This document shows positions 1-64,000 of a DNA stretch of 64,000 nucleotides, piece by piece (position 1 is the stretch's first letter; each line of letters opens with the position of its first letter). The translations under genes and the position numbers were made by a program. This DNA comes from Candidatus Saccharimonadota bacterium. Lineage in GTDB: Bacteria; Patescibacteriota; Saccharimonadia; Saccharimonadales; Saccharimonadaceae. The stretch is taken from positions 1-64,000 of the forward strand of contig JAFWMR010000013.1 of the NCBI GenBank assembly GCA_017513905.1, given 5' to 3'. The notes beneath the pieces were generated by a model that saw nothing but the letters and a program-made list of their open reading frames with translations, was not told the DNA's origin and searched no databases.

Positions 1-2723
1 ATGTAGCTCGGATCGTTCTTGGTAACATCAATTTGGAAGCTGACATCTACGGTACCACCAGATTGGACAGGCTCCGATGGAGAGTTGATGATGGTAATAT
101 CGTCAACTTTGAAGTTGTATGGGCGTAGAACGTTGACACAACCGGCCGGATCTGATTTTCCGACGGTATTTTTAGGAACCGGCGTCTGAACTGCTTGTAG
201 CTCTGGACTACTGTCAAATATTGCACCGTCTACTTCCCAATATTGGCCGCGTAAGGTATATGTTTTAGAAAGGTAGTTTGCAGCTTGACAATAGCTGTAA
301 GTGACTCCTACCTTCTCGGCTCTTGCGGCCGTATTGGTGTTTTTGAGGGGATCGCTTGTATTGCTTTGTTCGTTATGTTTATTGTTGCTCGTATTAGTCT
401 TAATAATTGCTGTCGGTATGCTTGCCCCATTGTTTGTTCTTTCGATAGATGTAGCACTGAAAGTTACTTCTGGCTTATCAAAGCGGAAACCAATTGTAAC
501 ATCTTCTTCTGGACTTCTAACTGCGGCTTGATGTACACCGTCGCCGGTATGCTTCTCTGCTTCGCGCCAGAATTTGTGCGTATAGGTGATATCGGCAGAA
601 CGCGTTTTTATTAAGTATGCTCCTGTTGCTTGGTAGATCCCGCCAGTTTGGGCAATATTATTTAGTTCACCGCTTGACTGTGAGTAGACAGTTATTTCTC
701 CGTCGTCGCGCCAGGTTTTTGATGGACGGTATACCGTAACGCATTTTTTTGCGAATGTACCATCGCCTGCCGTTGGCGTCGTGCCGTCTTCGGAGCCATC
801 AGCCTTGTATTCTATAGTGTATCTATATGGGTTGAGTATAATTCTTTCGCATACGGTCTTAGATTTGCCTTCGTCTAGTAAAACGTTGAATGTGTCCGTA
901 ATGTTGTTAACTGGCGCGTTTACTGTGATTGGCCCTCTGGCAATTGTAGCATTTGCCCAGTTTTCTGTATCTCCAGAATTATAGATGAGCCTTTGTATCC
1001 TGTATGTTGTAGATAGGGATCGGTTGTTGGGTGTCGTTATATTAAATATAAACTGGAAACCACGTGTACTATTGGTAGAATATGGGTGGTCATTTGTGTC
1101 TAACGGCCCACCGTCGACTTTGTAGTGTGAGTCCGCACTGATTTCTATCGGCGTGCCTTGGCGACGTTTTACACGTGTGCAGACGGTCGATGTTTGCCAA
1201 CTATTGTCTGAAATAGTGCTGACACCGCTACTTGGTCTAATTTTGATTTGTTTTGGTCGAAAATGAATAGTTTGACAAATTATGGACGTGCTTTCCCCGG
1301 CATTGATAGGGCTCCAGCTACCATTGTACGTAGCGACTGTGGTATAGCCAGTACTGTTGCTACCGACGCTGTTTATATTAGCCGTATTTGGGCTGCTGCT
1401 CGAGCCACCTCCTTGGACAGATACATTGTTTCCGTCGTCGGTTTGCGTGACGTAATATTGTAATTGTCCTGCATATCCTGCTTCTCCCTTGAGTTGAAGT
1501 TTGTGTGTAAAACTATAAGTGTAGGTTTTTGCGCCGCCACCAGATCCGCCCCAGCTCTCTACGGTATTATTGCCACCTGCATGAACTGGACTGTTATTGT
1601 TATTATCTATCCCGTTATTCACATAAGATGCCGAGTCGGTATCTAGGTAAATGTTTTCATCTATCCATACACATATTTTGCTTGTATTAGTATTGGTTGC
1701 ACTGTCTTGAGTTGCGGTATGACCCAAAAGCCCTTTTACTTTTCTGTATGTTACTTCCGAACATACTTTTGTCGCTTCGGTGATTGTTATGTTTGAGATA
1801 TCAATTTCATCAGTGATTTCTGTGTATTGTCTATTGCCGTTATTCATTTTGTTCAGTCTAAGCGGCTTCCAACTGCTATCCGAGCTAATTATCTGATTAG
1901 CCGAATCGTTTCTAGTTTGTCGCATATATACGTCTGTTAGATCCTCCACTGATGGGTTTCCCCACCCGTCATCTCTTGCTAGCCAATGTTTAAATTGTAT
2001 CTTTCCGCCACGTACTTTTATCGGGTTGTTTCTACTTGTGTCGTTTTTTCCGTATGAAGTTCCATTATAGATTGCCTTTGGATCGTTGTTGTCTTTTATG
2101 TCTGTAATTTTGTAGTAGCCATATAGAATTTCGTTTGTCGCGACTCTGCCGCTGCACCAAAGATCACTTTTATATTGCACTTTACCTGTAATTAGGCCGT
2201 TATAATTTGGATTTGCTGTCCCAACTTCGCTAATATGCCCCTTTTTTATTACTAACGTATTCTGTCCGTACATGTGTGACCAACCTGACCATGCGCTATT
2301 GTTTTCACATGTACCGGCAATTTCTCTACTAGCAAAAGAAGCTTCTTGTGAGTTTACCGGTGTTAAACAAGCTTCACAATGTCCATTCGCGTTAGAGCGA
2401 ACGACGCGGACTATTTTTATTTCTAGGTCAGTTTTGTTAGTACTTTCAGGTTCAGTAACGCTTTTGTCTGGCGTAACCATACCGTATCTTGACGCTCCTC
2501 CTGGCGCTGGGTTTGGTGTATATGAAGAGCTATTGCATCTCGTGTTGAACGCGTCTATGTATTTTTGGACGTAATCATAGCCGTACGCTGCTCTTGCCCC
2601 ATCGAGACATGATACTGCTGAAACGGGTTTATCACTGATTAGTGACAAACTTATTACTGTCAGAAGCAAACATAAAATTTTTGAAACGTTCTTTATGCTT
2701 TTCTGTTTTTTTCTAGTCAGCAT
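1..2723 (-). CDS. Giant secreted Cys-rich repeat protein, 3' end beyond window
   Basis: The frame stays open from the ATG at 2723 to the window edge, giving at least 907 residues. The N-terminus is a signal peptide (KILCLLLTVISLSLISDKPVSA), with the mature protein starting near VSCLDG. The body is rich in Thr, Ser, Asn and Tyr. It carries repeated pairs of cysteines: one after a short turn (KTVCERI, SIICQTI, YSYCQAA) and one in a Cys-Val-x-Val-x-Arg type strand (KKCVTVYRPS, AGCVNVLRPYNF). The RPYNF segment and the pair spacing match the 1893-aa protein at 17.9-23.6 kb, so the two are paralogues. A strong Shine-Dalgarno (AAGGAGGTG) sits 8 nt upstream. It follows the small membrane-protein gene by 53 nt on the same strand. 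Function is unknown; a surface adhesin or envelope-fibre role is inference. Confidence 0.8.
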   Translation of the reverse strand, partial: MLTRKKQKSIKNVSKILCLLLTVISLSLISDKPVSAVSCLDGARAAYGYDYVQKYIDAFNTRCNSSSYTPNPAPGGASRYGMVTPDKSVTEPESTNKTDLEIKIVRVVRSNANGHCEACLTPVNSQEASFASREIAGTCENNSAWSGWSHMYGQNTLVIKKGHISEVGTANPNYNGLITGKVQYKSDLWCSGRVATNEILYGYYKITDIKDNNDPKAIYNGTSYGKNDTSRNNPIKVRGGKIQFKHWLARDDGWGNPSVEDLTDVYMRQTRNDSANQIISSDSSWKPLRLNKMNNGNRQYTEITDEIDISNITITEATKVCSEVTYRKVKGLLGHTATQDSATNTNTSKICVWIDENIYLDTDSASYVNNGIDNNNNSPVHAGGNNTVESWGGSGGGAKTYTYSFTHKLQLKGEAGYAGQLQYYVTQTDDGNNVSVQGGGSSSSPNTANINSVGSNSTGYTTVATYNGSWSPINAGESTSIICQTIHFRPKQIKIRPSSGVSTISDNSWQTSTVCTRVKRRQGTPIEISADSHYKVDGGPLDTNDHPYSTNSTRGFQFIFNITTPNNRSLSTTYRIQRLIYNSGDTENWANATIARGPITVNAPVNNITDTFNVLLDEGKSKTVCERIILNPYRYTIEYKADGSEDGTTPTAGDGTFAKKCVTVYRPSKTWRDDGEITVYSQSSGELNNIAQTGGIYQATGAYLIKTRSADITYTHKFWREAEKHTGDGVHQAAVRSPEEDVTIGFRFDKPEVTFSATSIERTNNGASIPTAIIKTNTSNNKHNEQSNTSDPLKNTNTAARAEKVGVTYSYCQAANYLSKTYTLRGQYWEVDGAIFDSSPELQAVQTPVPKNTVGKSDPAGCVNVLRPYNFKVDDITIINSPSEPVQSGGTVDVSFQIDVTKNDPSY

Positions 2724-2776
2724 GTGACTACACCTCCTTCTTTTTCTCTCAACTTTTCGAAATGTCTTCACGCTGA

Positions 2777-3346
2777 CTAGGAATTATTAAAATCGCGCGC
2801 GTTTGCCTCATCGGCTAGATTTTTATATTTCTCGTAGTTTGCGTCATCATTTATGCTTTGATATATGCCAGCATACGTGTTGTAGACGCGGTATTGATCA
2901 AAATCATTTAACGAGTTTATATCAATTGAGTTTAATAATCGGAGCGCCGCGTCATAGTCTTCGTTGAGCTGATAGAATCCGGCTTTATTAATCGTTAGAC
3001 TAAGACGTTCGTCGTCAGTTTTTGCTGCGGAGATTTCCTTATCAAATTCTTCAAGAGTTTCTTGAACTTCTTGGGTACCGTCGTTATCAGGAGAGGCGTA
3101 TTGTATTTCTGTCGTTTCGCCTTCTGCTTGCGTCGAGCGGTTCGTAACAAGCAAGACAATAGCTGTGGCAATTCCAGCTCCGGCTAGAGCTGCTATAACG
3201 GCTATAATTATTGTTTTAGTATTTCCGGGTTTCTTTATTTTTTTTTCGGGGGTGCTGCTGATATTTTGGTTGATCGTCGGTGCAGCCGAAAAAACCGACC
3301 CATTAGGGTTAGTATTCGAATTTGAAAAACTATTTTGTCCAATCAT
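2777..3346 (-). CDS. Single-pass membrane protein with TPR-like C-terminal domain
   Basis: About 189 residues. The Asn-rich N-terminus is cytoplasmic, a hydrophobic segment near residues 46-68 (TIIIAVIAALAGAGIATAIV) spans the membrane, and the outer part is acidic then helical. The C-terminal half (AGFYQLNEDYDAALRLL and NTYAGIYQSINDDANYEKY) has the spacing of two tetratricopeptide-like hairpins. I chose the second ATG (3346) rather than the one at 3352 because a TATAAT at 3355-3360 ends 8 nt before it; the first ATG would lie only 2 nt from the -10. It lies directly upstream of the giant secreted protein gene, so a shared transcript is likely. A scaffold or partner role for that protein is only a guess. 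Confidence 0.75.
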   Translation of the reverse strand: MIGQNSFSNSNTNPNGSVFSAAPTINQNISSTPEKKIKKPGNTKTIIIAVIAALAGAGIATAIVLLVTNRSTQAEGETTEIQYASPDNDGTQEVQETLEEFDKEISAAKTDDERLSLTINKAGFYQLNEDYDAALRLLNSIDINSLNDFDQYRVYNTYAGIYQSINDDANYEKYKNLADEANARDFNNS

Positions 3347-3354
3347 ATACATAT

Positions 3355-3360
3355 ATTATA
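3355..3360 (-). promoter_or_regulatory. -10 box of membrane TPR-like gene (leaderless type)
   Basis: TATAAT on the minus strand, 8 nt before the ATG at 3346. No Shine-Dalgarno is present in the short interval. Confidence 0.55.
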
Positions 3361-3409
3361 TATGCAGACAACAAAAAGGTAAAGTTTATTTTCTTATGAA
3401 AAGCACAGG

Positions 3410-4687
3410 CTAACTATTGATTTCGACAAGACGATTCAATGTTTTTTCAATTATCATGCGATTTTTAATGTCTGTTTTTACGCGTGGGTCCTTGAGATTC
3501 TTTAGAGCCTCTGGCGATTTTTTATAGACGTCTTTTAGTTCAGTGATTTTGGCAAGCACTTCTTCTTCGCTGACTGACATCTCGATTTCTTGTGCGAGTA
3601 CTTGGAGCGCCAACGAGGCTTTTACGCGTTTTTCGGCGACATCTCTGGCTTGTTTGTTCCAGTCGTCTTCCGACATATTATTCGCTTTTAAGTAGTCTTC
3701 CAGTTTTTCGCCTGTTGAGGCGGCATTGCGTTCTATGTCAAGTTTGATTATGCGCAGTTGATCATCAATAAGTATTTCAGGTGCGGATATTTTAGAACAT
3801 TTAACTAGTGCCTCTACTAAATCGTCTTTGTATTTTTCCATGATACGATGTTCATTCTGTGCGCGCAGATTCTTTTCGATATCCGTTCTTAGCTCGCTCA
3901 TTGTATTGAATGGGCCGCATTTTTTTGCAAATTCTTCATTAAGTTCCGGTGCTTCTATAGTGTTAACTTGTTTTAATAATACTTCGAATACGGTTTTCTG
4001 ACCTGCAAGCGTTTTTTCATGATAATTTTTAGGAAATGTTAGTGGTAGGTTGAATTTATCACCAGACTCGTGCCCCACGATGCCTTCTTCGAAGCCTGGA
4101 ATAAAGTTATGCGAACCGAGTTCAAGGTGGTAATCTTTGGCTGTGCCACCCTTAAATGGTTCGTTATCTTTTTTACCGACGAAATCTATGATAACTTCGT
4201 CACCTATCTCAGCTTTCTTTTTCGCGACTTTTTTCTCAGAGTATGCTTTACGGATATTATTAATAATGTCGTCTATGTCTTTATCTGTGACTTTGTTTTC
4301 TTGCTTTTTAACTTTAAGATTTTTATAGTTTCCTAGCTTGATTTCTGGTAGGATATCTGCCGTAGCTGTATATTCAGCCGATTCTTCTGGTACATATTTA
4401 GTAACATTAACATTCGGAATCACTAGTGGAGCCTTTTCAACTTCTTTGAAAGCAACTGGAACTGTTGTCCTGATGGCGATATCGAGAGTTTCTTGTGCGA
4501 CCATGTTCTTATCGAGTACTTTTTCGGCAAGATTCTTTGGTGCTTTACCTTTGCGGAATCCTTCTAGTTTTACTTCTTTCGCTAAACGCTCAATAGCTTT
4601 AGCTCGTGCGGGTTCCAAGTCGGTTTTCTCCAAGGTTACCGTTATTTCTATTCGGGTGTCAGATAGTTTCTTTGATTTAATTTTCAT
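3410..4687 (-). CDS. tig: Trigger factor, ribosome-associated chaperone/PPIase
   Basis: 425 residues, the usual length for trigger factor. The N-terminal ribosome-binding domain contains the family signature (EGFRKGKAPKNLAEK, about residues 42-56). The middle FKBP-type prolyl isomerase domain covers roughly residues 160-245 (GDEVIIDFVGKKDN through FEVLLKQVN). The C-terminal helical chaperone domain follows. The protein binds at the ribosomal exit tunnel and shields nascent chains. The start is fixed by a promoter with the extended -10 TGGTATAAT ending 6 nt before the ATG, so the mRNA is probably leaderless. The upstream oxidase gene ends 32 nt away; the downstream membrane TPR-like gene has its own promoter. 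Confidence 0.97.
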   Translation of the reverse strand: MKIKSKKLSDTRIEITVTLEKTDLEPARAKAIERLAKEVKLEGFRKGKAPKNLAEKVLDKNMVAQETLDIAIRTTVPVAFKEVEKAPLVIPNVNVTKYVPEESAEYTATADILPEIKLGNYKNLKVKKQENKVTDKDIDDIINNIRKAYSEKKVAKKKAEIGDEVIIDFVGKKDNEPFKGGTAKDYHLELGSHNFIPGFEEGIVGHESGDKFNLPLTFPKNYHEKTLAGQKTVFEVLLKQVNTIEAPELNEEFAKKCGPFNTMSELRTDIEKNLRAQNEHRIMEKYKDDLVEALVKCSKISAPEILIDDQLRIIKLDIERNAASTGEKLEDYLKANNMSEDDWNKQARDVAEKRVKASLALQVLAQEIEMSVSEEEVLAKITELKDVYKKSPEALKNLKDPRVKTDIKNRMIIEKTLNRLVEINS

Positions 4688-4693
4688 AAAAAA

Positions 4694-4699
4694 ATTATA
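4694..4699 (-). promoter_or_regulatory. -10 box of tig (leaderless type)
   Basis: Minus-strand TGGTATAAT (extended -10), then six T residues, then the ATG of tig. Confidence 0.7.
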
Positions 4700-4719
4700 C
4701 CACGAAAATACATCTTGCG

Positions 4720-6306
4720 CTAGGAGTCGATATACTTGTTTGGTTCGGTGCGTAAATGGCGCACTGTTGACCGTATATCGTACATTGTTTTAGTTTCTGG
4801 TGCAAGGATTTTTGACTCGTCGAATATATTTTTAATCGTTTCTAGCAGCTTTTTGTGGTTTTTATCCAACTCCGGATAAAGCACGATTGATTTAAGTTTG
4901 CCTTCTGGTAATCCGCCAGCTAGAATACCGCCACATTGTTTAAGTAGAGTGTTGAAATCTCGTAATAGGTTAAGTGCCGTCCGGCGTTCGTCTATCTTGC
5001 TTAAATCGAATTCTGGACGTATTGAATATATGTCTGTTGAATAGCATCCATATATGTCGAGTGATTTCTTGTATTTCTTAGATAGTTGCTTTATCTCGTC
5101 TATAAAACCTTCCAATTGTTCTTTTGGGAGATAAAAATCGTGCAGTAGGCTTGGACGTTCACCCTTTGAGGTGTTATTTATGTATATTGATAGGCAATCT
5201 TTGATCGCGTCAAAGTCAGATGAATTCTTTATGGTTTCTATTACGACATGAGCAGATTTGGGGAGAAATTGTTCACATTTTCTTATCTTGCGACGAGATC
5301 TACTTTTTTTATCATTAAAGGAGACTAATACAAGATATCCTTTATCGAGTTTTTTTGATATTATTTCCGGTTTTTTACCGAGCTCGTCCGCTTGTTTGAA
5401 TATTTCCGCGTCGTAGAGTTCAATGGTGAGTGGCAAGAGCATTTCGGCAGATGCCATAAAATCTTTGGCGGACTTTAATGACGGGAAAGTAGCCAGGAGC
5501 CGATGTTGTCTTGGTGGTAAAACTTCTACTTTTAATATTACTTCTGTTATAATGCCGAGGGTTCCTTCGGAGCCATAAAAGATTGGAAGTAGATCAAAAA
5601 TGTGTCCGCTGTTACTATGAACTTGCTTTATGGCTGGATAGCCAAAAGAAGTTGTCTTAGGTAATTCGTTGATTTGCTTCGCCTTTTTGGTTAATAAGTT
5701 GTCTAGTTTGCTATATATCTCAGCTTCGAGTGTATGCTGGTTTTTTTGTTCGGCTAACTTTCGGGGCTTAAGCTGAGATGTTTGAACTAGCTCGCCGTTT
5801 GCTAGAACAATTTCGGCGCGATTGACATAGTTCATTATACCGCCGTAGCGTTTGCTATAATTATCGCGAGTTGCATTTGCGATGAGGCTTCCTATGGTTT
5901 CGTTTGGGTCCGCCGATATTGGTAAGACTAGGCCATGGGGTGCAAGTACGGCATTAAGCTTTCCCAATGTCATTCCAGCTTGAACATGCACTAATCTGTC
6001 GTGTGGATCTAATTCCTTGACATGATTTAATTTTTCCATAGATATTACTAAGCCAGACGATAAATCTGATCCCGTTTTAGATAGTCCAGAACCGCGTACC
6101 GCAATTGGTAGATCGTACTTCTTTTGGGCGAGTTGTGCTACAAATCTAACGAGTTTACGTATATCAGCAGTGTTTTCTGGTATCGCTACTAAACGTGGCT
6201 TGATTTTGATCAAGGAACGATCTGCCGAATAGGCTTCCAGAACGGAATCTTTATCAAAAACACACCCAGTCAAATGACGATTTAAATAAACCGCGATCTT
6301 ATTCAC
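4720..6306 (-). CDS. FAD-binding oxidoreductase, GlcD/D-lactate dehydrogenase-like
   Basis: About 528 residues of the VAO/PCMH flavoprotein fold. The N-terminal FAD-binding domain shows PENTADIRKLVRFV, then PIAVRGSGLSKTGSDLSSG and the pyrophosphate-binding stretch HVQAGMTLGKLNAVLAPHG with ISADPNETIGSLIAN. FYGSEGTLGIITEVILKV closes that domain. The C-terminal FAD-oxidase domain follows (KLKSIVLYPELDKNHKKLLE). Members oxidise 2-hydroxy acids such as lactate or glycolate; the substrate cannot be read here. No adjacent iron-sulfur subunit is seen. The start is uncertain: TTG 6321 and GTG 6318 overlap or abut a TATAAT at 6321-6326, so GTG 6306 is preferred. A 10-codon ORF overlaps that GTG (separate entry). 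Confidence 0.85.
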   Translation of the reverse strand: MNKIAVYLNRHLTGCVFDKDSVLEAYSADRSLIKIKPRLVAIPENTADIRKLVRFVAQLAQKKYDLPIAVRGSGLSKTGSDLSSGLVISMEKLNHVKELDPHDRLVHVQAGMTLGKLNAVLAPHGLVLPISADPNETIGSLIANATRDNYSKRYGGIMNYVNRAEIVLANGELVQTSQLKPRKLAEQKNQHTLEAEIYSKLDNLLTKKAKQINELPKTTSFGYPAIKQVHSNSGHIFDLLPIFYGSEGTLGIITEVILKVEVLPPRQHRLLATFPSLKSAKDFMASAEMLLPLTIELYDAEIFKQADELGKKPEIISKKLDKGYLVLVSFNDKKSRSRRKIRKCEQFLPKSAHVVIETIKNSSDFDAIKDCLSIYINNTSKGERPSLLHDFYLPKEQLEGFIDEIKQLSKKYKKSLDIYGCYSTDIYSIRPEFDLSKIDERRTALNLLRDFNTLLKQCGGILAGGLPEGKLKSIVLYPELDKNHKKLLETIKNIFDESKILAPETKTMYDIRSTVRHLRTEPNKYIDS

Positions 6307-6331
6307 TATATTGCCCACCAATTATAAGCAT
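6299..6331 (-). CDS. Possible 10-codon leaderless leader peptide before the FAD oxidase
   Basis: The ATG at 6331 is preceded by TATAAT (6338-6343) at exactly 6 nt, the same geometry as the leaderless genes of this window. It reads MLIIGGQYSE then TAA at 6301-6299. The stop overlaps the GTG (6306) chosen for the oxidase. Either this is a real translated leader coupled to the oxidase, or a one-base indel has split the true N-terminus. Confidence 0.3.
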   Translation of the reverse strand: MLIIGGQYSE

Positions 6332-6354
6332 GTATCTATTATATGCCGCTTAAG

Positions 6355-6969
6355 TTAAATTTGGAAGAGCTTTTTGAGCTTTTCAAATACTTCTTCGGGC
6401 GTTCCTGATGCGTCAAGGGTCGGGACATCATATTTTTTCCCGATTTCGACATAGGCTTGATTCAAGCGCGCTTGAAACTCGGCATCTTTACTTTTGAAAA
6501 ATTCTTCGTTCCGTTTACCTTGAGCAATTAGACGCTTTTGTCTTTCTTCGTCTGAAAGAGTGAATATAACATATTTGTCTGGATTGAAATAACTAGGTGG
6601 TAATAGATCTTTATGTATGCGTGCGATGTAGCTGCGCGAAACACCCGTGCCATAACCTTCGTAAACCAGGGTCGAAAACCATGATCGAGTAATAATAACG
6701 ACTTTGCCTGATTTTAATGCTGGCTCAGCAAAACGCTTCCATTGCTCATAACGATTGACTAGGTAGAGTAGAACACGAGTTTTCTTGTCAATTCCAAAAT
6801 CTTTTTGGTAATTAAGATTGGCTATTGCGGCAATAAAAGGATCTGAGGAGGCGGTGCCAGACTCGCTGTAATGGACTACCGATTTTCCGTTGAACTCAAA
6901 ATAATCTTTGAGCATTTCTGCTTGAGTGTCTTTTCCGGTAGCATCTTGCCCTTCAATGAAGATAAGCAT
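6355..6969 (-). CDS. tmk: Thymidylate kinase
   Basis: 204 residues. It phosphorylates dTMP to dTDP with ATP in the cytoplasm. The P-loop is GQDATGKDTQ (residues 7-16), followed by the substrate segment VVIITRSWFSTLVYEGYGTG, which corresponds to the DR(Y/W)xxS region of the family. The lid region ends with RQKRLIAQGKRNEEF. The start follows the tdk stop directly, and its Shine-Dalgarno (AGAGGAGGT) lies inside the last tdk codons, so translation is coupled. The pair tdk-tmk makes a two-step salvage route from thymidine to dTDP, fitting a cell that takes nucleosides from outside. Confidence 0.93.
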   Translation of the reverse strand: MLIFIEGQDATGKDTQAEMLKDYFEFNGKSVVHYSESGTASSDPFIAAIANLNYQKDFGIDKKTRVLLYLVNRYEQWKRFAEPALKSGKVVIITRSWFSTLVYEGYGTGVSRSYIARIHKDLLPPSYFNPDKYVIFTLSDEERQKRLIAQGKRNEEFFKSKDAEFQARLNQAYVEIGKKYDVPTLDASGTPEEVFEKLKKLFQI

Positions 6970-7560
6970 TTATTTACCTCCTCTTAAATATTTGTAGAAA
7001 CAGGCCGGACAAAGCGCTCGATATTCTATTTTTGTTTCTCCATTATCAATTAATACATCTGGTCCTTTTGTCACTAGTTTATCGTCCAAGAATCGACAAT
7101 TCATGGTTGCTTTGTGACCACATTCGCAGATTGTTTTTAGCTCTTCAATATCGTGCGCAATCTGTAAAAGTCTGGTTGCTCCTTCAAAGCCTCCATCTTC
7201 CTGACGGAAATTAAGTCGAAGTCCGTATGCTACGATGGGTATATCGAGCTGGATAGTTATTTGCATAAGTTGATCGACTTGTTCCTTTGTTAAAAATTGG
7301 GCTTCATCTACGAGAATACATGCTACTCCTGCATATTTTTCTGCTACTTCTTTAAATAAATCTATTTTCTTGTCGAAGCATAGGTCTGTTTCTCGTTCTG
7401 GCCCAATACGCGTAAGGAGTTTTTCCCCGTTTTTTGTATCAGTTTTTGGCTTCATAACGCACACCTGGTGGCCACGTTCTTCGTAGTTGAATGCGACTTG
7501 AAGAAGCTGCATAGTCTTGCCGCACCCCATAGCTCCATAACGAAAATATAACTTTGCCAT
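6970..7560 (-). CDS. tdk: Thymidine kinase
   Basis: 196 residues of the TK1-like family, which phosphorylates thymidine. The P-loop GAMGCGKT is at residues 9-16, the Walker B-like DEAQF follows, and the zinc-binding lasso is shown by CECGHKATMNCRF and CPACF near the C-terminus. The ATG at 7560 (MAKLYFRYG) is the likely start because TGCTATAAT ends exactly 6 nt upstream; an in-frame ATG at 7578 would place the -10 inside the coding region. It is the first gene of a tdk-tmk operon. Confidence 0.94.
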   Translation of the reverse strand: MAKLYFRYGAMGCGKTMQLLQVAFNYEERGHQVCVMKPKTDTKNGEKLLTRIGPERETDLCFDKKIDLFKEVAEKYAGVACILVDEAQFLTKEQVDQLMQITIQLDIPIVAYGLRLNFRQEDGGFEGATRLLQIAHDIEELKTICECGHKATMNCRFLDDKLVTKGPDVLIDNGETKIEYRALCPACFYKYLRGGK

Positions 7561-7566
7561 GACGCT

Positions 7567-7572
7567 ATTATA
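7567..7572 (-). promoter_or_regulatory. -10 box of tdk (leaderless type)
   Basis: Minus-strand extended -10 TGCTATAAT, six bases, then the tdk ATG. It decides the start at 7560. Confidence 0.7.
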
Positions 7573-7604
7573 GCACATACTTCTTAGACGTTTTTGCCTA
7601 GGTT

Positions 7605-9389
7605 TTAGATTTCTTGGTCAGCAAATTGACTATTATAGAGCTCTGCGTAGAAACCGTTGAGCTTTAGAAGTTCTTCGTGGTTCCCTTGTTCAACGATGTT
7701 ACCATCCCTCATGACTAGGATTAGATCGGCATTACGTATGGTCGATAAACGATGCGCTATAACAAATGAAGTGCGGCCTTTTGTTAGCTGTTCGAAGGCA
7801 TCTTGGATTTTTTGCTCTGCTCGTGTATCTACATTTGATGTAGCTTCGTCTAGTATCATCATAGGTGGGTTCTCTACCATGGCGCGCGCGATAGTAATAA
7901 GCTGCTTTTCGCCTGCAGAAATGTTGTCAGAATCTTCGCTGATTTTAGCCGAATAACTTCCTTTCATAGACTCAATAAGGTGATCTATACCTGCAGCTCT
8001 GGTTGCTATTTTAATCTCTGATAAACTTGCTGATTCGCGGCCATATTTCAGATTGTCTTGAATTGTGCCCGAAAATAGCCATGTGTCTTGCAAGACCATT
8101 CCAAATAAAGCACGTACGTCCGAGCGCCGCATTTCGCTTGTTGGTATATTATCAATAGTGATATATCCCGAATCAGGATCATAGAAGCGCATTAGCAGAT
8201 TTATTATTGTGGTTTTCCCTGCTCCTGTCGGGCCAACAATGGCAACTTGTTCTCCTGGCTCTATTTTTGCAGAGAAATGTTTTATGACCGGTGTTTTCTT
8301 ATCGTATGAGAATGAGACATCATGAAATTCTATGGCACCTTTGACGCGTGGTATTTTTTTGGCTAGTTCCGGGTCGGGCTTTTCCTCTTCTTCTTCTAGG
8401 AATCCAAATACGCGCTCTGCGGCGGCGAGTGTTTGTTGAAATGTCGCAACGATTTCGCTCAAATTCGAAAGTGGTTGATTAAATCGTGATAAGTATTGTA
8501 GAAATGCTTGTATATTGCCAATAAGGAGCTTACCTTCAAGAACAAGGTTTCCACCGAAGACGCATATGATTACATAGCCAAAATTTGTAAAGAAGTGTAC
8601 GATTGGAAAGGCTAACGAAGAGAGGAAACGTGATTTCCAGCTATTTTCATATAATTTATCGTTTACTTTCTCGAACTCTATCGTTGATGCTTCTTCATGT
8701 GAATTGGATTTAATAATTAACTGTCCGGAGTAATCTTCTTCGATATGTGCATTGAGTTCGCCGAGTTCTTTGCGTTGGGTTACGAAATATTTTTGTGCTC
8801 TTTTGGCGATTTTACCAACCAGAAATGTTGCCAGTGGTACTACTATTATAGCTGTTAATGCTAGGATGGGTGATATGATAAACATCATTATGAGCGATCC
8901 ACATATTGTAGTAATATTAGTGATGATTTGTGCTAATCCCTCAGTCAATGAATCCCATAAGATGTCGACATCGTTACTTAGTATACTTAGAGTATCGCCA
9001 AATTTATGCGTGTCAAAATACGAAATCGGCAAGCGTGAGATTTTAGCCATTATTTCTTTGCGCAGTTTTTCGGTATAATACGCTGTAGCTCGAGCTAGCA
9101 GAAAGTGCTCGAAATATCCCAAAATCGATACTGCGGCATATATTACGATTAATTGAATGACGTATAACTTTATTTGCTCTGTGTTGATAGTGCCGTTTTC
9201 GCTTAGCGATGCAACGGCTGTATTTGTCATACTGCCGAGGATATTTGGGCTAAGAAGCCGCAGCAAACTCGAGACGACCGTAAATACTAATGCGATTACG
9301 AAGACGAGGCGAAACCTTTTGAGCGATTTTATGAAAGTTGAAAGTGATTTTTTGGCGTTCCTAGGTCTTTCTGTGGTCATTCTAGGCAT
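7605..9389 (-). CDS. ABC exporter half-transporter, catalytic-site subunit
   Basis: 594 residues: a six-helix exporter membrane domain (about 25-330) and a nucleotide-binding domain. Walker A is GPTGAGKT (386-393), Walker B MMILDEATS has the catalytic Glu (E515), and the H-loop His is present (IAHRLST, H545). The signature is degenerate: ISAGE (490-494) instead of LSGGQ. It overlaps the upstream exporter gene by 8 nt and has the Shine-Dalgarno AAGGAGA. Together the two halves form an asymmetric heterodimer of the BmrCD/LmrCD/TM287-288 kind. The substrate is unknown; a lipid, peptide or drug is possible. Confidence 0.92.
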   Translation of the reverse strand: MPRMTTERPRNAKKSLSTFIKSLKRFRLVFVIALVFTVVSSLLRLLSPNILGSMTNTAVASLSENGTINTEQIKLYVIQLIVIYAAVSILGYFEHFLLARATAYYTEKLRKEIMAKISRLPISYFDTHKFGDTLSILSNDVDILWDSLTEGLAQIITNITTICGSLIMMFIISPILALTAIIVVPLATFLVGKIAKRAQKYFVTQRKELGELNAHIEEDYSGQLIIKSNSHEEASTIEFEKVNDKLYENSWKSRFLSSLAFPIVHFFTNFGYVIICVFGGNLVLEGKLLIGNIQAFLQYLSRFNQPLSNLSEIVATFQQTLAAAERVFGFLEEEEEKPDPELAKKIPRVKGAIEFHDVSFSYDKKTPVIKHFSAKIEPGEQVAIVGPTGAGKTTIINLLMRFYDPDSGYITIDNIPTSEMRRSDVRALFGMVLQDTWLFSGTIQDNLKYGRESASLSEIKIATRAAGIDHLIESMKGSYSAKISEDSDNISAGEKQLITIARAMVENPPMMILDEATSNVDTRAEQKIQDAFEQLTKGRTSFVIAHRLSTIRNADLILVMRDGNIVEQGNHEELLKLNGFYAELYNSQFADQEI

Positions 9390-11127
9390 GTGCTATCTCC
9401 TTTTCGAACTCTGCCTCGGAGAACTGACTTTTAACTATTTCGCGGTATACCGAACAGGATTTTAATAAGTCGTAATGTCTTCCACGCCCCATAATTTTTC
9501 CTTGGTCAAGTACAATGATTTGTTCGGCATCCTTAATAGTATTAATACGCTGTGCAACAATTAGCACGACACTGTCTTTGGTCTCTGGTTTTAGTGCTTC
9601 TCGTAATCTTTTGTCGGTTTTCATATCTAATGCAGAGAAACTGTCGTCAAAGATGAATATTTCTGGTTTTTTGGCAATTACGCGGGCGATGGATAGGCGT
9701 TGTTTTTGTCCGCCAGAGACATTTGAACCCCCTTGTGCAATGTGTGCATCAAATTTTTTATCAAGCTTTTCGATGAAGTCATAGCTTTGCGATATTTTGG
9801 CGCTGGTACGAACGCTAGGCTCATCTATGGTTGTCGCGCCGAATGCAATATTTTCTCTGATGGTTCCTGAGAATAAAACGCCTTTCTGTGGTACGTATCC
9901 GATGCGCCTCATCAGATCTTCGGGTGCATAGTTTTTGACGTTTACTCCGTTGACCAATATTTCGCCGTTGGTTGCTTCATAGAAACGTGGGACAAGTGAA
10001 ATAAGCGTTGATTTTCCTGAACCTGTTGAACCTATGAATGCCGTTGTTTCGCCAGCATTTGCCTTAAACGAAATATTGTTTAGAACTTTCTCTTCTGCAC
10101 CAGAATAGAGAAAGTCAACATTTTTGAATTCTACGGATGGTCGCTTATCTGGTACTCCTTCGGTTTTATTTTTCCATATGATCTTATTCTTTGTTTTAAA
10201 TACTTCCTGAATACGTCCTGCAGAAACGTTTGCTCGAGGTAAGACGACAAACAACATGGTTAGGATAAGAAATGCCATGAGAACTTGTGATGCATATTGA
10301 ACAAATGCCATCATATCGCCTAGGTATGATATATCGGTCTCTAAATGATTTAAGGAAAGCCAAACGACAAGTAGCGTGATACCGTCAAAGACTAGGTTTG
10401 TCAGTGGATCCTGAAGGGACATAAGTCTATCGAAGAAAATTGCTGTTTTTGTTATTTCGTGATTAGTTTTGGCGAACTTTTTATTCTCATATTCTTCTTT
10501 GTTGAATGCTCTTACGACGCGTAATCCTGTTAAATTTTCGCGCGCAATCAATACTAAACGATCAATAAGTTTCTGGAACAGTTTGAACTTCGGAATGACG
10601 CACGCCATAATGATAGCTGTGAATGTAATTATGACACCTATACCAAGTGCAATTGTCCAAGTTAAATCTGGAGCAGTGCGAAATGCTTGAATAATGGCGC
10701 CTATCCCCATCATCGGCGCGCGTAACATCATGGTCAGAATCATCATGATTGCTTCGGATACTTGTCCTATATCATTGGTAGTTCTTGTTATTAGTGATGC
10801 TGTTGAAAAATTGTCGATTTCTGATATGTTAAGGCTCAATACTTTTTTGTAGAAGTCGCGACGAAGATCTCTAGTAAAGCCTGCTCCTACTTTTGCAGAC
10901 AAATAATGTGCAGCAAGTGCAAATAGCGAAGCGAGGACTGTGAACCCTACCATTTTAAGGCCTAGCTCTATAATGACTGGTTGATCACCTGCCGTTATAC
11001 CATCGTTAACTATATTTGCCATTAAGGCGGGCAACTGGAGCGTGAGAAAAGTCTGTGCTCCTATCGAGAAAACAAGCAAGATTGTTTGCCACCAATATGG
11101 CTTTAGATATCGAAATAGTTTAAGCAT
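9382..11127 (-). CDS. ABC exporter half-transporter, degenerate-site subunit
   Basis: 581 residues with an N-terminal exporter membrane domain and a C-terminal ATPase. Walker A is GSTGSGKS (366-373) and the signature is a canonical VSGGQ (470-474). Walker B reads FIFDDSFSA, with Asp495 in place of the catalytic Glu, and the H-loop His is replaced by Gln (IVAQRINT). These losses sit in the same composite site as the bad ISAGE signature of the partner, so one ATP site is intact and one is degenerate. A TATAAT at 11142-11147 lies 14 nt before the start. The divergent gene starts at 11235. Confidence 0.92.
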   Translation of the reverse strand: MLKLFRYLKPYWWQTILLVFSIGAQTFLTLQLPALMANIVNDGITAGDQPVIIELGLKMVGFTVLASLFALAAHYLSAKVGAGFTRDLRRDFYKKVLSLNISEIDNFSTASLITRTTNDIGQVSEAIMMILTMMLRAPMMGIGAIIQAFRTAPDLTWTIALGIGVIITFTAIIMACVIPKFKLFQKLIDRLVLIARENLTGLRVVRAFNKEEYENKKFAKTNHEITKTAIFFDRLMSLQDPLTNLVFDGITLLVVWLSLNHLETDISYLGDMMAFVQYASQVLMAFLILTMLFVVLPRANVSAGRIQEVFKTKNKIIWKNKTEGVPDKRPSVEFKNVDFLYSGAEEKVLNNISFKANAGETTAFIGSTGSGKSTLISLVPRFYEATNGEILVNGVNVKNYAPEDLMRRIGYVPQKGVLFSGTIRENIAFGATTIDEPSVRTSAKISQSYDFIEKLDKKFDAHIAQGGSNVSGGQKQRLSIARVIAKKPEIFIFDDSFSALDMKTDKRLREALKPETKDSVVLIVAQRINTIKDAEQIIVLDQGKIMGRGRHYDLLKSCSVYREIVKSQFSEAEFEKEIAHA

Positions 11128-11205
11128 AATCTAATATATATATTATACAAGTTTATTTCTTAAAATCAAGGTATTGTACTACGCTTATGGATGGATTATA
11201 TGTGT

Positions 11206-11211
11206 TATAAT
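11206..11211 (+). promoter_or_regulatory. -10 box of the WG-repeat-like gene
   Basis: TGTGTTATAAT on the plus strand, 23 nt before the ATG at 11235. A weak Shine-Dalgarno (AAGTGGAG) lies between. Confidence 0.5.
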
Positions 11212-11234
11212 GATAGAAAGTAAGTGGAGTTTTT

Positions 11235-12869
11235 ATGGTGGAAAAGAAGAAAAAAGCTAACACAAAAAGGGTGACAAAAAAGAATGACGCTAGCAAGTCT
11301 TCTGATGCGGAGACTGGGTATGATTCGGAGATAGAGAAGAAGCCTTTTAATAAGAGTTTAATATTTGGGTTAATTGGTTTATTCTTTGCTATCGTTATTA
11401 TCTTTGTTGCGGTTTTTGCTTTTCGAAAGATACCTGATTATAACAACCCTAAAGCAAGCCCGCTATACACGAACGCTTTCTTTGTATACGATAATGGTAA
11501 ATATACGCTCTGGAATAGCGATGGCAAACGCCTTACAGATGACGAGTATGATGATAGGTCAGCTTTTGTAGGTGGATACGCCTATGTTCGCAAAGGTGGT
11601 GAGTATGCCTTGATTAATGATATGGGTAGGACGACGGTAGATTTTGGTCGTATTTCGACCATTAACAATTATGGTGCTGGGCTTTATGTAGCTATAGACA
11701 ATAATGGCGCTCGGCACTTAATGCTAGGTAGTGGACGTATTTTGTTGAGTGGCGAGGACTTACAATTGGATCTTCCGAGCACAAGTTCAACATTCGCGGT
11801 TGCTCTGTGTGATGGCTACTATTATGTATATAATTACGCGGGTGTTTTGATGGCACAACTTGAAATGGTGGATGATGCCGTAATGCGCTATAGCTCTTCT
11901 GACGATTTTGGTCTTGTCTTTTATAATAATTGGAATCTAGTTTTCGATAACAGAGCAGGTAAGCAAATCGCTATGTTTGAGGGTGATCGTTACTCTATAG
12001 ATAGCGTATCCGATGACCGTTCGGTTGTCTTGCTAGAAGAATACGACAACAGCAAAGATTATAAAGTTATTTCCAGAGGTGACTTATACGATCTTAATGA
12101 AACTAGTAATTACGGTTTTGTCCGGGATACGGATGTCGTGATTGGTTATGACAGTTATGATGCGGTTTCGCTTTTGGATAAAAATTATAAAGTCGAAAAG
12201 ACAGTTAGCTCCGGTTTGGCTTTTAAAGACAATAACAATTATGCTATGGTTAACGATGATGACAGGGTTGAGATACGTTATCATGGCGATACTGTAAGAA
12301 TCTTCGACGAAAAATCTGAATTAGTGAGTGGTGTCGTACTTTACGATGACCTGTATGCTGTTAAGAGTGGCGAGAAATATAGTTTCTATCATCTAGATGG
12401 TTCTTTTGCATTTGGAGATTACCAAGACATTTCTTCATTATTTGACAAGCATCATCACGCGATTGTTTCTGATGACGGCGAAAGTTATTATATGATTGGT
12501 TCTACGGGCAACCGAGTTAACGATATTTCTTTTAAACGAGCTTATTCCTACAACAAAAGTTATGTTGTGTATGATGAGAACGACATGCGTGCTATTTTAA
12601 CGGAGAATGGTTTTCCTGTCACTGGATTTGATTATGAGGAAGCTTATAATCGCAGTGTTGCTGTTGACCATGAAATCTGGTCGCTTAAACGAGACACGAA
12701 TAATTATGATGTTATAGATGTGACCGCTTCTAAAGAAAAAAGACTTCTGGTGTCCGGCGTAGATATATACAATTTCTATGCAAATTACTTTACTGTTAAG
12801 AACAGTAACGGTGGTTATGATTACTATACCTATAAAGGTGTTCTGTTTTTCACGGCGAACGATAAATAA
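11235..12869 (+). CDS. Membrane-anchored WG-repeat-like beta protein
   Basis: 544 residues and one of only two confident plus-strand genes here. The N-terminus is Lys-rich and cytoplasmic; one membrane helix lies near residues 39-60 (SLIFGLIGLFFAIVIIFVAV). The outer part repeats short blade-like units such as YTLWNSDGKRLTDDEYDDR, YALINDMGRTTVDFGRIS and YSFYHLDGSFAFGDYQDIS. These resemble WG beta repeats (Tyr-x-Leu/Phe-x-Asn/Asp-x-Gly-Lys). No catalytic motif is visible. It is divergent from the ABC exporter and ends at a bidirectional terminator shared with ileS. A sensing or surface-binding role is inference. Confidence 0.8.
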   Translation: MVEKKKKANTKRVTKKNDASKSSDAETGYDSEIEKKPFNKSLIFGLIGLFFAIVIIFVAVFAFRKIPDYNNPKASPLYTNAFFVYDNGKYTLWNSDGKRLTDDEYDDRSAFVGGYAYVRKGGEYALINDMGRTTVDFGRISTINNYGAGLYVAIDNNGARHLMLGSGRILLSGEDLQLDLPSTSSTFAVALCDGYYYVYNYAGVLMAQLEMVDDAVMRYSSSDDFGLVFYNNWNLVFDNRAGKQIAMFEGDRYSIDSVSDDRSVVLLEEYDNSKDYKVISRGDLYDLNETSNYGFVRDTDVVIGYDSYDAVSLLDKNYKVEKTVSSGLAFKDNNNYAMVNDDDRVEIRYHGDTVRIFDEKSELVSGVVLYDDLYAVKSGEKYSFYHLDGSFAFGDYQDISSLFDKHHHAIVSDDGESYYMIGSTGNRVNDISFKRAYSYNKSYVVYDENDMRAILTENGFPVTGFDYEEAYNRSVAVDHEIWSLKRDTNNYDVIDVTASKEKRLLVSGVDIYNFYANYFTVKNSNGGYDYYTYKGVLFFTANDK

Positions 12870-12884
12870 TTCCTGATTCACAAA

Positions 12885-12906
12885 AACCCTCCTGCAAAGG
12901 AGGGTT
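12885..12906. terminator. Bidirectional terminator between converging genes
   Basis: Perfect 8-bp stem AACCCTCC / GGAGGGTT with loop TGCAAA. It is followed by TTCTTTT on the plus strand and by TTTTTG on the minus strand, so it can end both the WG-like gene and ileS. Confidence 0.85.
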
Positions 12907-12909
12907 CTT

Positions 12910-15855
12910 TTATGCTTTTTCTATACTAATTGTACCTTGTTTGCCGTTGATTGTTACGATTTCGTCGTATTCATAGTTTCCGTTTGATAAGTCCGTGGTA
13001 AGTGTTTCTGTCATAAGAAGTTTTCGGAATTTGTTGGGTATCTCGAGCGTTACAGAAAGCTTGATGCGATCATCTACCTGTAGGCCCGCCTTCTTGCGAG
13101 CAGCTTGAACTGCGCGAATTAGCTCACGGACGAACCCCTCTTCCTCTAACTCTTTTGTGATTGTCTTATCAAGTTTATTTTCTTTACCATGTTTGATAGT
13201 TTTGACATTTAACTCGTCTTTGATGATTTGTTCATAAAATTCTGGTAGTTTATTTCCGCCATAAGTAAACACGGATAGTGGCTGACGGATTTTGACTTGT
13301 GTTTCTGTATCGGATTTTTGCATGCGCATCATGAGCCCATCAGTGATTATCTCGCGAGTTCTGTTCATTAATTCAAGTGCTGTTTTGTCTGTAGTAATAT
13401 CTGACGGATAATCTAGTAAGTGCACAGATGAGCCTGCTCCGGTCATTTTTTGGTATAGCTCTTCCGACAAGAATGGAGTAAACGGCGCCATCATTATCGC
13501 AAACTCTACTAAGACCGTATAAAGCGTCCAATAGGCTTCGTTTTTATCGGTGTCATCTTCGGACTTCCAGAAGCGACGGCGAGAACGGCGGACGAACCAA
13601 TTTGATAGATCATCAAGGAATGGTAGGACTCCAGCCAGTGCTTTTGGTATATTGTAAACTTCCATACCTGTGATTATTTCTGATTTGAGTTCGTGCAGCC
13701 GAGATATGATCCAGCGATCGAGTGGATTTTCTAGCAATTCTATGCTTGAGTCTTTTGGCTCCCAGTGCTTTTCTGAGTCGAATCCGTCGACTTCAGCATA
13801 AGTCGTAAAGAAATCATAGACGTTCCAAACCATTGAGAGTTTGCGAGCGACATCCGAAACATCTTTATCTAATAGCGCAAAATCTTCTCCTGCCGCTACT
13901 GGGCTAGATAATAGCAAGAAGCGAAGTGAATCCGCTGAGAATTTGTCCATTAATTCGTTTGGATCCGTAAAGTTTCCTAGGCTTTTGCTCATTTTACGAC
14001 CATCATTGCCAGCTAGAGTGCCGGTAACGATTACATTTTTATAGGCATTCTTGCCAAATAGAGCCGTGTTGACCACGTGAACGTAATAGAACCAAGCGCG
14101 AATTTGGCCAACGTATTCTACGATGAAGTCTGCCGGATAATTATTTTCGAACTTATCCTTGTTCTCGAATGGATAGTGCATTTGCGCGAATGGCATTGAT
14201 CCAGATTCAAACCAGCAGTCAAGTACTTTATCTACTCGTTTGAAATGCTCTCCATCTATATCAAATTCTACTTCGTCAACCCATGGGCGATGATAATCTT
14301 CTAGTTCTTTGCCTGATAGCTCTTTTAATTCTTGATAGCTGCCTACTACTTTTATTGTCCCTTTGTCGCCTTTCCATACTGGCATTGCTGTTGCCCAGAA
14401 ACGATCACGAGATAAATTCCAGTCAGGTGCGGCTTCGATATTTTTACGGAAGCGACCTTCTTTGAAATGCTCTGGGAACCAATTAATTGATTCGTTGTTT
14501 TTAATCAGTTCTGGTTTCAAGTTTTGAACATCAAAGAACCAGCTTGGAATTGCCCTATACATGATACGTTGTTTGCTGCGTGGGTTGAATGGATATTCGT
14601 GCTTGATATATTCGATTTTCTCGATAATCTTAGCTTGTTCTAGACATTTAGCGATAATTTTATTCATGTCCCACGCGTGGATTTTGCCACTATCATCTGG
14701 CCTAACTCCAGCGGCTAGAAGACCTTTTTCTGCTCCCTCGAGATAAAAACCATTATTGTCCAAGACATCAATCAATGGAATTTGATTCTGACGCCCAAGC
14801 TCAAAATCATCTTCACCATAAGCTGGTGCAATATGAACTATACCGGTCCCTTCCTCGTTTCCAACGAAGTTTGCGCCCCAGACCTTATAGATATTTTCGG
14901 TGTTTGTTTCGTAGTAATTTTTGGCGAAATCTTGCCAATCTACAAGATTGCATTTTCTGTCTGAATTCAAAAAATGTGGATTGTACCTTAGTCCTATTAA
15001 TTCGCGGCCCGAAAATGATTTAATTTCTTGCCAGCCTTCCCACTGTTTGCCTTTAAGAACAATGAATTTGCGCTTGTGGGAATCGGTAGCATCTTGATAA
15101 AGCGCGTATTCTAGATCTGGGTTGACGGCGAGCGCGGCGTTGCCAAGCAGAGTCCACGGCGTGGTTGTCCATGCCATAAAATATGCTCCTTGCATTTCAC
15201 CCTCAGCTATTTCAAATTTTACATATGCGCTCGGATCCGTAACTGTCTGGTAAGCATCGTTATCCATTGTTACTTCAGCTTTAGAGACTGGCGTAGCAAA
15301 CTTAGTGTCGTACATTAGTACCTTCGCGCCCTCGTAGATATAACCCTTCTCATAGAGTGTTTTAAATGCCCACCAAACACTCTCCATGAAGTCCTTATTC
15401 ATAGTTCGGTAGGCGTTATCGAAGTCCACCCAACGTCCAATTCGATCAACAGTTGAGCGCCATGTCTCTGAATTGGCAACCATAGAATCGCGAGCTTTTA
15501 AAATGTAGCTCTCTAGGGATATTTTGTTGCCTATTTCGCGTCGGTCTGTTATTCCTAATTGTTTTTCGACGTAGTTTTCGGCCGGCAATCCATGGCAGTC
15601 CCAACCCCAACGACGCTCAACGTGCTTCCCTTGCATAGTCCAGTAACGCGGGACGGCATCTTTAATTATAGAACTGAGTAGTGTTCCGTGATGCGGCATC
15701 CCCGTAATAAACGGTGGTCCGTCGTAGAAGACGTATGAGTCTTTCGCGTTACGATTCGCGACCGATTTTTCAAAAAATTTATTTTTCTTCCACCAATCAG
15801 AGATGGCTTTCTCGTACTCCAAAGCACGACGGCGTTTTCCGGCTTCGTATTTCAT
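12910..15855 (-). CDS. ileS: Isoleucyl-tRNA synthetase
   Basis: 981 residues. It charges tRNA-Ile and edits Val in its CP1 domain. The class I HIGH motif appears as PHHGTLL after YDGPPFITGM, followed by RRWGWDCHGLPAE. The editing domain carries AWTTTPWTLLGNAALAVNPD. The KMSKS loop is GRKMSKSLGNFTDP. A C-terminal anticodon-binding domain follows (FVRELIRAVQAARKKAGL). The start is supported by TAGTATAAT ending 8 nt before the ATG. The stop codon lies 3 nt from the hairpin shared with the converging gene. Confidence 0.97.
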   Translation of the reverse strand: MKYEAGKRRRALEYEKAISDWWKKNKFFEKSVANRNAKDSYVFYDGPPFITGMPHHGTLLSSIIKDAVPRYWTMQGKHVERRWGWDCHGLPAENYVEKQLGITDRREIGNKISLESYILKARDSMVANSETWRSTVDRIGRWVDFDNAYRTMNKDFMESVWWAFKTLYEKGYIYEGAKVLMYDTKFATPVSKAEVTMDNDAYQTVTDPSAYVKFEIAEGEMQGAYFMAWTTTPWTLLGNAALAVNPDLEYALYQDATDSHKRKFIVLKGKQWEGWQEIKSFSGRELIGLRYNPHFLNSDRKCNLVDWQDFAKNYYETNTENIYKVWGANFVGNEEGTGIVHIAPAYGEDDFELGRQNQIPLIDVLDNNGFYLEGAEKGLLAAGVRPDDSGKIHAWDMNKIIAKCLEQAKIIEKIEYIKHEYPFNPRSKQRIMYRAIPSWFFDVQNLKPELIKNNESINWFPEHFKEGRFRKNIEAAPDWNLSRDRFWATAMPVWKGDKGTIKVVGSYQELKELSGKELEDYHRPWVDEVEFDIDGEHFKRVDKVLDCWFESGSMPFAQMHYPFENKDKFENNYPADFIVEYVGQIRAWFYYVHVVNTALFGKNAYKNVIVTGTLAGNDGRKMSKSLGNFTDPNELMDKFSADSLRFLLLSSPVAAGEDFALLDKDVSDVARKLSMVWNVYDFFTTYAEVDGFDSEKHWEPKDSSIELLENPLDRWIISRLHELKSEIITGMEVYNIPKALAGVLPFLDDLSNWFVRRSRRRFWKSEDDTDKNEAYWTLYTVLVEFAIMMAPFTPFLSEELYQKMTGAGSSVHLLDYPSDITTDKTALELMNRTREIITDGLMMRMQKSDTETQVKIRQPLSVFTYGGNKLPEFYEQIIKDELNVKTIKHGKENKLDKTITKELEEEGFVRELIRAVQAARKKAGLQVDDRIKLSVTLEIPNKFRKLLMTETLTTDLSNGNYEYDEIVTINGKQGTISIEKA

Positions 15856-15863
15856 ATTGTTAT

Positions 15864-15869
15864 ATTATA
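15864..15869 (-). promoter_or_regulatory. -10 box of ileS (leaderless type)
   Basis: Minus-strand TAGTATAAT, eight bases, then the ATG at 15855. No Shine-Dalgarno fits in the gap. Confidence 0.6.
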
Positions 15870-15885
15870 CTATATTTATTCGGTT

Positions 15886-16149
15886 TTAGCGAGCAATATA
15901 GCCCATAACTTCATCTATAACTGGAAGGGGTGAGCCTGACCACATTTCGTAAGTCTTCCCATCGTCATCTGTTACCGCTATTGTGGGGTATTGCATGATG
16001 TCGCGCGAAGTGCAAAACATTTCACCATCTGGGCTTTCTGGGTCGAGTTGTTCGACCTCACGGCCGCCACGTCGTTCGAATTGATCTATCCATTCTTCGA
16101 CTTCTCGTGCATGATCCGAGAATTGCTTAAAAATCACGACTATGCGCAC
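15886..16149 (-). CDS. Small thioredoxin-fold protein lacking CxxC
   Basis: 87 residues from a GTG start. The N-terminal strand MRIVVIFKQFSDHAREVEEW and the cis-proline segment MQYPTIAVTDDDGKTYEMW fit a thioredoxin or glutaredoxin fold. The CxxC active site is absent; the only Cys is in EMFCTSRD. It overlaps the end of nrdR by 10 nt and is the last gene of ftsZ-nrdR-this. A redox or binding role tied to nucleotide reduction is possible but not shown. Confidence 0.7.
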   Translation of the reverse strand: MRIVVIFKQFSDHAREVEEWIDQFERRGGREVEQLDPESPDGEMFCTSRDIMQYPTIAVTDDDGKTYEMWSGSPLPVIDEVMGYIAR

Positions 16150-16622
16150 GACTTATCTCCTTTGCGTACTGATGCTTTTTCACGCTGCTTCCGTATGATT
16201 TCCTCGAATTCGTCTAGTGTTTTAAATTTACGAAATACAGATGAGTATCTAACATAGGCGACTTCGTTCATTTCGGATAGCACCTCGAGTACTGCTTCGC
16301 CTATTTGCTCACTCGTCACGGTTTCGGTACCAAGTTCATAGAGTATGTCCATAGCTTTTTCTACTACTTCTTCTACCTCTAATTCACTGTTCAGAAACTT
16401 CCCTACGCTTCTCCGAATAGAGGTAACTAGCTTATCGCGGTCAAACGCCTCACGTTCTCCGCTACGTTTTTTTACCATTAGACTTGGCATTTCGATACGC
16501 TCATATGTCGTAAAGCGGTATTTGCCATCGGACGTAACGCGACGGCGTCGTATCATGGTACCATCTAAGGCCTCGCGACTTTCCAACACTTTCGAATCGC
16601 CAATTTTGAATTTGTGATTCAT
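16140..16622 (-). CDS. nrdR: NrdR-family repressor without zinc ligands
   Basis: 160 residues. The family represses ribonucleotide reductase genes through an N-terminal zinc ribbon and an ATP-cone. Here the ribbon framework is kept (KVLESREALDGTMIRRRR and YRFTTYERIEMP), but the four Cys are gone: the first pair is His3/Lys6 (NHKFKIGDS) and the second pair lies in VTSDGKYRF. The ATP-cone is clear (VKKRSGEREAFDRDKLVTSI, then VAYVRYSSVFRKFKTLDEFEE). It starts 22 nt after ftsZ with GGGAAGG upstream. Two NrdR boxes precede nrdD at 47.1 kb, so a target is present. Confidence 0.88.
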   Translation of the reverse strand: MNHKFKIGDSKVLESREALDGTMIRRRRVTSDGKYRFTTYERIEMPSLMVKKRSGEREAFDRDKLVTSIRRSVGKFLNSELEVEEVVEKAMDILYELGTETVTSEQIGEAVLEVLSEMNEVAYVRYSSVFRKFKTLDEFEEIIRKQREKASVRKGDKSCA

Positions 16623-16644
16623 GCCTTCCCTTTTTTCTATAGCT

Positions 16645-17850
16645 TTAACGTTTTAGACGATTCCTTAGGCTTGGCGGTATATCCAAGTCTTCTTCAGGCT
16701 CTGGCTTTTCGATAGAATCCCAGATATTGTTTTTACTGTTAGCTGTAAAATCCGTTGATTCCATAGCTGCCATTGTGGCATTCTCCGCAGCTTCTTCTTG
16801 TTCTTTCTTTAAGCGTTCTGCTTCTTCGAGCTGGCGTGCTTCCGCTTCTGCTTGTTCTTTCTCTAATCGTTCTGCTTCTCTTTTTGCCTCTAGCTCACGA
16901 TAATATTCGCTATCGAATCCTGTTGCAACCACTGTAATCACAATCTCGTCTTGTAGTTCTGGACGAATCGATGCACCAAAGATGATATTCGCATCGGGAG
17001 AGACCGCTGCCGTAATTACCTCTGCGGCTTCCTGTATCTCAGACATAGACATGTCGTACCCGCCCGCAACACTGAACAAAACACCTTTAGCTCCTTCAAT
17101 TTTGACTTCAATTAGTGGAGATTCTATTGCTTGGTTTGCGGCAGCTGTAGCGCGGTTTTCGCCGGATGCGCGTCCTATGCCCATGAGAGCCGATCCAGCA
17201 TTTTTCATGATGGCTTTGACGTCCGCGAAGTCTAGGTTGATTAACGAATGCTCCGTGATTAGTTCAGATATACCTTGGACGCCTTGGCGTAATACATCGT
17301 CTGCGATTTTGAATGTCTCTAGTAGCGGAGTACGAGGATCTATAGTCTGGAGTAGACGATCATTCGGAATTGTGATTAAAGCATCTACGTTCTTCGCGAG
17401 GTTAGAAATAGCGGCTTCAGCATTCTCTCGTCGTTTTGCGCCTTCGAATGTGAATGGCTTTGTTGCGACGCCTACGGTTAGAATGTCGCGCGCTTTTGCT
17501 TCTTCTGCAACGATTGGACCAGCACCAGACCCGGTACCACCACCTGCACCTAGGGTAATGAACGCCATATCAGCACCTTCTAGCGCCTTTCCTATGAGTT
17601 CACGGCTTTCTTCTGCAGCTTCACGGCCTTTTTCTGGGTCTCCTCCAGCACCAAGGCCTCGACCAATATGAACCTTCGTGTCGGCATTAGAATGATGTAA
17701 TGCTTGCGCATCTGTGTTAATTGCTACCAATTCGACGCCTGTTAGACCAACTTCTTTCATTCGATCAATTGCGGAACCACCGGCGCCACCAACGCCAATG
17801 ACTTTGATACTTGCGGTGCTTTCGACTTCAGATGGTTTGATTTCGGGCAT
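16645..17850 (-). CDS. ftsZ: Cell division GTPase FtsZ
   Basis: 401 residues. It polymerises at midcell into the Z ring. The nucleotide-binding start IKVIGVGGAGGSAIDRM, the tubulin signature GGGTGSG (103-109) and the T7 loop NLDFADVKAIM are intact. A charged linker rich in Glu and Lys (about 310-355) leads to the C-terminal peptide DIPPSLRNRLKR, the anchor-binding tail. The Shine-Dalgarno is GAGGAAC, and the promoter is TTGAAT / 18 / TAGAAT. No ftsA or other dcw gene is adjacent; nrdR follows directly. Confidence 0.97.
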   Translation of the reverse strand: MPEIKPSEVESTASIKVIGVGGAGGSAIDRMKEVGLTGVELVAINTDAQALHHSNADTKVHIGRGLGAGGDPEKGREAAEESRELIGKALEGADMAFITLGAGGGTGSGAGPIVAEEAKARDILTVGVATKPFTFEGAKRRENAEAAISNLAKNVDALITIPNDRLLQTIDPRTPLLETFKIADDVLRQGVQGISELITEHSLINLDFADVKAIMKNAGSALMGIGRASGENRATAAANQAIESPLIEVKIEGAKGVLFSVAGGYDMSMSEIQEAAEVITAAVSPDANIIFGASIRPELQDEIVITVVATGFDSEYYRELEAKREAERLEKEQAEAEARQLEEAERLKKEQEEAAENATMAAMESTDFTANSKNNIWDSIEKPEPEEDLDIPPSLRNRLKR

Positions 17851-17879
17851 GATAGTTCCTCGCTTATAATCTTTAGTCT

Positions 17880-17909
17880 ATTCTAACACATCCTTGTCGA
17901 ATAATTCAA
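17880..17909 (-). promoter_or_regulatory. Promoter of the ftsZ-nrdR operon
   Basis: -35 TTGAAT (17904-17909), 18-bp spacer, -10 TAGAAT (17880-17885) preceded by TGT. It lies just after the stop of the giant repeat protein gene. Confidence 0.6.
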
Positions 17910-17930
17910 GGGTATAGTTGTAGTGGGCGC

Positions 17931-20900
17931 TTAGTACCTTGGAGGTAGTTTCTTTATATAGACCATCTGTGGATTATGGGCATTGGCGCTTCTATTTTGG
18001 GCCCAGATAAATATGGATGGCTGGAAGTTAACTAGCTCTGCCGGCTCCTTGATACTTTCTACCGGATCTCCACCCGACGTGCGCTTGAGGTAGACCTTGC
18101 TTGCGATGATTAGTCCGTTCACAGTTAACTTATTAGTGCAAACATTGTTGTTGAGTGCGTCATAAGTATAGTTCTTGCATGTGTCTACAGTGCCACCATT
18201 ATTGCTCGGTCCAGAAGCAATGAGTATTGCATCAAGATTAGTGACTGATTGATCTATGTAAATATTTTTGGCTATGATTACAACTTGCGAGCTAGAATAG
18301 TTATTATAAATGTTTTCACTGATTGTAATGTCGTCGTCTGTGCGTACGACATATGTCTTACCGGCATCTACTTCTCTCCTGCATCCACCCGAGCCACATA
18401 CTACTGGTATGCTGTTAAGTTCGGCATTGGTTGGTAGGTAATCTTTGAATCGTTCTATATTTTCTAGTCTGGCATCAATGGATGCTCTACCAAGATATTT
18501 ATTTGTTGCATGGTTACAATATGCGTTCGATATGGTCAATGGATTAGGTACGGTAGTACATGTAGATGCCGTAACAGTAGCTCCACTAATAAGCGTAGCG
18601 CCAGAACCAATCCGTTTGATTGTGCCATTAGCTATAATTGCGTAGTCTGCCCATGAGCCAAATACTTTGCCACCCCTATCAGTGATGGTTGTTGTAATAT
18701 CGCCATTTGATAGAACCGATCCGCCCCAAACTTGGAAGTTTGGACGCTTTGATACGTTTCGGCAGGAAGATGTAGATACAAAGTAGCTACTAGATGCTGA
18801 GCTGTAGTTCCTAACTGCAATGGCTACGCAATACTTATCCCCGACAGGAAGATCTGGGACCGTAATGACGCCAGTTGTGTAGGAGAGCTGATAATCTGAT
18901 AGATTATATACATGTTTGAATGATGTACCTGGGTCTACGGACTCCCCGTCTTTTTTAGATAGCTTGTTTGGGTGCCCATCTGTCAATATATGACAGTCTT
19001 TGACGAATGAGTTTCTATTGATTACTCCGCAGACATCGTTATAAGCATTGCCAGAATATGTGAAGTTACCGTTAGTTGGTGCATGTGCTGGAGTGAGTGT
19101 TTGCAATTGGCCTATTGTGGCGTTTTTATCCACTACATATCCAACTACATAGACGTAACGAGCGTTGTCGGTATGGTTTGGATCAGTGATGTATTCGTGA
19201 TCATTGTTTTCCTTGCCGATATCTATCGTGTAGTTTATCGTATAAGAATTCTCGGCAAGAGCTATGCTATCAACATTGGAGTTAACTATATTATTGATGA
19301 TAAAGTTGTAAGGTCGGAAAATTGAATAAACTGTCGGTGAAGTTGTGTCGCGAGAATCTCGTTTGACTGGGGTCGTTAACTGTGGTTCGCTGTCGACTTT
19401 TTCTGTACGGTTATAGATTTGCGAACCGGAAGCATTAGACTTCCAGCTACCGGGATAGACTTCCTGACGCGTAATCTCTCGGTATCTAACACTCCAAGCG
19501 GCTCGAGAATTGTAAGTACTCATGGTGAAGTTTTTTGTATCGCCAGCCATTAAAGAGTGGTAGGATAGATCTTTTTCTCTCGCATTGGTCATTCTGAGTT
19601 TTTCACGGTCTAGGCCATTGAAACCAATGCGCGTACGACCATCGTTAGCCGTAGATGACCAGGAATCACCATGATCTTTGTCTCTCGCATTCAGCACGAG
19701 ATCACGTCCATCTATTTCTACTAACGAACCAGATTGCAACTTTAATGGGTTAATTAATTTAACCGTGTCACGTGTACCTGGTAAAGTTTCGGAGCCATAC
19801 ATCCTCAGGTCCGTACTCGGGGTATGAACACTGTAGTTGCTGTCGCCATAGATAGTTGGCTGGAAGAAGGCGCGACCAGTACTTGGGTTATTTGTGTAGT
19901 AAGCCGTATCTGCAGCACGCACATCGGTCTCATCAAAGTTATTAGTACGCCACGTGTTATTGTCATAGCGTGTAACGCTATGGTCGAAGAGGAATGATAG
20001 CTCGATGGTGATAGTCTCGTACTGTGTGCCTGATAGTAGACGAGCACCTGACGGGTATATAGTATTGCCTGGTATGCCGGAAACATCAATATAGTGAGTG
20101 CGCGTGGTAGAGTTGGCTTCGTGCCAATCTGGGTTTCTGATAGTTACACATGCCGGCGTAGAGTACGAAACTTGTCTAATACTATCCTCATCAAGTGAGT
20201 CAAGGTGCCAGTTACGATTGCTAGGATCAGTGGCAGATGTGTAAACAGCGGTTGTCGAATAAGCTACGCGCTGACAGTAGTATAGGTACTTACCCTTATT
20301 TGTGGCGTTGAACGTAAATTTAGCTTGAGTATTAATTGTGTTCGAGCTACTTACGCTGAGTGTAGACTTTACACCAGATACCGTACGAGAGGCATCAGTG
20401 TCTCGTGTCGTGGGTGTATATGATCTATAGACGCCAGCTACGCATCCTGCATCTTCACAATCTTGTATTTCCCAGTTATATACAGTTGGATTGACGTAAT
20501 AAACCGTAGATGCCGTAGATGATTTGTCTGTGTCGGTACGGTTCACAACGTGTGTAAAGGAAACTGTGTAAACATCATCGGCTGTGCCATTTGGTTTCTT
20601 CGGGAAATGATCGGTATAAGATCCGTCTGAGTTAGTATTAGTGCCACTGATACGTATTGCGTTATCTAGTACACCCATATGATTATTATCAGATCGATCA
20701 AGCCAAGTATGACTATCGATAGTGCCAGCTGAAGTACCAGTATAGTGAGCAGTATAGGTTTGTGCTGGATTAGTGAAGACATAGCAAACGTATTGTTTGC
20801 CCTCGAATGACCTGTCTTCTGTTACGCCATCTGGTTTGCCAATTACGACATTGCCAGATGAGTCACCACTTGCGTTGCTACCAATTAGTTTGACTTGGTT

Positions 20901-23612
20901 ATCGAAGGTGATGTAGAAGCATTGTGTCGTGGTGCCACCGATGTCTACCTGAACAGTCTTTGCTGGTTTATTGATAGTTTCCGTCTCGTTGTATTTTAGC
21001 GCAGGGGTAAATGTTTTTGCTGCATCGGCGGTTGGTTGAGAGACATCGCTAACAGCATATCTTGAAGTGACTCCTATTGCGGGTGAGTTATTACTGCGCT
21101 TAACGATGTATGTCGGGGTAATTGTGTATTGGCCATAAAGACCGTTACCCTCTCTACTATTACTTGTACTATTCGTGTTACTTGTACCAGATAGATAAGA
21201 GCCGTTCGCAACGGAAATTGATGCGGAAAATGTAGCTGTGTACTTGTATGGATTCAGGAAGTTGGCGCAAATGTAGTTCGTAGATTGAGAACGTGTGTCA
21301 AATGGCGTAGTCAGAACTGTGTCACCAATATAGCCAATTCGGCTATCGTACTTGAGGTATGAACATTTTGTGATAGTTGTGCCTTCTGCCACACCGGCAA
21401 AAGACAATGAGAATGCGACTGGATAATCATAGATTGGACTACGATTCCTAGAGAGATCAGTAGCCGTGCCGCCTTTACCTGTGCCAGAACCTGGAACAGA
21501 GGCTGGGAACTTGGTTGCGTCATAAGAGGTACTAGCAGCAGTATTTACGGCGAAACGTGATGTTGCATTAGTCGGGGTTGAGTTAGCATCGTTATTAACA
21601 CGTTTGAGGATATAATGAACTACTGGTGTATAGGTCTCATCGTAGCCGTTACCGCGGAAACCACTTGTAGCGTTTCCGGTCATACCCACCACCGATACAT
21701 CCATAGCGCTTGTTACGTCTGCGTATTTAGGATTATAGAAAGTTGTACAGTTATATACTTTATCTATAGAGTAACGATCATTGATTCTGTTTGTTCCGCC
21801 ATAGTAGTCGATTTCTTTCTCGTATGTCATATAGAAGCAGTAGTCTCCTTTAGTACCGACATTCTGCGTTATCGATTTGGTATTATTGGCAGTAGGGTTG
21901 TAGGTTTCGTTTTTTTGTAGAGAGCCAGAGAGAGTTGACGCTGAATCAGGTTGCGAGGAAGTAGAGGTAGTGTATTTGCTCGTAGCTGAAGTAGGGTTAT
22001 CGTTGGTTCGAGTTATAGTGTAAGTAGTCTTGATGCTATAGCTTGTAGCAGAACCGTTTCCCAGCAAGTTGCCATTACTTTGTGACTTAATGTTCGTGTC
22101 GTTATTTGCTGATGGATACGCTACGGTGCCTGAGAAGGTGGCTCGAGCGGGACGATAAACCGTGACGCACGATGGAGTGGTATAGGACAGACTACCGTCT
22201 GTCTGGACGTTTAATTGCATTGTTGGTGATGCATAGTAGGCTAACCGATCGCAGACAGTTTTAGATCCGCCAACTGCCACGTCATTGATGCTGACAGTAT
22301 GTGTATTGCTGGTAGTATTGTTAGGCGCAGTTCTTGTTAAATTAGCCGAAATCGATGCACCCGTTCCAGTTCGATTAGAGAATGTTCCGGACTGAGACGA
22401 CCCGGTTTGTGCCGTACCTTTAGCCGTGATTGATGATATATTTGTCTCGCTATCTGTACGTGTTAGGGTTTTAGTTGCAGTAGCGGAATAGTCGTCTATT
22501 CCGTAGTAGCCCAGATAGCTCGTACCCGATATGTGAGTTGTATTTGAGGGTGCACCGATTGAAAGGGCGCCAGTGATTGCTGCTGTATAGATTGGCGGAT
22601 CTTCACGGTACACTGTTGCGCAGGCTCCAGATGACCATGTGTAGCTAATGGTTGGAGCGTAAGTGTCTAGGCCTACCTTTCTTGGATATTTGACCCATGA
22701 ACAAACAGTGACCTCATCACCGTGGTTCAAGGTTCCACTGTACGTTGGTGTTAAGGTTGGATTACTCGTAGACGGCGTGCAGTCTGCGGAGCTATCTCCT
22801 TGAGCAGTACAATAGCTCCATTGTCCGCTCGTTACGGATGATCCCGACCACGCTTTGTTTGATGACAGAGTATGTGTAAAGTTGATTGTATACGATCCAT
22901 CACTACTTGTTGTTTTATACTTGCCATTTGACTGTTGGGCAGCATTCGTGACGCTACTAACGGCGTCGGTCGCGGAGGGATATGCAACTCTATACACATA
23001 AATAATCATCGGGAACTCATGACACTGGCTATCGCATGCAGATGCACCTAGACAAGAGTTATAATTAAATCTACGTTTATATATTGCGCCGTCTCGTGTC
23101 CATGTGCCTTTAGATAGATCGACCGTCAATGTGCCGTTTCCTGATGGCGAGCTAAATTGTCCAGCTGTTGATGATGTTGTAGCCGTCATATTGCTTGACA
23201 TTGACACGCCGCTAGCACTAGTGCATACATACGCGTTCGCGCTTGAGTTTGTTACTGTCGATATTGTTGTGCGTTTTAAATTTTTCTGAAATGTGTCGTT
23301 ATTGCTACTTATTTCTGGAATCGTCGTACTATTAATATATATCATACCGTAAGTTCCGCTTCCCGGTGCAGAGCTGTCGCATCTTTCATAGAATGTTTCA
23401 TAGTTTGCATTAACGATGTTTGTGCCTATGACACTATTCGCGCTACTCATACACTCAGCTACCGTCCAAGCATGCGCTGATTGCGTTGGAGTTATGAATA
23501 CATTGATCAGGGTAAATAGGACGGGAAGAAAAACAAAAATTATGAATTTATTCTGCGTTTTGATATTGCGCAATAAATGTTTAATAGCTTTGTTATCGTA
23601 TGCTAACACCAT
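17931..23612 (-). CDS. Giant secreted protein (1893 aa) with tandem Cys-pair domains
   Basis: The signal peptide spans about residues 20-48 (FIIFVFLPVLFTLINVF, cleavage after AHA). Residues 290-1160 hold six repeated units, each with a Cys pair: 304/331, 454/482, 592/622, 750/782, 898/943 and 1113/1155. Each unit has a strand like VCSWVKYP or KCSYLKYD and closes with a Cys-x-x-x-(Tyr/Phe/Arg)-x-Pro strand such as SCVTVYRP or ICANFLNP. IFRPYNFIINNI (about 1431) links to a region shared with the protein at 1-2.7 kb. The last 160 residues (QVVIIAKNIYIDQSVTNLDA, LTVNGLIIASKVYLKR, IKKLPPRY) form a separate beta domain of a type I associate with Patescibacteria surface proteins. No enzymatic motif is visible. 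Confidence 0.88.
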   Translation of the reverse strand: MVLAYDNKAIKHLLRNIKTQNKFIIFVFLPVLFTLINVFITPTQSAHAWTVAECMSSANSVIGTNIVNANYETFYERCDSSAPGSGTYGMIYINSTTIPEISSNNDTFQKNLKRTTISTVTNSSANAYVCTSASGVSMSSNMTATTSSTAGQFSSPSGNGTLTVDLSKGTWTRDGAIYKRRFNYNSCLGASACDSQCHEFPMIIYVYRVAYPSATDAVSSVTNAAQQSNGKYKTTSSDGSYTINFTHTLSSNKAWSGSSVTSGQWSYCTAQGDSSADCTPSTSNPTLTPTYSGTLNHGDEVTVCSWVKYPRKVGLDTYAPTISYTWSSGACATVYREDPPIYTAAITGALSIGAPSNTTHISGTSYLGYYGIDDYSATATKTLTRTDSETNISSITAKGTAQTGSSQSGTFSNRTGTGASISANLTRTAPNNTTSNTHTVSINDVAVGGSKTVCDRLAYYASPTMQLNVQTDGSLSYTTPSCVTVYRPARATFSGTVAYPSANNDTNIKSQSNGNLLGNGSATSYSIKTTYTITRTNDNPTSATSKYTTSTSSQPDSASTLSGSLQKNETYNPTANNTKSITQNVGTKGDYCFYMTYEKEIDYYGGTNRINDRYSIDKVYNCTTFYNPKYADVTSAMDVSVVGMTGNATSGFRGNGYDETYTPVVHYILKRVNNDANSTPTNATSRFAVNTAASTSYDATKFPASVPGSGTGKGGTATDLSRNRSPIYDYPVAFSLSFAGVAEGTTITKCSYLKYDSRIGYIGDTVLTTPFDTRSQSTNYICANFLNPYKYTATFSASISVANGSYLSGTSNTNSTSNSREGNGLYGQYTITPTYIVKRSNNSPAIGVTSRYAVSDVSQPTADAAKTFTPALKYNETETINKPAKTVQVDIGGTTTQCFYITFDNQVKLIGSNASGDSSGNVVIGKPDGVTEDRSFEGKQYVCYVFTNPAQTYTAHYTGTSAGTIDSHTWLDRSDNNHMGVLDNAIRISGTNTNSDGSYTDHFPKKPNGTADDVYTVSFTHVVNRTDTDKSSTASTVYYVNPTVYNWEIQDCEDAGCVAGVYRSYTPTTRDTDASRTVSGVKSTLSVSSSNTINTQAKFTFNATNKGKYLYYCQRVAYSTTAVYTSATDPSNRNWHLDSLDEDSIRQVSYSTPACVTIRNPDWHEANSTTRTHYIDVSGIPGNTIYPSGARLLSGTQYETITIELSFLFDHSVTRYDNNTWRTNNFDETDVRAADTAYYTNNPSTGRAFFQPTIYGDSNYSVHTPSTDLRMYGSETLPGTRDTVKLINPLKLQSGSLVEIDGRDLVLNARDKDHGDSWSSTANDGRTRIGFNGLDREKLRMTNAREKDLSYHSLMAGDTKNFTMSTYNSRAAWSVRYREITRQEVYPGSWKSNASGSQIYNRTEKVDSEPQLTTPVKRDSRDTTSPTVYSIFRPYNFIINNIVNSNVDSIALAENSYTINYTIDIGKENNDHEYITDPNHTDNARYVYVVGYVVDKNATIGQLQTLTPAHAPTNGNFTYSGNAYNDVCGVINRNSFVKDCHILTDGHPNKLSKKDGESVDPGTSFKHVYNLSDYQLSYTTGVITVPDLPVGDKYCVAIAVRNYSSASSSYFVSTSSCRNVSKRPNFQVWGGSVLSNGDITTTITDRGGKVFGSWADYAIIANGTIKRIGSGATLISGATVTASTCTTVPNPLTISNAYCNHATNKYLGRASIDARLENIERFKDYLPTNAELNSIPVVCGSGGCRREVDAGKTYVVRTDDDITISENIYNNYSSSQVVIIAKNIYIDQSVTNLDAILIASGPSNNGGTVDTCKNYTYDALNNNVCTNKLTVNGLIIASKVYLKRTSGGDPVESIKEPAELVNFQPSIFIWAQNRSANAHNPQMVYIKKLPPRY
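20140..22760 (-). repeat. Six diverged ~140-215 aa repeats inside the giant protein gene
   Basis: The region codes residues ~285-1160. First cysteines of the units are 138-215 residues apart (304, 454, 592, 750, 898, 1113). The closing strands PSCVTVYRP, YNCTTFYNP, YICANFLNP, YVCYVFTNP and PACVTIRNP are recognisably the same element. Identity between units is low, so this is old duplication. Confidence 0.6.
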
Positions 23613-23684
23613 TCTTATGTTTATTTTAACAAAAGCGCTATGAAATTGGAAGTATGAAATGGGCTATTTTGTACGTCGATTATG

Positions 23685-24710
23685 TTAAACGTGCCTTTTC
23701 TTTTTCCTGGCAGTTTCGACAATTTTAGTCAACTGATATTTTAATGGATTAATCACATAATCATGTGCTGGTGTATACTTCAGCTCTTCACAGCCAAAAC
23801 TACGTTTAAATTCGCTGACTCCGTAAAAGCGATGTTTTTTTTCTTCAAGTCCGACAATTCCCCATAAATTGTACCGTTTAATACCACGTCTTTTAGCTTC
23901 TTCTATTGCTTTCATGTGAAGCAGAGGAGCGGCTGAATACTTTGTGCCTAAATCTGACGAAACGCCATAATGGTAACTCGCCTCGTTGCCATAAAAAATC
24001 ATAAAGTTCATAGCTAGAATCTCACCATCCTTCTTTGCAGTATACATCAAAACTTCATCATTCTTGGCAAATGCCTCGAATTGTTTTGTGAGAAAGTTTT
24101 TAGTAAATGGTACATATCCTTGGCGCTTGGCGTGTTTAGCTTCGAGATCACAAAAATCTTTCATTACTTCTGGGTCATTCGAAATCTCGACAGTTATGCT
24201 GTTCTTTTCGGCCTTGCGCATTTTACGGCGAAAGCCTTGTGATGCGCCGGCTAGTATTTCGTCTTCGGTTTTTTCTAGGTTGAGTATACCTGCATATTCT
24301 ACGGATAGATACATTGGCGCTTTGATGAAACCGTGGTCTCGCATAAGTTTAAGTGATTTATCGCTTAGCTCAAGCTGTGGCCTGATCCGGATAAACGCAC
24401 ACTTCTGACGTTTACCTTCTATTTTTATGTCATCAAAAATTTGGTCGACTAATTTTTTACAATGCCAATCTAGAATTGGGCCGCCCGCTATCGCAAGGTG
24501 GCGGCCTCGTTTAGCCTTCTCTACAACACCGGCATAGGCGCCTATGATATTGCCCTTTTCATTAATTGCAATGCGACGAACGATTGGATTTCCTCGCGAT
24601 GTATGAAATTCATAGAAGTCCCAGCTTTGTAGAAAATTTGATTCTTTGTGGCTCGTGATAAATTTATCCCAAGAATCACGATTACCTGCGTCAATAATTG
24701 CAATTTTCAT
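23685..24710 (-). CDS. FemAB-family peptidoglycan bridge aminoacyltransferase (copy 2)
   Basis: 341 residues with the paired GNAT fold of FemX/FemA/MurM enzymes, which move amino acids from aminoacyl-tRNA onto the lipid II stem peptide. Diagnostic parts are SNFLQSWDFYEFHTSRGNPIV at the start, FIRIRPQLELSD, and YSAAPLLHMKAIEEAKRRGIKRYNLWGI, followed by the usual KRSFG(C/G)E tail. Its ATG follows the stop of the neighbouring copy directly. It is last in the five-gene wall operon. The residue transferred cannot be told from sequence. Confidence 0.9.
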   Translation of the reverse strand: MKIAIIDAGNRDSWDKFITSHKESNFLQSWDFYEFHTSRGNPIVRRIAINEKGNIIGAYAGVVEKAKRGRHLAIAGGPILDWHCKKLVDQIFDDIKIEGKRQKCAFIRIRPQLELSDKSLKLMRDHGFIKAPMYLSVEYAGILNLEKTEDEILAGASQGFRRKMRKAEKNSITVEISNDPEVMKDFCDLEAKHAKRQGYVPFTKNFLTKQFEAFAKNDEVLMYTAKKDGEILAMNFMIFYGNEASYHYGVSSDLGTKYSAAPLLHMKAIEEAKRRGIKRYNLWGIVGLEEKKHRFYGVSEFKRSFGCEELKYTPAHDYVINPLKYQLTKIVETARKKKRHV

Positions 24711-25715
24711 CTATAGATTCCTTTTCTTTTTTCGAGCTGTTTCGACGATTTCATCTATCTTGTATTTTAGTTTGTTCAAAATGATGTCTTTAGCTGGTAT
24801 AAGTTCTATTACTTCGCCGCCAAACCCTGTCTTAAATGTAGTGACACCTGAATAGCGATGATGCTCCACGCCTGGTGGTGCTATGCCCCACAGATTAAAT
24901 CGTGCTACGCCCATGGACTTCAGGTCTTTGATGGCTTTCCATAATAAAGCATATGCGCCGGGAAGTTTTCGATTTAATTCGGTTGAAGCCGCCTCGAAGT
25001 ATTCTGCTTCTTTATCATATATAAGTATCAGTCCGTAGGCGATGGGTTTATTTTCATCGTCTGTGACTTTGTACAGCTTAATATTGCTAGGAGAAAACGC
25101 TTCGCGTTCTGCTAATAATTCTTTCTCGGATGGAGGGATGAAATTTTGGCGTTTCGCCGTTTCGACTTGCACGGAATGAAATTCTTTAAATGCTTTTTCG
25201 CTAGAATCTTCTATTACTTTAAGGCCAAGTTTTTCGCTGCGCCGTACTTCATATCGAGTCTGCCGACGCATTGACATGAGCAACTCTTCTTCTGACTTAT
25301 TAAGATCTAACAGGATGGTATTTTGTGCATGAAGATGCATTGGTGCATCGCGGAGATCTATGCCTTTTATTTCTCGCTTTAATGCAAAAATATAATTTTC
25401 ATTGCGTGATGTTTTATATAGCTGTGGGCGAAATCGAATAAATACACACTTTTCTTTTTTTGCTTCGTCGATTATACTCTCGAAAACTTTCTTTACTAAT
25501 TTACGATCTTGCCAATTAACGAGCGGTCCGCCTGGTACTTCCATGTATCGTCCGCGACGGGCGTCTTTGATAATGCCAAAGAATAAAGCTCTGCCCTCAA
25601 AAGTGCGCACGACGAGTTTATGGCCGATAATGCGGTTGGTTTCAGCCCAGAGTGGGCTTTGGAGAAAGTTTGCTTCTGGATATTTTTTGAAGATTTTTGT
25701 CCATGTGTCGTTCAT
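24711..25715 (-). CDS. FemAB-family peptidoglycan bridge aminoacyltransferase (copy 1)
   Basis: 335 residues, homologous to the next gene (EANFLQSPLWAETNRIIGHK, FIRFRPQLYKT, LPGAYALLWKAIKDLKSMG, ARFNLWGIAPPG, FKTGFGGEVIELIPA). Two copies in tandem suggest a bridge of at least two residues added one after the other, as in FemA/FemB or MurM/MurN. The ATG at 25715 shares one base with the stop of the PLP-enzyme gene (TGATG); an in-frame TTG one codon earlier is less likely. Confidence 0.9.
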   Translation of the reverse strand: MNDTWTKIFKKYPEANFLQSPLWAETNRIIGHKLVVRTFEGRALFFGIIKDARRGRYMEVPGGPLVNWQDRKLVKKVFESIIDEAKKEKCVFIRFRPQLYKTSRNENYIFALKREIKGIDLRDAPMHLHAQNTILLDLNKSEEELLMSMRRQTRYEVRRSEKLGLKVIEDSSEKAFKEFHSVQVETAKRQNFIPPSEKELLAEREAFSPSNIKLYKVTDDENKPIAYGLILIYDKEAEYFEAASTELNRKLPGAYALLWKAIKDLKSMGVARFNLWGIAPPGVEHHRYSGVTTFKTGFGGEVIELIPAKDIILNKLKYKIDEIVETARKKKRNL

Positions 25716-26872
25716 CAACGTTCTCCCTTTAGTTCGTGCGATTTAATGATTCTCTTTGCTTCGGCTACTTCTTTTTTGTGCCGTTTCGTCCTGTACCAAG
25801 TCGGAATGTTAACTACGTGCTGAGCAAAAAATACAGCATTCGGATTATTTCTTTCCGGATATCCAACGGATTCGTAATAACGTTCTGGAGCAACTGGTAC
25901 TTCATACCAAAATTCTTCTAAACGATATCCATGTTTTTTTAACTCTTTCAAGCAGGCGCCTCTGTTGTCGACTAAATAGAATTCGCGCAATGCGGAATTC
26001 TTAAGGTTCTTCAGCTGTTTTAAGGCTAACTTTGCTTGCCAGTAACTGATCGTAGTGTCCGTACTGAGTTTTATATCTGCAGATCGTTCAATCCATCGAA
26101 GTTTAAGTAGTAAGCCCAACCACGGTCTTTCAAGACGAAGATGAGAAAGACCACGTGCTATCGCAGCAAACAATGGATACCAGCTTGCGCGTGGTACATC
26201 ACCGCCACTTCGGCGTCTAAGGGCAGCTTTATTAAATTCTTTCGGGAGCATTAAGCTTTTATCGCGTAGAATGACAGCGCCGCCATTGATTGTGTCGATA
26301 CTCTTACCCTTACCAAATGACATGCAAGTGGCTTCTCCAACAGTGCCTATCTCTCGGCCGTCCGGATATTTACGTCCAGCGCAATGCGCTAAATCTTCGA
26401 TCAGTTGCAAATTGTATTGTTTTTTGACCGTATCAAAACGTCTTATATCGACTGGAAATCCAAATGTATTTTGCAAAATGAAACATTTAAGTTTTCTGTC
26501 TTTCTTTACTGTTCTTTCGAGAGATTCAGCGGAGTAGTTTGGAAGGATCTGACCACCTATTGCTTTCTCTAGGTCTACATATATCGGTTCTAAACCGGCC
26601 GTTTCTATAGCTTCAATTACAGCATGGCATGTGAATCCATTGATTGCTACATGATCTCCTTTTTTTAGGCGTCCTGATTCTAGGAAGCTCTTTAGTGCAA
26701 GGTAAATAGCCGAGCGACCAGAGAAAGTCAGCGATAGATTATCTAAATCGGCACTGTATTTTTTTGATAATTCTTTTTCGAGATCCGTATAATCTTTTTT
26801 ACCTCCCAGGGCGAAAGAATGCCTTAGGATATCGCGTGCGGTATAATTGGAGGCTAGGCCTAAGAAAATCAT
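25715..26872 (-). CDS. DegT/DnrJ/EryC1-type PLP-dependent enzyme
   Basis: 385 residues of the fold I sugar-aminotransferase family. LTFSGRSAIYLALKSFL begins the cofactor domain, FGFPVDIRRFDTVKKQYNLQLIEDLAH supplies the Asp (D160) that binds the pyridine nitrogen, and SFGKGKSIDTINGGAV contains the likely Schiff-base Lys (K190). The family usually aminates nucleotide-linked ketosugars. Here it sits between a hydrolase and two FemX genes in a wall operon, with no sugar-nucleotide genes nearby, so its substrate may be a wall precursor. It overlaps the hydrolase by 4 nt (ATGA), with GGAG upstream. Confidence 0.85.
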   Translation of the reverse strand: MIFLGLASNYTARDILRHSFALGGKKDYTDLEKELSKKYSADLDNLSLTFSGRSAIYLALKSFLESGRLKKGDHVAINGFTCHAVIEAIETAGLEPIYVDLEKAIGGQILPNYSAESLERTVKKDRKLKCFILQNTFGFPVDIRRFDTVKKQYNLQLIEDLAHCAGRKYPDGREIGTVGEATCMSFGKGKSIDTINGGAVILRDKSLMLPKEFNKAALRRRSGGDVPRASWYPLFAAIARGLSHLRLERPWLGLLLKLRWIERSADIKLSTDTTISYWQAKLALKQLKNLKNSALREFYLVDNRGACLKELKKHGYRLEEFWYEVPVAPERYYESVGYPERNNPNAVFFAQHVVNIPTWYRTKRHKKEVAEAKRIIKSHELKGER

Positions 26873-27642
26873 TTAATCTCCTTCATGATTGCCTTTGCGA
26901 GGCCGGCAGGATCCGAAATGTATGGAGCGTGCGTCCACCCGCTGTGTATATTTAATGTTGAATCAACGAGCTTCCGTTTAAGAATGTGCGCATGGCGTGG
27001 AGGAGTGACGTTGTCTTCTTCTCCCCAAAGAATCGCCGTTGGCGTTGTAACTTTTGCTAAGACAAGGTCTTTGTCCGACTCTAGCATGTTTGTGAGTGTT
27101 TGCTTCATGTTTTCCGGTGCCCTGTAGTAATCCATGCTACCTGTTAATTTATGGAATACCTTATCTGCGATAGGGATCTTTTTGAGCGGTGCGCCGATTT
27201 TCGCGATTTTCTTCATGACGCTTCTTTTTTTTGATACTTCGTACACACCTGCCGAATCGAGTAGAATTAATTTTTTTAGTTTTTCTGGACGTTCTGCGCA
27301 TAGATTTAGAAGGATTCGTCCACCATTACTGTGGCCTAGGGCTACCGATCCATCTGGAATATTTTTGTCTGCCCATGACATATAGTCTTTAATCGTCCAG
27401 ATGCTCTTCGATGGCGTAGTCAACCCTGGAACATTTAACATTTTGACTTTAACTCCGGAATTACTAAGCAGTTCTATTGTTTTTCTCCATGGCTCTACTG
27501 AATAAGTCCAACCATGAATGATATACAGTGTTTTAGCTGTAGACAAGTTCTTGGTATTTTCAGTACCGTTCCATACGCTTTTCAGTTCTTCGGGTTTTTT
27601 AAGTTTGACTTTTCGTACGGCGTGAGAGATTGTTTTAGTCAT
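26869..27642 (-). CDS. Alpha/beta hydrolase
   Basis: 257 residues. YIIHGWTYSVEPW gives the oxyanion-hole HG, GHSNGG the nucleophile elbow (S105), WGEEDNVTPP the acid (D210), and GWTHAPY the catalytic His (H238). No signal peptide is seen, so it is cytoplasmic. It starts 1 nt after the MurF-like gene stop. In this operon it may release a thioester or ester intermediate of wall-precursor synthesis, or edit a FemX substrate; both are inference. Confidence 0.88.
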   Translation of the reverse strand: MTKTISHAVRKVKLKKPEELKSVWNGTENTKNLSTAKTLYIIHGWTYSVEPWRKTIELLSNSGVKVKMLNVPGLTTPSKSIWTIKDYMSWADKNIPDGSVALGHSNGGRILLNLCAERPEKLKKLILLDSAGVYEVSKKRSVMKKIAKIGAPLKKIPIADKVFHKLTGSMDYYRAPENMKQTLTNMLESDKDLVLAKVTTPTAILWGEEDNVTPPRHAHILKRKLVDSTLNIHSGWTHAPYISDPAGLAKAIMKEIK

Positions 27643-27643
27643 C

Positions 27644-28915
27644 TTATTCTAGCCCCCGGTTCTTGCGTCGCTTCACGGCAGCTGGTTCACGACGACAGAG
27701 TTTGGCAGCATCTTCTGGGTCGCTTAAGAGTTTCTCGATGATCCACTCTAGGTATTGAGAACCCTTAAATATAATTGTCTCTGTCCCGTTGGTGTGTTTT
27801 TCTATGTAAGAAAGGGCTTTCTTCGGGTCGAGCGTAATTTTTGGCGAAAAACCAAGCTCTTTTAAACGTGGAGCAGTATACTTCTTAGTACGGCGACCTA
27901 TAAGAATGATTTCTTCTGGTCTAGCTTCAGCTATTAGTTCGGCTAGCTTTCTGTGTTCTTCTGCTTCGATAGATCCTTCATCCACGATATCGCCAATTAC
28001 TAGCCATTTGTGGCTAGCGTGCATGTTTTTCACCATTTCTAGAATACTCTGCATAGATATGATGTGGGCATTGTACGAGCTATCAACGAGTTTAAGATCG
28101 TTCTTACCGTAAAAGAATGAGCTACGACCTGGTGGCAATGGCATACCCGAGAAATCCGTCTTTAGAGGAATTTTGAGGTATTTCATTAAGTCGCGTAGCA
28201 TCAATAGTTGAATTGATAGGTCACGCGGTTGCGGAGAGTCGAATCTAAATGTAATAGATGTTGTGCCAAATTCAGTACGCATGGGATATACAGAATATTT
28301 AACAATTTCTGATTTATGGTATTCGTTCACGCGCGCTTTTATATTCTTGGTAGCGCGCTTCATAAGTGCGTTATCTCCGTCTATAAAGACAAGGCATTCT
28401 GTGTTCTCTGGCAGCTTAGCAAACTCGTCCGTGATTGCTAGATCAAGACTCTCGAACTTACCTTCTTCTACTTCTTGCTCGAATTGGATTGCATGAGATA
28501 ATCCAAGCGAAATCCACATAGTTATTTCTGGCTTTAACCATTCCGCTAGAAAACGTGCTTCTCTTGGCCGCTCAGCGTCAATTTCTACTACGTAGAATAC
28601 TTCAGAATGTTTATAATATAGTGACCGAATAGGCGCGGCGATGAATAGCCATATCCAGCGCAGCTTAGTTCCGCGTACCCCTTTAAGGCCCAGTAAATCA
28701 AAACTTACGCCAAAGGCTGAATTAGCATCGTGTGAATAGTGCGCATTGTCTCCCAGCTCAAATTCTACAAGATGAAGCATTGTTGTCTTACCGGCAGAAC
28801 CAGTTATAGCAATGATTCGTGGTTTCCAGCGTCGTAGAGCAAAATTGGCGAAGAAACGGAAGTATCCCGCAGCGAGAAAATAAAAGCGTTTCTTTAGACG
28901 CATTATTTTTGTCAT
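27644..28915 (-). CDS. MurF-like Mur ligase lacking the N-terminal domain
   Basis: 423 residues. The central ATPase domain has ITGSAGKTTM, followed by HDANSAFGVSFDLLGL, which in MurF binds the UDP-MurNAc-tripeptide side. The C-terminal domain follows (LKLVDSSYNAH, VIGDIVDEGSIEAEEHRK). Mur ligases join an amino acid or dipeptide to the stem peptide using ATP. The usual MurF N-terminal substrate domain is missing; a hydrophobic helix-like segment (FYFLAAGYFRFFANFAL) takes its place. The promoter is TATAAT 6 nt before the ATG. First gene of a five-gene wall operon. Confidence 0.85.
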   Translation of the reverse strand: MTKIMRLKKRFYFLAAGYFRFFANFALRRWKPRIIAITGSAGKTTMLHLVEFELGDNAHYSHDANSAFGVSFDLLGLKGVRGTKLRWIWLFIAAPIRSLYYKHSEVFYVVEIDAERPREARFLAEWLKPEITMWISLGLSHAIQFEQEVEEGKFESLDLAITDEFAKLPENTECLVFIDGDNALMKRATKNIKARVNEYHKSEIVKYSVYPMRTEFGTTSITFRFDSPQPRDLSIQLLMLRDLMKYLKIPLKTDFSGMPLPPGRSSFFYGKNDLKLVDSSYNAHIISMQSILEMVKNMHASHKWLVIGDIVDEGSIEAEEHRKLAELIAEARPEEIILIGRRTKKYTAPRLKELGFSPKITLDPKKALSYIEKHTNGTETIIFKGSQYLEWIIEKLLSDPEDAAKLCRREPAAVKRRKNRGLE

Positions 28916-28921
28916 ACTCTT

Positions 28922-28927
28922 ATTATA
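28922..28927 (-). promoter_or_regulatory. -10 box of the wall operon (leaderless type)
   Basis: TATAAT on the minus strand, 6 nt before the ATG at 28915. It is joined directly to the T-run of the rpsJ terminator. Confidence 0.65.
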
Positions 28928-28930
28928 AAA

Positions 28931-28960
28931 AAATAGGGCCTATTTTACAAGGTCCTATTT
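28931..28960 (-). terminator. rpsJ terminator
   Basis: Minus-strand hairpin with outer stem AAATAGG / CCTATTT and an inner CCT/AGG pair, followed by an unbroken T-run that merges with the next gene's TATAAT. Confidence 0.75.
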
Positions 28961-28991
28961 GGTTTGAGCTTATTTTATCTCTGTAATGGCC

Positions 28992-29321
28992 CTACATTCG
29001 GATTTCCGCGTCTACGCCAGCTGGGAGTGCAAGATTCTGCAGGCTCTCGATGGTTTTTGGCGTAGCGTTAGAGATGTCAATCAGGCGCTTATGAACTTTC
29101 ATCTCGAAAGCTTCACCACCGGTTTTGTAGACATGCGGCGATTTTACAACGGTGAATGTTGAGCGTTTAGTTGGTAGAGGGACCGGACCGCTAACTGATG
29201 CTCCGGTACGGATAGCAGTATCAACGATTTGCTTGGCACTCTGATCGATTACTCTATGATCATAGGCTTTGAGGCGGATACGAATCTTAAGACCAGTATC
29301 CTTTTGTGCTTTTTCAGACAT
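28992..29321 (-). CDS. rpsJ: 30S ribosomal protein S10
   Basis: 109 residues. Recognisable by [46 protein letters not shown] and [17 protein letters not shown]10 is part of the 30S head and also partners NusB in antitermination. In most bacteria rpsJ heads the S10 operon. Here it stands alone between metK and the wall operon, with its own promoter (29395-29400), a leader of about 70 nt and its own terminator. Confidence 0.97.
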
Positions 29322-29394
29322 GTTTTCCTTTCTTCCTCCGTAACTTCACAAGACACGAATTATCGGAGATTGATAATTATTTTGTTGCTTTTAT

Positions 29395-29400
29395 ATTATA
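29395..29400 (-). promoter_or_regulatory. -10 box of rpsJ
   Basis: TATAAT with a possible TTGCTA -35 at a 16-bp spacer. It is followed by a leader of about 70 nt ending in AAGAAAGGAAAAC before the ATG. Confidence 0.55.
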
Positions 29401-29476
29401 TATCATTTTTAATAAATAGCAAGCCTCTTAGATGTTTTGCTGGGATGTATTATTCGTCACCTACTGTGGTGTTTGA

Positions 29477-30445
29477 CTATTTGTCCCAACTAAATCCTTC
29501 ACCGAAGTGGCCGTAACGAGCCGTCGGCTCATAAATTGGACGCCGCAAGTCGAGCGCTTTAATAATACCTGCAGGTGTTAAGTCGTAACCTTCGATTTCT
29601 TCTGGTACGCCATCAATAATCACTGTCTTCTCTAGTGGTTCCGCCAAGCCAATAGCATAAGCTAGACGAACATATACCTCATGCGCGTCTCTTTTACGGA
29701 GATAGTCTACCGCAACACGACGGGCCATATAGGCTGCTGAGCGATCGACCTTCGTGGCATCTTTGCCAGAAAAGCAACCACCGCCGATTGGAATGCGCGG
29801 TCCATAGTTATCGACAATGAGCTTGCGGCCAGTGAGGCCAGTATCAGCTTCAAACCCGCCTTGCGACCAGTCGCCAGCTGGGTTGAGATGAAGCTTAGCC
29901 TCTGTGCTTAGTCCATGTTTATTGACGAATTCATGAACAAGCGCTTCGAGATCATTCTTCGATGCGTTCTGAAAAGAAGCAACAATTGAGTCGACTTTGC
30001 CACTTGGGTCTAGAGTAACTTGCGTTTTGCCATCATATGGAAAATGTGCATAAATAAATTGGTTGAGCCTGCGCGATAGAACAACTTCAAGCGGGAGCAT
30101 CTCTGGTGTCTCGTCTGTAGCGTACCCAATCATAATGCCTTGATCTCCGGCACCGCCAACGTCCACGCCTTGAGCGATTTCCGGCGACTGGTTAACTATT
30201 TTGGTATGGACTTCGATTTTAGGGTCGCCAGTTACTCTCTTGACGATTTCTTCTACGTTAACGGGCTCTGCCGTACTAGTAATCTCGCCAGTAACAAATA
30301 CAACGCCATGTCCTCCACATGTCTCTGCTGCAACGCGAGCAGTCGGGTCTTTTGCTAAATAGGCATCAAGAATAGCGTCGCTAATCTGATCACATAATTT
30401 GTCTGGGTGTTTAGGTGAAACGCTTTCGGCGGTCCGGTAAAACAT
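29477..30445 (-). CDS. metK: S-adenosylmethionine synthetase, short form
   Basis: 322 residues against about 380-400 for the common bacterial enzyme. It makes SAM from methionine and ATP. Diagnostic parts are ESVSPKHPDKLCDQISDAILD, GGAGDQGIMIGYATDET and the P-loop-like GGGCFSGKDATKVDRSAAYM. The C-terminus YGHFGEGFSWDK is complete, so the missing length comes from internal trimming and not from truncation. An S-box riboswitch occupies its leader. Confidence 0.96.
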   Translation of the reverse strand: MFYRTAESVSPKHPDKLCDQISDAILDAYLAKDPTARVAAETCGGHGVVFVTGEITSTAEPVNVEEIVKRVTGDPKIEVHTKIVNQSPEIAQGVDVGGAGDQGIMIGYATDETPEMLPLEVVLSRRLNQFIYAHFPYDGKTQVTLDPSGKVDSIVASFQNASKNDLEALVHEFVNKHGLSTEAKLHLNPAGDWSQGGFEADTGLTGRKLIVDNYGPRIPIGGGCFSGKDATKVDRSAAYMARRVAVDYLRKRDAHEVYVRLAYAIGLAEPLEKTVIIDGVPEEIEGYDLTPAGIIKALDLRRPIYEPTARYGHFGEGFSWDK

Positions 30446-30533
30446 ATCTTTCCTTTCTTGGTCGGATTTACCACCTTATTTGTACAGGTTGGTAGGGGGT
30501 CAATGAGCCGTTCTCTTGCCCCTTCTTGATATT
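30444..30533 (-). ncRNA. S-box (SAM-I) riboswitch in the metK leader, compact form
   Basis: On the minus strand the leader reads TATCAAGA, then a hairpin AGGGG...CCCCC whose upper part GAG/CTC is separated by a bulge ending in TTGA. CCAACC and then AAGGTGGTAAATCC follow. These are the S-box landmarks (UAUCAAGAG, CAACC, AAGGUGCUAAAUCC) in order, with one C-to-G change. P1 would pair ATATC (30528-30532) with GATAT (30444-30448), which runs into the start codon. The Shine-Dalgarno AAAGG lies just before it and can pair with the preceding CC. This predicts SAM-dependent block of translation. Confidence 0.75.
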
Positions 30534-30548
30534 AACTTAATTATTTTA

Positions 30549-31352
30549 TCATTTATACTTTGCCGCCGCAAGCATCGATTCTAGTGGTAGTGACGTGTTG
30601 AACATATAAATGACAGCGAGGCGTGCAACGAGTTCACCGGACCAAATTGATAGCGGCGTAAATGAGGTTTTACTAATGTCGAAAGTATTGACCTTACCAT
30701 CATATGCACAGATTATCTGATTCTCATGAAATGTAAGTATGGCTGTCGGATAGGTCAAAGTAAACTTGTGCAGCGTTTCAATAATTGGCAATATGGGTTG
30801 CGAAAGCATAATCGGTCTTGGGTAGTAAACAGCGCGGAAAAGCTTTTGGACGCTTGCTAATGAAGCTACTATAAATAGACCTTCCCGCTCTATGAATTCG
30901 TTAGCAGTGCTGGATACTAAGTCAACTGTGTCGCGCGTGAGAATTAGCGGCACGTTCATATTCGATTTAATCAGGCCCAAGATTGCCATAGATGTGATGG
31001 AATTTTTCGACAGGTCTCCTAATAAGATCCCCAAGTCTGCCTCGCTTAAAGAATTGCGTATTTCTGGTGTATTAGCAAATGAGCCTGAGTCTGTTGATTC
31101 ACAAAATTCGAGGTTAATCAATGGTGGAAATTTGTTTTTTAAAATGTCAGGGAATACATTTTGGATGGATTTAATAAACGGGAATTCTTTACTGATACAC
31201 TCTGCTACCCGAACTTCCGTGGAAAAGGAAGTCGAGTTGCCACCGATGATTTTTAGAGTTCCTTTTTGCTGTTCTGGAAAGTTCCAGGTGAGGTCAGCAA
31301 TTAATTTCGAAACATCTTCGTCTTTATGCCAATAGGGTAACGCTACTTGCAT
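30549..31352 (-). CDS. Protein distantly like NAD(P)H-hydrate dehydratase/ribokinase fold
   Basis: 267 residues from the ATG at 31352, which has GGAG 8 nt upstream; an in-frame TTG at 31385 lies deeper inside xthA and is less likely. KGTLKIIGGNSTSFSTEV near the start and the C-terminal IWSGELVARLAVIYMFN are placed like the substrate and GD-type ATP-site segments of YjeF C-terminal dehydratases, but the usual GxGD is replaced by SGEL. The link is weak and the activity doubtful. It overlaps the end of xthA by 10 nt. The metK promoter lies over its stop codon. Confidence 0.7.
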   Translation of the reverse strand: MQVALPYWHKDEDVSKLIADLTWNFPEQQKGTLKIIGGNSTSFSTEVRVAECISKEFPFIKSIQNVFPDILKNKFPPLINLEFCESTDSGSFANTPEIRNSLSEADLGILLGDLSKNSITSMAILGLIKSNMNVPLILTRDTVDLVSSTANEFIEREGLFIVASLASVQKLFRAVYYPRPIMLSQPILPIIETLHKFTLTYPTAILTFHENQIICAYDGKVNTFDISKTSFTPLSIWSGELVARLAVIYMFNTSLPLESMLAAAKYK

Positions 31353-32131
31353 CGGTTTTGCTCCATAGTGATTGATATTGGGCAATGATCGGATCCTTGT
31401 TGAGACTCGTAAATCTCAGCCTCCTTAAGTTTGTTCTTGAGTATGTCAGAAATGAAGAAATAATCGATACGCCAGCCAACGTTATTCTCACGCGCTTTGC
31501 CCCAATGCGACCACCATGTATAGCGTTTGGCTTTTGCGTGAAGGAAACGGAAAGTGTCAGTAAAACCAGCGTTGCAGAGATTCGTAATACCTTCACGCTC
31601 TTCGTCGGTAAAGCCAGCATTGTGGTGATTCTGTTTTGGTCTAGCAAGGTCAACTTCCTCATGCGCGCAGTTGAAGTCACCACATGCTACGACTGGTTTT
31701 TTCTTTTCTAATTCTTTTAACAGGTTTTTAAATTCTGGATCCCATTCATCGTGGCGCAATTTAAGACGGGAAAGGTCTGGTTTAGAGTTAGGTGTATAAA
31801 CATTAACAAGGTAGAAATCGTCAAATTCGAGCGTTATAATCCTACCTTCGTTAAGTTTATCGTGCGTTTCTTTCTTTTCAGCGCTTAGATTTTTATTAAC
31901 TAATACGGCCGTACCAGAGTAACCCAGGCGCTTGGCTGGGTTCCATAGTACATCATATTTCCTCAGTGCTTCTGATTCAAAAAGATCAAGTTGGCCTGGA
32001 TTACATTTGATTTCCTGAAGGCAGAGAACATCTGGTTGATACTCATTAAGAAATTCCTGAAGTGAGCCTTTTCTCAGCACTGCCCTTAAACCGTTGACAT
32101 TCCAAGAGAATAATTTAATTGTATCTGCCAC
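31343..32131 (-). CDS. xthA: Exodeoxyribonuclease III family AP endonuclease
   Basis: 262 residues from GTG 32131 (ADTIKLFSWNVNGLRAVL). It cuts DNA at abasic sites. The active-site set is present: FSWNVNGLR, CLQEIKC (metal Glu), VYTPNS, CGDFNCAH, WRIDYFFISD and GSDHCPISI. An ATG at 32170 is in frame but would give a 56-nt overlap with smpB; the GTG reduces this to 17 nt and matches where the family begins. Together with ung in this window it gives a minimal base-excision repair pair. Confidence 0.95.
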   Translation of the reverse strand: MADTIKLFSWNVNGLRAVLRKGSLQEFLNEYQPDVLCLQEIKCNPGQLDLFESEALRKYDVLWNPAKRLGYSGTAVLVNKNLSAEKKETHDKLNEGRIITLEFDDFYLVNVYTPNSKPDLSRLKLRHDEWDPEFKNLLKELEKKKPVVACGDFNCAHEEVDLARPKQNHHNAGFTDEEREGITNLCNAGFTDTFRFLHAKAKRYTWWSHWGKARENNVGWRIDYFFISDILKNKLKEAEIYESQQGSDHCPISITMEQNRCK

Positions 32132-32534
32132 GGTCGATATCTCTTTTTTTAATAGTTTCGCGTTTGTCATATTTTTTCTTGCCTTTTCCTAATGCAATAA
32201 CGAGTTTAATGTGACGCCCGCCACCAAGAAGTTTAACTGGAACGATGGTTGATCCGGCAACTTTCTCACGTTCAAAGGTAAGTATTTGCCTTTTGGTGGC
32301 TAAAAGTCGAATGTTTGGAGCTGTGTCTGCACCAAGAGTTAGGTTGTTTAGCCAGAGTTCATTATTTCTAATTGTGACGAATGATCCCTTGAGCTGTACA
32401 TGGTGATCGCGGATCAAACGTACTTGTTGACCATTGAGAGACATGCCAACTGTTAGTTCATCGCTAAGTATATAATCAAAATGAGCACGCTTGTTAACTG
32501 TCACTGAATCTGCTGGCTTGTTTTTACTTGTCAT
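32115..32534 (-). CDS. smpB: SsrA-binding protein SmpB
   Basis: 139 residues. It carries tmRNA to stalled ribosomes. The oligonucleotide-binding barrel begins AHFDYILSDELTVGMSLNGQQV and the family's C-terminal tail GRHIKLVIALGKGKKKYDKRE ends with KKRDIDRGR. No tmRNA gene is visible in the window. The -10 TATAAT ends 7 nt before the ATG and contains the stop codon of the upstream nuclease gene. Confidence 0.96.
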   Translation of the reverse strand: MTSKNKPADSVTVNKRAHFDYILSDELTVGMSLNGQQVRLIRDHHVQLKGSFVTIRNNELWLNNLTLGADTAPNIRLLATKRQILTFEREKVAGSTIVPVKLLGGGRHIKLVIALGKGKKKYDKRETIKKRDIDRGRYN

Positions 32535-32541
32535 ACTTTAT

Positions 32542-32547
32542 ATTATA
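32542..32547 (-). promoter_or_regulatory. -10 box of smpB (leaderless type)
   Basis: TATAAT 7 nt before the ATG at 32534. The TAA inside it is the stop codon of the HNH nuclease gene (32543-32545). Confidence 0.6.
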
Positions 32548-33322
32548 TATTATTTAAATCTGAAATTCCAACAGCAGGCTCGTTAGGGCAGCGTTCGAGG
32601 ATGTTCTGGATTGCGGTTTTCTCTGCGTTCGTGACCCATAGCCTATATTTGTATTTAACGGAGACTTGTCGGGCAACATATGAACATCTAAAGGTTTTAT
32701 TTGGTGGTAGCCATGTAGCCGCATCGCCGTCAGATTTGTCTTTATTTGTTTTGCTATCTACGGCTAGTAAATTGAGTGGGTCCGTTGCTAATTCATAGCG
32801 CTCATCTAAACTGAGTAATTGTGCGCCTTTTTGCCACGCATCTGAAAGGGCAACCACGTGGTCTATCTGTATTTGTGATGTAAAATCGGATTTCTGGTAG
32901 AAGATCATGTGCAACCCCGTGTATGGTTCATCATATTCGCCTGAAACTACCGAGCAGTTGTCACTACTAGATAAGACGGCAGAGTCACCCAATTCGCGTT
33001 TTATAATGTGCTGGCGTAACGAACACCCATCTATCTTCGGCCATGTTTCGTAAAATTGTTCACGGGAATACCCCGTTTTTGGGGCTCGCCCTTTGACTTC
33101 TAATAAGGCTAAAATATCTGCAGCCTTTATCATATCTGCTTCATTGCTCTCAGACGATATACCTAGTGGTTCTGCTTTGCCGGTTTCTGGATTATCGCTT
33201 CTGTCCCAGATTGTATTGTATGATTCTGGGTTCAGCATCACTGCCCCTGCGGTTATAGAAAGCATCACAAGAAACCCTATAATGCGACGAAACTTGTAGC
33301 TATATTTCTTCTTCTTTGGCAC
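32543..33322 (-). CDS. Exported HNH nuclease, DUF1524/GmrSD-type
   Basis: 259 residues from a GTG start. A membrane or signal segment lies near residues 12-30 (IIGFLVMLSITAGAVML). The outer domain carries IQIDHVVALSDAWQKGA (catalytic DH), DPLNLLAVDSKTNKDKSDGDAATWLPPN (Asn and metal ligands) and CSYVARQVSVKYKYRLW, the DUF1524 pattern seen in secreted nucleases of Actinobacteria. Location outside the membrane suggests it degrades external DNA to feed the salvage enzymes (tdk, tmk, dCMP deaminase). TATAAT lies 6 nt before the GTG. Confidence 0.88.
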   Translation of the reverse strand: MPKKKKYSYKFRRIIGFLVMLSITAGAVMLNPESYNTIWDRSDNPETGKAEPLGISSESNEADMIKAADILALLEVKGRAPKTGYSREQFYETWPKIDGCSLRQHIIKRELGDSAVLSSSDNCSVVSGEYDEPYTGLHMIFYQKSDFTSQIQIDHVVALSDAWQKGAQLLSLDERYELATDPLNLLAVDSKTNKDKSDGDAATWLPPNKTFRCSYVARQVSVKYKYRLWVTNAEKTAIQNILERCPNEPAVGISDLNNI

Positions 33323-33328
33323 ACATAT

Positions 33329-33334
33329 ATTATA
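33329..33334 (-). promoter_or_regulatory. -10 box of the HNH nuclease gene (leaderless type)
   Basis: TATAAT 6 nt before the GTG at 33322, only four bases from the T-run of the rplA terminator. Confidence 0.6.
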
Positions 33335-33337
33335 TAT

Positions 33338-33367
33338 AAAAAATCCCCTTCGTTCAGGGGATTTTTT
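33338..33367 (-). terminator. rplA terminator
   Basis: Hairpin AAAAATCCCC / GGGGATTTTT with loop TGAACGAA on the minus strand. The T-run leads into the -10 of the next gene. Confidence 0.85.
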
Positions 33368-33380
33368 GAGTCTTGCTATT

Positions 33381-34310
33381 CTAGCTATAGAGATTTTCTA
33401 CAGCAATTGATGGGCCCATGGTCGTTGTAATAAATACGGACTTAACATAGTTACCCTTGAGTGAGGCTGGCTTCTGCGCTTTTAGAGAGTCAAAGAAGAC
33501 ATTTGCGTTCTCTAAGAGTTTGTCAGCGCCGAAGCTAACCTTGCCTAAACCGATATGGACAATAGATTGCTTGTCAACGCGATATTCGACTTTACCCGCT
33601 TTTGCTTCCTTAACTGCTTTATCAATATCCATAGTAACAGTACCAGCCTTAGGATTTGGCATCAGGCCTTTTGGACCAAGCATACGAGCGTATTTACCAA
33701 GCTTTGGCATGTAGGCTGGGGTAGAGATAAGCACATCGAAGGTAATTTCGCCCTTGTCAAGGCGCTTTAGAAACTCAACGTCCTCAGCAATGTCCGCACC
33801 TGCTTCTTTAGCTTTTTTAGCCTCATCGAGTGGAGCGAATACGGCAACGCGCACCGTCTTACCATTTCCGTTTGGGAGAACAACCGTAGTACGGATGTTT
33901 TGATCGGCTTGACGTGGGTCAACGCCTAGCCGTACATGAGCTTCTACTGTTGCGTCAAATTTAACTGGGTTAGTGTCAACGGCAAGTTTTAGGGCTTCGG
34001 TAAGCGTATATGTTTTACCTTTTTCAATTTTTTCAAATGCTTTGCGATAGTTCTTGCCGCGGCGTTCTATGAGAGGACGCGTAATAGGTTTTGCGCCTTT
34101 TGGTTTTTTCTCCGCTTCTGCTTCTTCAGCGGCACGCTCAACTTTGCGTGCTTGACGCTCTTCTTCGGCTTTAACTTCTTCGATATGTTTTTTGGATTTT
34201 TTGCCGGACTTGGCAAATTTCTCTTCAACTACTTCTTCGATTGCTTCGATTTTGGCCTCTTCGGTTTCAACTGGAGCGGCTTCTTTTACTTCTTTGGCGT
34301 CTTTAGCCAT
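33381..34310 (-). CDS. rplA: 50S ribosomal protein L1 with charged N-terminal extension
   Basis: 309 residues; the L1 core is about 225. The first ~80 residues are a low-complexity Glu/Lys/Ala extension (for example [20 protein letters not shown]). The core shows [57 protein letters not shown] and [10 protein letters not shown]. The gene has its own promoter (TTGAAA / 17 / TATAAT) and a leader of about 60 nt with a small hairpin GTTAG / CTAAC (34333-34348), which could be an L1 autoregulation site. L1 is separated from L11 by cdsA, which is unusual. Confidence 0.96.
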
Positions 34311-34377
34311 AAGTCTGAATCCTTTCTGTGGTGTTAGCGGGCTCTAACCCTCCCAACATGAATTTTATTATATGTAT

Positions 34378-34406
34378 ATTATACTAAATTTCTTTGATTT
34401 TTTCAA
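34378..34406 (-). promoter_or_regulatory. Promoter of rplA
   Basis: -35 TTGAAA (34401-34406), 17-bp spacer, -10 TATAAT (34378-34383). Confidence 0.7.
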
Positions 34407-34411
34407 GAGAG

Positions 34412-34434
34412 ATCCCCGCTCTTGAAGCGGGGAT
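34412..34434 (-). terminator. Hairpin after cdsA, probable weak terminator
   Basis: Perfect 9-bp stem ATCCCCGCT / AGCGGGGAT with loop TCAAG. On the minus strand it is followed by CTCTCTT and not a clean T-run. Confidence 0.5.
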
Positions 34435-34457
34435 TGGTTTACGGTAGATTTGTGTGA

Positions 34458-35183
34458 TTAGCCAAGTAGGCCAAGTAGATTAATGAAGTAGAGTAGCGAC
34501 AGGACGAACGAACACGAATCGAGTCTATCTAGATAACCGCCGTGGCCGCCTTTACCGCCAAGTAGGCCTTCTATGCGGCCGATTATTGGTTGGTCAACCA
34601 GGAAGTCATTCGAGTCTTTAATTTCAGCATGACGCTTGAAGTAGCTTTCGAGTATATCTCCTGCAACAGCTGCTGGCGGCATCCACAAGAAACAGAATAA
34701 CAGTGTTCCTGCTTCTTCTGGCATCACTAGTCTTACCCATAGCACTGCGGCGATTAAACCGAAAACCAGACCTACGTTAGTGCCTTCCCAAGTTTTATTT
34801 GGCGATACGACTGGAAATGGTCTTGTTTTTGCGAGTTTCCCGCCTATGAGCTTGCCGCCGAAGTATGCAAATACATCTGTTGTGACTACAACTACAACGA
34901 CTCCTCCGATGACAGCTAGTTGGAAATACCAAGTTGCAATGATTGATAGTACTAACGCTAAGAATATTGCGACCATTGTTGACGTCTCTCTTTGATCTGG
35001 AATGTAGAATGATACGAGTGAAACAACACAAAGTTCGGCAAGAGCGAGCGTTAGGCCGATGGTTAGTACTACGCGGAAAAGCAGTCCTTCCGCTAGAAGG
35101 TAGGTTGGTATGGTAACGAGCGACAGGAAGACACCACCTTTTAATCTGTTTCGAAAACCTTTTGACTCAACAAATCTAGCCAC
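34458..35183 (-). CDS. cdsA: Phosphatidate cytidylyltransferase
   Basis: 241 residues, a multi-pass membrane enzyme that makes CDP-diacylglycerol from phosphatidate and CTP. The signature is near the C-terminus: GDILESYFKRHAEIKDSNDF then GHGGYLDRLDS, preceded by VVSPNKTWEG. The start is GTG at 35183, with AAGGAGG 7 nt upstream. It sits between rplK and rplA with its own promoter. A palindrome at 35209-35222 lies in its leader. Confidence 0.93.
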   Translation of the reverse strand: MARFVESKGFRNRLKGGVFLSLVTIPTYLLAEGLLFRVVLTIGLTLALAELCVVSLVSFYIPDQRETSTMVAIFLALVLSIIATWYFQLAVIGGVVVVVVTTDVFAYFGGKLIGGKLAKTRPFPVVSPNKTWEGTNVGLVFGLIAAVLWVRLVMPEEAGTLLFCFLWMPPAAVAGDILESYFKRHAEIKDSNDFLVDQPIIGRIEGLLGGKGGHGGYLDRLDSCSFVLSLLYFINLLGLLG

Positions 35184-35208
35184 ATAAATCCCTCCTTTCT
35201 TAATGTAC

Positions 35209-35222
35209 TTAACCTAGGTTAA
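35209..35222. promoter_or_regulatory. Palindromic operator candidate in the cdsA leader
   Basis: TTAACCTAGGTTAA is a perfect 14-bp palindrome placed just after the -10, and AGGTTAACCT overlaps it as a second palindrome. No matching regulator gene is recognised nearby. Confidence 0.4.
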
Positions 35223-35230
35223 CCTGTGAT

Positions 35231-35236
35231 ATTATA
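35231..35236 (-). promoter_or_regulatory. -10 box of cdsA
   Basis: TCTGTTATAAT on the minus strand, starting a few bases after the rplK terminator stem. Confidence 0.55.
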
Positions 35237-35242
35237 ACAGAA

Positions 35243-35268
35243 AAGCGACAGTATTTCAACTGCCGCTT
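35243..35268 (-). terminator. rplK terminator
   Basis: 10-bp stem AAGCGGCAGT / ACTGTCGCTT (one G-U pair) with loop TGAAAT, followed by TTCTGTT. Confidence 0.75.
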
Positions 35269-35297
35269 ATCTTTAATGACTACTATACGCGAGATAA

Positions 35298-35726
35298 TTA
35301 GTCGACAACTTCTACGCCCATGGAGCGAGCAGTACCAGCAACGACTTTTACTGCACCGTCGAGATCGATTGCATTCATTTGTTTCATTTTTTTGTTCGCA
35401 ATTTCTTCGAGCTGAGCGCGGGTGATTTTACCAACTTTATCAGTATTCGGACGACCAGAACCTTTCTCTAGCTTGATCGTTTCGCGGATTAGATCGTCTA
35501 CTGGTTGACCAAGGCATATCCAATCAAAGGTGCGATCTTCGTAAACCTTGATATGCACGATGACGTTTTTGCCCATATATTCCTTGGTTGCTTCGTTGAA
35601 TGGGTTAATGAAATCCATCATATTAAGACCCCATTGACCAAGCGTAGATCCGACTGGAGGCCCAGCTGTCGCTCTGCCACCAGGAATGCGTAACTTGAGA
35701 TTACCAATGACTTGTTTATTGGCCAT
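35298..35726 (-). CDS. rplK: 50S ribosomal protein L11
   Basis: 142 residues. Signature stretches are LKLRIPGGRATAGPPVGSTLGQ and the RNA-binding half PNTDKVGKITRAQLEEIANKKM followed by AGTARSMGVEV. It binds the GTPase-centre rRNA. The promoter is TAGACA / 17 / TATAAT with a leader of about 45 nt. rplA is not adjacent. Confidence 0.97.
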   Translation of the reverse strand: MANKQVIGNLKLRIPGGRATAGPPVGSTLGQWGLNMMDFINPFNEATKEYMGKNVIVHIKVYEDRTFDWICLGQPVDDLIRETIKLEKGSGRPNTDKVGKITRAQLEEIANKKMKQMNAIDLDGAVKVVAGTARSMGVEVVD

Positions 35727-35775
35727 AAAAATTTTCCTAGTTTAAGTTTGTTCTGTAGAATGCGTAACGTTGGTT

Positions 35776-35804
35776 ATTATACCAAATTTTACTATTATTG
35801 TCTA
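35776..35804 (-). promoter_or_regulatory. Promoter of rplK
   Basis: -35 TAGACA (35799-35804), 17 bp, -10 TATAAT (35776-35781). Confidence 0.65.
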
Positions 35805-35908
35805 GCGCTGAAAGCAAATTATGGTTTTCTAGTTTTTCGCTTATAAGCAAGTACTATGTAAAAAAATCTGCATCAAGACTCCATATGTTGCATGGGGCTT
35901 TCTGTGAC

Positions 35909-36457
35909 CTATTGGATCTTCGCGACTTGGAGCGCGTCTAGTTCAACCGGCGTTTCTCGGCCGAACATAGAAACCATAACCTTAAGCTTACCTTTGTCTG
36001 CGTCGATTTCAGAGACAGTTCCTTCAAATCCTTTAAACGGGCCATCTGTGACGGAAACAACTTCACCGATTTCGTAGTTGACGGAATATTTTGGATCTTC
36101 AACGCCCATACGCTTCTTTATTTTTGCGATTTCTTTTTCGGAAACCGGAGTGGGTTGTGTACCAGTGCCGATAAAACCTGTAACGCCCGGGGTATTGCGA
36201 ATAATATACCAGGTTTCATCTGAAAGCTTCATTTCTACGAGAACATAACCTTGAAAAATCTTCTTGTCTACGACTTTGCGTTTGCCGTTCTTAATTTCGA
36301 TTTGTTTCTCCTTTGGGACGATAGCGTCGAAAATCTTATCAGCGAAGTCGACTGAATTAGCGCGCTGACGAATAGAATCAGCAACCTTATCTTCGTATCC
36401 GCCATAGGTGCTAATAGCATACCATGCACGGGTATCGTCATAACGGTTTACTGCCAT
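35909..36457 (-). CDS. nusG: Transcription factor NusG
   Basis: 182 residues. The NGN domain is shown by [27 protein letters not shown] and [15 protein letters not shown]; the KOW domain by [20 protein letters not shown]. It couples RNA polymerase to the ribosome or Rho. The Shine-Dalgarno AAGGAGA lies 10 nt upstream, and the gene follows secE by 17 nt, the classical secE-nusG pair. Confidence 0.97.
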
Positions 36458-36474
36458 ATATTATATCTCTCCTT

Positions 36475-36858
36475 TTACTTTAATATTATATTGAATAGCC
36501 AGTCAAATAGTAAGTCTACTACAACCAGGAAGGAAACGAACAGCGCTGTATAGACGAATACAGCAAGTACCATTTTCCATGTTATCTTGCGGTTTGGCCA
36601 ACGAACCTGGCGGAGTTCGCGCCATGAATCACGTAGATAACGGCCAAATGCAACAAATGGTCGGAAAAGGATAAACGGTTTCTTGGCGCCGTCCTTGTTC
36701 TTCTTTTCTTTTTTAACTTTTTTTTCTTTTTTAGGTTTTATGGTTTTTTCGATTTTTTCTGGATTCTCGACCTTTTCTGGTTTTAAATCTTTAGGTTTAG
36801 ACTCACCATCGTGAGGTTTCGCAGGGTCATGAGCCTTGATACGAGTGACGTGCGCCAT
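36475..36858 (-). CDS. secE: Preprotein translocase subunit SecE with Lys-rich extension
   Basis: 127 residues. The C-terminal 60 are SecE: YLRDSWRELRQVRWPNRKITWKM, then a membrane helix (VLAVFVYTALFVSFLVVVDL). The first ~60 residues are Lys/Glu/Pro-rich (KIEKTIKPKKEKKVKKEKK) and are probably disordered. A likely promoter (TTTACA / 17 / TAAAAT) lies about 55 nt upstream, and a small hairpin begins the leader (separate entry). Confidence 0.93.
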   Translation of the reverse strand: MAHVTRIKAHDPAKPHDGESKPKDLKPEKVENPEKIEKTIKPKKEKKVKKEKKNKDGAKKPFILFRPFVAFGRYLRDSWRELRQVRWPNRKITWKMVLAVFVYTALFVSFLVVVDLLFDWLFNIILK

Positions 36859-36868
36859 AAATTCCTTT

Positions 36869-36903
36869 CTTCGTTCCTATAAAAAAAGTTTCTTAACGAA
36901 ACT
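36869..36903 (-). promoter_or_regulatory. Leader hairpin with alternative pairing before secE-nusG
   Basis: AGTTTC / GAAACT with loop GTTAA is followed by seven T. The alternative TTCGTT (36895-36900) / AACGAA (36870-36875) excludes it and ends just before the Shine-Dalgarno AGAAAGG. It could be an attenuator or only a 5' cap stem. Confidence 0.35.
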
Positions 36904-36918
36904 GTCAAGTGTATTTTA

Positions 36919-37178
36919 ACAAATTAATCAATAGTTGTAAATATGTTATCTAACAAACGGTAATATAATGAATATATGTAGGATGCCCATTATAGATAAA
37001 GATACGAAGGTCAGAGTCGAGTATAGCCCGGAAAATGGTACCCCATACTTCTATGCTGACCATGATTTAATTATTGAGCTATTTAATGTTTTCGGATAGT
37101 CAAAGTTTCCCAGACGAAGACTACATTTTAAAAGACAATCCTTTGAGTTCATTTCATCACCAAGTGTTAATCTAAAAA
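36919..37178. other. Intergenic stretch with possible decayed small ORFs
   Basis: Between the secE promoter and the tRNA-Leu terminator no clear gene is visible. On the plus strand an ORF at 36983-37099 (38 codons, MPIIDKDTKVRVEYSPENG...) follows a TATAAT at 36964-36969. A second frame continues with coding-like sequence (SDSQSFPDEDYILKDNPL) to a TAA near 37173. The change of frame at the first stop suggests the remains of one gene. I do not recognise it. Confidence 0.25.
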
Positions 37179-37200
37179 ATAACCCTAGCTGGGGGGTTAT
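37179..37200 (-). terminator. tRNA-Leu terminator
   Basis: 7-bp stem ATAACCC / GGGTTAT followed by TTTTTAG on the minus strand, 10 nt beyond the tRNA 3' end. Confidence 0.85.
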
Positions 37201-37210
37201 CATATATGGT

Positions 37211-37295
37211 TGGTGCCCGCGACTGGAGTCGAACCAGCAAGCCGTACGGCACTAGCTCCTAAGGCTAGCGTGTCTACCAATTCCACCACACGGGC
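37211..37295 (-). tRNA. tRNA-Leu (anticodon UAG)
   Basis: 85 nt including an encoded CCA. The acceptor pairs GCCCGTG with CGCGGGC. The anticodon stem CTAGC / GCTAG encloses CTTAGGA, giving anticodon UAG, which reads CUN codons. A variable arm is present, as expected for a class II leucine tRNA, and GGTTCGACTCC forms the T arm. Confidence 0.95.
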
Positions 37296-37321
37296 ATAGT
37301 GTGTATTATATACAATCTTTG

Positions 37322-38419
37322 CTAGTTTGTCGAGTTGGCAGAGTTGCCTTCGCTCAGGACGCGTCCTTTCTTTCTCCAAGCCATTTCTAAGTATGTTAAG
37401 CCGCCAAGCGCTATGACGACGTAATATGTGAAGAAACGCCAGATCAACATCGCCCAGAAAGTGTTTCCAGAGCCGAGGTGTGCGAATACGAGATAGAATG
37501 ATCCTTCGGCGGCACCAGCGTTGCCAGGTGTTGGAACAAAGGTGATAGCGGCTTGGATAGTAAATGCCGTCATTGTGGCTGATAAGTATCCAACGTCTCC
37601 GCCGAACGCGCGGACAACTAGAAACGGAATGCTATAAAGGAGCCCTTGGTACGCAAACGATAGACCCATGACCTTGGCGAGAAGTTTTTTGTTTTTTATA
37701 AAACGGCGAACCGTCTGCGCATATTTTTCAATTTCGCCGAGTGTCTTCTCTTCTGTCTTCTCAATATTTCGTACTATATGGATTTTATGAAGGAATTTCA
37801 AAATAGCTGACGCGATCTTTTTGGCAACTTTAGGCTTAATAGCAAAAAATAGAATCGTGCCTGGAGCAAAAGCCATAAGTAAAATACCAATGTAGCTAGC
37901 AGCATATGTGACTTCGGATAGTACTATACGTGAACCAAATATAATAGTTAGAAAGCAGAGTACAACGAAGGCGGTCTGTAACGACACGAAAGCAATGATA
38001 GGTATCATTGCGGCGTGTTCATTGTCGATATGCCCATGCTTATGCATATGCAGAATTTGAAATGGCTGACCACCTACAGCAGATGGAGTGATGTTATCAT
38101 AATATCGTCCAAGAAAGACTGTTTGTGCAGCAAGCTTAAGATCTTTTCTCTTCGTAAAGTGTAGTATCAACATGTAGTATTTGTAAATATCGCACGCCAT
38201 AGCACCAACAAATGCAACTACAGCTAGTGCGAGTAGCCACCATGTAAAGGTCGGGCCCTCAAGTCCTTCGGTTCGTTCCCTGGAAAGCTCTTTTGATGCT
38301 GTCCAATATATAACTAAAATATTAAAAATGACAAAAGCTAATATCGCGAGCTGTTTAATGCGTTTCTTTTTGAGTAATCCAGTTTTTGTCGCAGTTTTTT
38401 CTTCAGGTTTTGAAGCCAT
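37322..38419 (-). CDS. Integral membrane protein, LPG synthase/flippase TM family (UPF0104)
   Basis: 365 residues with about eight membrane segments. The family markers ITPSAVGGQPFQILHMHKHG and TFVPTPGNAGAAEGSFYL are intact. The C-terminal catalytic domain of MprF is absent, so by family it is a glycolipid- or phospholipid-related membrane protein of unknown substrate. TGATATAAT ends 6 nt before the ATG. The gene follows nothing in operon and precedes tRNA-Leu. Confidence 0.88.
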   Translation of the reverse strand: MASKPEEKTATKTGLLKKKRIKQLAILAFVIFNILVIYWTASKELSRERTEGLEGPTFTWWLLALAVVAFVGAMACDIYKYYMLILHFTKRKDLKLAAQTVFLGRYYDNITPSAVGGQPFQILHMHKHGHIDNEHAAMIPIIAFVSLQTAFVVLCFLTIIFGSRIVLSEVTYAASYIGILLMAFAPGTILFFAIKPKVAKKIASAILKFLHKIHIVRNIEKTEEKTLGEIEKYAQTVRRFIKNKKLLAKVMGLSFAYQGLLYSIPFLVVRAFGGDVGYLSATMTAFTIQAAITFVPTPGNAGAAEGSFYLVFAHLGSGNTFWAMLIWRFFTYYVVIALGGLTYLEMAWRKKGRVLSEGNSANSTN

Positions 38420-38425
38420 AAGAAG

Positions 38426-38431
38426 ATTATA
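38426..38431 (-). promoter_or_regulatory. -10 box of the UPF0104 gene (leaderless type)
   Basis: TGATATAAT, six bases, then the ATG at 38419. Confidence 0.65.
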
Positions 38432-38479
38432 TCAAAAATACTAAAGGTGTAAAGTTGGCCTGAAGTTATTTATTTATCA

Positions 38480-38935
38480 CTAAGCTAGTCTTTTTTTGCG
38501 GGAGAAAACGTATGTTGTAGCGGAGCCCGCTAAAAGTGCAAGACCGAGTGCGCCAGTTGGGCCAGTGGATGGAAGATTCGACCCGGTTGTCGTGGTCGTA
38601 GTAGTTGCGGTAGCGTCTTCTTTGACGTCTGAGCTTGGTGTAACTGTATTATTGTCTTGTTTTTCATTGGAAACGGGGTCAAGTTTTGAATCCTCTGGAT
38701 TCTCGCCTTCTTCTGTCTTGTTATTCTCCTCGACCTTAGATGGGTCTTTTTTCTCGTCTTCGCGAATGATAGCCGTGGTACCCTGCTCATTAGTCGCGGC
38801 CAGTTTAGCTTTGTTCTTACTAGTGATAGCATTAATTAAAATGCCTATCAAGACAATGATAATTACGCCCATGATAAGAGCGCCGATGATTATCTTTTTC
38901 TTTTGCTTTTCTTGGTCTTCGGTTTGACCGTACAT
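38480..38935 (-). CDS. Small surface protein with LPSTG sorting signal
   Basis: 151 residues. An N-terminal hydrophobic segment (residues 15-37) is followed by an acidic, Asn/Thr-rich linker. The C-terminus is a sortase signal: LPSTG at 121-125, a hydrophobic run (127-144) and the charged tail SRKKRLA. Having both an uncleaved-looking N-terminal helix and a sortase signal is odd for so short a protein; the N-terminal helix may act as a signal peptide. Promoter TTGACC / 17 / TATAAT; Shine-Dalgarno TAGGAG. No sortase gene is in the window. Confidence 0.85.
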   Translation of the reverse strand: MYGQTEDQEKQKKKIIIGALIMGVIIIVLIGILINAITSKNKAKLAATNEQGTTAIIREDEKKDPSKVEENNKTEEGENPEDSKLDPVSNEKQDNNTVTPSSDVKEDATATTTTTTTGSNLPSTGPTGALGLALLAGSATTYVFSRKKRLA

Positions 38936-38977
38936 AATTTAACTCCTAATTAATGGCCCACCGAAATAGATGGTATA

Positions 38978-39006
38978 ATTATAACACAAGGCTAGATGTC
39001 GGTCAA
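38978..39006 (-). promoter_or_regulatory. Promoter of the LPSTG protein gene
   Basis: -35 TTGACC (39001-39006), 17 bp, -10 TATAAT (38978-38983) preceded by TGTGT. Confidence 0.7.
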
Positions 39007-39055
39007 TAGATTGTTTGTTGCCTTTACCTCTATAATGCAGCGATTTTTTGGTCTA

Positions 39056-39538
39056 TTATTTTGAGGAAATAATGGTTATGTAACAATTTGCGTATTTTCT
39101 ACTAGTTTCTGATATTGGTTCAGGTGATGAGACAACTAATTCTCCATCCTCCTTGAGAAACTTTTTGAATTCAATAACATCTATGTTGAATTTGTCATAC
39201 GGTGGATCAACAAAGACGACGTCAAATCTCTTGTCTGGCTGATATTTATAGGCATCACATTTGATAATTCTTGCATCTTCGACGCCCTTTAGATTGTCTT
39301 TAAGCACTACGAGAGTCTTGGGATTATTTTCAACAAACGTCGCGCTCGAAGCTCCACGCGACAATGCTTCAATGCCAAGAGCACCTGTCCCGGCGAATAG
39401 ATCTAGGACGGTCTTTCCAACAATATCCCCTAGCATATTCGAAATAGCCAAACGTTCTCTTTCACCCATGGGATGGGTATTATCTGAATTTGGGCTCCTC
39501 AGTGTTTTGTTCTTATATTTTCCTGATATTATGCGCAT
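39056..39538 (-). CDS. rsmD: 16S rRNA m2G966 methyltransferase, short form
   Basis: 160 residues against about 185-200. The N-terminal MRIISGKYKNKTLRSP and HPMGERERLAISNML are the family start, DLFAGTGALG (46-55) binds SAM, and DPPY (111-114) is the catalytic motif. The C-terminal strand region is trimmed. It follows recG by 21 nt, with AAAGGA upstream, and probably shares its transcript. Confidence 0.94.
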   Translation of the reverse strand: MRIISGKYKNKTLRSPNSDNTHPMGERERLAISNMLGDIVGKTVLDLFAGTGALGIEALSRGASSATFVENNPKTLVVLKDNLKGVEDARIIKCDAYKYQPDKRFDVVFVDPPYDKFNIDVIEFKKFLKEDGELVVSSPEPISETSRKYANCYITIISSK

Positions 39539-39559
39539 AGTGGTATTTATCCTTTATTT

Positions 39560-41617
39560 TTAGTTCAATGTTGTAAGCTGTTGATATTGTTTAATGCATT
39601 GCATGAGTTCTGGATATCTATTCAGTGTTTTGGGTTCTTTTGCGCAAATGGCTGCGAAAGCGTTGGCGGATTTTGATGCAGCTGCAATAAGATGCGAATC
39701 TGAAAGCGAGGCAAACTGTAGGTTAAGTGCACCGTGCTGGAGTGAGCCGTAAATTTCCCCTGGCCCTCGCAGTTTTAAATCTGCTTCAGCTAGATAAAAT
39801 CCATCGTTAGACTTTTCGAGCTCTTTCAACCGGCGAGATGGCTGATCATGATTTGTGACAAGATAGCAAATAGCGGAGTCGTGGCCACGGCCTACGCGTC
39901 CACGTAGCTGATGAAGTTGAGCAAGGCCATAATCATCTGCATCCATTATAACCATAAGATTAGCATTGGGTACATTAACGCCTACTTCTACGACGGTAGT
40001 GGAAACAAGTATATCTATTTTACCGGCAGCAAACTTTTTCATGATATCATCTTTTTCATTTGACTTCATACGCCCATGAATAAAGGCAATCCTTGCTTTT
40101 CTAAAAATTCCTTCGAGCTTTCTTGCTTGTTTCTTTACAGAAACTGCGTCTGATTGTCCATTCTCCTCGATTATTTTACAAATCCAATATACCTGTTGTT
40201 TTTTTGCCAAATACGCGCTCACGGTTGGATATAGAGTTTCGACGAATTGCAATTCAGAAATTATTTTAGTTAATACTGGTTGGCGACCAGCAGGTAGTTC
40301 ATTTAAAACTGAAACATCCAAGTCGCCAAAGACAGCGAGTTGAAGAGAACGTGGTATAGGTGTTGCCGTCATCATGAGAAGGTGCGGGGCAAGACCTGTA
40401 GACTTTACTGTCTTTTCTAACAATTTCTGGCGTTGGTCAACGCCAAAGCGATGCTGCTCGTCGATAATTGTGAGGGCCATTGAATTGAATTCTGTATCAT
40501 CAGTCAAGAGTGCATGCGTGCCGACTATAAGGTTAACTTCTCCTGATTTGATTTGATTTTTTAACGTAGTTTTTTGTTTTGTTGAGCCAATGAGTAAGGC
40601 TACCTTAATGTTAAATGGCTCGAGAAGCTTAGCAAGTGATTCGGCGTGCTGTGCTGCTAAGATGGCTGTGGGCGCTAGAAGAGCTACTTGATGGCCAGAG
40701 CGAATCGCGGAATAAGCTGAAATCGCTGCTACAACTGTTTTGCCGGAGCCGACGTCGCCCTGAAGCAGTCGATTCATAGGAGTAGTCTTCTCAAGATCTT
40801 TTAATATTTCATATGTGGCTAACCGTTGAGCGTTAGTGAGTTTAAACTTAAGACTGTTTACAAAAAGTTTGATGTCGTCTGGAAAAAATGGGATGGTTTT
40901 AGCCTGAAGCTTTTGGTTCTCTTGTTTGTTAAGCTTACTTGCTAGTATCAGTTCGAACAACTCTTCATAAGCTAGGTATTCTCGAGCAGTCCTAATATCG
41001 TTATCGTTTTCGGCAAAATGAGCCTTGAATAGCGCCTCGGCGCGCGCACTTGTTTTAGCCATTACCTCCTTTGGGAACAAGTCTGGGATTGAAGCAAAAT
41101 CTGGGCGGATGCTTTCGATGATTTTATGGAATCCTTCAGATTTAAAGGCGCCGCGCGCTGGATAGACTGGCCTAAATGAGCTATTATGCGCATTTTTGCG
41201 ATCAACATCCACTGCCAGCTCTGCCTTTGGCGATATGAGTTGATAATGTCCGTGATTTAAATCGTAATTTCCGATAAAATAGTACTCTTTAGTCTCATCA
41301 AATTGTTTTGCTCGGTATGGCTGGTTAAACCAAACGACGCGAATCGCGTCAGTTGCATCGCGAATTACGCCTTCAGTTATGGTGAGATTACGACGACGCG
41401 TATGTGATGTCTTTAGATCGGAAATTTTGCCGCGAATAACAACTTTGCCTGGCTTGATCTCCGAGAGGGTGGTCGTTTCCGTGAAGTTCTCGTATGTGCG
41501 CGGAAGATAGTATAGCAAATCACGGACAGTTTTTATGCCTGCTTTATTAAGAATTGCTTCAGTTTTCGGTCCAACACCATGAATATTCGACACTGGGTCG
41601 GTTAAACTAAGAGGCAT
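39560..41617 (-). CDS. recG: ATP-dependent DNA helicase RecG
   Basis: 685 residues from the ATG at 41617. It reverses stalled replication forks. The wedge/OB domain carries GKISDLKTSHTRRRN; the helicase has GDVGSGKTVVA (motif I), IIDEQHRFG (DEQH box, motif II), MMTATPIPRSL (motif III) and QLRGRVGRG (motif VI). An in-frame ATG at 41656 would overlap trmD by 50 nt; the chosen one overlaps by 11 nt and begins MPLSLTDPVSNIHGVGPK, where the family starts. Confidence 0.96.
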   Translation of the reverse strand: MPLSLTDPVSNIHGVGPKTEAILNKAGIKTVRDLLYYLPRTYENFTETTTLSEIKPGKVVIRGKISDLKTSHTRRRNLTITEGVIRDATDAIRVVWFNQPYRAKQFDETKEYYFIGNYDLNHGHYQLISPKAELAVDVDRKNAHNSSFRPVYPARGAFKSEGFHKIIESIRPDFASIPDLFPKEVMAKTSARAEALFKAHFAENDNDIRTAREYLAYEELFELILASKLNKQENQKLQAKTIPFFPDDIKLFVNSLKFKLTNAQRLATYEILKDLEKTTPMNRLLQGDVGSGKTVVAAISAYSAIRSGHQVALLAPTAILAAQHAESLAKLLEPFNIKVALLIGSTKQKTTLKNQIKSGEVNLIVGTHALLTDDTEFNSMALTIIDEQHRFGVDQRQKLLEKTVKSTGLAPHLLMMTATPIPRSLQLAVFGDLDVSVLNELPAGRQPVLTKIISELQFVETLYPTVSAYLAKKQQVYWICKIIEENGQSDAVSVKKQARKLEGIFRKARIAFIHGRMKSNEKDDIMKKFAAGKIDILVSTTVVEVGVNVPNANLMVIMDADDYGLAQLHQLRGRVGRGHDSAICYLVTNHDQPSRRLKELEKSNDGFYLAEADLKLRGPGEIYGSLQHGALNLQFASLSDSHLIAAASKSANAFAAICAKEPKTLNRYPELMQCIKQYQQLTTLN

Positions 41618-42284
41618 GCCCGGAATGATCCTCGCGCCATTTATCGATTGCGCCATGGTTGCCGGAAAGGAGTATGTCTGGTACTTTTAGGCCACGGAAC
41701 TCAGCTGGCTTAGTGTACTGTGGAAACTCGAGATTATCACCATCCGAAAAAGATTCGATCTCGGCGCTTTGTTCACCGCCAAGAACTCCTGGCAAAAGAC
41801 GGGTGACAGAGTCAATAATAATAAGTGCTGGGAGCTCGCCGCCAGTTAAAACATAATGGCCTAGGCTAATTTTATAGTCGACCAGCGTTAAGATACGCTC
41901 ATCATATCCTTCATAGTGCGGACAGAGGATTAAATAATGCGCAGGGTTTTCTGAATTATTGGCACTAGCTGCAATTGTTTTGGCAAGTTCTTGATTCCAA
42001 GTCTCGCCAACTGGAGTTGGTAATATTACCTTAGCATCTTGGTCCTTAGTTTTTACGGATTCGATAGCTGCAAAGATCGGTTCACAGCGCAACAACATTC
42101 CGTCGCCTCCACCGTAGGGAGTATCGTCGACAGACTTGTGTGGACCGAGACCAAAATCGCGAAGATTGACAAAATTAAACTCTGCGATACCTTTGTCTGC
42201 GGCTTTCCACATCATGGAAGCATTAAGGTATGGTCTGATAGCATCTTCAAATAGTGTGATGATTGTAAATTTAATTTTTGCCAT
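41607..42284 (-). CDS. trmD: tRNA (guanine-N1)-methyltransferase TrmD
   Basis: 225 residues. It methylates G37 of tRNAs. The trefoil-knot SAM site is seen in ILCPHYEGYDER (usually LCGRYEGxDER) and in SLGHYVLTGGELPALIIIDSV and LLSGNHGAIDKWR. TATAAT lies 13 nt before the ATG. It overlaps recG and is followed by rsmD, so trmD-recG-rsmD form an operon. Its promoter lies only ~20 nt after the terminator of the foreign island. Confidence 0.96.
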   Translation of the reverse strand: MAKIKFTIITLFEDAIRPYLNASMMWKAADKGIAEFNFVNLRDFGLGPHKSVDDTPYGGGDGMLLRCEPIFAAIESVKTKDQDAKVILPTPVGETWNQELAKTIAASANNSENPAHYLILCPHYEGYDERILTLVDYKISLGHYVLTGGELPALIIIDSVTRLLPGVLGGEQSAEIESFSDGDNLEFPQYTKPAEFRGLKVPDILLSGNHGAIDKWREDHSGHAS

Positions 42285-42325
42285 ATGTACTATATATATT
42301 ATATCATTATTTCTAGATAAAGAAA

Positions 42326-42343
42326 GCTCCCCTTGCGGGGAGC
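42326..42343 (-). terminator. Terminator after island gene A
   Basis: Perfect 7-bp stem GCTCCCC / GGGGAGC with a four-base loop, followed by TTTCTTT on the minus strand. Confidence 0.85.
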
Positions 42344-42365
42344 GGTTGGTTAGGAGGAAAAGATA

Positions 42366-43130
42366 TCAATCACTGCAGCCGCAGCCACAGCCGGCGTGGC
42401 AGGCGCCATGGCAGTTGCAGTTTGTGCAGCAGCCGCAGGTAGCCGTCATAGTATTGATATTGAGCTCAAAGCAGTGCAACCATACGATAATGTTCGAAAT
42501 CGCATATTCCTCGGTCAGTCCTTGAAAGACGATCTGGCTGGACGGATAGTCAGCTACCTTCCACCCAGCATGGTATGCGGTGCTTAAAGCGACAGTGTAG
42601 GTCTCATGCATAGACGTATAGTACATCAGCTTATAGCCACTGATTCGCAGATTGCCCTTGATGAAAGTGACGGATACGACCCAGTTGTGGGTCTTGGTTG
42701 TATCTACAGACCACAGGATAGTCCATCCTTCCTTGGCAAGGCGTTCCGTGAGCATCATGATAAAGGCTTCTCCGTAGATCGTGATTGTCTTCTTCATCTT
42801 TCCATAGTCAGGATGCGGCTGTTCCGGAATAGGCTCAACAACTTGGACGACTGTTACGTTATTGACTGTCGTACGATACGTCGTGTGACTTTCTCCCGGT
42901 TTCACCACAACCTGTTTGACGTTGACGGCATTGCCGTCGCCTTGTACTGTGACATTCTGATTGACGCCACCCGTACTGGCATTCTGGTTTGTTGAGTTGC
43001 TGTTACGACTGGACCCGCCGCCGTCGGAAACGGCGACCGCCATGGTAGACATAGCGCAGGCAGAAGCGGTAGAGATGCTGCTGGTCAGAATCAGAGACAG
43101 CGCCAGGACAACAACCAGGATTTTCTTCAT
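42366..43130 (-). CDS. Secreted protein with Cys-rich tail (island gene A)
   Basis: 254 residues. A signal peptide covers about 1-24 (ILVVVLALSLILTSSISTASA). An Asn/Gly/Ser linker and a Val-rich stretch (VTVQGDGNAVNVKQVVV) follow. The central domain runs from FIMMLTERLAKEGWTILWSVD to YAISNIIVWLHCF. The last 23 residues contain nine Cys in CxC and CC arrangement (GCGCGC near the end). I do not recognise the family. Base and codon use are more GC-rich than neighbours, and the promoter and Shine-Dalgarno (GGGAGG) are canonical, unlike the leaderless genes around it. Gene B upstream has the same architecture. Confidence 0.85.
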   Translation of the reverse strand: MKKILVVVLALSLILTSSISTASACAMSTMAVAVSDGGGSSRNSNSTNQNASTGGVNQNVTVQGDGNAVNVKQVVVKPGESHTTYRTTVNNVTVVQVVEPIPEQPHPDYGKMKKTITIYGEAFIMMLTERLAKEGWTILWSVDTTKTHNWVVSVTFIKGNLRISGYKLMYYTSMHETYTVALSTAYHAGWKVADYPSSQIVFQGLTEEYAISNIIVWLHCFELNINTMTATCGCCTNCNCHGACHAGCGCGCSD

Positions 43131-43157
43131 GAGGTTTTCCTCCCTTTAAATATGCTT

Positions 43158-43177
43158 ACTACGGCGGATTCCGTAGT
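43158..43177 (-). other. Leader stem-loop of island gene A
   Basis: Perfect 7-bp stem ACTACGG / CCGTAGT with a six-base loop, between the -10 and the Shine-Dalgarno. It has no T-run, so it may stabilise or regulate the mRNA rather than end it. Confidence 0.55.
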
Positions 43178-43186
43178 ATCCTTTTC

Positions 43187-43215
43187 ATTATACAATATAT
43201 GTTTATTTTTGTCAA
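43187..43215 (-). promoter_or_regulatory. Consensus sigma-70 promoter of island gene A
   Basis: TTGACA (43210-43215), 17 bp, TATAAT (43187-43192): both hexamers are perfect consensus. Confidence 0.85.
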
Positions 43216-43254
43216 TAGCATTATGTCTCATCCATGGATTGAGCATAAAAAATA

Positions 43255-43272
43255 CCCCCTGGGGAGAGGGGG
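43255..43272 (-). terminator. Terminator after island gene B
   Basis: 6-bp G/C stem CCCCCT / AGGGGG with loop CTCCCC, followed by ATTTTTTA on the minus strand. Confidence 0.8.
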
Positions 43273-43291
43273 CCGGTCAGGAGAAAATGAA

Positions 43292-44029
43292 TTACTTGTT
43301 ATTGCAACCACAGTTGCAGCCTGCGGGAACGTTGCAGCCATTCGTATCGCCAGAAAGGCTCCGAAGGTACCTGATGAATTCATCGACCGCTTCGTAACCA
43401 TCAACGTATGCACCGGTAATCATCTGTTCCTCACGATATGTGTAAGGTTTAGATGAGCACTTCGCAGCGGGCGTAAAGTCCGTGCTAAAGAGGGTATAGT
43501 ACTCTTTTGCATGCTTATAGACGCTGATGTATGCAGTGACCTTGATGGATGGATCATCTACGCAGTAGAATGTAATCGGACGACGATCGCCATAATGGTG
43601 GTTATCGCCGCATGAGCCATAAATGACCCTGGTTTCGAAAGACCAGATGAACTTGTAGCTTTTGTGCCACCAACCGATATCGCGGAGCTGACCTTCCAGA
43701 TATCCTACGACATCGCGTGCAGCATTCTTCAGACAGCTGTGGCGCCGCATACGTGCACAATAGTCTGGATCTGGCCCGCAATGGTTCGGTGGTTCAATAC
43801 AGCTGGGGACGCCGTTGATAATGACGTAGCTTTGGCCACAATTGCCCGGCCTTCCGGCGGGTCCGCCAATACTCGCACCATTGTTGCATCCGTCAATGGA
43901 GTTGACATTGACGCTAACCGGGCTATGGTTGCCAGTGTCGACATTGACGTTAACTTCGGAATCAGCGAAGGCGGATACGGCAGTGAAACAGACAGCCAGG
44001 ATGAGGATGAGCACGAAAGTGCGTTTCAT
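43292..44029 (-). CDS. Secreted protein with Cys-rich tail (island gene B)
   Basis: 245 residues. Signal peptide about 1-22 (FVLILILAVCFTAVSAFA), then VNVNVDTGNHSPVSVNVNS, a Cys/Pro/Gly segment, and a domain from DVVGYLEGQLRDIGWWHKSY to AVDEFIRYLRSLS. The tail GCNVPAGCNCGCNNK has four Cys. Order of parts matches gene A: a helix ending in Gly-Trp, a strand ending in Tyr (TAYISVYKHAKEYYTLFSTD compared with SGYKLMYYTSMHETYTVALS in A), a final helix and a Cys tail. So the two are likely diverged paralogues. Shine-Dalgarno AGGAGG. Function unknown. Confidence 0.85.
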   Translation of the reverse strand: MKRTFVLILILAVCFTAVSAFADSEVNVNVDTGNHSPVSVNVNSIDGCNNGASIGGPAGRPGNCGQSYVIINGVPSCIEPPNHCGPDPDYCARMRRHSCLKNAARDVVGYLEGQLRDIGWWHKSYKFIWSFETRVIYGSCGDNHHYGDRRPITFYCVDDPSIKVTAYISVYKHAKEYYTLFSTDFTPAAKCSSKPYTYREEQMITGAYVDGYEAVDEFIRYLRSLSGDTNGCNVPAGCNCGCNNK

Positions 44030-44057
44030 ATCGCATTCCTCCTATGTAGTAATGTGC

Positions 44058-44079
44058 GCCAACTTCTCCCCAAGTTGGC
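44058..44079 (-). other. Leader stem-loop of island gene B
   Basis: Perfect 8-bp stem GCCAACTT / AAGTTGGC with loop GGGGAG, between the promoter and the Shine-Dalgarno. It parallels the leader hairpin of gene A. Confidence 0.6.
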
Positions 44080-44117
44080 AAGTGAATAACCTACCTCTTT
44101 GGAGCGAGGGTGTCTGT

Positions 44118-44145
44118 ATTATACTACTTAAGAGAGAATTGTCAA
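44118..44145 (-). promoter_or_regulatory. Consensus sigma-70 promoter of island gene B
   Basis: TTGACA (44140-44145), 16 bp, TATAAT (44118-44123). Confidence 0.85.
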
Positions 44146-44162
44146 CAATAAGCGTAGTAAAA

Positions 44163-44654
44163 CTATTCGGATTTCAATATTTTACCAGTACCAAGCTCTA
44201 AGTGAAGGAGCCTTTGGTTGCTGCTACCGCGGAATTTGAGCGATAAATCACGCCGTTCTAGGACAAAAGGTCCATCAATAATCGCGTCAAGACTTTTTAG
44301 AAATTCAAGTTGTTTACCACCTTTTTTCTGAATCTGCTCGTAAGTATACCCAGAGAAGCTCCAAACATTCCAGTGCAATTCTTCATGGCAAAAATCTGCA
44401 ATTTCTTTGCATGCTTCGGGCTGGAGAAATGGTTCGCCACCACAGAATGTAAGCCCAGCTTGGCCCTTAAATCCTCGAAGGCGTTCTTTTATTTCTTCGG
44501 TATCAATCTCGAAACCGCCATCTAAATCCCAGGTTTCAGGGTTTTGGCACCCTTTGCAATGTGTAAGACAGCCCTGCGTCCAGAGTACGGCCCGAAGGCC
44601 ATACCCGTTAACGATTGAGTCGCGTTCTAATGGTCCGCTCAGTCGTATTTTCAT
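44163..44654 (-). CDS. nrdG: Anaerobic ribonucleotide reductase activating protein
   Basis: 163 residues from the ATG at 44654 (MKIRLSGPLERDSIVNGYG); an in-frame ATG at 44684 lies inside nrdD. It is a radical-SAM enzyme that installs the glycyl radical on NrdD. The iron-sulfur motif is CLTHCKGC, and GLTFCGGEPFLQPEA is the SAM-binding GGE segment. It begins 1 nt after the nrdD stop, so the two are coupled. Confidence 0.95.
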   Translation of the reverse strand: MKIRLSGPLERDSIVNGYGLRAVLWTQGCLTHCKGCQNPETWDLDGGFEIDTEEIKERLRGFKGQAGLTFCGGEPFLQPEACKEIADFCHEELHWNVWSFSGYTYEQIQKKGGKQLEFLKSLDAIIDGPFVLERRDLSLKFRGSSNQRLLHLELGTGKILKSE

Positions 44655-44655
44655 A

Positions 44656-47028
44656 TTATTCTTTTCCCAGCGCCTTGTCGGCATTCATTTTTTCGGCTTC
44701 ACGTTCGCTCTTTTCGTCAACTGTGTAAACGCCATCTACATTGGATGGAGCACAATCACAGGTGACGTTGTGTTTGACGCGGTCGTGTTCTTCGGCTTTC
44801 TTACCATCATTCCAGCGGTCTAGTGTACCTACCAAATAGCCAGTTATGCGACGAAGTCGTTCGAATGGCATGTCTCCCTCCTCTCGTCCGCAGGACGGGC
44901 AAGTGTGTCCAGAGATTATTCCGGAGAAGCCGCAGACTGGGTCGCGATCGACTGGGTGATTTACTGAACCGTATCCGATACCGCAATCGTGCATTTTGCG
45001 AATGACTGCTTCAAATGCTTCGATGTTTTGCGTGGGGTCACCGTCAAGTTCGATGTAGGATATATGTCCCGCATTACAGAGTTCGTGATATGGCGCTTCG
45101 ATTTCGATCTTTTCAAAAGCAGAAATCGGATAGTAAACTGGGACATGGAAGGAGTTGGTGTAGTAGTCGCGATCTGTGACTCCTGAAATAACACCGTACT
45201 CTTTGCGATCAATCTTAGTAAAGCGACCAGCTAACCCTTCAGCTGGTGTAGCAAGAAGAGAGAAGTTCAAATGATGTTTCTTAGAATATTCATCACATTT
45301 TTCACGCATGTGGGAAATGATATCGAGACCTAGTTCACGAGAATTCTCATCTTCACCATGGTGTTTACCAGTCATAGCAACAAGCGTTTCAGCGAGACCA
45401 ATAAATCCAATAGAGAGCGTTCCGTGTTTAATTACATCGCGTAAGGTATCGTTAGGAGAAAGTTTCTCGGATCCGAACCAGTTGCCTTGGCCCATAAGGA
45501 ATGGGAAGTTACGAACATGTTGGTTTGCTTGGAATTCAAAGCGTTCGTAAAGCTCACCTTCACAGAGGTCCATGACGCGATCAAGATCGGCGAAGAATTC
45601 AGTCCAATCAGCTTCTTCACGTTCACTGGTAGCGATACCATGTTTAATGCCAAGACGTACGAGATTGACGGTCGTAAATGAAAGATTACCACGACCCGTG
45701 ACGATGCCATCTGATTCTGGGAAAACAGATGCGAACACGCGAGTTCGACAACCCATAGTGGCAATTTCGGTACGATAATCTCCGGGTTTGTAGTACTTTA
45801 GATTGTATGGCGCATCGACAAAGCAAAAGTTCGGGAACAGGCGCTTGGCTGATACTTCCATACTGCGTTTGAAGAGGTCGTAGTTCGGGTCTTCTGGATT
45901 GTAATTAATTCCCTCTTTGACCTTGAAGATTGAAATTGGGAAGATTGGAGTTTCGCCTTTGCCCAGACCGTGATCTGTGGCTTCGAGGAGCATTTTGGAT
46001 ACGAGACGGCCTGCCGGCGAAGTATCTGTACCAAAGTTGATAGAAGTGAATGGAACTTGGGCACCAGCGCGAGAATGCATAGTATTGAGGTTGTGAATGA
46101 AGCCCTCCATAGCCTGCTCAGTTTGGCTCTCAGTGTCTTCAACGGATGCCTTAATAACGGCTTTCGGAACCTTCATGCGAGCAAGTTTAGCATCGTCACC
46201 AAATTCGATATAGTCACCAATTTGGATATCCACTCTATTCTTCTTGTCAACGAATGCGTTGTATTTTTCGATATTGCGACGAAGAGCCTTGCGGAAGGTT
46301 TTATCAACACCTGGAGCCATGGCGTAGTCAAAGTTTGGGATGGACTGACCACCATGTTGTTCATTTTGATTAGCTTGCAAAATAATTGCAGCCAGAGCAG
46401 CATAAGAGCCAATAGATTGTGGGGTGCGTAGATGACCATGCCCAGTGTTAAAACCGTTCTTAAAAAGACGTAGTGGATCGGTTTGACAGCAAGTGAGAGT
46501 ACCGGTGGCATAGAAGTCGAGGTCATGGATATGAATATCACCATTGTTATGTGCGTAGGCGTATTCTGGCTTCATGAGTGAAGTCTTAGCAAATACTTTA
46601 GAGCCTTCAGCGCCAAACTGTAGCATCTTGCCCATGGCCGAGTTACCATCGACATTAGCATTGCCGCGCTTAACATCAGAGTCTTCTGAAGCATCTGCGA
46701 TTGCGATGGTTCGGTATATATTCATGAGGTCAGATTTTGATATGCGTATGTCGCTACGTTGTGCACGATAATCTGCATAAGCACGAGCCGTGCGCTTAAA
46801 ACCTGCATCTTTTAGTACTTTTTCTACAGCATCCTGCACTTGCTCCACGGTCGGGATACGAGATTTAATAATCTCTTTTGCAGTAGTTTCAAACTCGTTG
46901 GCTAATTCTTTGGCGCGCTCGTGATCAAATTCACCAGTGGCTTGTCCTGCTTTGGTCATAGCGTCGATAATCTTTTCGAGCTTAAAATCGACAATTTTGC
47001 CATCTCGCTTGACTATTTTTTTGAACAT
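44656..47028 (-). CDS. nrdD: Anaerobic ribonucleoside-triphosphate reductase
   Basis: 790 residues. It reduces ribonucleotides without oxygen. An ATP-cone occupies about residues 1-95 (IVKRDGKIVDFKLEKIIDAM, AYADYRAQRSDIR). The catalytic barrel contains CCQTDPLRLFKNGFNTGHG and IATMGCRTRVFAS. The C-terminal zinc site includes VCGFSGIISGHTCPSCG, and the glycyl-radical loop is RRITGYLVGTLDRWNDG near residue 730. Shine-Dalgarno AAGGAGG lies 9-10 nt upstream. Its promoter carries two NrdR boxes. No aerobic reductase is in the window. Confidence 0.97.
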   Translation of the reverse strand: MFKKIVKRDGKIVDFKLEKIIDAMTKAGQATGEFDHERAKELANEFETTAKEIIKSRIPTVEQVQDAVEKVLKDAGFKRTARAYADYRAQRSDIRISKSDLMNIYRTIAIADASEDSDVKRGNANVDGNSAMGKMLQFGAEGSKVFAKTSLMKPEYAYAHNNGDIHIHDLDFYATGTLTCCQTDPLRLFKNGFNTGHGHLRTPQSIGSYAALAAIILQANQNEQHGGQSIPNFDYAMAPGVDKTFRKALRRNIEKYNAFVDKKNRVDIQIGDYIEFGDDAKLARMKVPKAVIKASVEDTESQTEQAMEGFIHNLNTMHSRAGAQVPFTSINFGTDTSPAGRLVSKMLLEATDHGLGKGETPIFPISIFKVKEGINYNPEDPNYDLFKRSMEVSAKRLFPNFCFVDAPYNLKYYKPGDYRTEIATMGCRTRVFASVFPESDGIVTGRGNLSFTTVNLVRLGIKHGIATSEREEADWTEFFADLDRVMDLCEGELYERFEFQANQHVRNFPFLMGQGNWFGSEKLSPNDTLRDVIKHGTLSIGFIGLAETLVAMTGKHHGEDENSRELGLDIISHMREKCDEYSKKHHLNFSLLATPAEGLAGRFTKIDRKEYGVISGVTDRDYYTNSFHVPVYYPISAFEKIEIEAPYHELCNAGHISYIELDGDPTQNIEAFEAVIRKMHDCGIGYGSVNHPVDRDPVCGFSGIISGHTCPSCGREEGDMPFERLRRITGYLVGTLDRWNDGKKAEEHDRVKHNVTCDCAPSNVDGVYTVDEKSEREAEKMNADKALGKE

Positions 47029-47108
47029 AAGAAATAGACCTCCTTGTACCTTTCTTCTATTTAGGTGTTTATTTATGGTTCTTCAATGATTGTTATTGAT
47101 TGTGCTAG

Positions 47109-47124
47109 ACACTACATCTAGCGT
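47109..47124. promoter_or_regulatory. NrdR box 2 (downstream of the -10)
   Basis: ACACTACATCTAGCGT on the plus strand fits the NrdR consensus acaCwAtATaTwGtgt in its core positions. It lies 32 bp from box 1 and mirrors it with one mismatch. Confidence 0.8.
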
Positions 47125-47132
47125 CTATGATT

Positions 47133-47161
47133 ATTTTACGACGCTAGATATAGTGTGTCAA
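47133..47161 (-). promoter_or_regulatory. nrdDG promoter
   Basis: -35 TTGACA (47156-47161), 17 bp, -10 TAAAAT (47133-47138). NrdR box 1 fills the spacer. Confidence 0.75.
47141..47156. promoter_or_regulatory. NrdR box 1 (between -35 and -10)
   Basis: ACGCTAGATATAGTGT on the plus strand. It covers the promoter spacer, so a bound repressor would block RNA polymerase directly. Confidence 0.85.
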
Positions 47162-47192
47162 TAGTTTTAGTAAATATTTTTTATGTTTATAT

Positions 47193-48119
47193 TTATCTAT
47201 TCTTGCGACAATGACCCCATATAAGTGTTGTAAATATTACTACAGTAAAAATTACCGATATTAGAGTAGTTCCTCTTGTCTTAACTTTTATATCCATGGT
47301 GCGCGATATGCCAGAATCAGGTGCTTTCGGTAAGATAATTTTTTCTTGATCTTCAGAACTATCCACTATTTCTTCCTGTTCATTTTCCGGTTCTGTGACT
47401 TCTTCTTCAATTTCACTTCCTAACCCTTCGTCTTCTACGACGGCTACGATTGTTGTTTGAAGATAATCGACAGCGTCTGTTTCATCGTAAGATTTACTTA
47501 GGTGTGCATTGCCTTCGGAAACGTCTATATTTTCACTTACCGACCTAGTGCCCAAGTCTACAAAATGGCGGCCGATCGGTAAGTAACTTGCAATAACGAC
47601 TTCTGCCTCTTCCGTTGTTAATCTATTCCTGGAAATTAGACATACTGGCGAAGGTACGTCCGCGCCTTCATGACTTGAAAGATTTGCTTCAAATACACCA
47701 GAGTTGATGGCAATTGATGACGATGGAACAAAGTAGCCTGGATTAGTTTCGTTATCGTATTGTATCCAGATCACACAACTTGGAGAAGAGTAATGACCGC
47801 CATCGATTGTGAGCGAACCACCGTCGTATATTATAAAAGGCGAATAAGGGAATGCAAAGGAGAGATCAAGATTCTTTAATACGATATTATCCCAGACATA
47901 TATCCTGCTATAAATGTTCGTAGCGGATGTCTGAGATCTGCTATATGCGTTACATGTCCCTGTGCCATCGAGACTGTAGCCATGCACAAGCATACTTTGA
48001 CATAAATCTAATAAATTGTCTATAACGATTTGCCCTCCTGTGGCAATAACTGTATTACTAATTCCTCCCAGTACCAATACTATTGTCGCGAGAAAGCCAC
48101 CAAAAAGCCTTTTAAACAT
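47193..48119 (-). CDS. Surface protein with PKAPDSG sorting-type C-terminus
   Basis: 308 residues. A signal peptide covers about 1-27. The middle has short beta-helix-like turns (YDGGSLTIDGGHYSS, SIAINSGVFEANLSS). An acidic linker (EIEEEVTEPENEQEEIVD) leads to LPKAPDSG (263-270), a membrane segment (284-301) and the tail HCRKNR. This is laid out like an LPxTG signal with a changed motif; the cutinase-vWA protein ends in the related FPKAPNTG. Shine-Dalgarno AAAGGAG, -10 near 48155. Confidence 0.82.
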   Translation of the reverse strand: MFKRLFGGFLATIVLVLGGISNTVIATGGQIVIDNLLDLCQSMLVHGYSLDGTGTCNAYSRSQTSATNIYSRIYVWDNIVLKNLDLSFAFPYSPFIIYDGGSLTIDGGHYSSPSCVIWIQYDNETNPGYFVPSSSIAINSGVFEANLSSHEGADVPSPVCLISRNRLTTEEAEVVIASYLPIGRHFVDLGTRSVSENIDVSEGNAHLSKSYDETDAVDYLQTTIVAVVEDEGLGSEIEEEVTEPENEQEEIVDSSEDQEKIILPKAPDSGISRTMDIKVKTRGTTLISVIFTVVIFTTLIWGHCRKNR

Positions 48120-48163
48120 AATCTCCTTTATTTTTTTATTGATTGGGAAGGATTATAATATGA

Positions 48164-50692
48164 TTATCTCTTTTTGGCAAGTTTTTTATGTAGTTCTGTA
48201 ACTATAATAGGTACAATGAATGAGAATACTATTGTTATTATAAGCGCTACTGTGTTGACGGGTACGGTTTTAGTGAGTATAGATAGCGGTCCGAACAACA
48301 CAAGTATTTGCAAAGCAATTGCGGCAATAAACGCAAGGATAAAGAGTGTGTTTTTTACGCGCAGACGTTTGAAAACCGATTCGTATGTACCGCGTACACA
48401 GAAGGCGTTTGACCACTGAACGACTACCATTGCCGTGAAAGCTAGGGTATTAGCCTCATCATGCGTGAAACGAGCTAAGGCTAAGTAGTATGTACCTAGG
48501 GCAACAATCACCATAGTGATCGATATGATGAACATACGCTTAATGAGAATCTTCGGCAATATGGGTGCATTCTTATCTTCTGGCTTTTGCGACATAAATT
48601 CTCTTTCTGGTGGTTCTAGGCCAATCGGAATAACCATTAGAGAGTCTGTTACCATGTTAATCCAAAGAATCTGGATCGGCAGGAGTAACTGCGAGCCGGA
48701 AATGAATAGCGCGCCTAAGGTTGCTAATACTTCGCCAGCATTAGTCGAGAGCAGATAGATTAACATTCGTCTGATATTTGCAATTATGACTCGGCCTTCT
48801 TTCATTGCAGATACAATATTTGCAAAGTTGTTGTCCAGCAGAACTATATCTCCTGCGTCCTGAACGATACTTGGTGAATCACCCATAGCAATACCAACAT
48901 GTGCATTAGTGAGTGCTGGAACATCATTCACGCCGTCTCCCGTCATAGCGACAACTTCTGTCTTTTTGATAATATTTAAGATGCGGAATTTGTCTTCTGG
49001 AGTAACTCGAGCAAAAATTGTAGCATTTCTCACTTGATCTTCAAGGTCGGAGTCCGGTAAATCTCCGAGTTTAGAACAGTCTAGCACTTCGGAGAACTCT
49101 GTGCAAAGACCAAGCTCCCGCCCAATAGCAAAGGCGGTCTGTGCGTGGTCTCCGGTAACCATTTTTACTTTTACTCCAGCCGTCGCGGCTGATTCAATTG
49201 CGTCGACTACGCCTTCGCGAACTGTGTCTGCTATCGCGATAAGCCCTTCGAGCTTAAAAGTATCGTTTTTAGTCAACTTATTTAGTTCGTTAATTTCGTG
49301 GTCGATTTTTGCAGACGCGAGGGCGATAACTTTGTAACCTTTACTTGAAAATTTTTCTAGGCAGCTTCCAGCCGCTTTTATTATGGCTTGGCTAGTATCC
49401 GTACACTTGGAGATGACAGTCTCTGGGGCGCCTTTGATGACTAGGCATAATCTGCCACGATTGTCTTCGAATAGATTACCTGAAATCTTTAAGTCTTGGT
49501 CGAAAGCATATGTCTTTAATGGACTTAGATCGGTTAAATATGGCGCTTCGTTCTTGACATAGCTCCAGATAGCGATGTCAAGCGGATCCGTAGCGGAGTC
49601 TATAGGTATAGCCGAACCGGCGATAGTCGAAAGAAATGCTTCGTTATTTTTGAGTGTTTTCTTAGATTCTGGATTCCAATGATCTCGAAGAGATAACTTA
49701 TTTTCGGTCAACGTACCCGTTTTGTCCGAAGCTATTGTTGTCACTATGCCAATACTTTGTATTGCGCGAAGTTCTTTTATAAGTGCATTTTTCTTCGCTA
49801 AACGAACGGCGCCAATGGCAAGTATAATTGCCGTGACAATAGGCAAGTCTTCTGGCACAGCGGAAACGATCATTGCTAATGTAAACTGAATAGCATTGTA
49901 AAATGCTATACCGTCTAACAATTGAACGACTAAAACTATGCTAGCAGCTACTAGTATAACTCCTGCAATTTTGACAACTAAACTGTTGATTTTGTCTTGT
50001 ATCGGAGAGGTGACAGATGCTCCAGATGCTAGTGAGGCAATTTTACCGTATTCGGTATTATTCCCCGTGGCTGTGACTACGAATTTTGAACTGCCGGTGA
50101 TAACAAATGATCCGGCGAACACCATATTGCGTTGCTCGTAAACCTTTTTCTTGCCCGATATGGCCTTCGCGTCCTTGGCGATAGCTTCTGATTCGCCAGT
50201 GAGCATTGATTCATTAGTGAGAAGGCCAGATTCATTAATGATACGTCCATCCGCTGGAATGCGATCTCCCTCATGTAGTATGACTATGTCGCCGGGCACT
50301 AGTTCGCTGGCATCAATTTCTACCTCAGCACCGTTGCGCACTGCGGTGATTTGTTGAACTGTCTTCTCTTTGAGCGAGTTTAGAACTCGTTCTGTAGAAA
50401 AGCGTTGGATATAAAATACAGCAACGTCCAGAATCATATCTAACGCAATTACTATTACTTCGGTCCATGATTGTTGTATTATTGATAGACCGAGTGCCAC
50501 AAGGAGAATGATCATGAATAAATCAGTAAATGGCTCGATGAGTTTTTTCCAGAGTGGGGTGGTCTGTATATTAAGGGTATTTTCGCCGTATTTTGCACGG
50601 CGTTTTTTGATCTCTTTGCTTGTAAGACCAGTTTCTGCATCGGTACGCTGGTCTATCAACGAATCTTTGACGGAATGGTTGTAGTAGAGCAT
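48164..50692 (-). CDS. P-type cation-transporting ATPase (Ca2+-type, P2-like)
   Basis: 842 residues. It has an N-terminal cation-ATPase domain, the actuator motif TGES (165-168), the phosphorylation motif DKTGT (D323), TGDHAQTAF and MTGDGVNDVPAL in the P domain, and ten expected membrane segments. The M4 motif reads PEDLP (280-284) where Ca2+ pumps have PEGLP. It has no heavy-metal N-terminal domain. The ion is probably Ca2+ or Mg2+, not settled. It starts 1 nt after the 959-aa gene and is coupled to it. Confidence 0.93.
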   Translation of the reverse strand: MLYYNHSVKDSLIDQRTDAETGLTSKEIKKRRAKYGENTLNIQTTPLWKKLIEPFTDLFMIILLVALGLSIIQQSWTEVIVIALDMILDVAVFYIQRFSTERVLNSLKEKTVQQITAVRNGAEVEIDASELVPGDIVILHEGDRIPADGRIINESGLLTNESMLTGESEAIAKDAKAISGKKKVYEQRNMVFAGSFVITGSSKFVVTATGNNTEYGKIASLASGASVTSPIQDKINSLVVKIAGVILVAASIVLVVQLLDGIAFYNAIQFTLAMIVSAVPEDLPIVTAIILAIGAVRLAKKNALIKELRAIQSIGIVTTIASDKTGTLTENKLSLRDHWNPESKKTLKNNEAFLSTIAGSAIPIDSATDPLDIAIWSYVKNEAPYLTDLSPLKTYAFDQDLKISGNLFEDNRGRLCLVIKGAPETVISKCTDTSQAIIKAAGSCLEKFSSKGYKVIALASAKIDHEINELNKLTKNDTFKLEGLIAIADTVREGVVDAIESAATAGVKVKMVTGDHAQTAFAIGRELGLCTEFSEVLDCSKLGDLPDSDLEDQVRNATIFARVTPEDKFRILNIIKKTEVVAMTGDGVNDVPALTNAHVGIAMGDSPSIVQDAGDIVLLDNNFANIVSAMKEGRVIIANIRRMLIYLLSTNAGEVLATLGALFISGSQLLLPIQILWINMVTDSLMVIPIGLEPPEREFMSQKPEDKNAPILPKILIKRMFIISITMVIVALGTYYLALARFTHDEANTLAFTAMVVVQWSNAFCVRGTYESVFKRLRVKNTLFILAFIAAIALQILVLFGPLSILTKTVPVNTVALIITIVFSFIVPIIVTELHKKLAKKR

Positions 50693-50693
50693 G

Positions 50694-53573
50694 TTAGCCT
50701 ATGGTGGCCTTATTCCTAAGTGTATCGTAGATAATGTACTTTGGTTCAATTGCGATGATTTCTACAAATTCATCAGTTTCTCCATCAATATGAACTGTTT
50801 GATCAACTTTTTCGATGCCAAAAGCTAAGCGATCTTCTGGGTGATAATTCGCAAGGTAATTGAGCCCTTCTATGAGATCAAGAGTTGCTATCACCTCGTC
50901 TTTGCTCATGCCGGAATATCGAGCTAGAATTCCCTCATAAGACTGGTCAAGCGGATTTTCCTCGTAATATTGTGTTAGAGCAACCGTAGCTGGATCAACG
51001 TCAATTTTGCGTGTACCGGCCGAAATTATAAACCGTTGATCTTCTATGAAGCGCTGATAGTAACGGCCCTCATTTTGCCAATAGCATTTCATATCTTCAG
51101 TACAGCTGTTGTCGCAAGACGAATCGTAATCGCGAGCAACGCAGTTGTATCCACTAATCCAATCTTTGTCTTTTTGTGCTTCTATCATATCAGTTATAGC
51201 GCTGATTAAAGAGCCTATCAATGGGAGGTGATTCCACCAATTATTATTTCTGTCGTTACTCAATTGTTCAGCAATAGTTGGATCGGCGAAACCCCAGTCC
51301 GCGGTGCGCGGATCGCAGAACTGTATATGTTTACTCAAATTTGATTTGGCTTTTACCTTGTAGGCCGTTACACTCCTTCCATTATAGTCAATCGAGGCTG
51401 GAACCTTGCTCTCTAAGCCACCTTTTTCATATACTATGTCTATTACTTCGCTTGGTTTCAAATAAGAATCGTTGCCCGTGCTTCTCCAATAGTAGTTACT
51501 ATTCGCGGCAATCGAATCGTATTCCCCAAGTTTCTTCAACATAGCTATTGATGTATTTGTAGATGTGTCTGACACGAAATACGGATTACAATAGGCATCA
51601 CCGACAATACCAATCGATTCAAGAGTCGGGCATTCGCCAAACGAGCTGATAAGTTTGGTCTCCGCGATGGCGGAAGCTGATGGAAGAAGATTGTTTATCG
51701 AATCAGTCATGATAGAGCTAATATTCTTAAGCGTCGTGCCTACTCCGGACGTGTTTGCTACGGGAATTAGATTATAGACTATACTGCCAAGGAAAGTGTA
51801 CTGAGACGTAATGTCAAATGGAGAGCGTATGCTGCGTTGGTACTCTGCTTCTTCAGCAAGAACGACTTCTTGCTGACGGTGGAATGCAATGACTCGGTTC
51901 TTGGTTGCTGGCGAACCGCCACCTATTTGATGATTGGATGATAGGTATTTATTGGCACCCGATGCTAGTGCATTTCCGAGATCCTCGCCAAATACCGCTG
52001 TAGCCAAATCTTTTTCCAGCACATCTCCATAATTGTCCCAGAACCAGTCTATTAGACAGCCCATGAAGTAATCGATCGCGATGCTTGTGGCTATACCTAC
52101 GGCTAGTCGGATTGCAAATTCGACAATCTTAGCAATGCCAGCGGTAGCCACACCAACGATTGTCATTATGGTGCTAACAATAGAGACAGCACCTCTGATG
52201 TAGGTGCACGTCGTCATGGCCTCTAAAAAGTTTGTTGTACCATCTAGTGCTTCAGCGAGCATACTAGATATCGGATTGCTGCTTTTGCCAAGATTTGCAA
52301 ACGCGCCTTCTGCTGTAGCTGTTTTGACGCTTTCATCGTTTGGATCTATAGCGCCTCCACCAAACATAGCTCCCAGGCCTGCCGATTCGAAGGCGTTTTT
52401 CCCGGAATCATTGTCCTTAACGAGATTATTTGCGTATTCATGCATAGCCACGCCTTCGCTGTCGTCGCCGGCTTGAACCATTTGTACCGCTTCTGCAAAA
52501 CCGGTGATCAGATTCATTTGCTGTAAATTTGCGACCGATTTAATAATTGTCTGTATTCTGTTAGTTGCTTCTACGTATACACAGTATCCAGTCGCCAATT
52601 TCGAAACGGAATCCACTATCGAAGCGGCTTTAAGTGCGGCTTTACTGAAGCCACCACTCGAACCAGACGTCGTATCAGAGAGGTGTCCAGTACTATCCTG
52701 GAGGCCGTCGCCACTTTCGAGCGATGTATTTCTGCCTTTCATGATATTGCGTGCCGCAAATCTAGTTATTCTGTTCGTTCTTGTAACTCCCCCTAAGAAG
52801 AACCTGCTGCGCTGTAGTCCACGAACCGCTTCATTTAGCGACGTCAGTGTATCATACCAACCAGAGTTTCCGCCGCGCCAAGTCTTTGATGCTGTGGTAT
52901 AAGGATTCTTAAATTTGCTGTCTTCCATAGCCGCCTCAATTGTTACGAGACTCATGGTGGTAAAGGTTTTATTTTGATATTTTGTTCTGTAGCCTGATTG
53001 TATATCGCTTATGCTGGGACTTGATGGAACATCACCATGGACAACGTTCCAACTACCATTATTGTCGATTTCGTAAGCTAAGACTGTGCCACTACCGCTG
53101 CTGCCTCCGTAATCAAGTGGTAAAATTGCGTTTTGTTCAAGACTAGTTTTCTGATAATCTGTTAGTCCGAATGTATCTTGTGGGCTGGAGAGCTGATAGT
53201 TGAGAATATTATCTGCACGAAGAACCGAAGAAATACCATTAGTGTTGAATTCCTCAATAATCCTGTTAACGACGGCGAATGGCATAATGCTTTGAGCTAG
53301 GAGAATTAATCCTCCGAGCAGAGCTAACAATGTTACGATTGCGATAAGCGGGCCTTTTTTCTTTAGGCTGTCAATCTTTCCCTTCGCACTGTTTTTACCG
53401 TTTTTGGATTTACCTGTGACAGAATTGCGAAAATAGTTTTCTCCTCCAAAACCTTCTCCGACATCGCTATCCTCTGCAGAGCGAGCTTCGTTGACTGCTC
53501 CATCTTGTTTCTTGGAGTCTCTTTTCTTATCGGAAGCTGATCTTTCTGCTTTTTGCAATGCTTGTTCTGGCAT
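50694..53573 (-). CDS. Large membrane/surface protein, tandem paralogue 2 (959 aa)
   Basis: The cytoplasmic N-terminus is charged and disordered. A membrane helix lies at about 75-97 (PLIAIVTLLALLGGLILLA). A second hydrophobic region is at 459-507. Conserved with the neighbour are MPFAVVNRIIEEFN, KTWRGGNSGWYD (230-241), LPSASAIAETKLISSFGECP and ARYSGMSKDEVIA. The C-terminal third contains extra Cys (CDNSC, DMKC). The ATG follows TGCTATAAT by 6 nt; this promoter lies inside the upstream ORF. I know no function; a channel-like or secretion-apparatus component anchored in the membrane is possible. Confidence 0.85.
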   Translation of the reverse strand: MPEQALQKAERSASDKKRDSKKQDGAVNEARSAEDSDVGEGFGGENYFRNSVTGKSKNGKNSAKGKIDSLKKKGPLIAIVTLLALLGGLILLAQSIMPFAVVNRIIEEFNTNGISSVLRADNILNYQLSSPQDTFGLTDYQKTSLEQNAILPLDYGGSSGSGTVLAYEIDNNGSWNVVHGDVPSSPSISDIQSGYRTKYQNKTFTTMSLVTIEAAMEDSKFKNPYTTASKTWRGGNSGWYDTLTSLNEAVRGLQRSRFFLGGVTRTNRITRFAARNIMKGRNTSLESGDGLQDSTGHLSDTTSGSSGGFSKAALKAASIVDSVSKLATGYCVYVEATNRIQTIIKSVANLQQMNLITGFAEAVQMVQAGDDSEGVAMHEYANNLVKDNDSGKNAFESAGLGAMFGGGAIDPNDESVKTATAEGAFANLGKSSNPISSMLAEALDGTTNFLEAMTTCTYIRGAVSIVSTIMTIVGVATAGIAKIVEFAIRLAVGIATSIAIDYFMGCLIDWFWDNYGDVLEKDLATAVFGEDLGNALASGANKYLSSNHQIGGGSPATKNRVIAFHRQQEVVLAEEAEYQRSIRSPFDITSQYTFLGSIVYNLIPVANTSGVGTTLKNISSIMTDSINNLLPSASAIAETKLISSFGECPTLESIGIVGDAYCNPYFVSDTSTNTSIAMLKKLGEYDSIAANSNYYWRSTGNDSYLKPSEVIDIVYEKGGLESKVPASIDYNGRSVTAYKVKAKSNLSKHIQFCDPRTADWGFADPTIAEQLSNDRNNNWWNHLPLIGSLISAITDMIEAQKDKDWISGYNCVARDYDSSCDNSCTEDMKCYWQNEGRYYQRFIEDQRFIISAGTRKIDVDPATVALTQYYEENPLDQSYEGILARYSGMSKDEVIATLDLIEGLNYLANYHPEDRLAFGIEKVDQTVHIDGETDEFVEIIAIEPKYIIYDTLRNKATIG
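53363..53573 (-). other. 211-nt out-of-frame overlap of the two paralogue genes
   Basis: After FSKNDPAYAIIDS the upstream ORF runs on in another frame through the start of the 959-aa gene and ends at 53363. The tail (Cys/Lys/Arg-rich) has no match in the paralogue. One base change of frame near 53585 would end the upstream gene at a TGA just before the downstream ATG. Confidence 0.6.
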
Positions 53574-56128
53574 GAGTCAATTATAGCATAAGCTGGATCA
53601 TTTTTGGAGAATAATTTTCGTGTACTTGGTTCGTAATTTGCGATGTAGGTCAGTACGTCAATAGTATCTTCTACGGCAATTACTTGCTCTTTCGTCATGC
53701 CTGAATATCGAGCAATTATACCCTCGCGTGTGTTGTCGAGCGGATTCTCTTCATAATAATCTTCGAGCATGGCTGTGACTGATGATTTTTGTGTAACGCC
53801 AGCAACTTCAAGCAGGCGCTGGTCTGAAATATAGCGCTGATAGTACTTTACTTCGTCCCAAAGTGGATTATTAGCCGAATTTACACCCGCGGCCCCAGAA
53901 ATCCATGGCATGTTTTCGGCCTCGCCGATTGCGGAGATGATTTGAGCAACATCGCCAACAAGTGGGAGGTTCGCTATGATCGTTGATGGCTGCTGAACTA
54001 AAATATTAGCTGCCGTAGCATCTGCAATACCTAGCGTAGCAATGCGCTGATCAAGAATCGCTGCTGTTTTACCGAGGTTCGAACTAGGATTGATGATCTT
54101 TTGTCCGTTTGAGTCTTCGCCCTTAAAAGCATTCGGGTCTATCTCTTGAATCTTAGCTTCAATTTCGGCAGGCGTTAGTTCGAGCGTCGAAAGGTCATCA
54201 ACGTAATATGGGTTTCCGGTCGGGTCACAAACAGCGCCGACGCTATTCATAATTGGACATTCGCCGAAACTTGTGACTAGATTGGTTTCTGCAATAGCTG
54301 ACGCGCTCGGAAGAAGGCTCATTACGGAGCTGGTAAATATATCGCCAAGGTTCTTAAATGCAGTACCGAGCCCAGAACTAGTAGCGAGTGGCATAAGGCT
54401 GTAGGCGATGCTACCAAAGAATGTATTTCTAGATGTAAGATCAAATGGACTTCTGTTTTTGCGATCTAGCTCTGCTTCTTCAGCAAGAACAACAGCTTTC
54501 GCGCGATTATAGCTGAGGACTGCGTCTTTTGATCCAGCTGACCCGCCGCCAGTTTGGTAGTTGCCTCCTAGGTATTTTCCAGCACCGCTATACATAGCGT
54601 TAAAGTAATCCTCGCCAACCCATTCAGTAGCAACGTTTTTCGCGACATTCTTGAACACTTGGCTGACGATTTTTGGGATAATAAAGCTGGTTATTGCTCC
54701 TATTGTTGCGCCAAGCGCAATACGCCCAACGAGCTTAGCTACTATATGAATTGCCTTAACGGCTTGACCAAGAACTGGAATGAAATTTAAAACGGTGGTT
54801 GCGAAGTTTACAGCAGCTACGCCCATCTTAACATAAGAACACGCCTCGAAGGCTTGGGCCGTAAAGTTTATATTGCCAGTTAGCGTGCCCAGACTCGACA
54901 TGAGATTCTCAAAACTAACGGTCTTAATGCTTTCGTCATTAGTGTCTACAGTGGTACCAGAAAAAAGCGCTTGAGATGTTGCTGCTTGCATAGGTGTTTT
55001 TCCGGTCTCTGGGTCTGGCGTGGTAAGGATCTTGTTGTATTTGTTCATAGGTGTACCGTCGTTCTGTCCGATCTGAGTACGCTGAACGGCTTCAAGATAT
55101 CCAGTTGCTAGATTTAGATACTGGATCGATTGTTGCGCTGACATATATGTTTGGATGGCCGTCATTATTTCCACACCAGCACATCCAACCGTAGCTGCGA
55201 GTTTTGCAACACTGGTTATTTTAGAATTCAGTGCGTTACGGACACCTTCCATTGTGGTTTGGCCAGACAGAGACGTAGAATCTATAGTGCCAGAATTTGT
55301 CGTAGTGACATCGTTGCCGTCGGAATCTCTATCTACGTAAGAACCGTAATCCGAAATACCGCCATCGCCTGAGGTGCTATTGCCAGCCGCCATTCTGCGC
55401 CATGCTTCGTCTGCTCCAGAAAGTGCGGCCGTAGTCCATGAGTTGAAGCGCGTTCTTCTTATGGCAAGACGGGCTTCGGTTAGATCCTCCATTGAATCAT
55501 ACCATCCGGAGTTACCTCCTCGCCATGTCTTAGATGCTGCTGCGTATTTATCTTTAAAATTCGATGCTTTAAGTGCATCTTCAACTGATATCGGTGCAGA
55601 TGACAAAGAAAAATCAGGATCATTAAATGCGCTAATAATTTTGGTATTAAGTCCACTAGAATCCACGACAGATTTTGGAACAACCGCACGCCAGTTTCCG
55701 GGTGACTCCTCATAAACTAGGGCAGTGATTGCAGTGCCTTCGGCCGTGATGTCTACCGGATATATATTCGTTTCTTTGAGCGCCGAACGTTGATTCTCTG
55801 ATAGACCGAAGTAAGAGCCCGTGCTCGATAGTTGAATGTCGAGAATGCTGTCAGAGCGAAAAACTGATGAAATGCCAGCACCGTTAAATTCTTCTATGAA
55901 GCGATTAACTAGCGCAAATGGCATGAATGATTGCGAGACAAAAATCATCGTTATCCCAGCGATCAGAACTCCGATAATCACAAGAAGCGGGGCATGTTTT
56001 TTGCTAAAAGACCAGAAGTGTTTTTTGCCGTTTCCTGTACTATTATCGTAACGCACAGAATCAGCGCGTCCAGAAACATTCGAGACGAACGTCTCACGAG
56101 AACGTGCTTCGGTAATATCATCTGACAT
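53363..56128 (-). CDS. Large membrane/surface protein, tandem paralogue 1 (921 aa as read)
   Basis: Same design as the 959-aa neighbour: a cytoplasmic start, a membrane helix at about 46-70 (LLVIIGVLIAGITMIFVSQS), MPFALVNRFIEEFNGAGISSVF, KTWRGGNSGWYDS, a central hydrophobic region (MGVAAVNFATTVLNFIPVLG), SAIAETNLVTSFGECP and ENPLDNTREGIIARYSGMTK. The last ~70 residues as read come from the out-of-frame overlap and may not be the native end. TGTTATAAT ends 8 nt before the ATG. It follows the cutinase-vWA gene by 63 nt. Confidence 0.82.
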   Translation of the reverse strand: MSDDITEARSRETFVSNVSGRADSVRYDNSTGNGKKHFWSFSKKHAPLLVIIGVLIAGITMIFVSQSFMPFALVNRFIEEFNGAGISSVFRSDSILDIQLSSTGSYFGLSENQRSALKETNIYPVDITAEGTAITALVYEESPGNWRAVVPKSVVDSSGLNTKIISAFNDPDFSLSSAPISVEDALKASNFKDKYAAASKTWRGGNSGWYDSMEDLTEARLAIRRTRFNSWTTAALSGADEAWRRMAAGNSTSGDGGISDYGSYVDRDSDGNDVTTTNSGTIDSTSLSGQTTMEGVRNALNSKITSVAKLAATVGCAGVEIMTAIQTYMSAQQSIQYLNLATGYLEAVQRTQIGQNDGTPMNKYNKILTTPDPETGKTPMQAATSQALFSGTTVDTNDESIKTVSFENLMSSLGTLTGNINFTAQAFEACSYVKMGVAAVNFATTVLNFIPVLGQAVKAIHIVAKLVGRIALGATIGAITSFIIPKIVSQVFKNVAKNVATEWVGEDYFNAMYSGAGKYLGGNYQTGGGSAGSKDAVLSYNRAKAVVLAEEAELDRKNRSPFDLTSRNTFFGSIAYSLMPLATSSGLGTAFKNLGDIFTSSVMSLLPSASAIAETNLVTSFGECPIMNSVGAVCDPTGNPYYVDDLSTLELTPAEIEAKIQEIDPNAFKGEDSNGQKIINPSSNLGKTAAILDQRIATLGIADATAANILVQQPSTIIANLPLVGDVAQIISAIGEAENMPWISGAAGVNSANNPLWDEVKYYQRYISDQRLLEVAGVTQKSSVTAMLEDYYEENPLDNTREGIIARYSGMTKEQVIAVEDTIDVLTYIANYEPSTRKLFSKNDPAYAIIDSCQNKHCKKQKDQLPIRKETPRNKMEQSTKLALQRIAMSEKVLEEKTIFAILSQVNPKTVKTVRRERLTA
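53580..53585 (-). promoter_or_regulatory. -10 box of the 959-aa gene (leaderless type)
   Basis: TGCTATAAT, six bases, then the ATG at 53573. It lies within the upstream paralogue ORF. Confidence 0.65.
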
Positions 56129-56136
56129 ATAGTTAT

Positions 56137-56142
56137 ATTATA
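56137..56142 (-). promoter_or_regulatory. -10 box of the 921-aa gene (leaderless type)
   Basis: TGTTATAAT, eight bases, then the ATG at 56128. Confidence 0.6.
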
Positions 56143-56191
56143 ACACAAATGCCATGTTGTTACTGAGTTCCAGTGTTGTTGTCATGTATAG

Positions 56192-58006
56192 CTATTCGTG
56201 AAATGATCCTGTGTTCGGTGCTTTGGGGAACATAGAGAACACATTATTTTCTGCGCCACTAGCATTTGAAGTTAAGTTATTGTTCGTTATACAGCCCGCT
56301 TCGCCTCTGTATCCATTTGATGACACTGGTGATACGCATATTTTTATTTCGCTTAGTAAGTCTAAATCTGTTATTTCTACAGCACGCTCCGTTGTGCACC
56401 CTAACGGCATATCGTTAATAGTAAGAATACTAATACTCGCATCTGTGTCAAATGCAATTTTTATGGAAGATTCCGAGACTATTTCGAGCGTAAGATTATT
56501 AATGCTGGAAATAGTCGGCTCGGCAAGATCTGTAGATGTGTATATTTCACCCGGATCACGTGAAAGAATTTCTGTTTCGATATCCTCGAGGGCAGAATCG
56601 ATATTTGAGACGTATACTCCCCCGTCGGTGAGTGTCGCAAGTTCTTCATATGAGTCAACATACCCTTTATTAGTTAAAATATAGATATTGACCGGGTCAA
56701 TGCTTTTGCTAAGCGCTACAACTTCATCAAGTGTAATTCCATCTCTATCTGGATTATGATAATCTGCGTCGGTTAAAACGACAAGAGATTTGTTCGCGCC
56801 TATATCCCAATTAAGTCTACGCATAAGTTTGTAAGAAGCGGACAGAAGAGATTCTGGTGTATCGCCACCACCGGACACAGTTAAGTCAGAAATATTCGAT
56901 TCGATATTTTCTGCGTTGCAGGTTTCAAAATTACACAGTTCAATTGTATCCATTTCCTCTAGATCACCATATGCATAAAGTGCGACTTTTCCGCCCTTAT
57001 CCATGGTACGTCTTGCAACTGCTATAGCCTCAGATTTAAAGTGTGATAGAAGTGGGCCCATTGATCCGGTAACATCAAACAAGATTGCAACATTTTGAGC
57101 TGGCCGAACATATGTAGATGGTTCAACCATGTTGTAAACGTCCTGAATAGCACGCTTATATGTACCCTGTTCTGCATATGTCGCATGGCCATAGACAATA
57201 TTATCTAAATCAATTGCGGAACTACATATAACGTCATGAAATTGACAATAAGCTTTGAGCTTACCGCTATGCGATGCTGTTCTTTGATATGGAACGTATC
57301 CTCCCAATATACCTTCGTGTGCATAGCAATCTGGAACGTAAGCACGGTAATCGGAATATCCTTCGCCATGGCAAGCTTGTGTGCTCATTGTTAATAAGTT
57401 TAGTTTTCCTTCTGGAAGATAAAGCTTTGGGTCGCCAAATGTAAGCGCCGCGAAGAAGTCGGTTGGGCCGCTTTGTTGAAGTGCTCGAGATATTACTTGT
57501 GCACCTTGCGAATAACCAGCATAAACTATTTTAGTGTTTGGGCATGCAGCCTGCAAAGCAAATGTATAATATAACGCTTCGATGGCTCCGTTTTCAACAG
57601 AATCTCCGTATTCGTTGAACTCTCCTCCGGAGACTAGGGCGCCTATTGACGTCACAAATCGATCTACTGTTGAAATACCAATTCCTGGTGCTGGGTATGA
57701 AAACCCATTCCATCCATCTGGGCGAGAACCCAATTCATAAAAACTATACGAGTATGCGGAATTTCCGAATACTTCGTCAACTGCCTGCTTGAATGGAGCG
57801 AAATCCCTCTCCGATCCAACTTCTGCTCCTGAGCCGCGCGCGAAAATAAACTTAAAATCGGTGCACGAAAGATATTCTGAGCCTCCATAGTAGTCACTAT
57901 AGCTCGCCACTCGGTACGAAGCGGATAAGCTGAGTGCAGCCACTAGTAGTGCGCAAATTAGGTATTTGGGTCTTATTCTTTGTGAAAAATTTCGATGCAA
58001 CTTCAT
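56192..58006 (-). CDS. Secreted cutinase fused to a von Willebrand A domain
   Basis: 604 residues. Signal peptide about 1-30. A cutinase domain (about 46-290) starts CTDFKFIFARGSGAEVGSERDF and has GYSQG (164-168, nucleophile S166), CQFHDVIC with catalytic D258, and YGHATY with H274; C48 and C155 fit the first family disulfide. A vWA domain (about 303-470) has the metal site FDVTGSMG (D311, S315), GGGDTPES and VVLTDADYH. The end is FPKAPNTG then SFHE and stop: the sorting-type motif is present, but the membrane segment that should follow is missing. Cutinases hydrolyse ester lipids; related enzymes in mycolic-acid bacteria act on envelope lipids. Confidence 0.9.
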   Translation of the reverse strand: MKLHRNFSQRIRPKYLICALLVAALSLSASYRVASYSDYYGGSEYLSCTDFKFIFARGSGAEVGSERDFAPFKQAVDEVFGNSAYSYSFYELGSRPDGWNGFSYPAPGIGISTVDRFVTSIGALVSGGEFNEYGDSVENGAIEALYYTFALQAACPNTKIVYAGYSQGAQVISRALQQSGPTDFFAALTFGDPKLYLPEGKLNLLTMSTQACHGEGYSDYRAYVPDCYAHEGILGGYVPYQRTASHSGKLKAYCQFHDVICSSAIDLDNIVYGHATYAEQGTYKRAIQDVYNMVEPSTYVRPAQNVAILFDVTGSMGPLLSHFKSEAIAVARRTMDKGGKVALYAYGDLEEMDTIELCNFETCNAENIESNISDLTVSGGGDTPESLLSASYKLMRRLNWDIGANKSLVVLTDADYHNPDRDGITLDEVVALSKSIDPVNIYILTNKGYVDSYEELATLTDGGVYVSNIDSALEDIETEILSRDPGEIYTSTDLAEPTISSINNLTLEIVSESSIKIAFDTDASISILTINDMPLGCTTERAVEITDLDLLSEIKICVSPVSSNGYRGEAGCITNNNLTSNASGAENNVFSMFPKAPNTGSFHE

Positions 58007-58076
58007 GCCTTTCTTTAAAATGTATCTAGATTATCTTGATTCTCTAAAAACTGCAAGCTGTAGCGTCATTGTGTGT

Positions 58077-58082
58077 TATAAT
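58077..58082 (+). promoter_or_regulatory. -10 box of the dCMP deaminase gene (leaderless type)
   Basis: TGTTATAAT on the plus strand, six bases, then the ATG at 58089. It decides the start. Confidence 0.7.
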
Positions 58083-58088
58083 GCAGAT

Positions 58089-58622
58089 ATGAAATGGGAC
58101 GAATACTTTATGGGTATTGCGGAGGAAGTAGCAAAAAAATCCAAAGACCCTTCAAGCAAAAATGGTTGCGTAATAGTTGATGAAAGGCACCGTCCGGTCT
58201 CTTTTGGTTACAATGGCACCATTCAAGGTGCTGACGAATCAAAAATGACGCTCTCTGAGCGACCGATGAAATATTACTTCTCTATTCATTCAGAGATGAA
58301 TGCAGTTCTTTTTTCTGGTCGAGACTTAACTGGATATACCCTATACAATACTATTGCAACTTGTGAAAACTGTCTGAAGTATTGCCTTCAAGCTGGAATT
58401 AAAAGATTTGTTTATAAAGAGCTCAGAGTGCATTCCCATAAAACAGATAGGGCGCGTTCGATGACAAATATTGACACCGATGAAGCCGTAATTAGACTAC
58501 TAGCTTCGTGCCCTGATGTAGAAACGCTGAATATAACAAACGGTCGAACTTATACCGAAGATATTTTGGCCCAGTATGATCCCGGTACGCCTGAACGCGA
58601 GCGATTATTAAAGTGGCTATGA
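58089..58622 (+). CDS. Deoxycytidylate deaminase-like protein
   Basis: 177 residues from the ATG at 58089; an upstream in-frame start at 57966 would place the promoter inside the gene. Zinc ligands are H67 in HSEMNAV (HxE, with E69 as proton shuttle) and C92/C95 in TCENCLKYC. The N-terminal KWDEYFMGIAEEVAKKSKDPSSKNGCVIV is typical of dCMP/ComEB deaminases. It would supply dUMP, though no thymidylate synthase is in the window. Divergent from the cutinase gene and convergent with ung, ending 1 nt from it. Confidence 0.9.
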   Translation: MKWDEYFMGIAEEVAKKSKDPSSKNGCVIVDERHRPVSFGYNGTIQGADESKMTLSERPMKYYFSIHSEMNAVLFSGRDLTGYTLYNTIATCENCLKYCLQAGIKRFVYKELRVHSHKTDRARSMTNIDTDEAVIRLLASCPDVETLNITNGRTYTEDILAQYDPGTPERERLLKWL

Positions 58623-58623
58623 C

Positions 58624-59334
58624 CTACCAAACTATTTCTTTCATGCCATTTGATTTTAAGAAATAGTTTGTTTTAGAGAATGGTCGGGAGCCAAAAAAGC
58701 CTGCACTCGCAGACAATGGTGAGGGGTGCGCTGATTCGATAATTAAGTGCTTTGACTCGTCTATGAGTGGTTTTTTAGAGCGCGCGTCTCTTCCCCATAA
58801 AATGAATACTAAATGCGGGCGTGTGTCGCTTAAAAATCTAATCGTGTTTTCTGTAAATGTTTCCCAGCCTTTTCCACGGTGAGATCCTGCTAGATGAGAT
58901 TCTACGGTAAGAACATTGTTTAATAATAGTACACCTTGTTTTGCCCAATCCGATAAATCACCCGAACTGTTATGGTGTCTATAAGCCTCAGGATTAAGGT
59001 CAAGGCTTGGGTTCATGGTTTTGAGATCGGTGTAGATTTGCCCCATATCTGAGTCGATTTCTTTATATATATTAATTAGGCTGGGCGGGATTTTTTCAGA
59101 TGCTGGAACAGAAAAGGCTAGCCCCATAGCTGCGCCCGGGGTGTGGTATGGATCTTGGCCAAGAATGACTACTTTAACATCATTCAAATCTACCGAAAAG
59201 GCTCTAAACACCGCTTCTCGTGGGGGAAAAATGGTTTTTTCCGAATATGCTGTTTTGAGAAACGCAGATAGTTCCTGAAAATATGGTTTCTTGAATTCAT
59301 TATCCAGAAACTGTTTCCAGGAACTATGTATCAT
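58624..59334 (-). CDS. ung: Uracil-DNA glycosylase family 1
   Basis: 236 residues. It removes uracil from DNA. The water-activating loop GQDPYH (59-64, D61), PPSLINIYKEI, GVLLLNNVLTVE and HPSPLSA (minor-groove loop) are intact. A stretch after IYKEIDSDMGQIYTDLK (about residues 97-127) looks longer than in common family members. It starts 2 nt after the bactofilin-like gene's stop. Its last codons double as the terminator of the converging gene. Confidence 0.96.
   Translation of the reverse strand: MIHSSWKQFLDNEFKKPYFQELSAFLKTAYSEKTIFPPREAVFRAFSVDLNDVKVVILGQDPYHTPGAAMGLAFSVPASEKIPPSLINIYKEIDSDMGQIYTDLKTMNPSLDLNPEAYRHHNSSGDLSDWAKQGVLLLNNVLTVESHLAGSHRGKGWETFTENTIRFLSDTRPHLVFILWGRDARSKKPLIDESKHLIIESAHPSPLSASAGFFGSRPFSKTNYFLKSNGMKEIVW
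58628..58670 (+). terminator. Terminator of the dCMP deaminase gene, inside the ung 3' end
   Basis: Perfect 13-bp inverted repeat CAAACTATTTCTT / AAGAAATAGTTTG with a 17-nt loop, followed by TTTTAG on the plus strand. It lies entirely within the coding end of ung. Confidence 0.65.
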
Positions 59335-59336
59335 AA

Positions 59337-60566
59337 CTATTTCTTAGCTGGTTTAGGCTGGCGAAAAATTTTATGAATTAGATAGCCGAAACCAAAGCAG
59401 GCTGCTACACCCGTAAAGAGTGGACCGACGTATGGTATCAAACCCAGAAGTTGCACAAGCATTATACCAACGACATACTTCAAGAAAATGTGCATGTTTT
59501 CCTTCTTGAAGACTTTCACCGCAATTACATTGCCAATTACGCCACCCGTGACACTTGTAGACAGATAAGCAAATAGACCATATATAATGATGCCAATTAT
59601 GCCAAGCGGTAAACCGATAACCGTAATCATGATAAAGATGCTAGCTAGTGGAATTCCAAGCAGAAGACCAAGTCCGAGTGCAAGATCTTTCCAGGAGTTT
59701 ACGACTGAAAATTCATCAACCAAACGCTTAGCGAATTTGCTGGCAATCGCAACTAGCACGATTGTCACTAGTAAACGTCCCAGTAGTAGGATTATCTTCA
59801 TGGTTGCACTTTCGCCAAAGGAGATTTCGTTGGTTGGAGCGGCGTAGGTAACTATCTCTCCTGTTGCTAAATCTTCGAGGCCAGTGATTCTTGCTGTGTC
59901 GTTATACTTGAAAGTGCCAGCTATAGATGATCTCCCCTTAATAACGATGTCGCTCGCTTCTACCGTAAGGTTTCCATCAATTGTAACATTCTCAAGAACA
60001 ACACGGTTACCGCCTACGAATGCGTTGCCGGCGAGATTGGCCTTAATCAAGACAGTGGTGGCGGCGGCAAATAGGTCACGTCCGATGAGAGTATCTTCGC
60101 CTAGTTCAATTGCGCTGCCTGCAACAAAGAGATCCTTCTTGATATTGCCATTAATCTTGAGGGAGTTACCAGCAAAGGCGCCGTATTCGGCGATTCCGGT
60201 AAACTCTACCAGGTTGCCGGCAAGAAAATGAATGCCTTTTACATCAGTATTAGATTTAACATCGTTGCCCGCTAAGAGAAAAGTATGGTCAACAACGCGT
60301 TCGGATTCAATTGTAGTACCAGACTCACTGTATGTGTCGTTTTCTGTTTTTGGAGCAATTAAGGCGTCTGCTTTCTTGTTATCATCGCCTTCTTCTAAGG
60401 CTTCATCACCACAGTTGGTATAAATCGGATTACCGTCTTTGTCGTACCCTACGGGCCCATCGCTACCACATGCGTGTGCTGGCGAAATAGCAGATGCCAA
60501 ACTAAGCGTTAAGGCGGCCGCAATGCCTAAAATTATCTCAGAAAAAAGTTTTAATTTTTTAGCCAT
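59337..60566 (-). CDS. Membrane protein with bactofilin-like beta-helix ectodomain
   Basis: 409 residues. Signal peptide about 1-32 (ending SPAHA), an acidic linker, then regular short strands of a polymer-forming helix type (FLAGNDVKSNTDVKGIHFLAGNL..., KKDLFVAGSAIELGEDTLIGRDLF, VTIDGNLTVEASDIVIKG). About four membrane segments follow (IILLLGRLLVTIVLVAIASK, ASIFIMITVIGLPLGIIGII and others). Promoter TTAACA / 17 / TATAAT, Shine-Dalgarno AAGGAG. It is upstream of ung and transcribed with it. A structural envelope role is inference. Confidence 0.85.
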   Translation of the reverse strand: MAKKLKLFSEIILGIAAALTLSLASAISPAHACGSDGPVGYDKDGNPIYTNCGDEALEEGDDNKKADALIAPKTENDTYSESGTTIESERVVDHTFLLAGNDVKSNTDVKGIHFLAGNLVEFTGIAEYGAFAGNSLKINGNIKKDLFVAGSAIELGEDTLIGRDLFAAATTVLIKANLAGNAFVGGNRVVLENVTIDGNLTVEASDIVIKGRSSIAGTFKYNDTARITGLEDLATGEIVTYAAPTNEISFGESATMKIILLLGRLLVTIVLVAIASKFAKRLVDEFSVVNSWKDLALGLGLLLGIPLASIFIMITVIGLPLGIIGIIIYGLFAYLSTSVTGGVIGNVIAVKVFKKENMHIFLKYVVGIMLVQLLGLIPYVGPLFTGVAACFGFGYLIHKIFRQPKPAKK

Positions 60567-60616
60567 AATACTCCTTACTTGGATTATTATACGCTACTCT
60601 TCAAAAGTTGTTAAGC

Positions 60617-62044
60617 CTATTTTAACTTATTTTGCAAAATTGCAGATACGGCGGAAGGATTGGCCTTGCCGCGAGATTCTTTCATAACTTGACCGACTAG
60701 AAAACCAAGTACTTTTTCTTGGCCAGCTTTGTAATCGGCTTGCGCTTTGGCTGTTTCTGGCTTAGCTAACACTGCATCTACTATTGCCTCCAGCGCCCCG
60801 GAATCATTTTCTTGAATTAAATTAAGTTCTTTGGCTAGACTACTTGGGGTTTTACTAGCGTGCTTGGATTCAAATAGCTTGATAAACACTTCTTTAGCGG
60901 AGGTGGACGATAGTTCGTTCTTTGACTTCATGGTGGCAAGCTCAATGAGCTGGCTAGCACTTGGAAGAGCGTCATTCAATAAACTTTGGTTCTCTTCGGC
61001 TAGAAGAACCGAGGCGAATAAATTCGCAATATAATCAACCATTAATTGATCACTATTTGCAATTTCCGCGAGGCGTATAGCTAGCTCTGGATAATCAAGT
61101 AGTACCTCTAATGTGTCTACAGAAATCATTTTTGCAAATCGCGTACGGTAGTCGGCAGGGAGATCTGGACACTTGCCGTATTCCGTGTCGATGAATTCGC
61201 GCGAAAGGCTAAGTGGCGGGAGATCGGGTTCTGGCATATAGCGATAATCTTGGGCCTCTTCCTTGTTGCGTTGGGCGGTCGTTACTCCCGTCGCATCGGA
61301 CCAACCACGAGTTTCTTGGACAACTTTTTCGCCTTTATCAAGAAGTTTAGACTGACGTTCGTATTCGTATGCGGCAGCACGTTCAATGCTGCGGAAACTG
61401 TTTAGATTCTTAATTTCTGCGCGTGTACCAAGTTTTTTGTCGCCTGGTTTTTTAAGGGAAATATTGACGTCAAAGCGCATGTTGCCATTATACAAATCGC
61501 CATTGGTCACTCCGGCATAAATCATGTTTCGCCATAGCTCTTTACAATAGTCACGTGCCTCTTCTGGTGATGAGATATCCGGCATAGAAACAATTTCTAG
61601 CAGTGGCGTGTCGACCCTATTTAAGTCGACTAGCGAATAAGTATCAAAATGTGTCAGTTTGCCAGCGTCCCCTTCTAGGTGAGCATTCTCGATACGAATC
61701 TTTTTGCCGGAAGGAAGTTCAATATACCCCTCTCCTACAATTGGGTGATAGAATTGTGTAATCTGGTAGCCTTTCGGTGAATCTGGATAGAAATAATGTT
61801 TACGATCAAAGCGCGACTCCGGGTTGATCTTTGCGTTCATGGCTGCTCCAGCACGGATTGCTAGCTTAACTGCTTCCCCGTTCAGCCTTGGGAGCATTCC
61901 AGGCAAAGCATAGTCGACTGGCGACACGCACGAATTTGGTTCTTTGCCGCGGGCATCATTATCAACTTCTGAAAAAAGCTTGGTTTTGGTTTTCAACTGA
62001 ACATGGCACTCAATGCCAATTGTAATATCATATTTTCTGCTCAT
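60617..62044 (-). CDS. gatB: Asp-tRNA(Asn)/Glu-tRNA(Gln) amidotransferase subunit B
   Basis: 475 residues. It binds the mischarged tRNA and receives ammonia from GatA. IGIECHVQLKTKTKLFS, FDRKHYFYPDSPKGYQITQ, ENAHLEGDAGKL and DLNRVDTPLLEIVSMPD are family landmarks. The C-terminal YqeY-like domain ends QVMKESRGKANPSAVSAIL. Its ATG shares one base with the stop of the HEPN-like gene (TAATG). Confidence 0.97.
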   Translation of the reverse strand: MSRKYDITIGIECHVQLKTKTKLFSEVDNDARGKEPNSCVSPVDYALPGMLPRLNGEAVKLAIRAGAAMNAKINPESRFDRKHYFYPDSPKGYQITQFYHPIVGEGYIELPSGKKIRIENAHLEGDAGKLTHFDTYSLVDLNRVDTPLLEIVSMPDISSPEEARDYCKELWRNMIYAGVTNGDLYNGNMRFDVNISLKKPGDKKLGTRAEIKNLNSFRSIERAAAYEYERQSKLLDKGEKVVQETRGWSDATGVTTAQRNKEEAQDYRYMPEPDLPPLSLSREFIDTEYGKCPDLPADYRTRFAKMISVDTLEVLLDYPELAIRLAEIANSDQLMVDYIANLFASVLLAEENQSLLNDALPSASQLIELATMKSKNELSSTSAKEVFIKLFESKHASKTPSSLAKELNLIQENDSGALEAIVDAVLAKPETAKAQADYKAGQEKVLGFLVGQVMKESRGKANPSAVSAILQNKLK

Positions 62045-62469
62045 TATATTGCTCCTAGATCTCTTAATGCTTGCCTGTAAACGGCTAACGCGTGCTTCGC
62101 TTGGCTATATTCAACTCGAAAGCCAGGTTCGTGAGCAATTTGGTTGCGGAGTTTGTGCGCATTCCAAACAGCATTCGTTTTCGAGAATTTATCCTGGCCA
62201 CATTTTTTTAGCCGTTCCCCCATTGTTTTACCAGGAAGTCCCATTTCCATTAAGGCCTTATCAAGAAGTTTATCGCCTTCAACTATCGCCATATTATAAC
62301 TTTGATAATTTTCGCGAGTAAGTGAGTTCTCTATAGCAAGAAAGTCAGATTGGTATTCTAGCTTATTAAAGGCATATTTACGTTTACTGGTTAGAATTAT
62401 AGCAACAAAGATTAATAAGCCCACAACTGCAATCGAGCCAAATAACGCGTAAAAAGATGCGTTCCCCAT
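62044..62469 (-). CDS. Membrane-anchored HEPN-like protein inside the gat operon
   Basis: 141 residues. A membrane helix (residues 6-26, YALFGSIAVVGLLIFVAII) precedes a helical domain ending with AHKLRNQIAHEPGFRVEYSQAKHALAVYRQAL. RNQIAH has the Arg-x4-His spacing of HEPN domains, some of which are RNases. It overlaps both gatA and gatB by one base each, so it is translated with them. Role in amidotransferase function or in tRNA handling is unknown. Confidence 0.72.
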   Translation of the reverse strand: MGNASFYALFGSIAVVGLLIFVAIILTSKRKYAFNKLEYQSDFLAIENSLTRENYQSYNMAIVEGDKLLDKALMEMGLPGKTMGERLKKCGQDKFSKTNAVWNAHKLRNQIAHEPGFRVEYSQAKHALAVYRQALRDLGAI

Positions 62470-63863
62470 TAGACGAGTTCCTCCGTAATTTTTATAAGGT
62501 TTTTGTCCGAGCGGCGTGGTCCAATAATTTGGAGACCTAGTGGCAAGCCAGCTTTGTTTTTACCAGCTGGAAAAGCGACTGCAGGAAGACCAGCAAGATT
62601 AACAGGTACTGACATGACATCTTCAAGATACATAGAGACAGGATCATCTACTTTCTCTCCAAGCTTAAAAGCTGGATTCGGCGAAACTGGGCTAAGAATC
62701 GCGTCAACCCGCTCGAATGCTTTGTCGAATTCGTTAATAATGAGCGTTCTAGCTTTTGCGGCTTTCAGAAAGAACGCATCGTAGAATCCAGAGCTTAATA
62801 CGAAGTTGCCAATCATGATGCGACGTTTATTCTCGCGCATAAATCCCTCGCTGCGGGTATTTTCAAATAATAAGTCGATCGATGTCTTGTTATCAGTAGC
62901 TTTGAGGTCGCCAGAACGAAAACCATAGCGAACACCATCGTAGCGAGAAAGATTGGAAGCGACTTCGGCTGGTTGAATAATATAGTATGCCGCTAGTGCA
63001 TATTCGAGGGTTGGCATGGATAATTCAACAGTCTCGTAACCCATTGAGTGTAAGCTAGTTAACTTGGACTCAAGTGCAGATTTGATCTCCGGATCAAGCG
63101 CTGGCGAATTCATAAATTCTTTGACGTATCCGATGCATTTCTTGGTTAATTGCGTGTCGTCTTTGCCATAAAAATCTGGAAGCGTAGTTTGGTCTTTGGA
63201 ATCTTGACCCGCAGTGATAGACATTAATAGATCTAGATCTGACGCTGATTTGGTAAAAAATCCAATCACATCAAGTGATGATGCCATTGCTACTACTCCA
63301 TAGCGAGAGATCGTTCCGTACGTCGGTTTAATACCATATACACCATTAAACGACGCAGGTTGACGGATTGAGCCGCCAGTATCGGAGCCAGTCGCAAATT
63401 GAACACAGTCTAGCGCAACTGCGACTGCTGAACCGCCAGATGATCCACCCGCGACACGTGACCTATCAGCTGAATTCTTGGTTGGGCCATAGTATGAGTT
63501 TTCAGTCGACGAACCATGAGCAAAAGCATCTAGATTAACGCATCCAACACATATGGCACCTTCTTTTTCTAGCTTTTCCGCCGTAGTCGAATCAATCGGC
63601 GAGATAAATTCTGTAAGAATTTTTGCAGACGCATCGGCTGGACGATGCTTAGAAAGAAAGTTCGCTTTAAGCGCATATGGCACGCCAGCAAGGCGCCCTA
63701 CTGGTTCACCTTTTTTTATCTTAGCATCAATTTCTTCAGCTTTCTTAATGGCAGCATCCTTGTCTACAAAGGTGAAGATGTGCCAATCATTAGTCTCTTC
63801 GATACGCTTCAATGATGCTTTGATCAAAGAGACTGCAGTGGTAGTAGAATTCGCTAGTTTCAT
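62469..63863 (-). CDS. gatA: Asp-tRNA(Asn)/Glu-tRNA(Gln) amidotransferase subunit A
   Basis: 464 residues. It hydrolyses Gln to supply ammonia. The amidase signature has Lys in YALKANFLSK, GGSSGGSAVAVALD (cis-Ser) and GSDTGGSIRQPASFNG (nucleophile Ser). PTYGTISRYGVVAMASSLDVIG follows. It starts 2 nt after gatC. With no glutaminyl-tRNA synthetase in the window, an indirect Gln-tRNA route is likely. Confidence 0.97.
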   Translation of the reverse strand: MKLANSTTTAVSLIKASLKRIEETNDWHIFTFVDKDAAIKKAEEIDAKIKKGEPVGRLAGVPYALKANFLSKHRPADASAKILTEFISPIDSTTAEKLEKEGAICVGCVNLDAFAHGSSTENSYYGPTKNSADRSRVAGGSSGGSAVAVALDCVQFATGSDTGGSIRQPASFNGVYGIKPTYGTISRYGVVAMASSLDVIGFFTKSASDLDLLMSITAGQDSKDQTTLPDFYGKDDTQLTKKCIGYVKEFMNSPALDPEIKSALESKLTSLHSMGYETVELSMPTLEYALAAYYIIQPAEVASNLSRYDGVRYGFRSGDLKATDNKTSIDLLFENTRSEGFMRENKRRIMIGNFVLSSGFYDAFFLKAAKARTLIINEFDKAFERVDAILSPVSPNPAFKLGEKVDDPVSMYLEDVMSVPVNLAGLPAVAFPAGKNKAGLPLGLQIIGPRRSDKNLIKITEELV

Positions 63864-63865
63864 AA

Positions 63866-64000
63866 TTATAGAACCTTTGGAACCTTAATTTGATGCTCGC
63901 ATTCTTCTTTTGCGAGTGCTAATAAATCTTCGCGACTGGCATCTTGGGTTACAATATCATCTGGGCGCCATACATTTTTCATTTCAAAGACCTGATAAGT
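63866..64000 (-). CDS. gatC: Amidotransferase subunit C, 5' part beyond window
   Basis: The reading frame enters from the right edge and gives KNVWRPDDIVTQDASREDLL then ALAKEECEHQIKVPKVL and TAA at 63866. The ending Arg-Pro-Asp and (I/V)-x-VPKVL is typical of GatC, which wraps GatA onto GatB. Order gatC-gatA-HEPN-like-gatB. Confidence 0.9.
   Translation of the reverse strand, partial: TYQVFEMKNVWRPDDIVTQDASREDLLALAKEECEHQIKVPKVL

Follow-up and report, generated by a model that had tools for sequence, protein, structure and literature searches.

A conserved cutinase-vWA fusion in Candidatus Nanosyncoccus: a probable secreted esterase of Saccharibacteria with relatives in free-living Actinobacteria

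What might a bacterial epibiont do with a protein in which a cutinase is joined to a vWA domain? The question is raised by a gene of a Candidatus Saccharimonadota bacterium (GCA_017513905.1, contig JAFWMR010000013.1), which lies on the reverse strand at 56192..58006 of the 64,000-nucleotide stretch of DNA that was analysed (positions 1–64,000 of the contig; hereafter the window) and encodes 604 amino acids from an ATG start with no internal stop. All features of the protein given below lie on the same strand. A search of the source genome found this fusion as its one cutinase-family gene. An earlier note on this DNA was aware of no characterisation of the fusion, which agrees with our literature search: no describing paper was found, none of the papers retrieved treats a cutinase of this kind in Saccharibacteria or Patescibacteria, and none of the titles and abstracts deals with a cutinase joined to a vWA domain. 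As a single-copy, conserved and easily expressed soluble protein, it is a candidate for the scarcely known secreted proteins between Saccharibacteria and their hosts.

The cutinase half of the protein (residues 48–299; 57110..57865) is recognized by the Pfam family Cutinase (PF01083) at 66.7 bits against a cut-off of 25.9 (E 3e-18) and carries the triad motifs in the expected order, namely S166 in GYSQG (codon 57509..57511), D258 in HDVIC (57233..57235) and H274 in GHATY (57185..57187). The earlier note had named these three residues as a complete cutinase triad, and each of the predicted catalytic positions proved to be invariant in all 84 distinct complete fusion proteins; the cystines are also conserved. 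Structure prediction, proposed in that note as a check, yielded an AlphaFold2 model (built from 30 relatives; mean pLDDT 81.5) that, on structure comparison, backs both a cutinase fold and a vWA fold. With VIA-align, residues 48–299 match the cutinase-like protein 2czq (Z 20.4, 2.5 A over 189 residues) and the acetylxylan esterase 1bs9 (Z 19.5); cutinases and acetylxylan esterases occur alike among the fold matches, 1bs9 having the highest identity (25%). The fusion thus shares with CE5 proteins (PF01083; Cryptococcus 2czq, Penicillium 1bs9) the fold, the GYSQG nucleophile, the D-x-x-C and H motifs and the cystines, whereas it differs from them in its added vWA and beta modules, its long insertions and its carrier, a bacterial epibiont. 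Motifs and model together suggest that the fusion is a real, conserved serine esterase of the cutinase/CE5 superfamily, and that it is probably active. Secretion appears likely from the hydrophobic helix at residues 13–30 of the model, within a putative signal peptide region (residues 1–36; 57899..58006), and from the Ala-x-Ala-type sites in relatives.

The vWA half (residues 300–487; 56546..57109) scores 32.3 bits with the Pfam family VWA_4 (PF25106; cut-off 27, E 9e-8), and residues 300–485 of the model align with the I-like domain of integrin beta3 (3ze2_D; Z 22.4, 2.0 A over 182 residues by VIA-align) and also with the I domain of integrin alphaM, the integrin matches having Z values of about 19–22. 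The MIDAS-type set is complete in the window protein (D311-x-T313-x-S315, with the first segment D311-V-T-G-S315 at 57062..57076, then D382/T383 and D413). The intact metal site claimed in the earlier note therefore stands for this protein, but not for the family: of the 84 fusion proteins, 70 have a full MIDAS-like set and 14 a degenerate one, a loss in about a sixth. Fold and MIDAS-type residues are held in common with other vWA and integrin I-like domains (VWA_4; beta3, alphaM), while the fusion differs from them in the attachment to a hydrolase, the third ligand in a GGGDxPE loop and the loss of the metal site in some members. Because the triad is invariant and the metal site is not, the esterase is taken to be the core function, and metal-dependent binding would be common rather than universal and under weaker constraint. 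This comparison also bears on a reading in which the protein is an adhesin or signalling protein, its esterase fold serving another role such as lectin-like binding, with catalysis incidental. The clear integrin-like fold predicted for the vWA domain would suit such a role; however, the triad is conserved above the metal site, and homologues that have no vWA domain keep the cutinase, so that we find this reading scarcely credible.

The grafting of a vWA module with a metal site onto a surface protein for adhesion has a precedent in PilB of Streptococcus sanguinis (PMC8179133), which has the graft in common with the fusion but is a pilin, not an enzyme. In two actinobacterial proteins a vWA domain of this kind is joined to a possible SGNH-type hydrolase (L184) and a possible subtilase (L185), the domain names being assigned by eye. 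This suggests a vWA domain that travels as a partner of secreted hydrolases.

Beyond the vWA domain, a beta-sandwich-like module (residues 503–574; 56285..56500), modelled with seven strands at a pLDDT of about 84–93, is followed by a feature that is absent from the earlier note, a sortase-like tail, PKAPNTG-SFHE (residues 594–604; 56195..56227). The tail is disordered in the model, the motif PKAPNTG occupies residues 594–600 and the protein ends four residues later; the candidate sortase peptide is FPKAPNTGSFHE. P597 is invariant in a 30-row alignment, and a P-x-[TSCA]-G motif plus a few residues forms the C-terminus in about 72 of the 84 fusion proteins (the automatic count was 71, to which L007 was added, its flagged hydrophobic stretch preceding the motif). 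KAPNTG followed by RR, KR or KK is the commonest form. In the window protein the motif is followed by neither a hydrophobic segment nor a basic tail, those about 72 relatives likewise have no hydrophobic stretch there, and because this segment is missing the fusion is not classed as a canonical sortase substrate. The source genome itself has two sortases, sortase being present in 40 of 40 genomes of the genus, and PKxPxSG/PKxPxTG occurs at two other places in it, both with a membrane segment after the motif: one protein on contig 14 and the window protein at 47193–48119(-). The latter, 308 residues long and secreted-looking, ends in LPKAPDSG, a membrane segment and a basic tail, and is a probable sortase substrate. 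In sister-genus homologues of the cutinase (L220, L213, L207), LPSTG, APNTG or VPKTG is likewise followed by a membrane segment. The simplest reading of these C-termini is that the tail of the fusion may derive from a sorting signal whose motif was retained after the anchor disappeared. The retention of an anchorless sortase-like tail by most of the family makes the display of such proteins a clear question.

The distribution of the gene indicates how long it has been kept. Among 36 sampled genomes of the genus Candidatus Nanosyncoccus, a sampling dominated by assembled genomes, 34 have a cutinase-family gene in one copy per genome, and in a sample of the order it was found in 82 of 87 further members of the genus, about 5–6% of the genus lacking it. 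Such retention as a single copy points to long-term selection. Chance or contamination is rejected on account of the single copy, the presence across the genus and the synteny: in most members the gene is divergent from a dCMP deaminase gene, often with a uracil-DNA glycosylase nearby. In the window the dCMP deaminase-like neighbour lies at 58089..58622(+), and its function is probably unrelated to that of the fusion. Downstream neighbours vary (TypA, TatD, NrdD, a cation ATPase, large membrane proteins), and since they differ and are housekeeping genes, no operon partner is inferred. No relative of the fusion was found in the viral contigs searched, and a viral origin was rejected. The whole order sample (Saccharimonadales) gave a cutinase-family match in 122 of 393 genomes and in 19 of 156 genera. 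One relative (L101) is Candidatus Nanosyncoccus alces, which identifies the genus, and most others are ruminant-gut assemblies.

Sister genera have the same cutinase without the vWA domain; its place is taken by PKD-like and Ig-like modules together with a membrane anchor. The proteins L209, L210 and L213 from these genera and L150 from Rothia aeria belong to the same cutinase subfamily and lack the vWA domain, the saccharibacterial ones ending in a C-terminal membrane anchor.

Some other proteins of the window were noted as well. Two neighbours of 921 and 959 residues (50694–56128(-)) are related to each other, contain membrane segments and could be assigned to no Pfam or NCBIfam family with clarity; Nanosyncoccus genomes hold relatives of them at several sites. 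At 17931–23612(-), a secreted-looking, repetitive surface protein of 1893 residues has no assigned family.

The fusion extends beyond Saccharibacteria to free-living Actinobacteria. Among Micrococcaceae it is carried by L195 (816 residues, intact) and Arthrobacter sp. AFG7.2 (L144), and outside them by Nocardioides halotolerans (L149), with a more distant case in Leifsonia (L158). These cutinase-vWA(-PKD-Ig) proteins of Micrococcaceae and Nocardioides keep the domain order of the saccharibacterial fusion, with core identities of up to about 40%. Among L195, L144 and L149, the differences from the saccharibacterial fusion are an extra PKD-type module and, at the end of L149, a membrane anchor, L195 having neither; the actinobacterial forms are also rare and often frame-broken. 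In 396 Actinomycetota genomes the seed alone carries the fusion, while 245 Micrococcaceae genomes yielded the seed, one intact copy and one copy with its two domains in different frames. A cutinase or fusion split between frames occurs in Arthrobacter L144, Rothia aeria L150, L196 and L200, a sign of decay or of errors in sequencing. The Micrococcaceae proteins are nested in the saccharibacterial clade of the cutinase tree (95/97); saccharibacterial monophyly was not rejected (AU p 0.296) and the vWA tree is weak. Gene exchange between Saccharibacteria and Actinobacteria is likely on this phylogenetic evidence, and the cross-phylum distribution would then be a rare trace of exchange between epibiont lineages and lineages of the host phylum.

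Saccharibacteria as a group parasitise Actinobacteria, which favours the idea, raised in the earlier note, that the enzyme attacks the host envelope. On this reading it would cleave mycolate or other ester lipids of an actinobacterial host and thereby help the epibiont to attach to that host, feed on it or lyse it. Mycobacterial cutinases are sequence relatives of the fusion, and a saccharibacterial parasite of Gordonia depends on host mycolates, as far as a citing paper relates (Rose et al., 2025, cited in PMC12592800); both speak for this idea. However, the tree groups the family with Micrococcaceae rather than with the mycobacterial cutinases, and the same fusion occurs in free-living Actinobacteria. 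To our knowledge, the Micrococcaceae bearers are without mycolic acids, and these gut lineages have no known host. An attack on host mycolates is thus not specifically supported, and we regard host-envelope attack as doubtful.

The carriers in the genus come largely from ruminant rumen and small intestine, and the best-identity fold match is a CE5 acetylxylan esterase, which would suit an esterase acting on the acetyl or cutin esters of the feed of ruminants, to the nutritional benefit of the epibiont or its neighbours. However, homologues are also found in a saccharibacterium from groundwater (L170) and in a saccharibacterial assembly that is not labelled as gut (L154), the vWA domain is no known carbohydrate-binding module, and no xylan-degrading partner gene lies nearby. 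We consider a role on plant polymers quite unlikely.

We favour, with reasonable but far from full confidence, a secreted serine esterase that is targeted by its vWA domain and releases acyl or acetyl groups at the surface of a cell, perhaps as a means of scavenging fatty acids. The protein would be exported by the Sec route, and its cutinase domain would hydrolyse acyl or acetyl esters at the surface by a Ser-His-Asp mechanism, while the vWA domain, through its Mg/Mn site where intact, may hold the enzyme to a surface protein or polymer. The tail could be a substrate of the cell's own sortases or a remnant of an anchor, leaving the protein released or transiently tethered. The most likely benefit would be the capture of nutrients (fatty acids) from a bacterial host or the surroundings, with loosening of the envelope as a possible by-effect. 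Ketoacyl synthase (PF00109) was found in none of 25 genomes of the genus, with all 14 controls positive, so the genus appears unable to make fatty acids and would have to obtain them from outside. Such a dependence agrees with the general picture of Saccharibacteria. However, the gene's absence from a small part of the genus indicates that these bacteria can do without it. It is also missing from most genera of the order, although they presumably need fatty acids too, and it has no lipid-uptake partner among its housekeeping neighbours. A more specific version, in which this esterase acts on the host surface as a soluble enzyme, is docked by its vWA domain and is linked covalently to a cell wall through its anchorless motif by a sortase, possibly that of the host, and in which epibiont and host phyla came to share the gene by horizontal transfer, seems very unlikely.

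A separate observation concerns the cutinase genes of a genus of the same family (g32; L202–L208, for example L206), which have one to three in-frame TGA codons in at least seven species. Nearly all of these codons stand at positions of Trp in relatives, one context (E-TGA-R-Q-F) is common to six, and the frames are otherwise intact, with no TAA or TAG. Within the tests made, genome-wide recoding of TGA in this genus was rejected: every TGA-bearing genome tested has prfB, and about 250 kb of one genome, with 80 conserved TGG-Trp sites, contained no TGA convincingly at a conserved Trp outside the cutinase. To judge from these sequences, the TGA codons look gene-specific, perhaps being read through.
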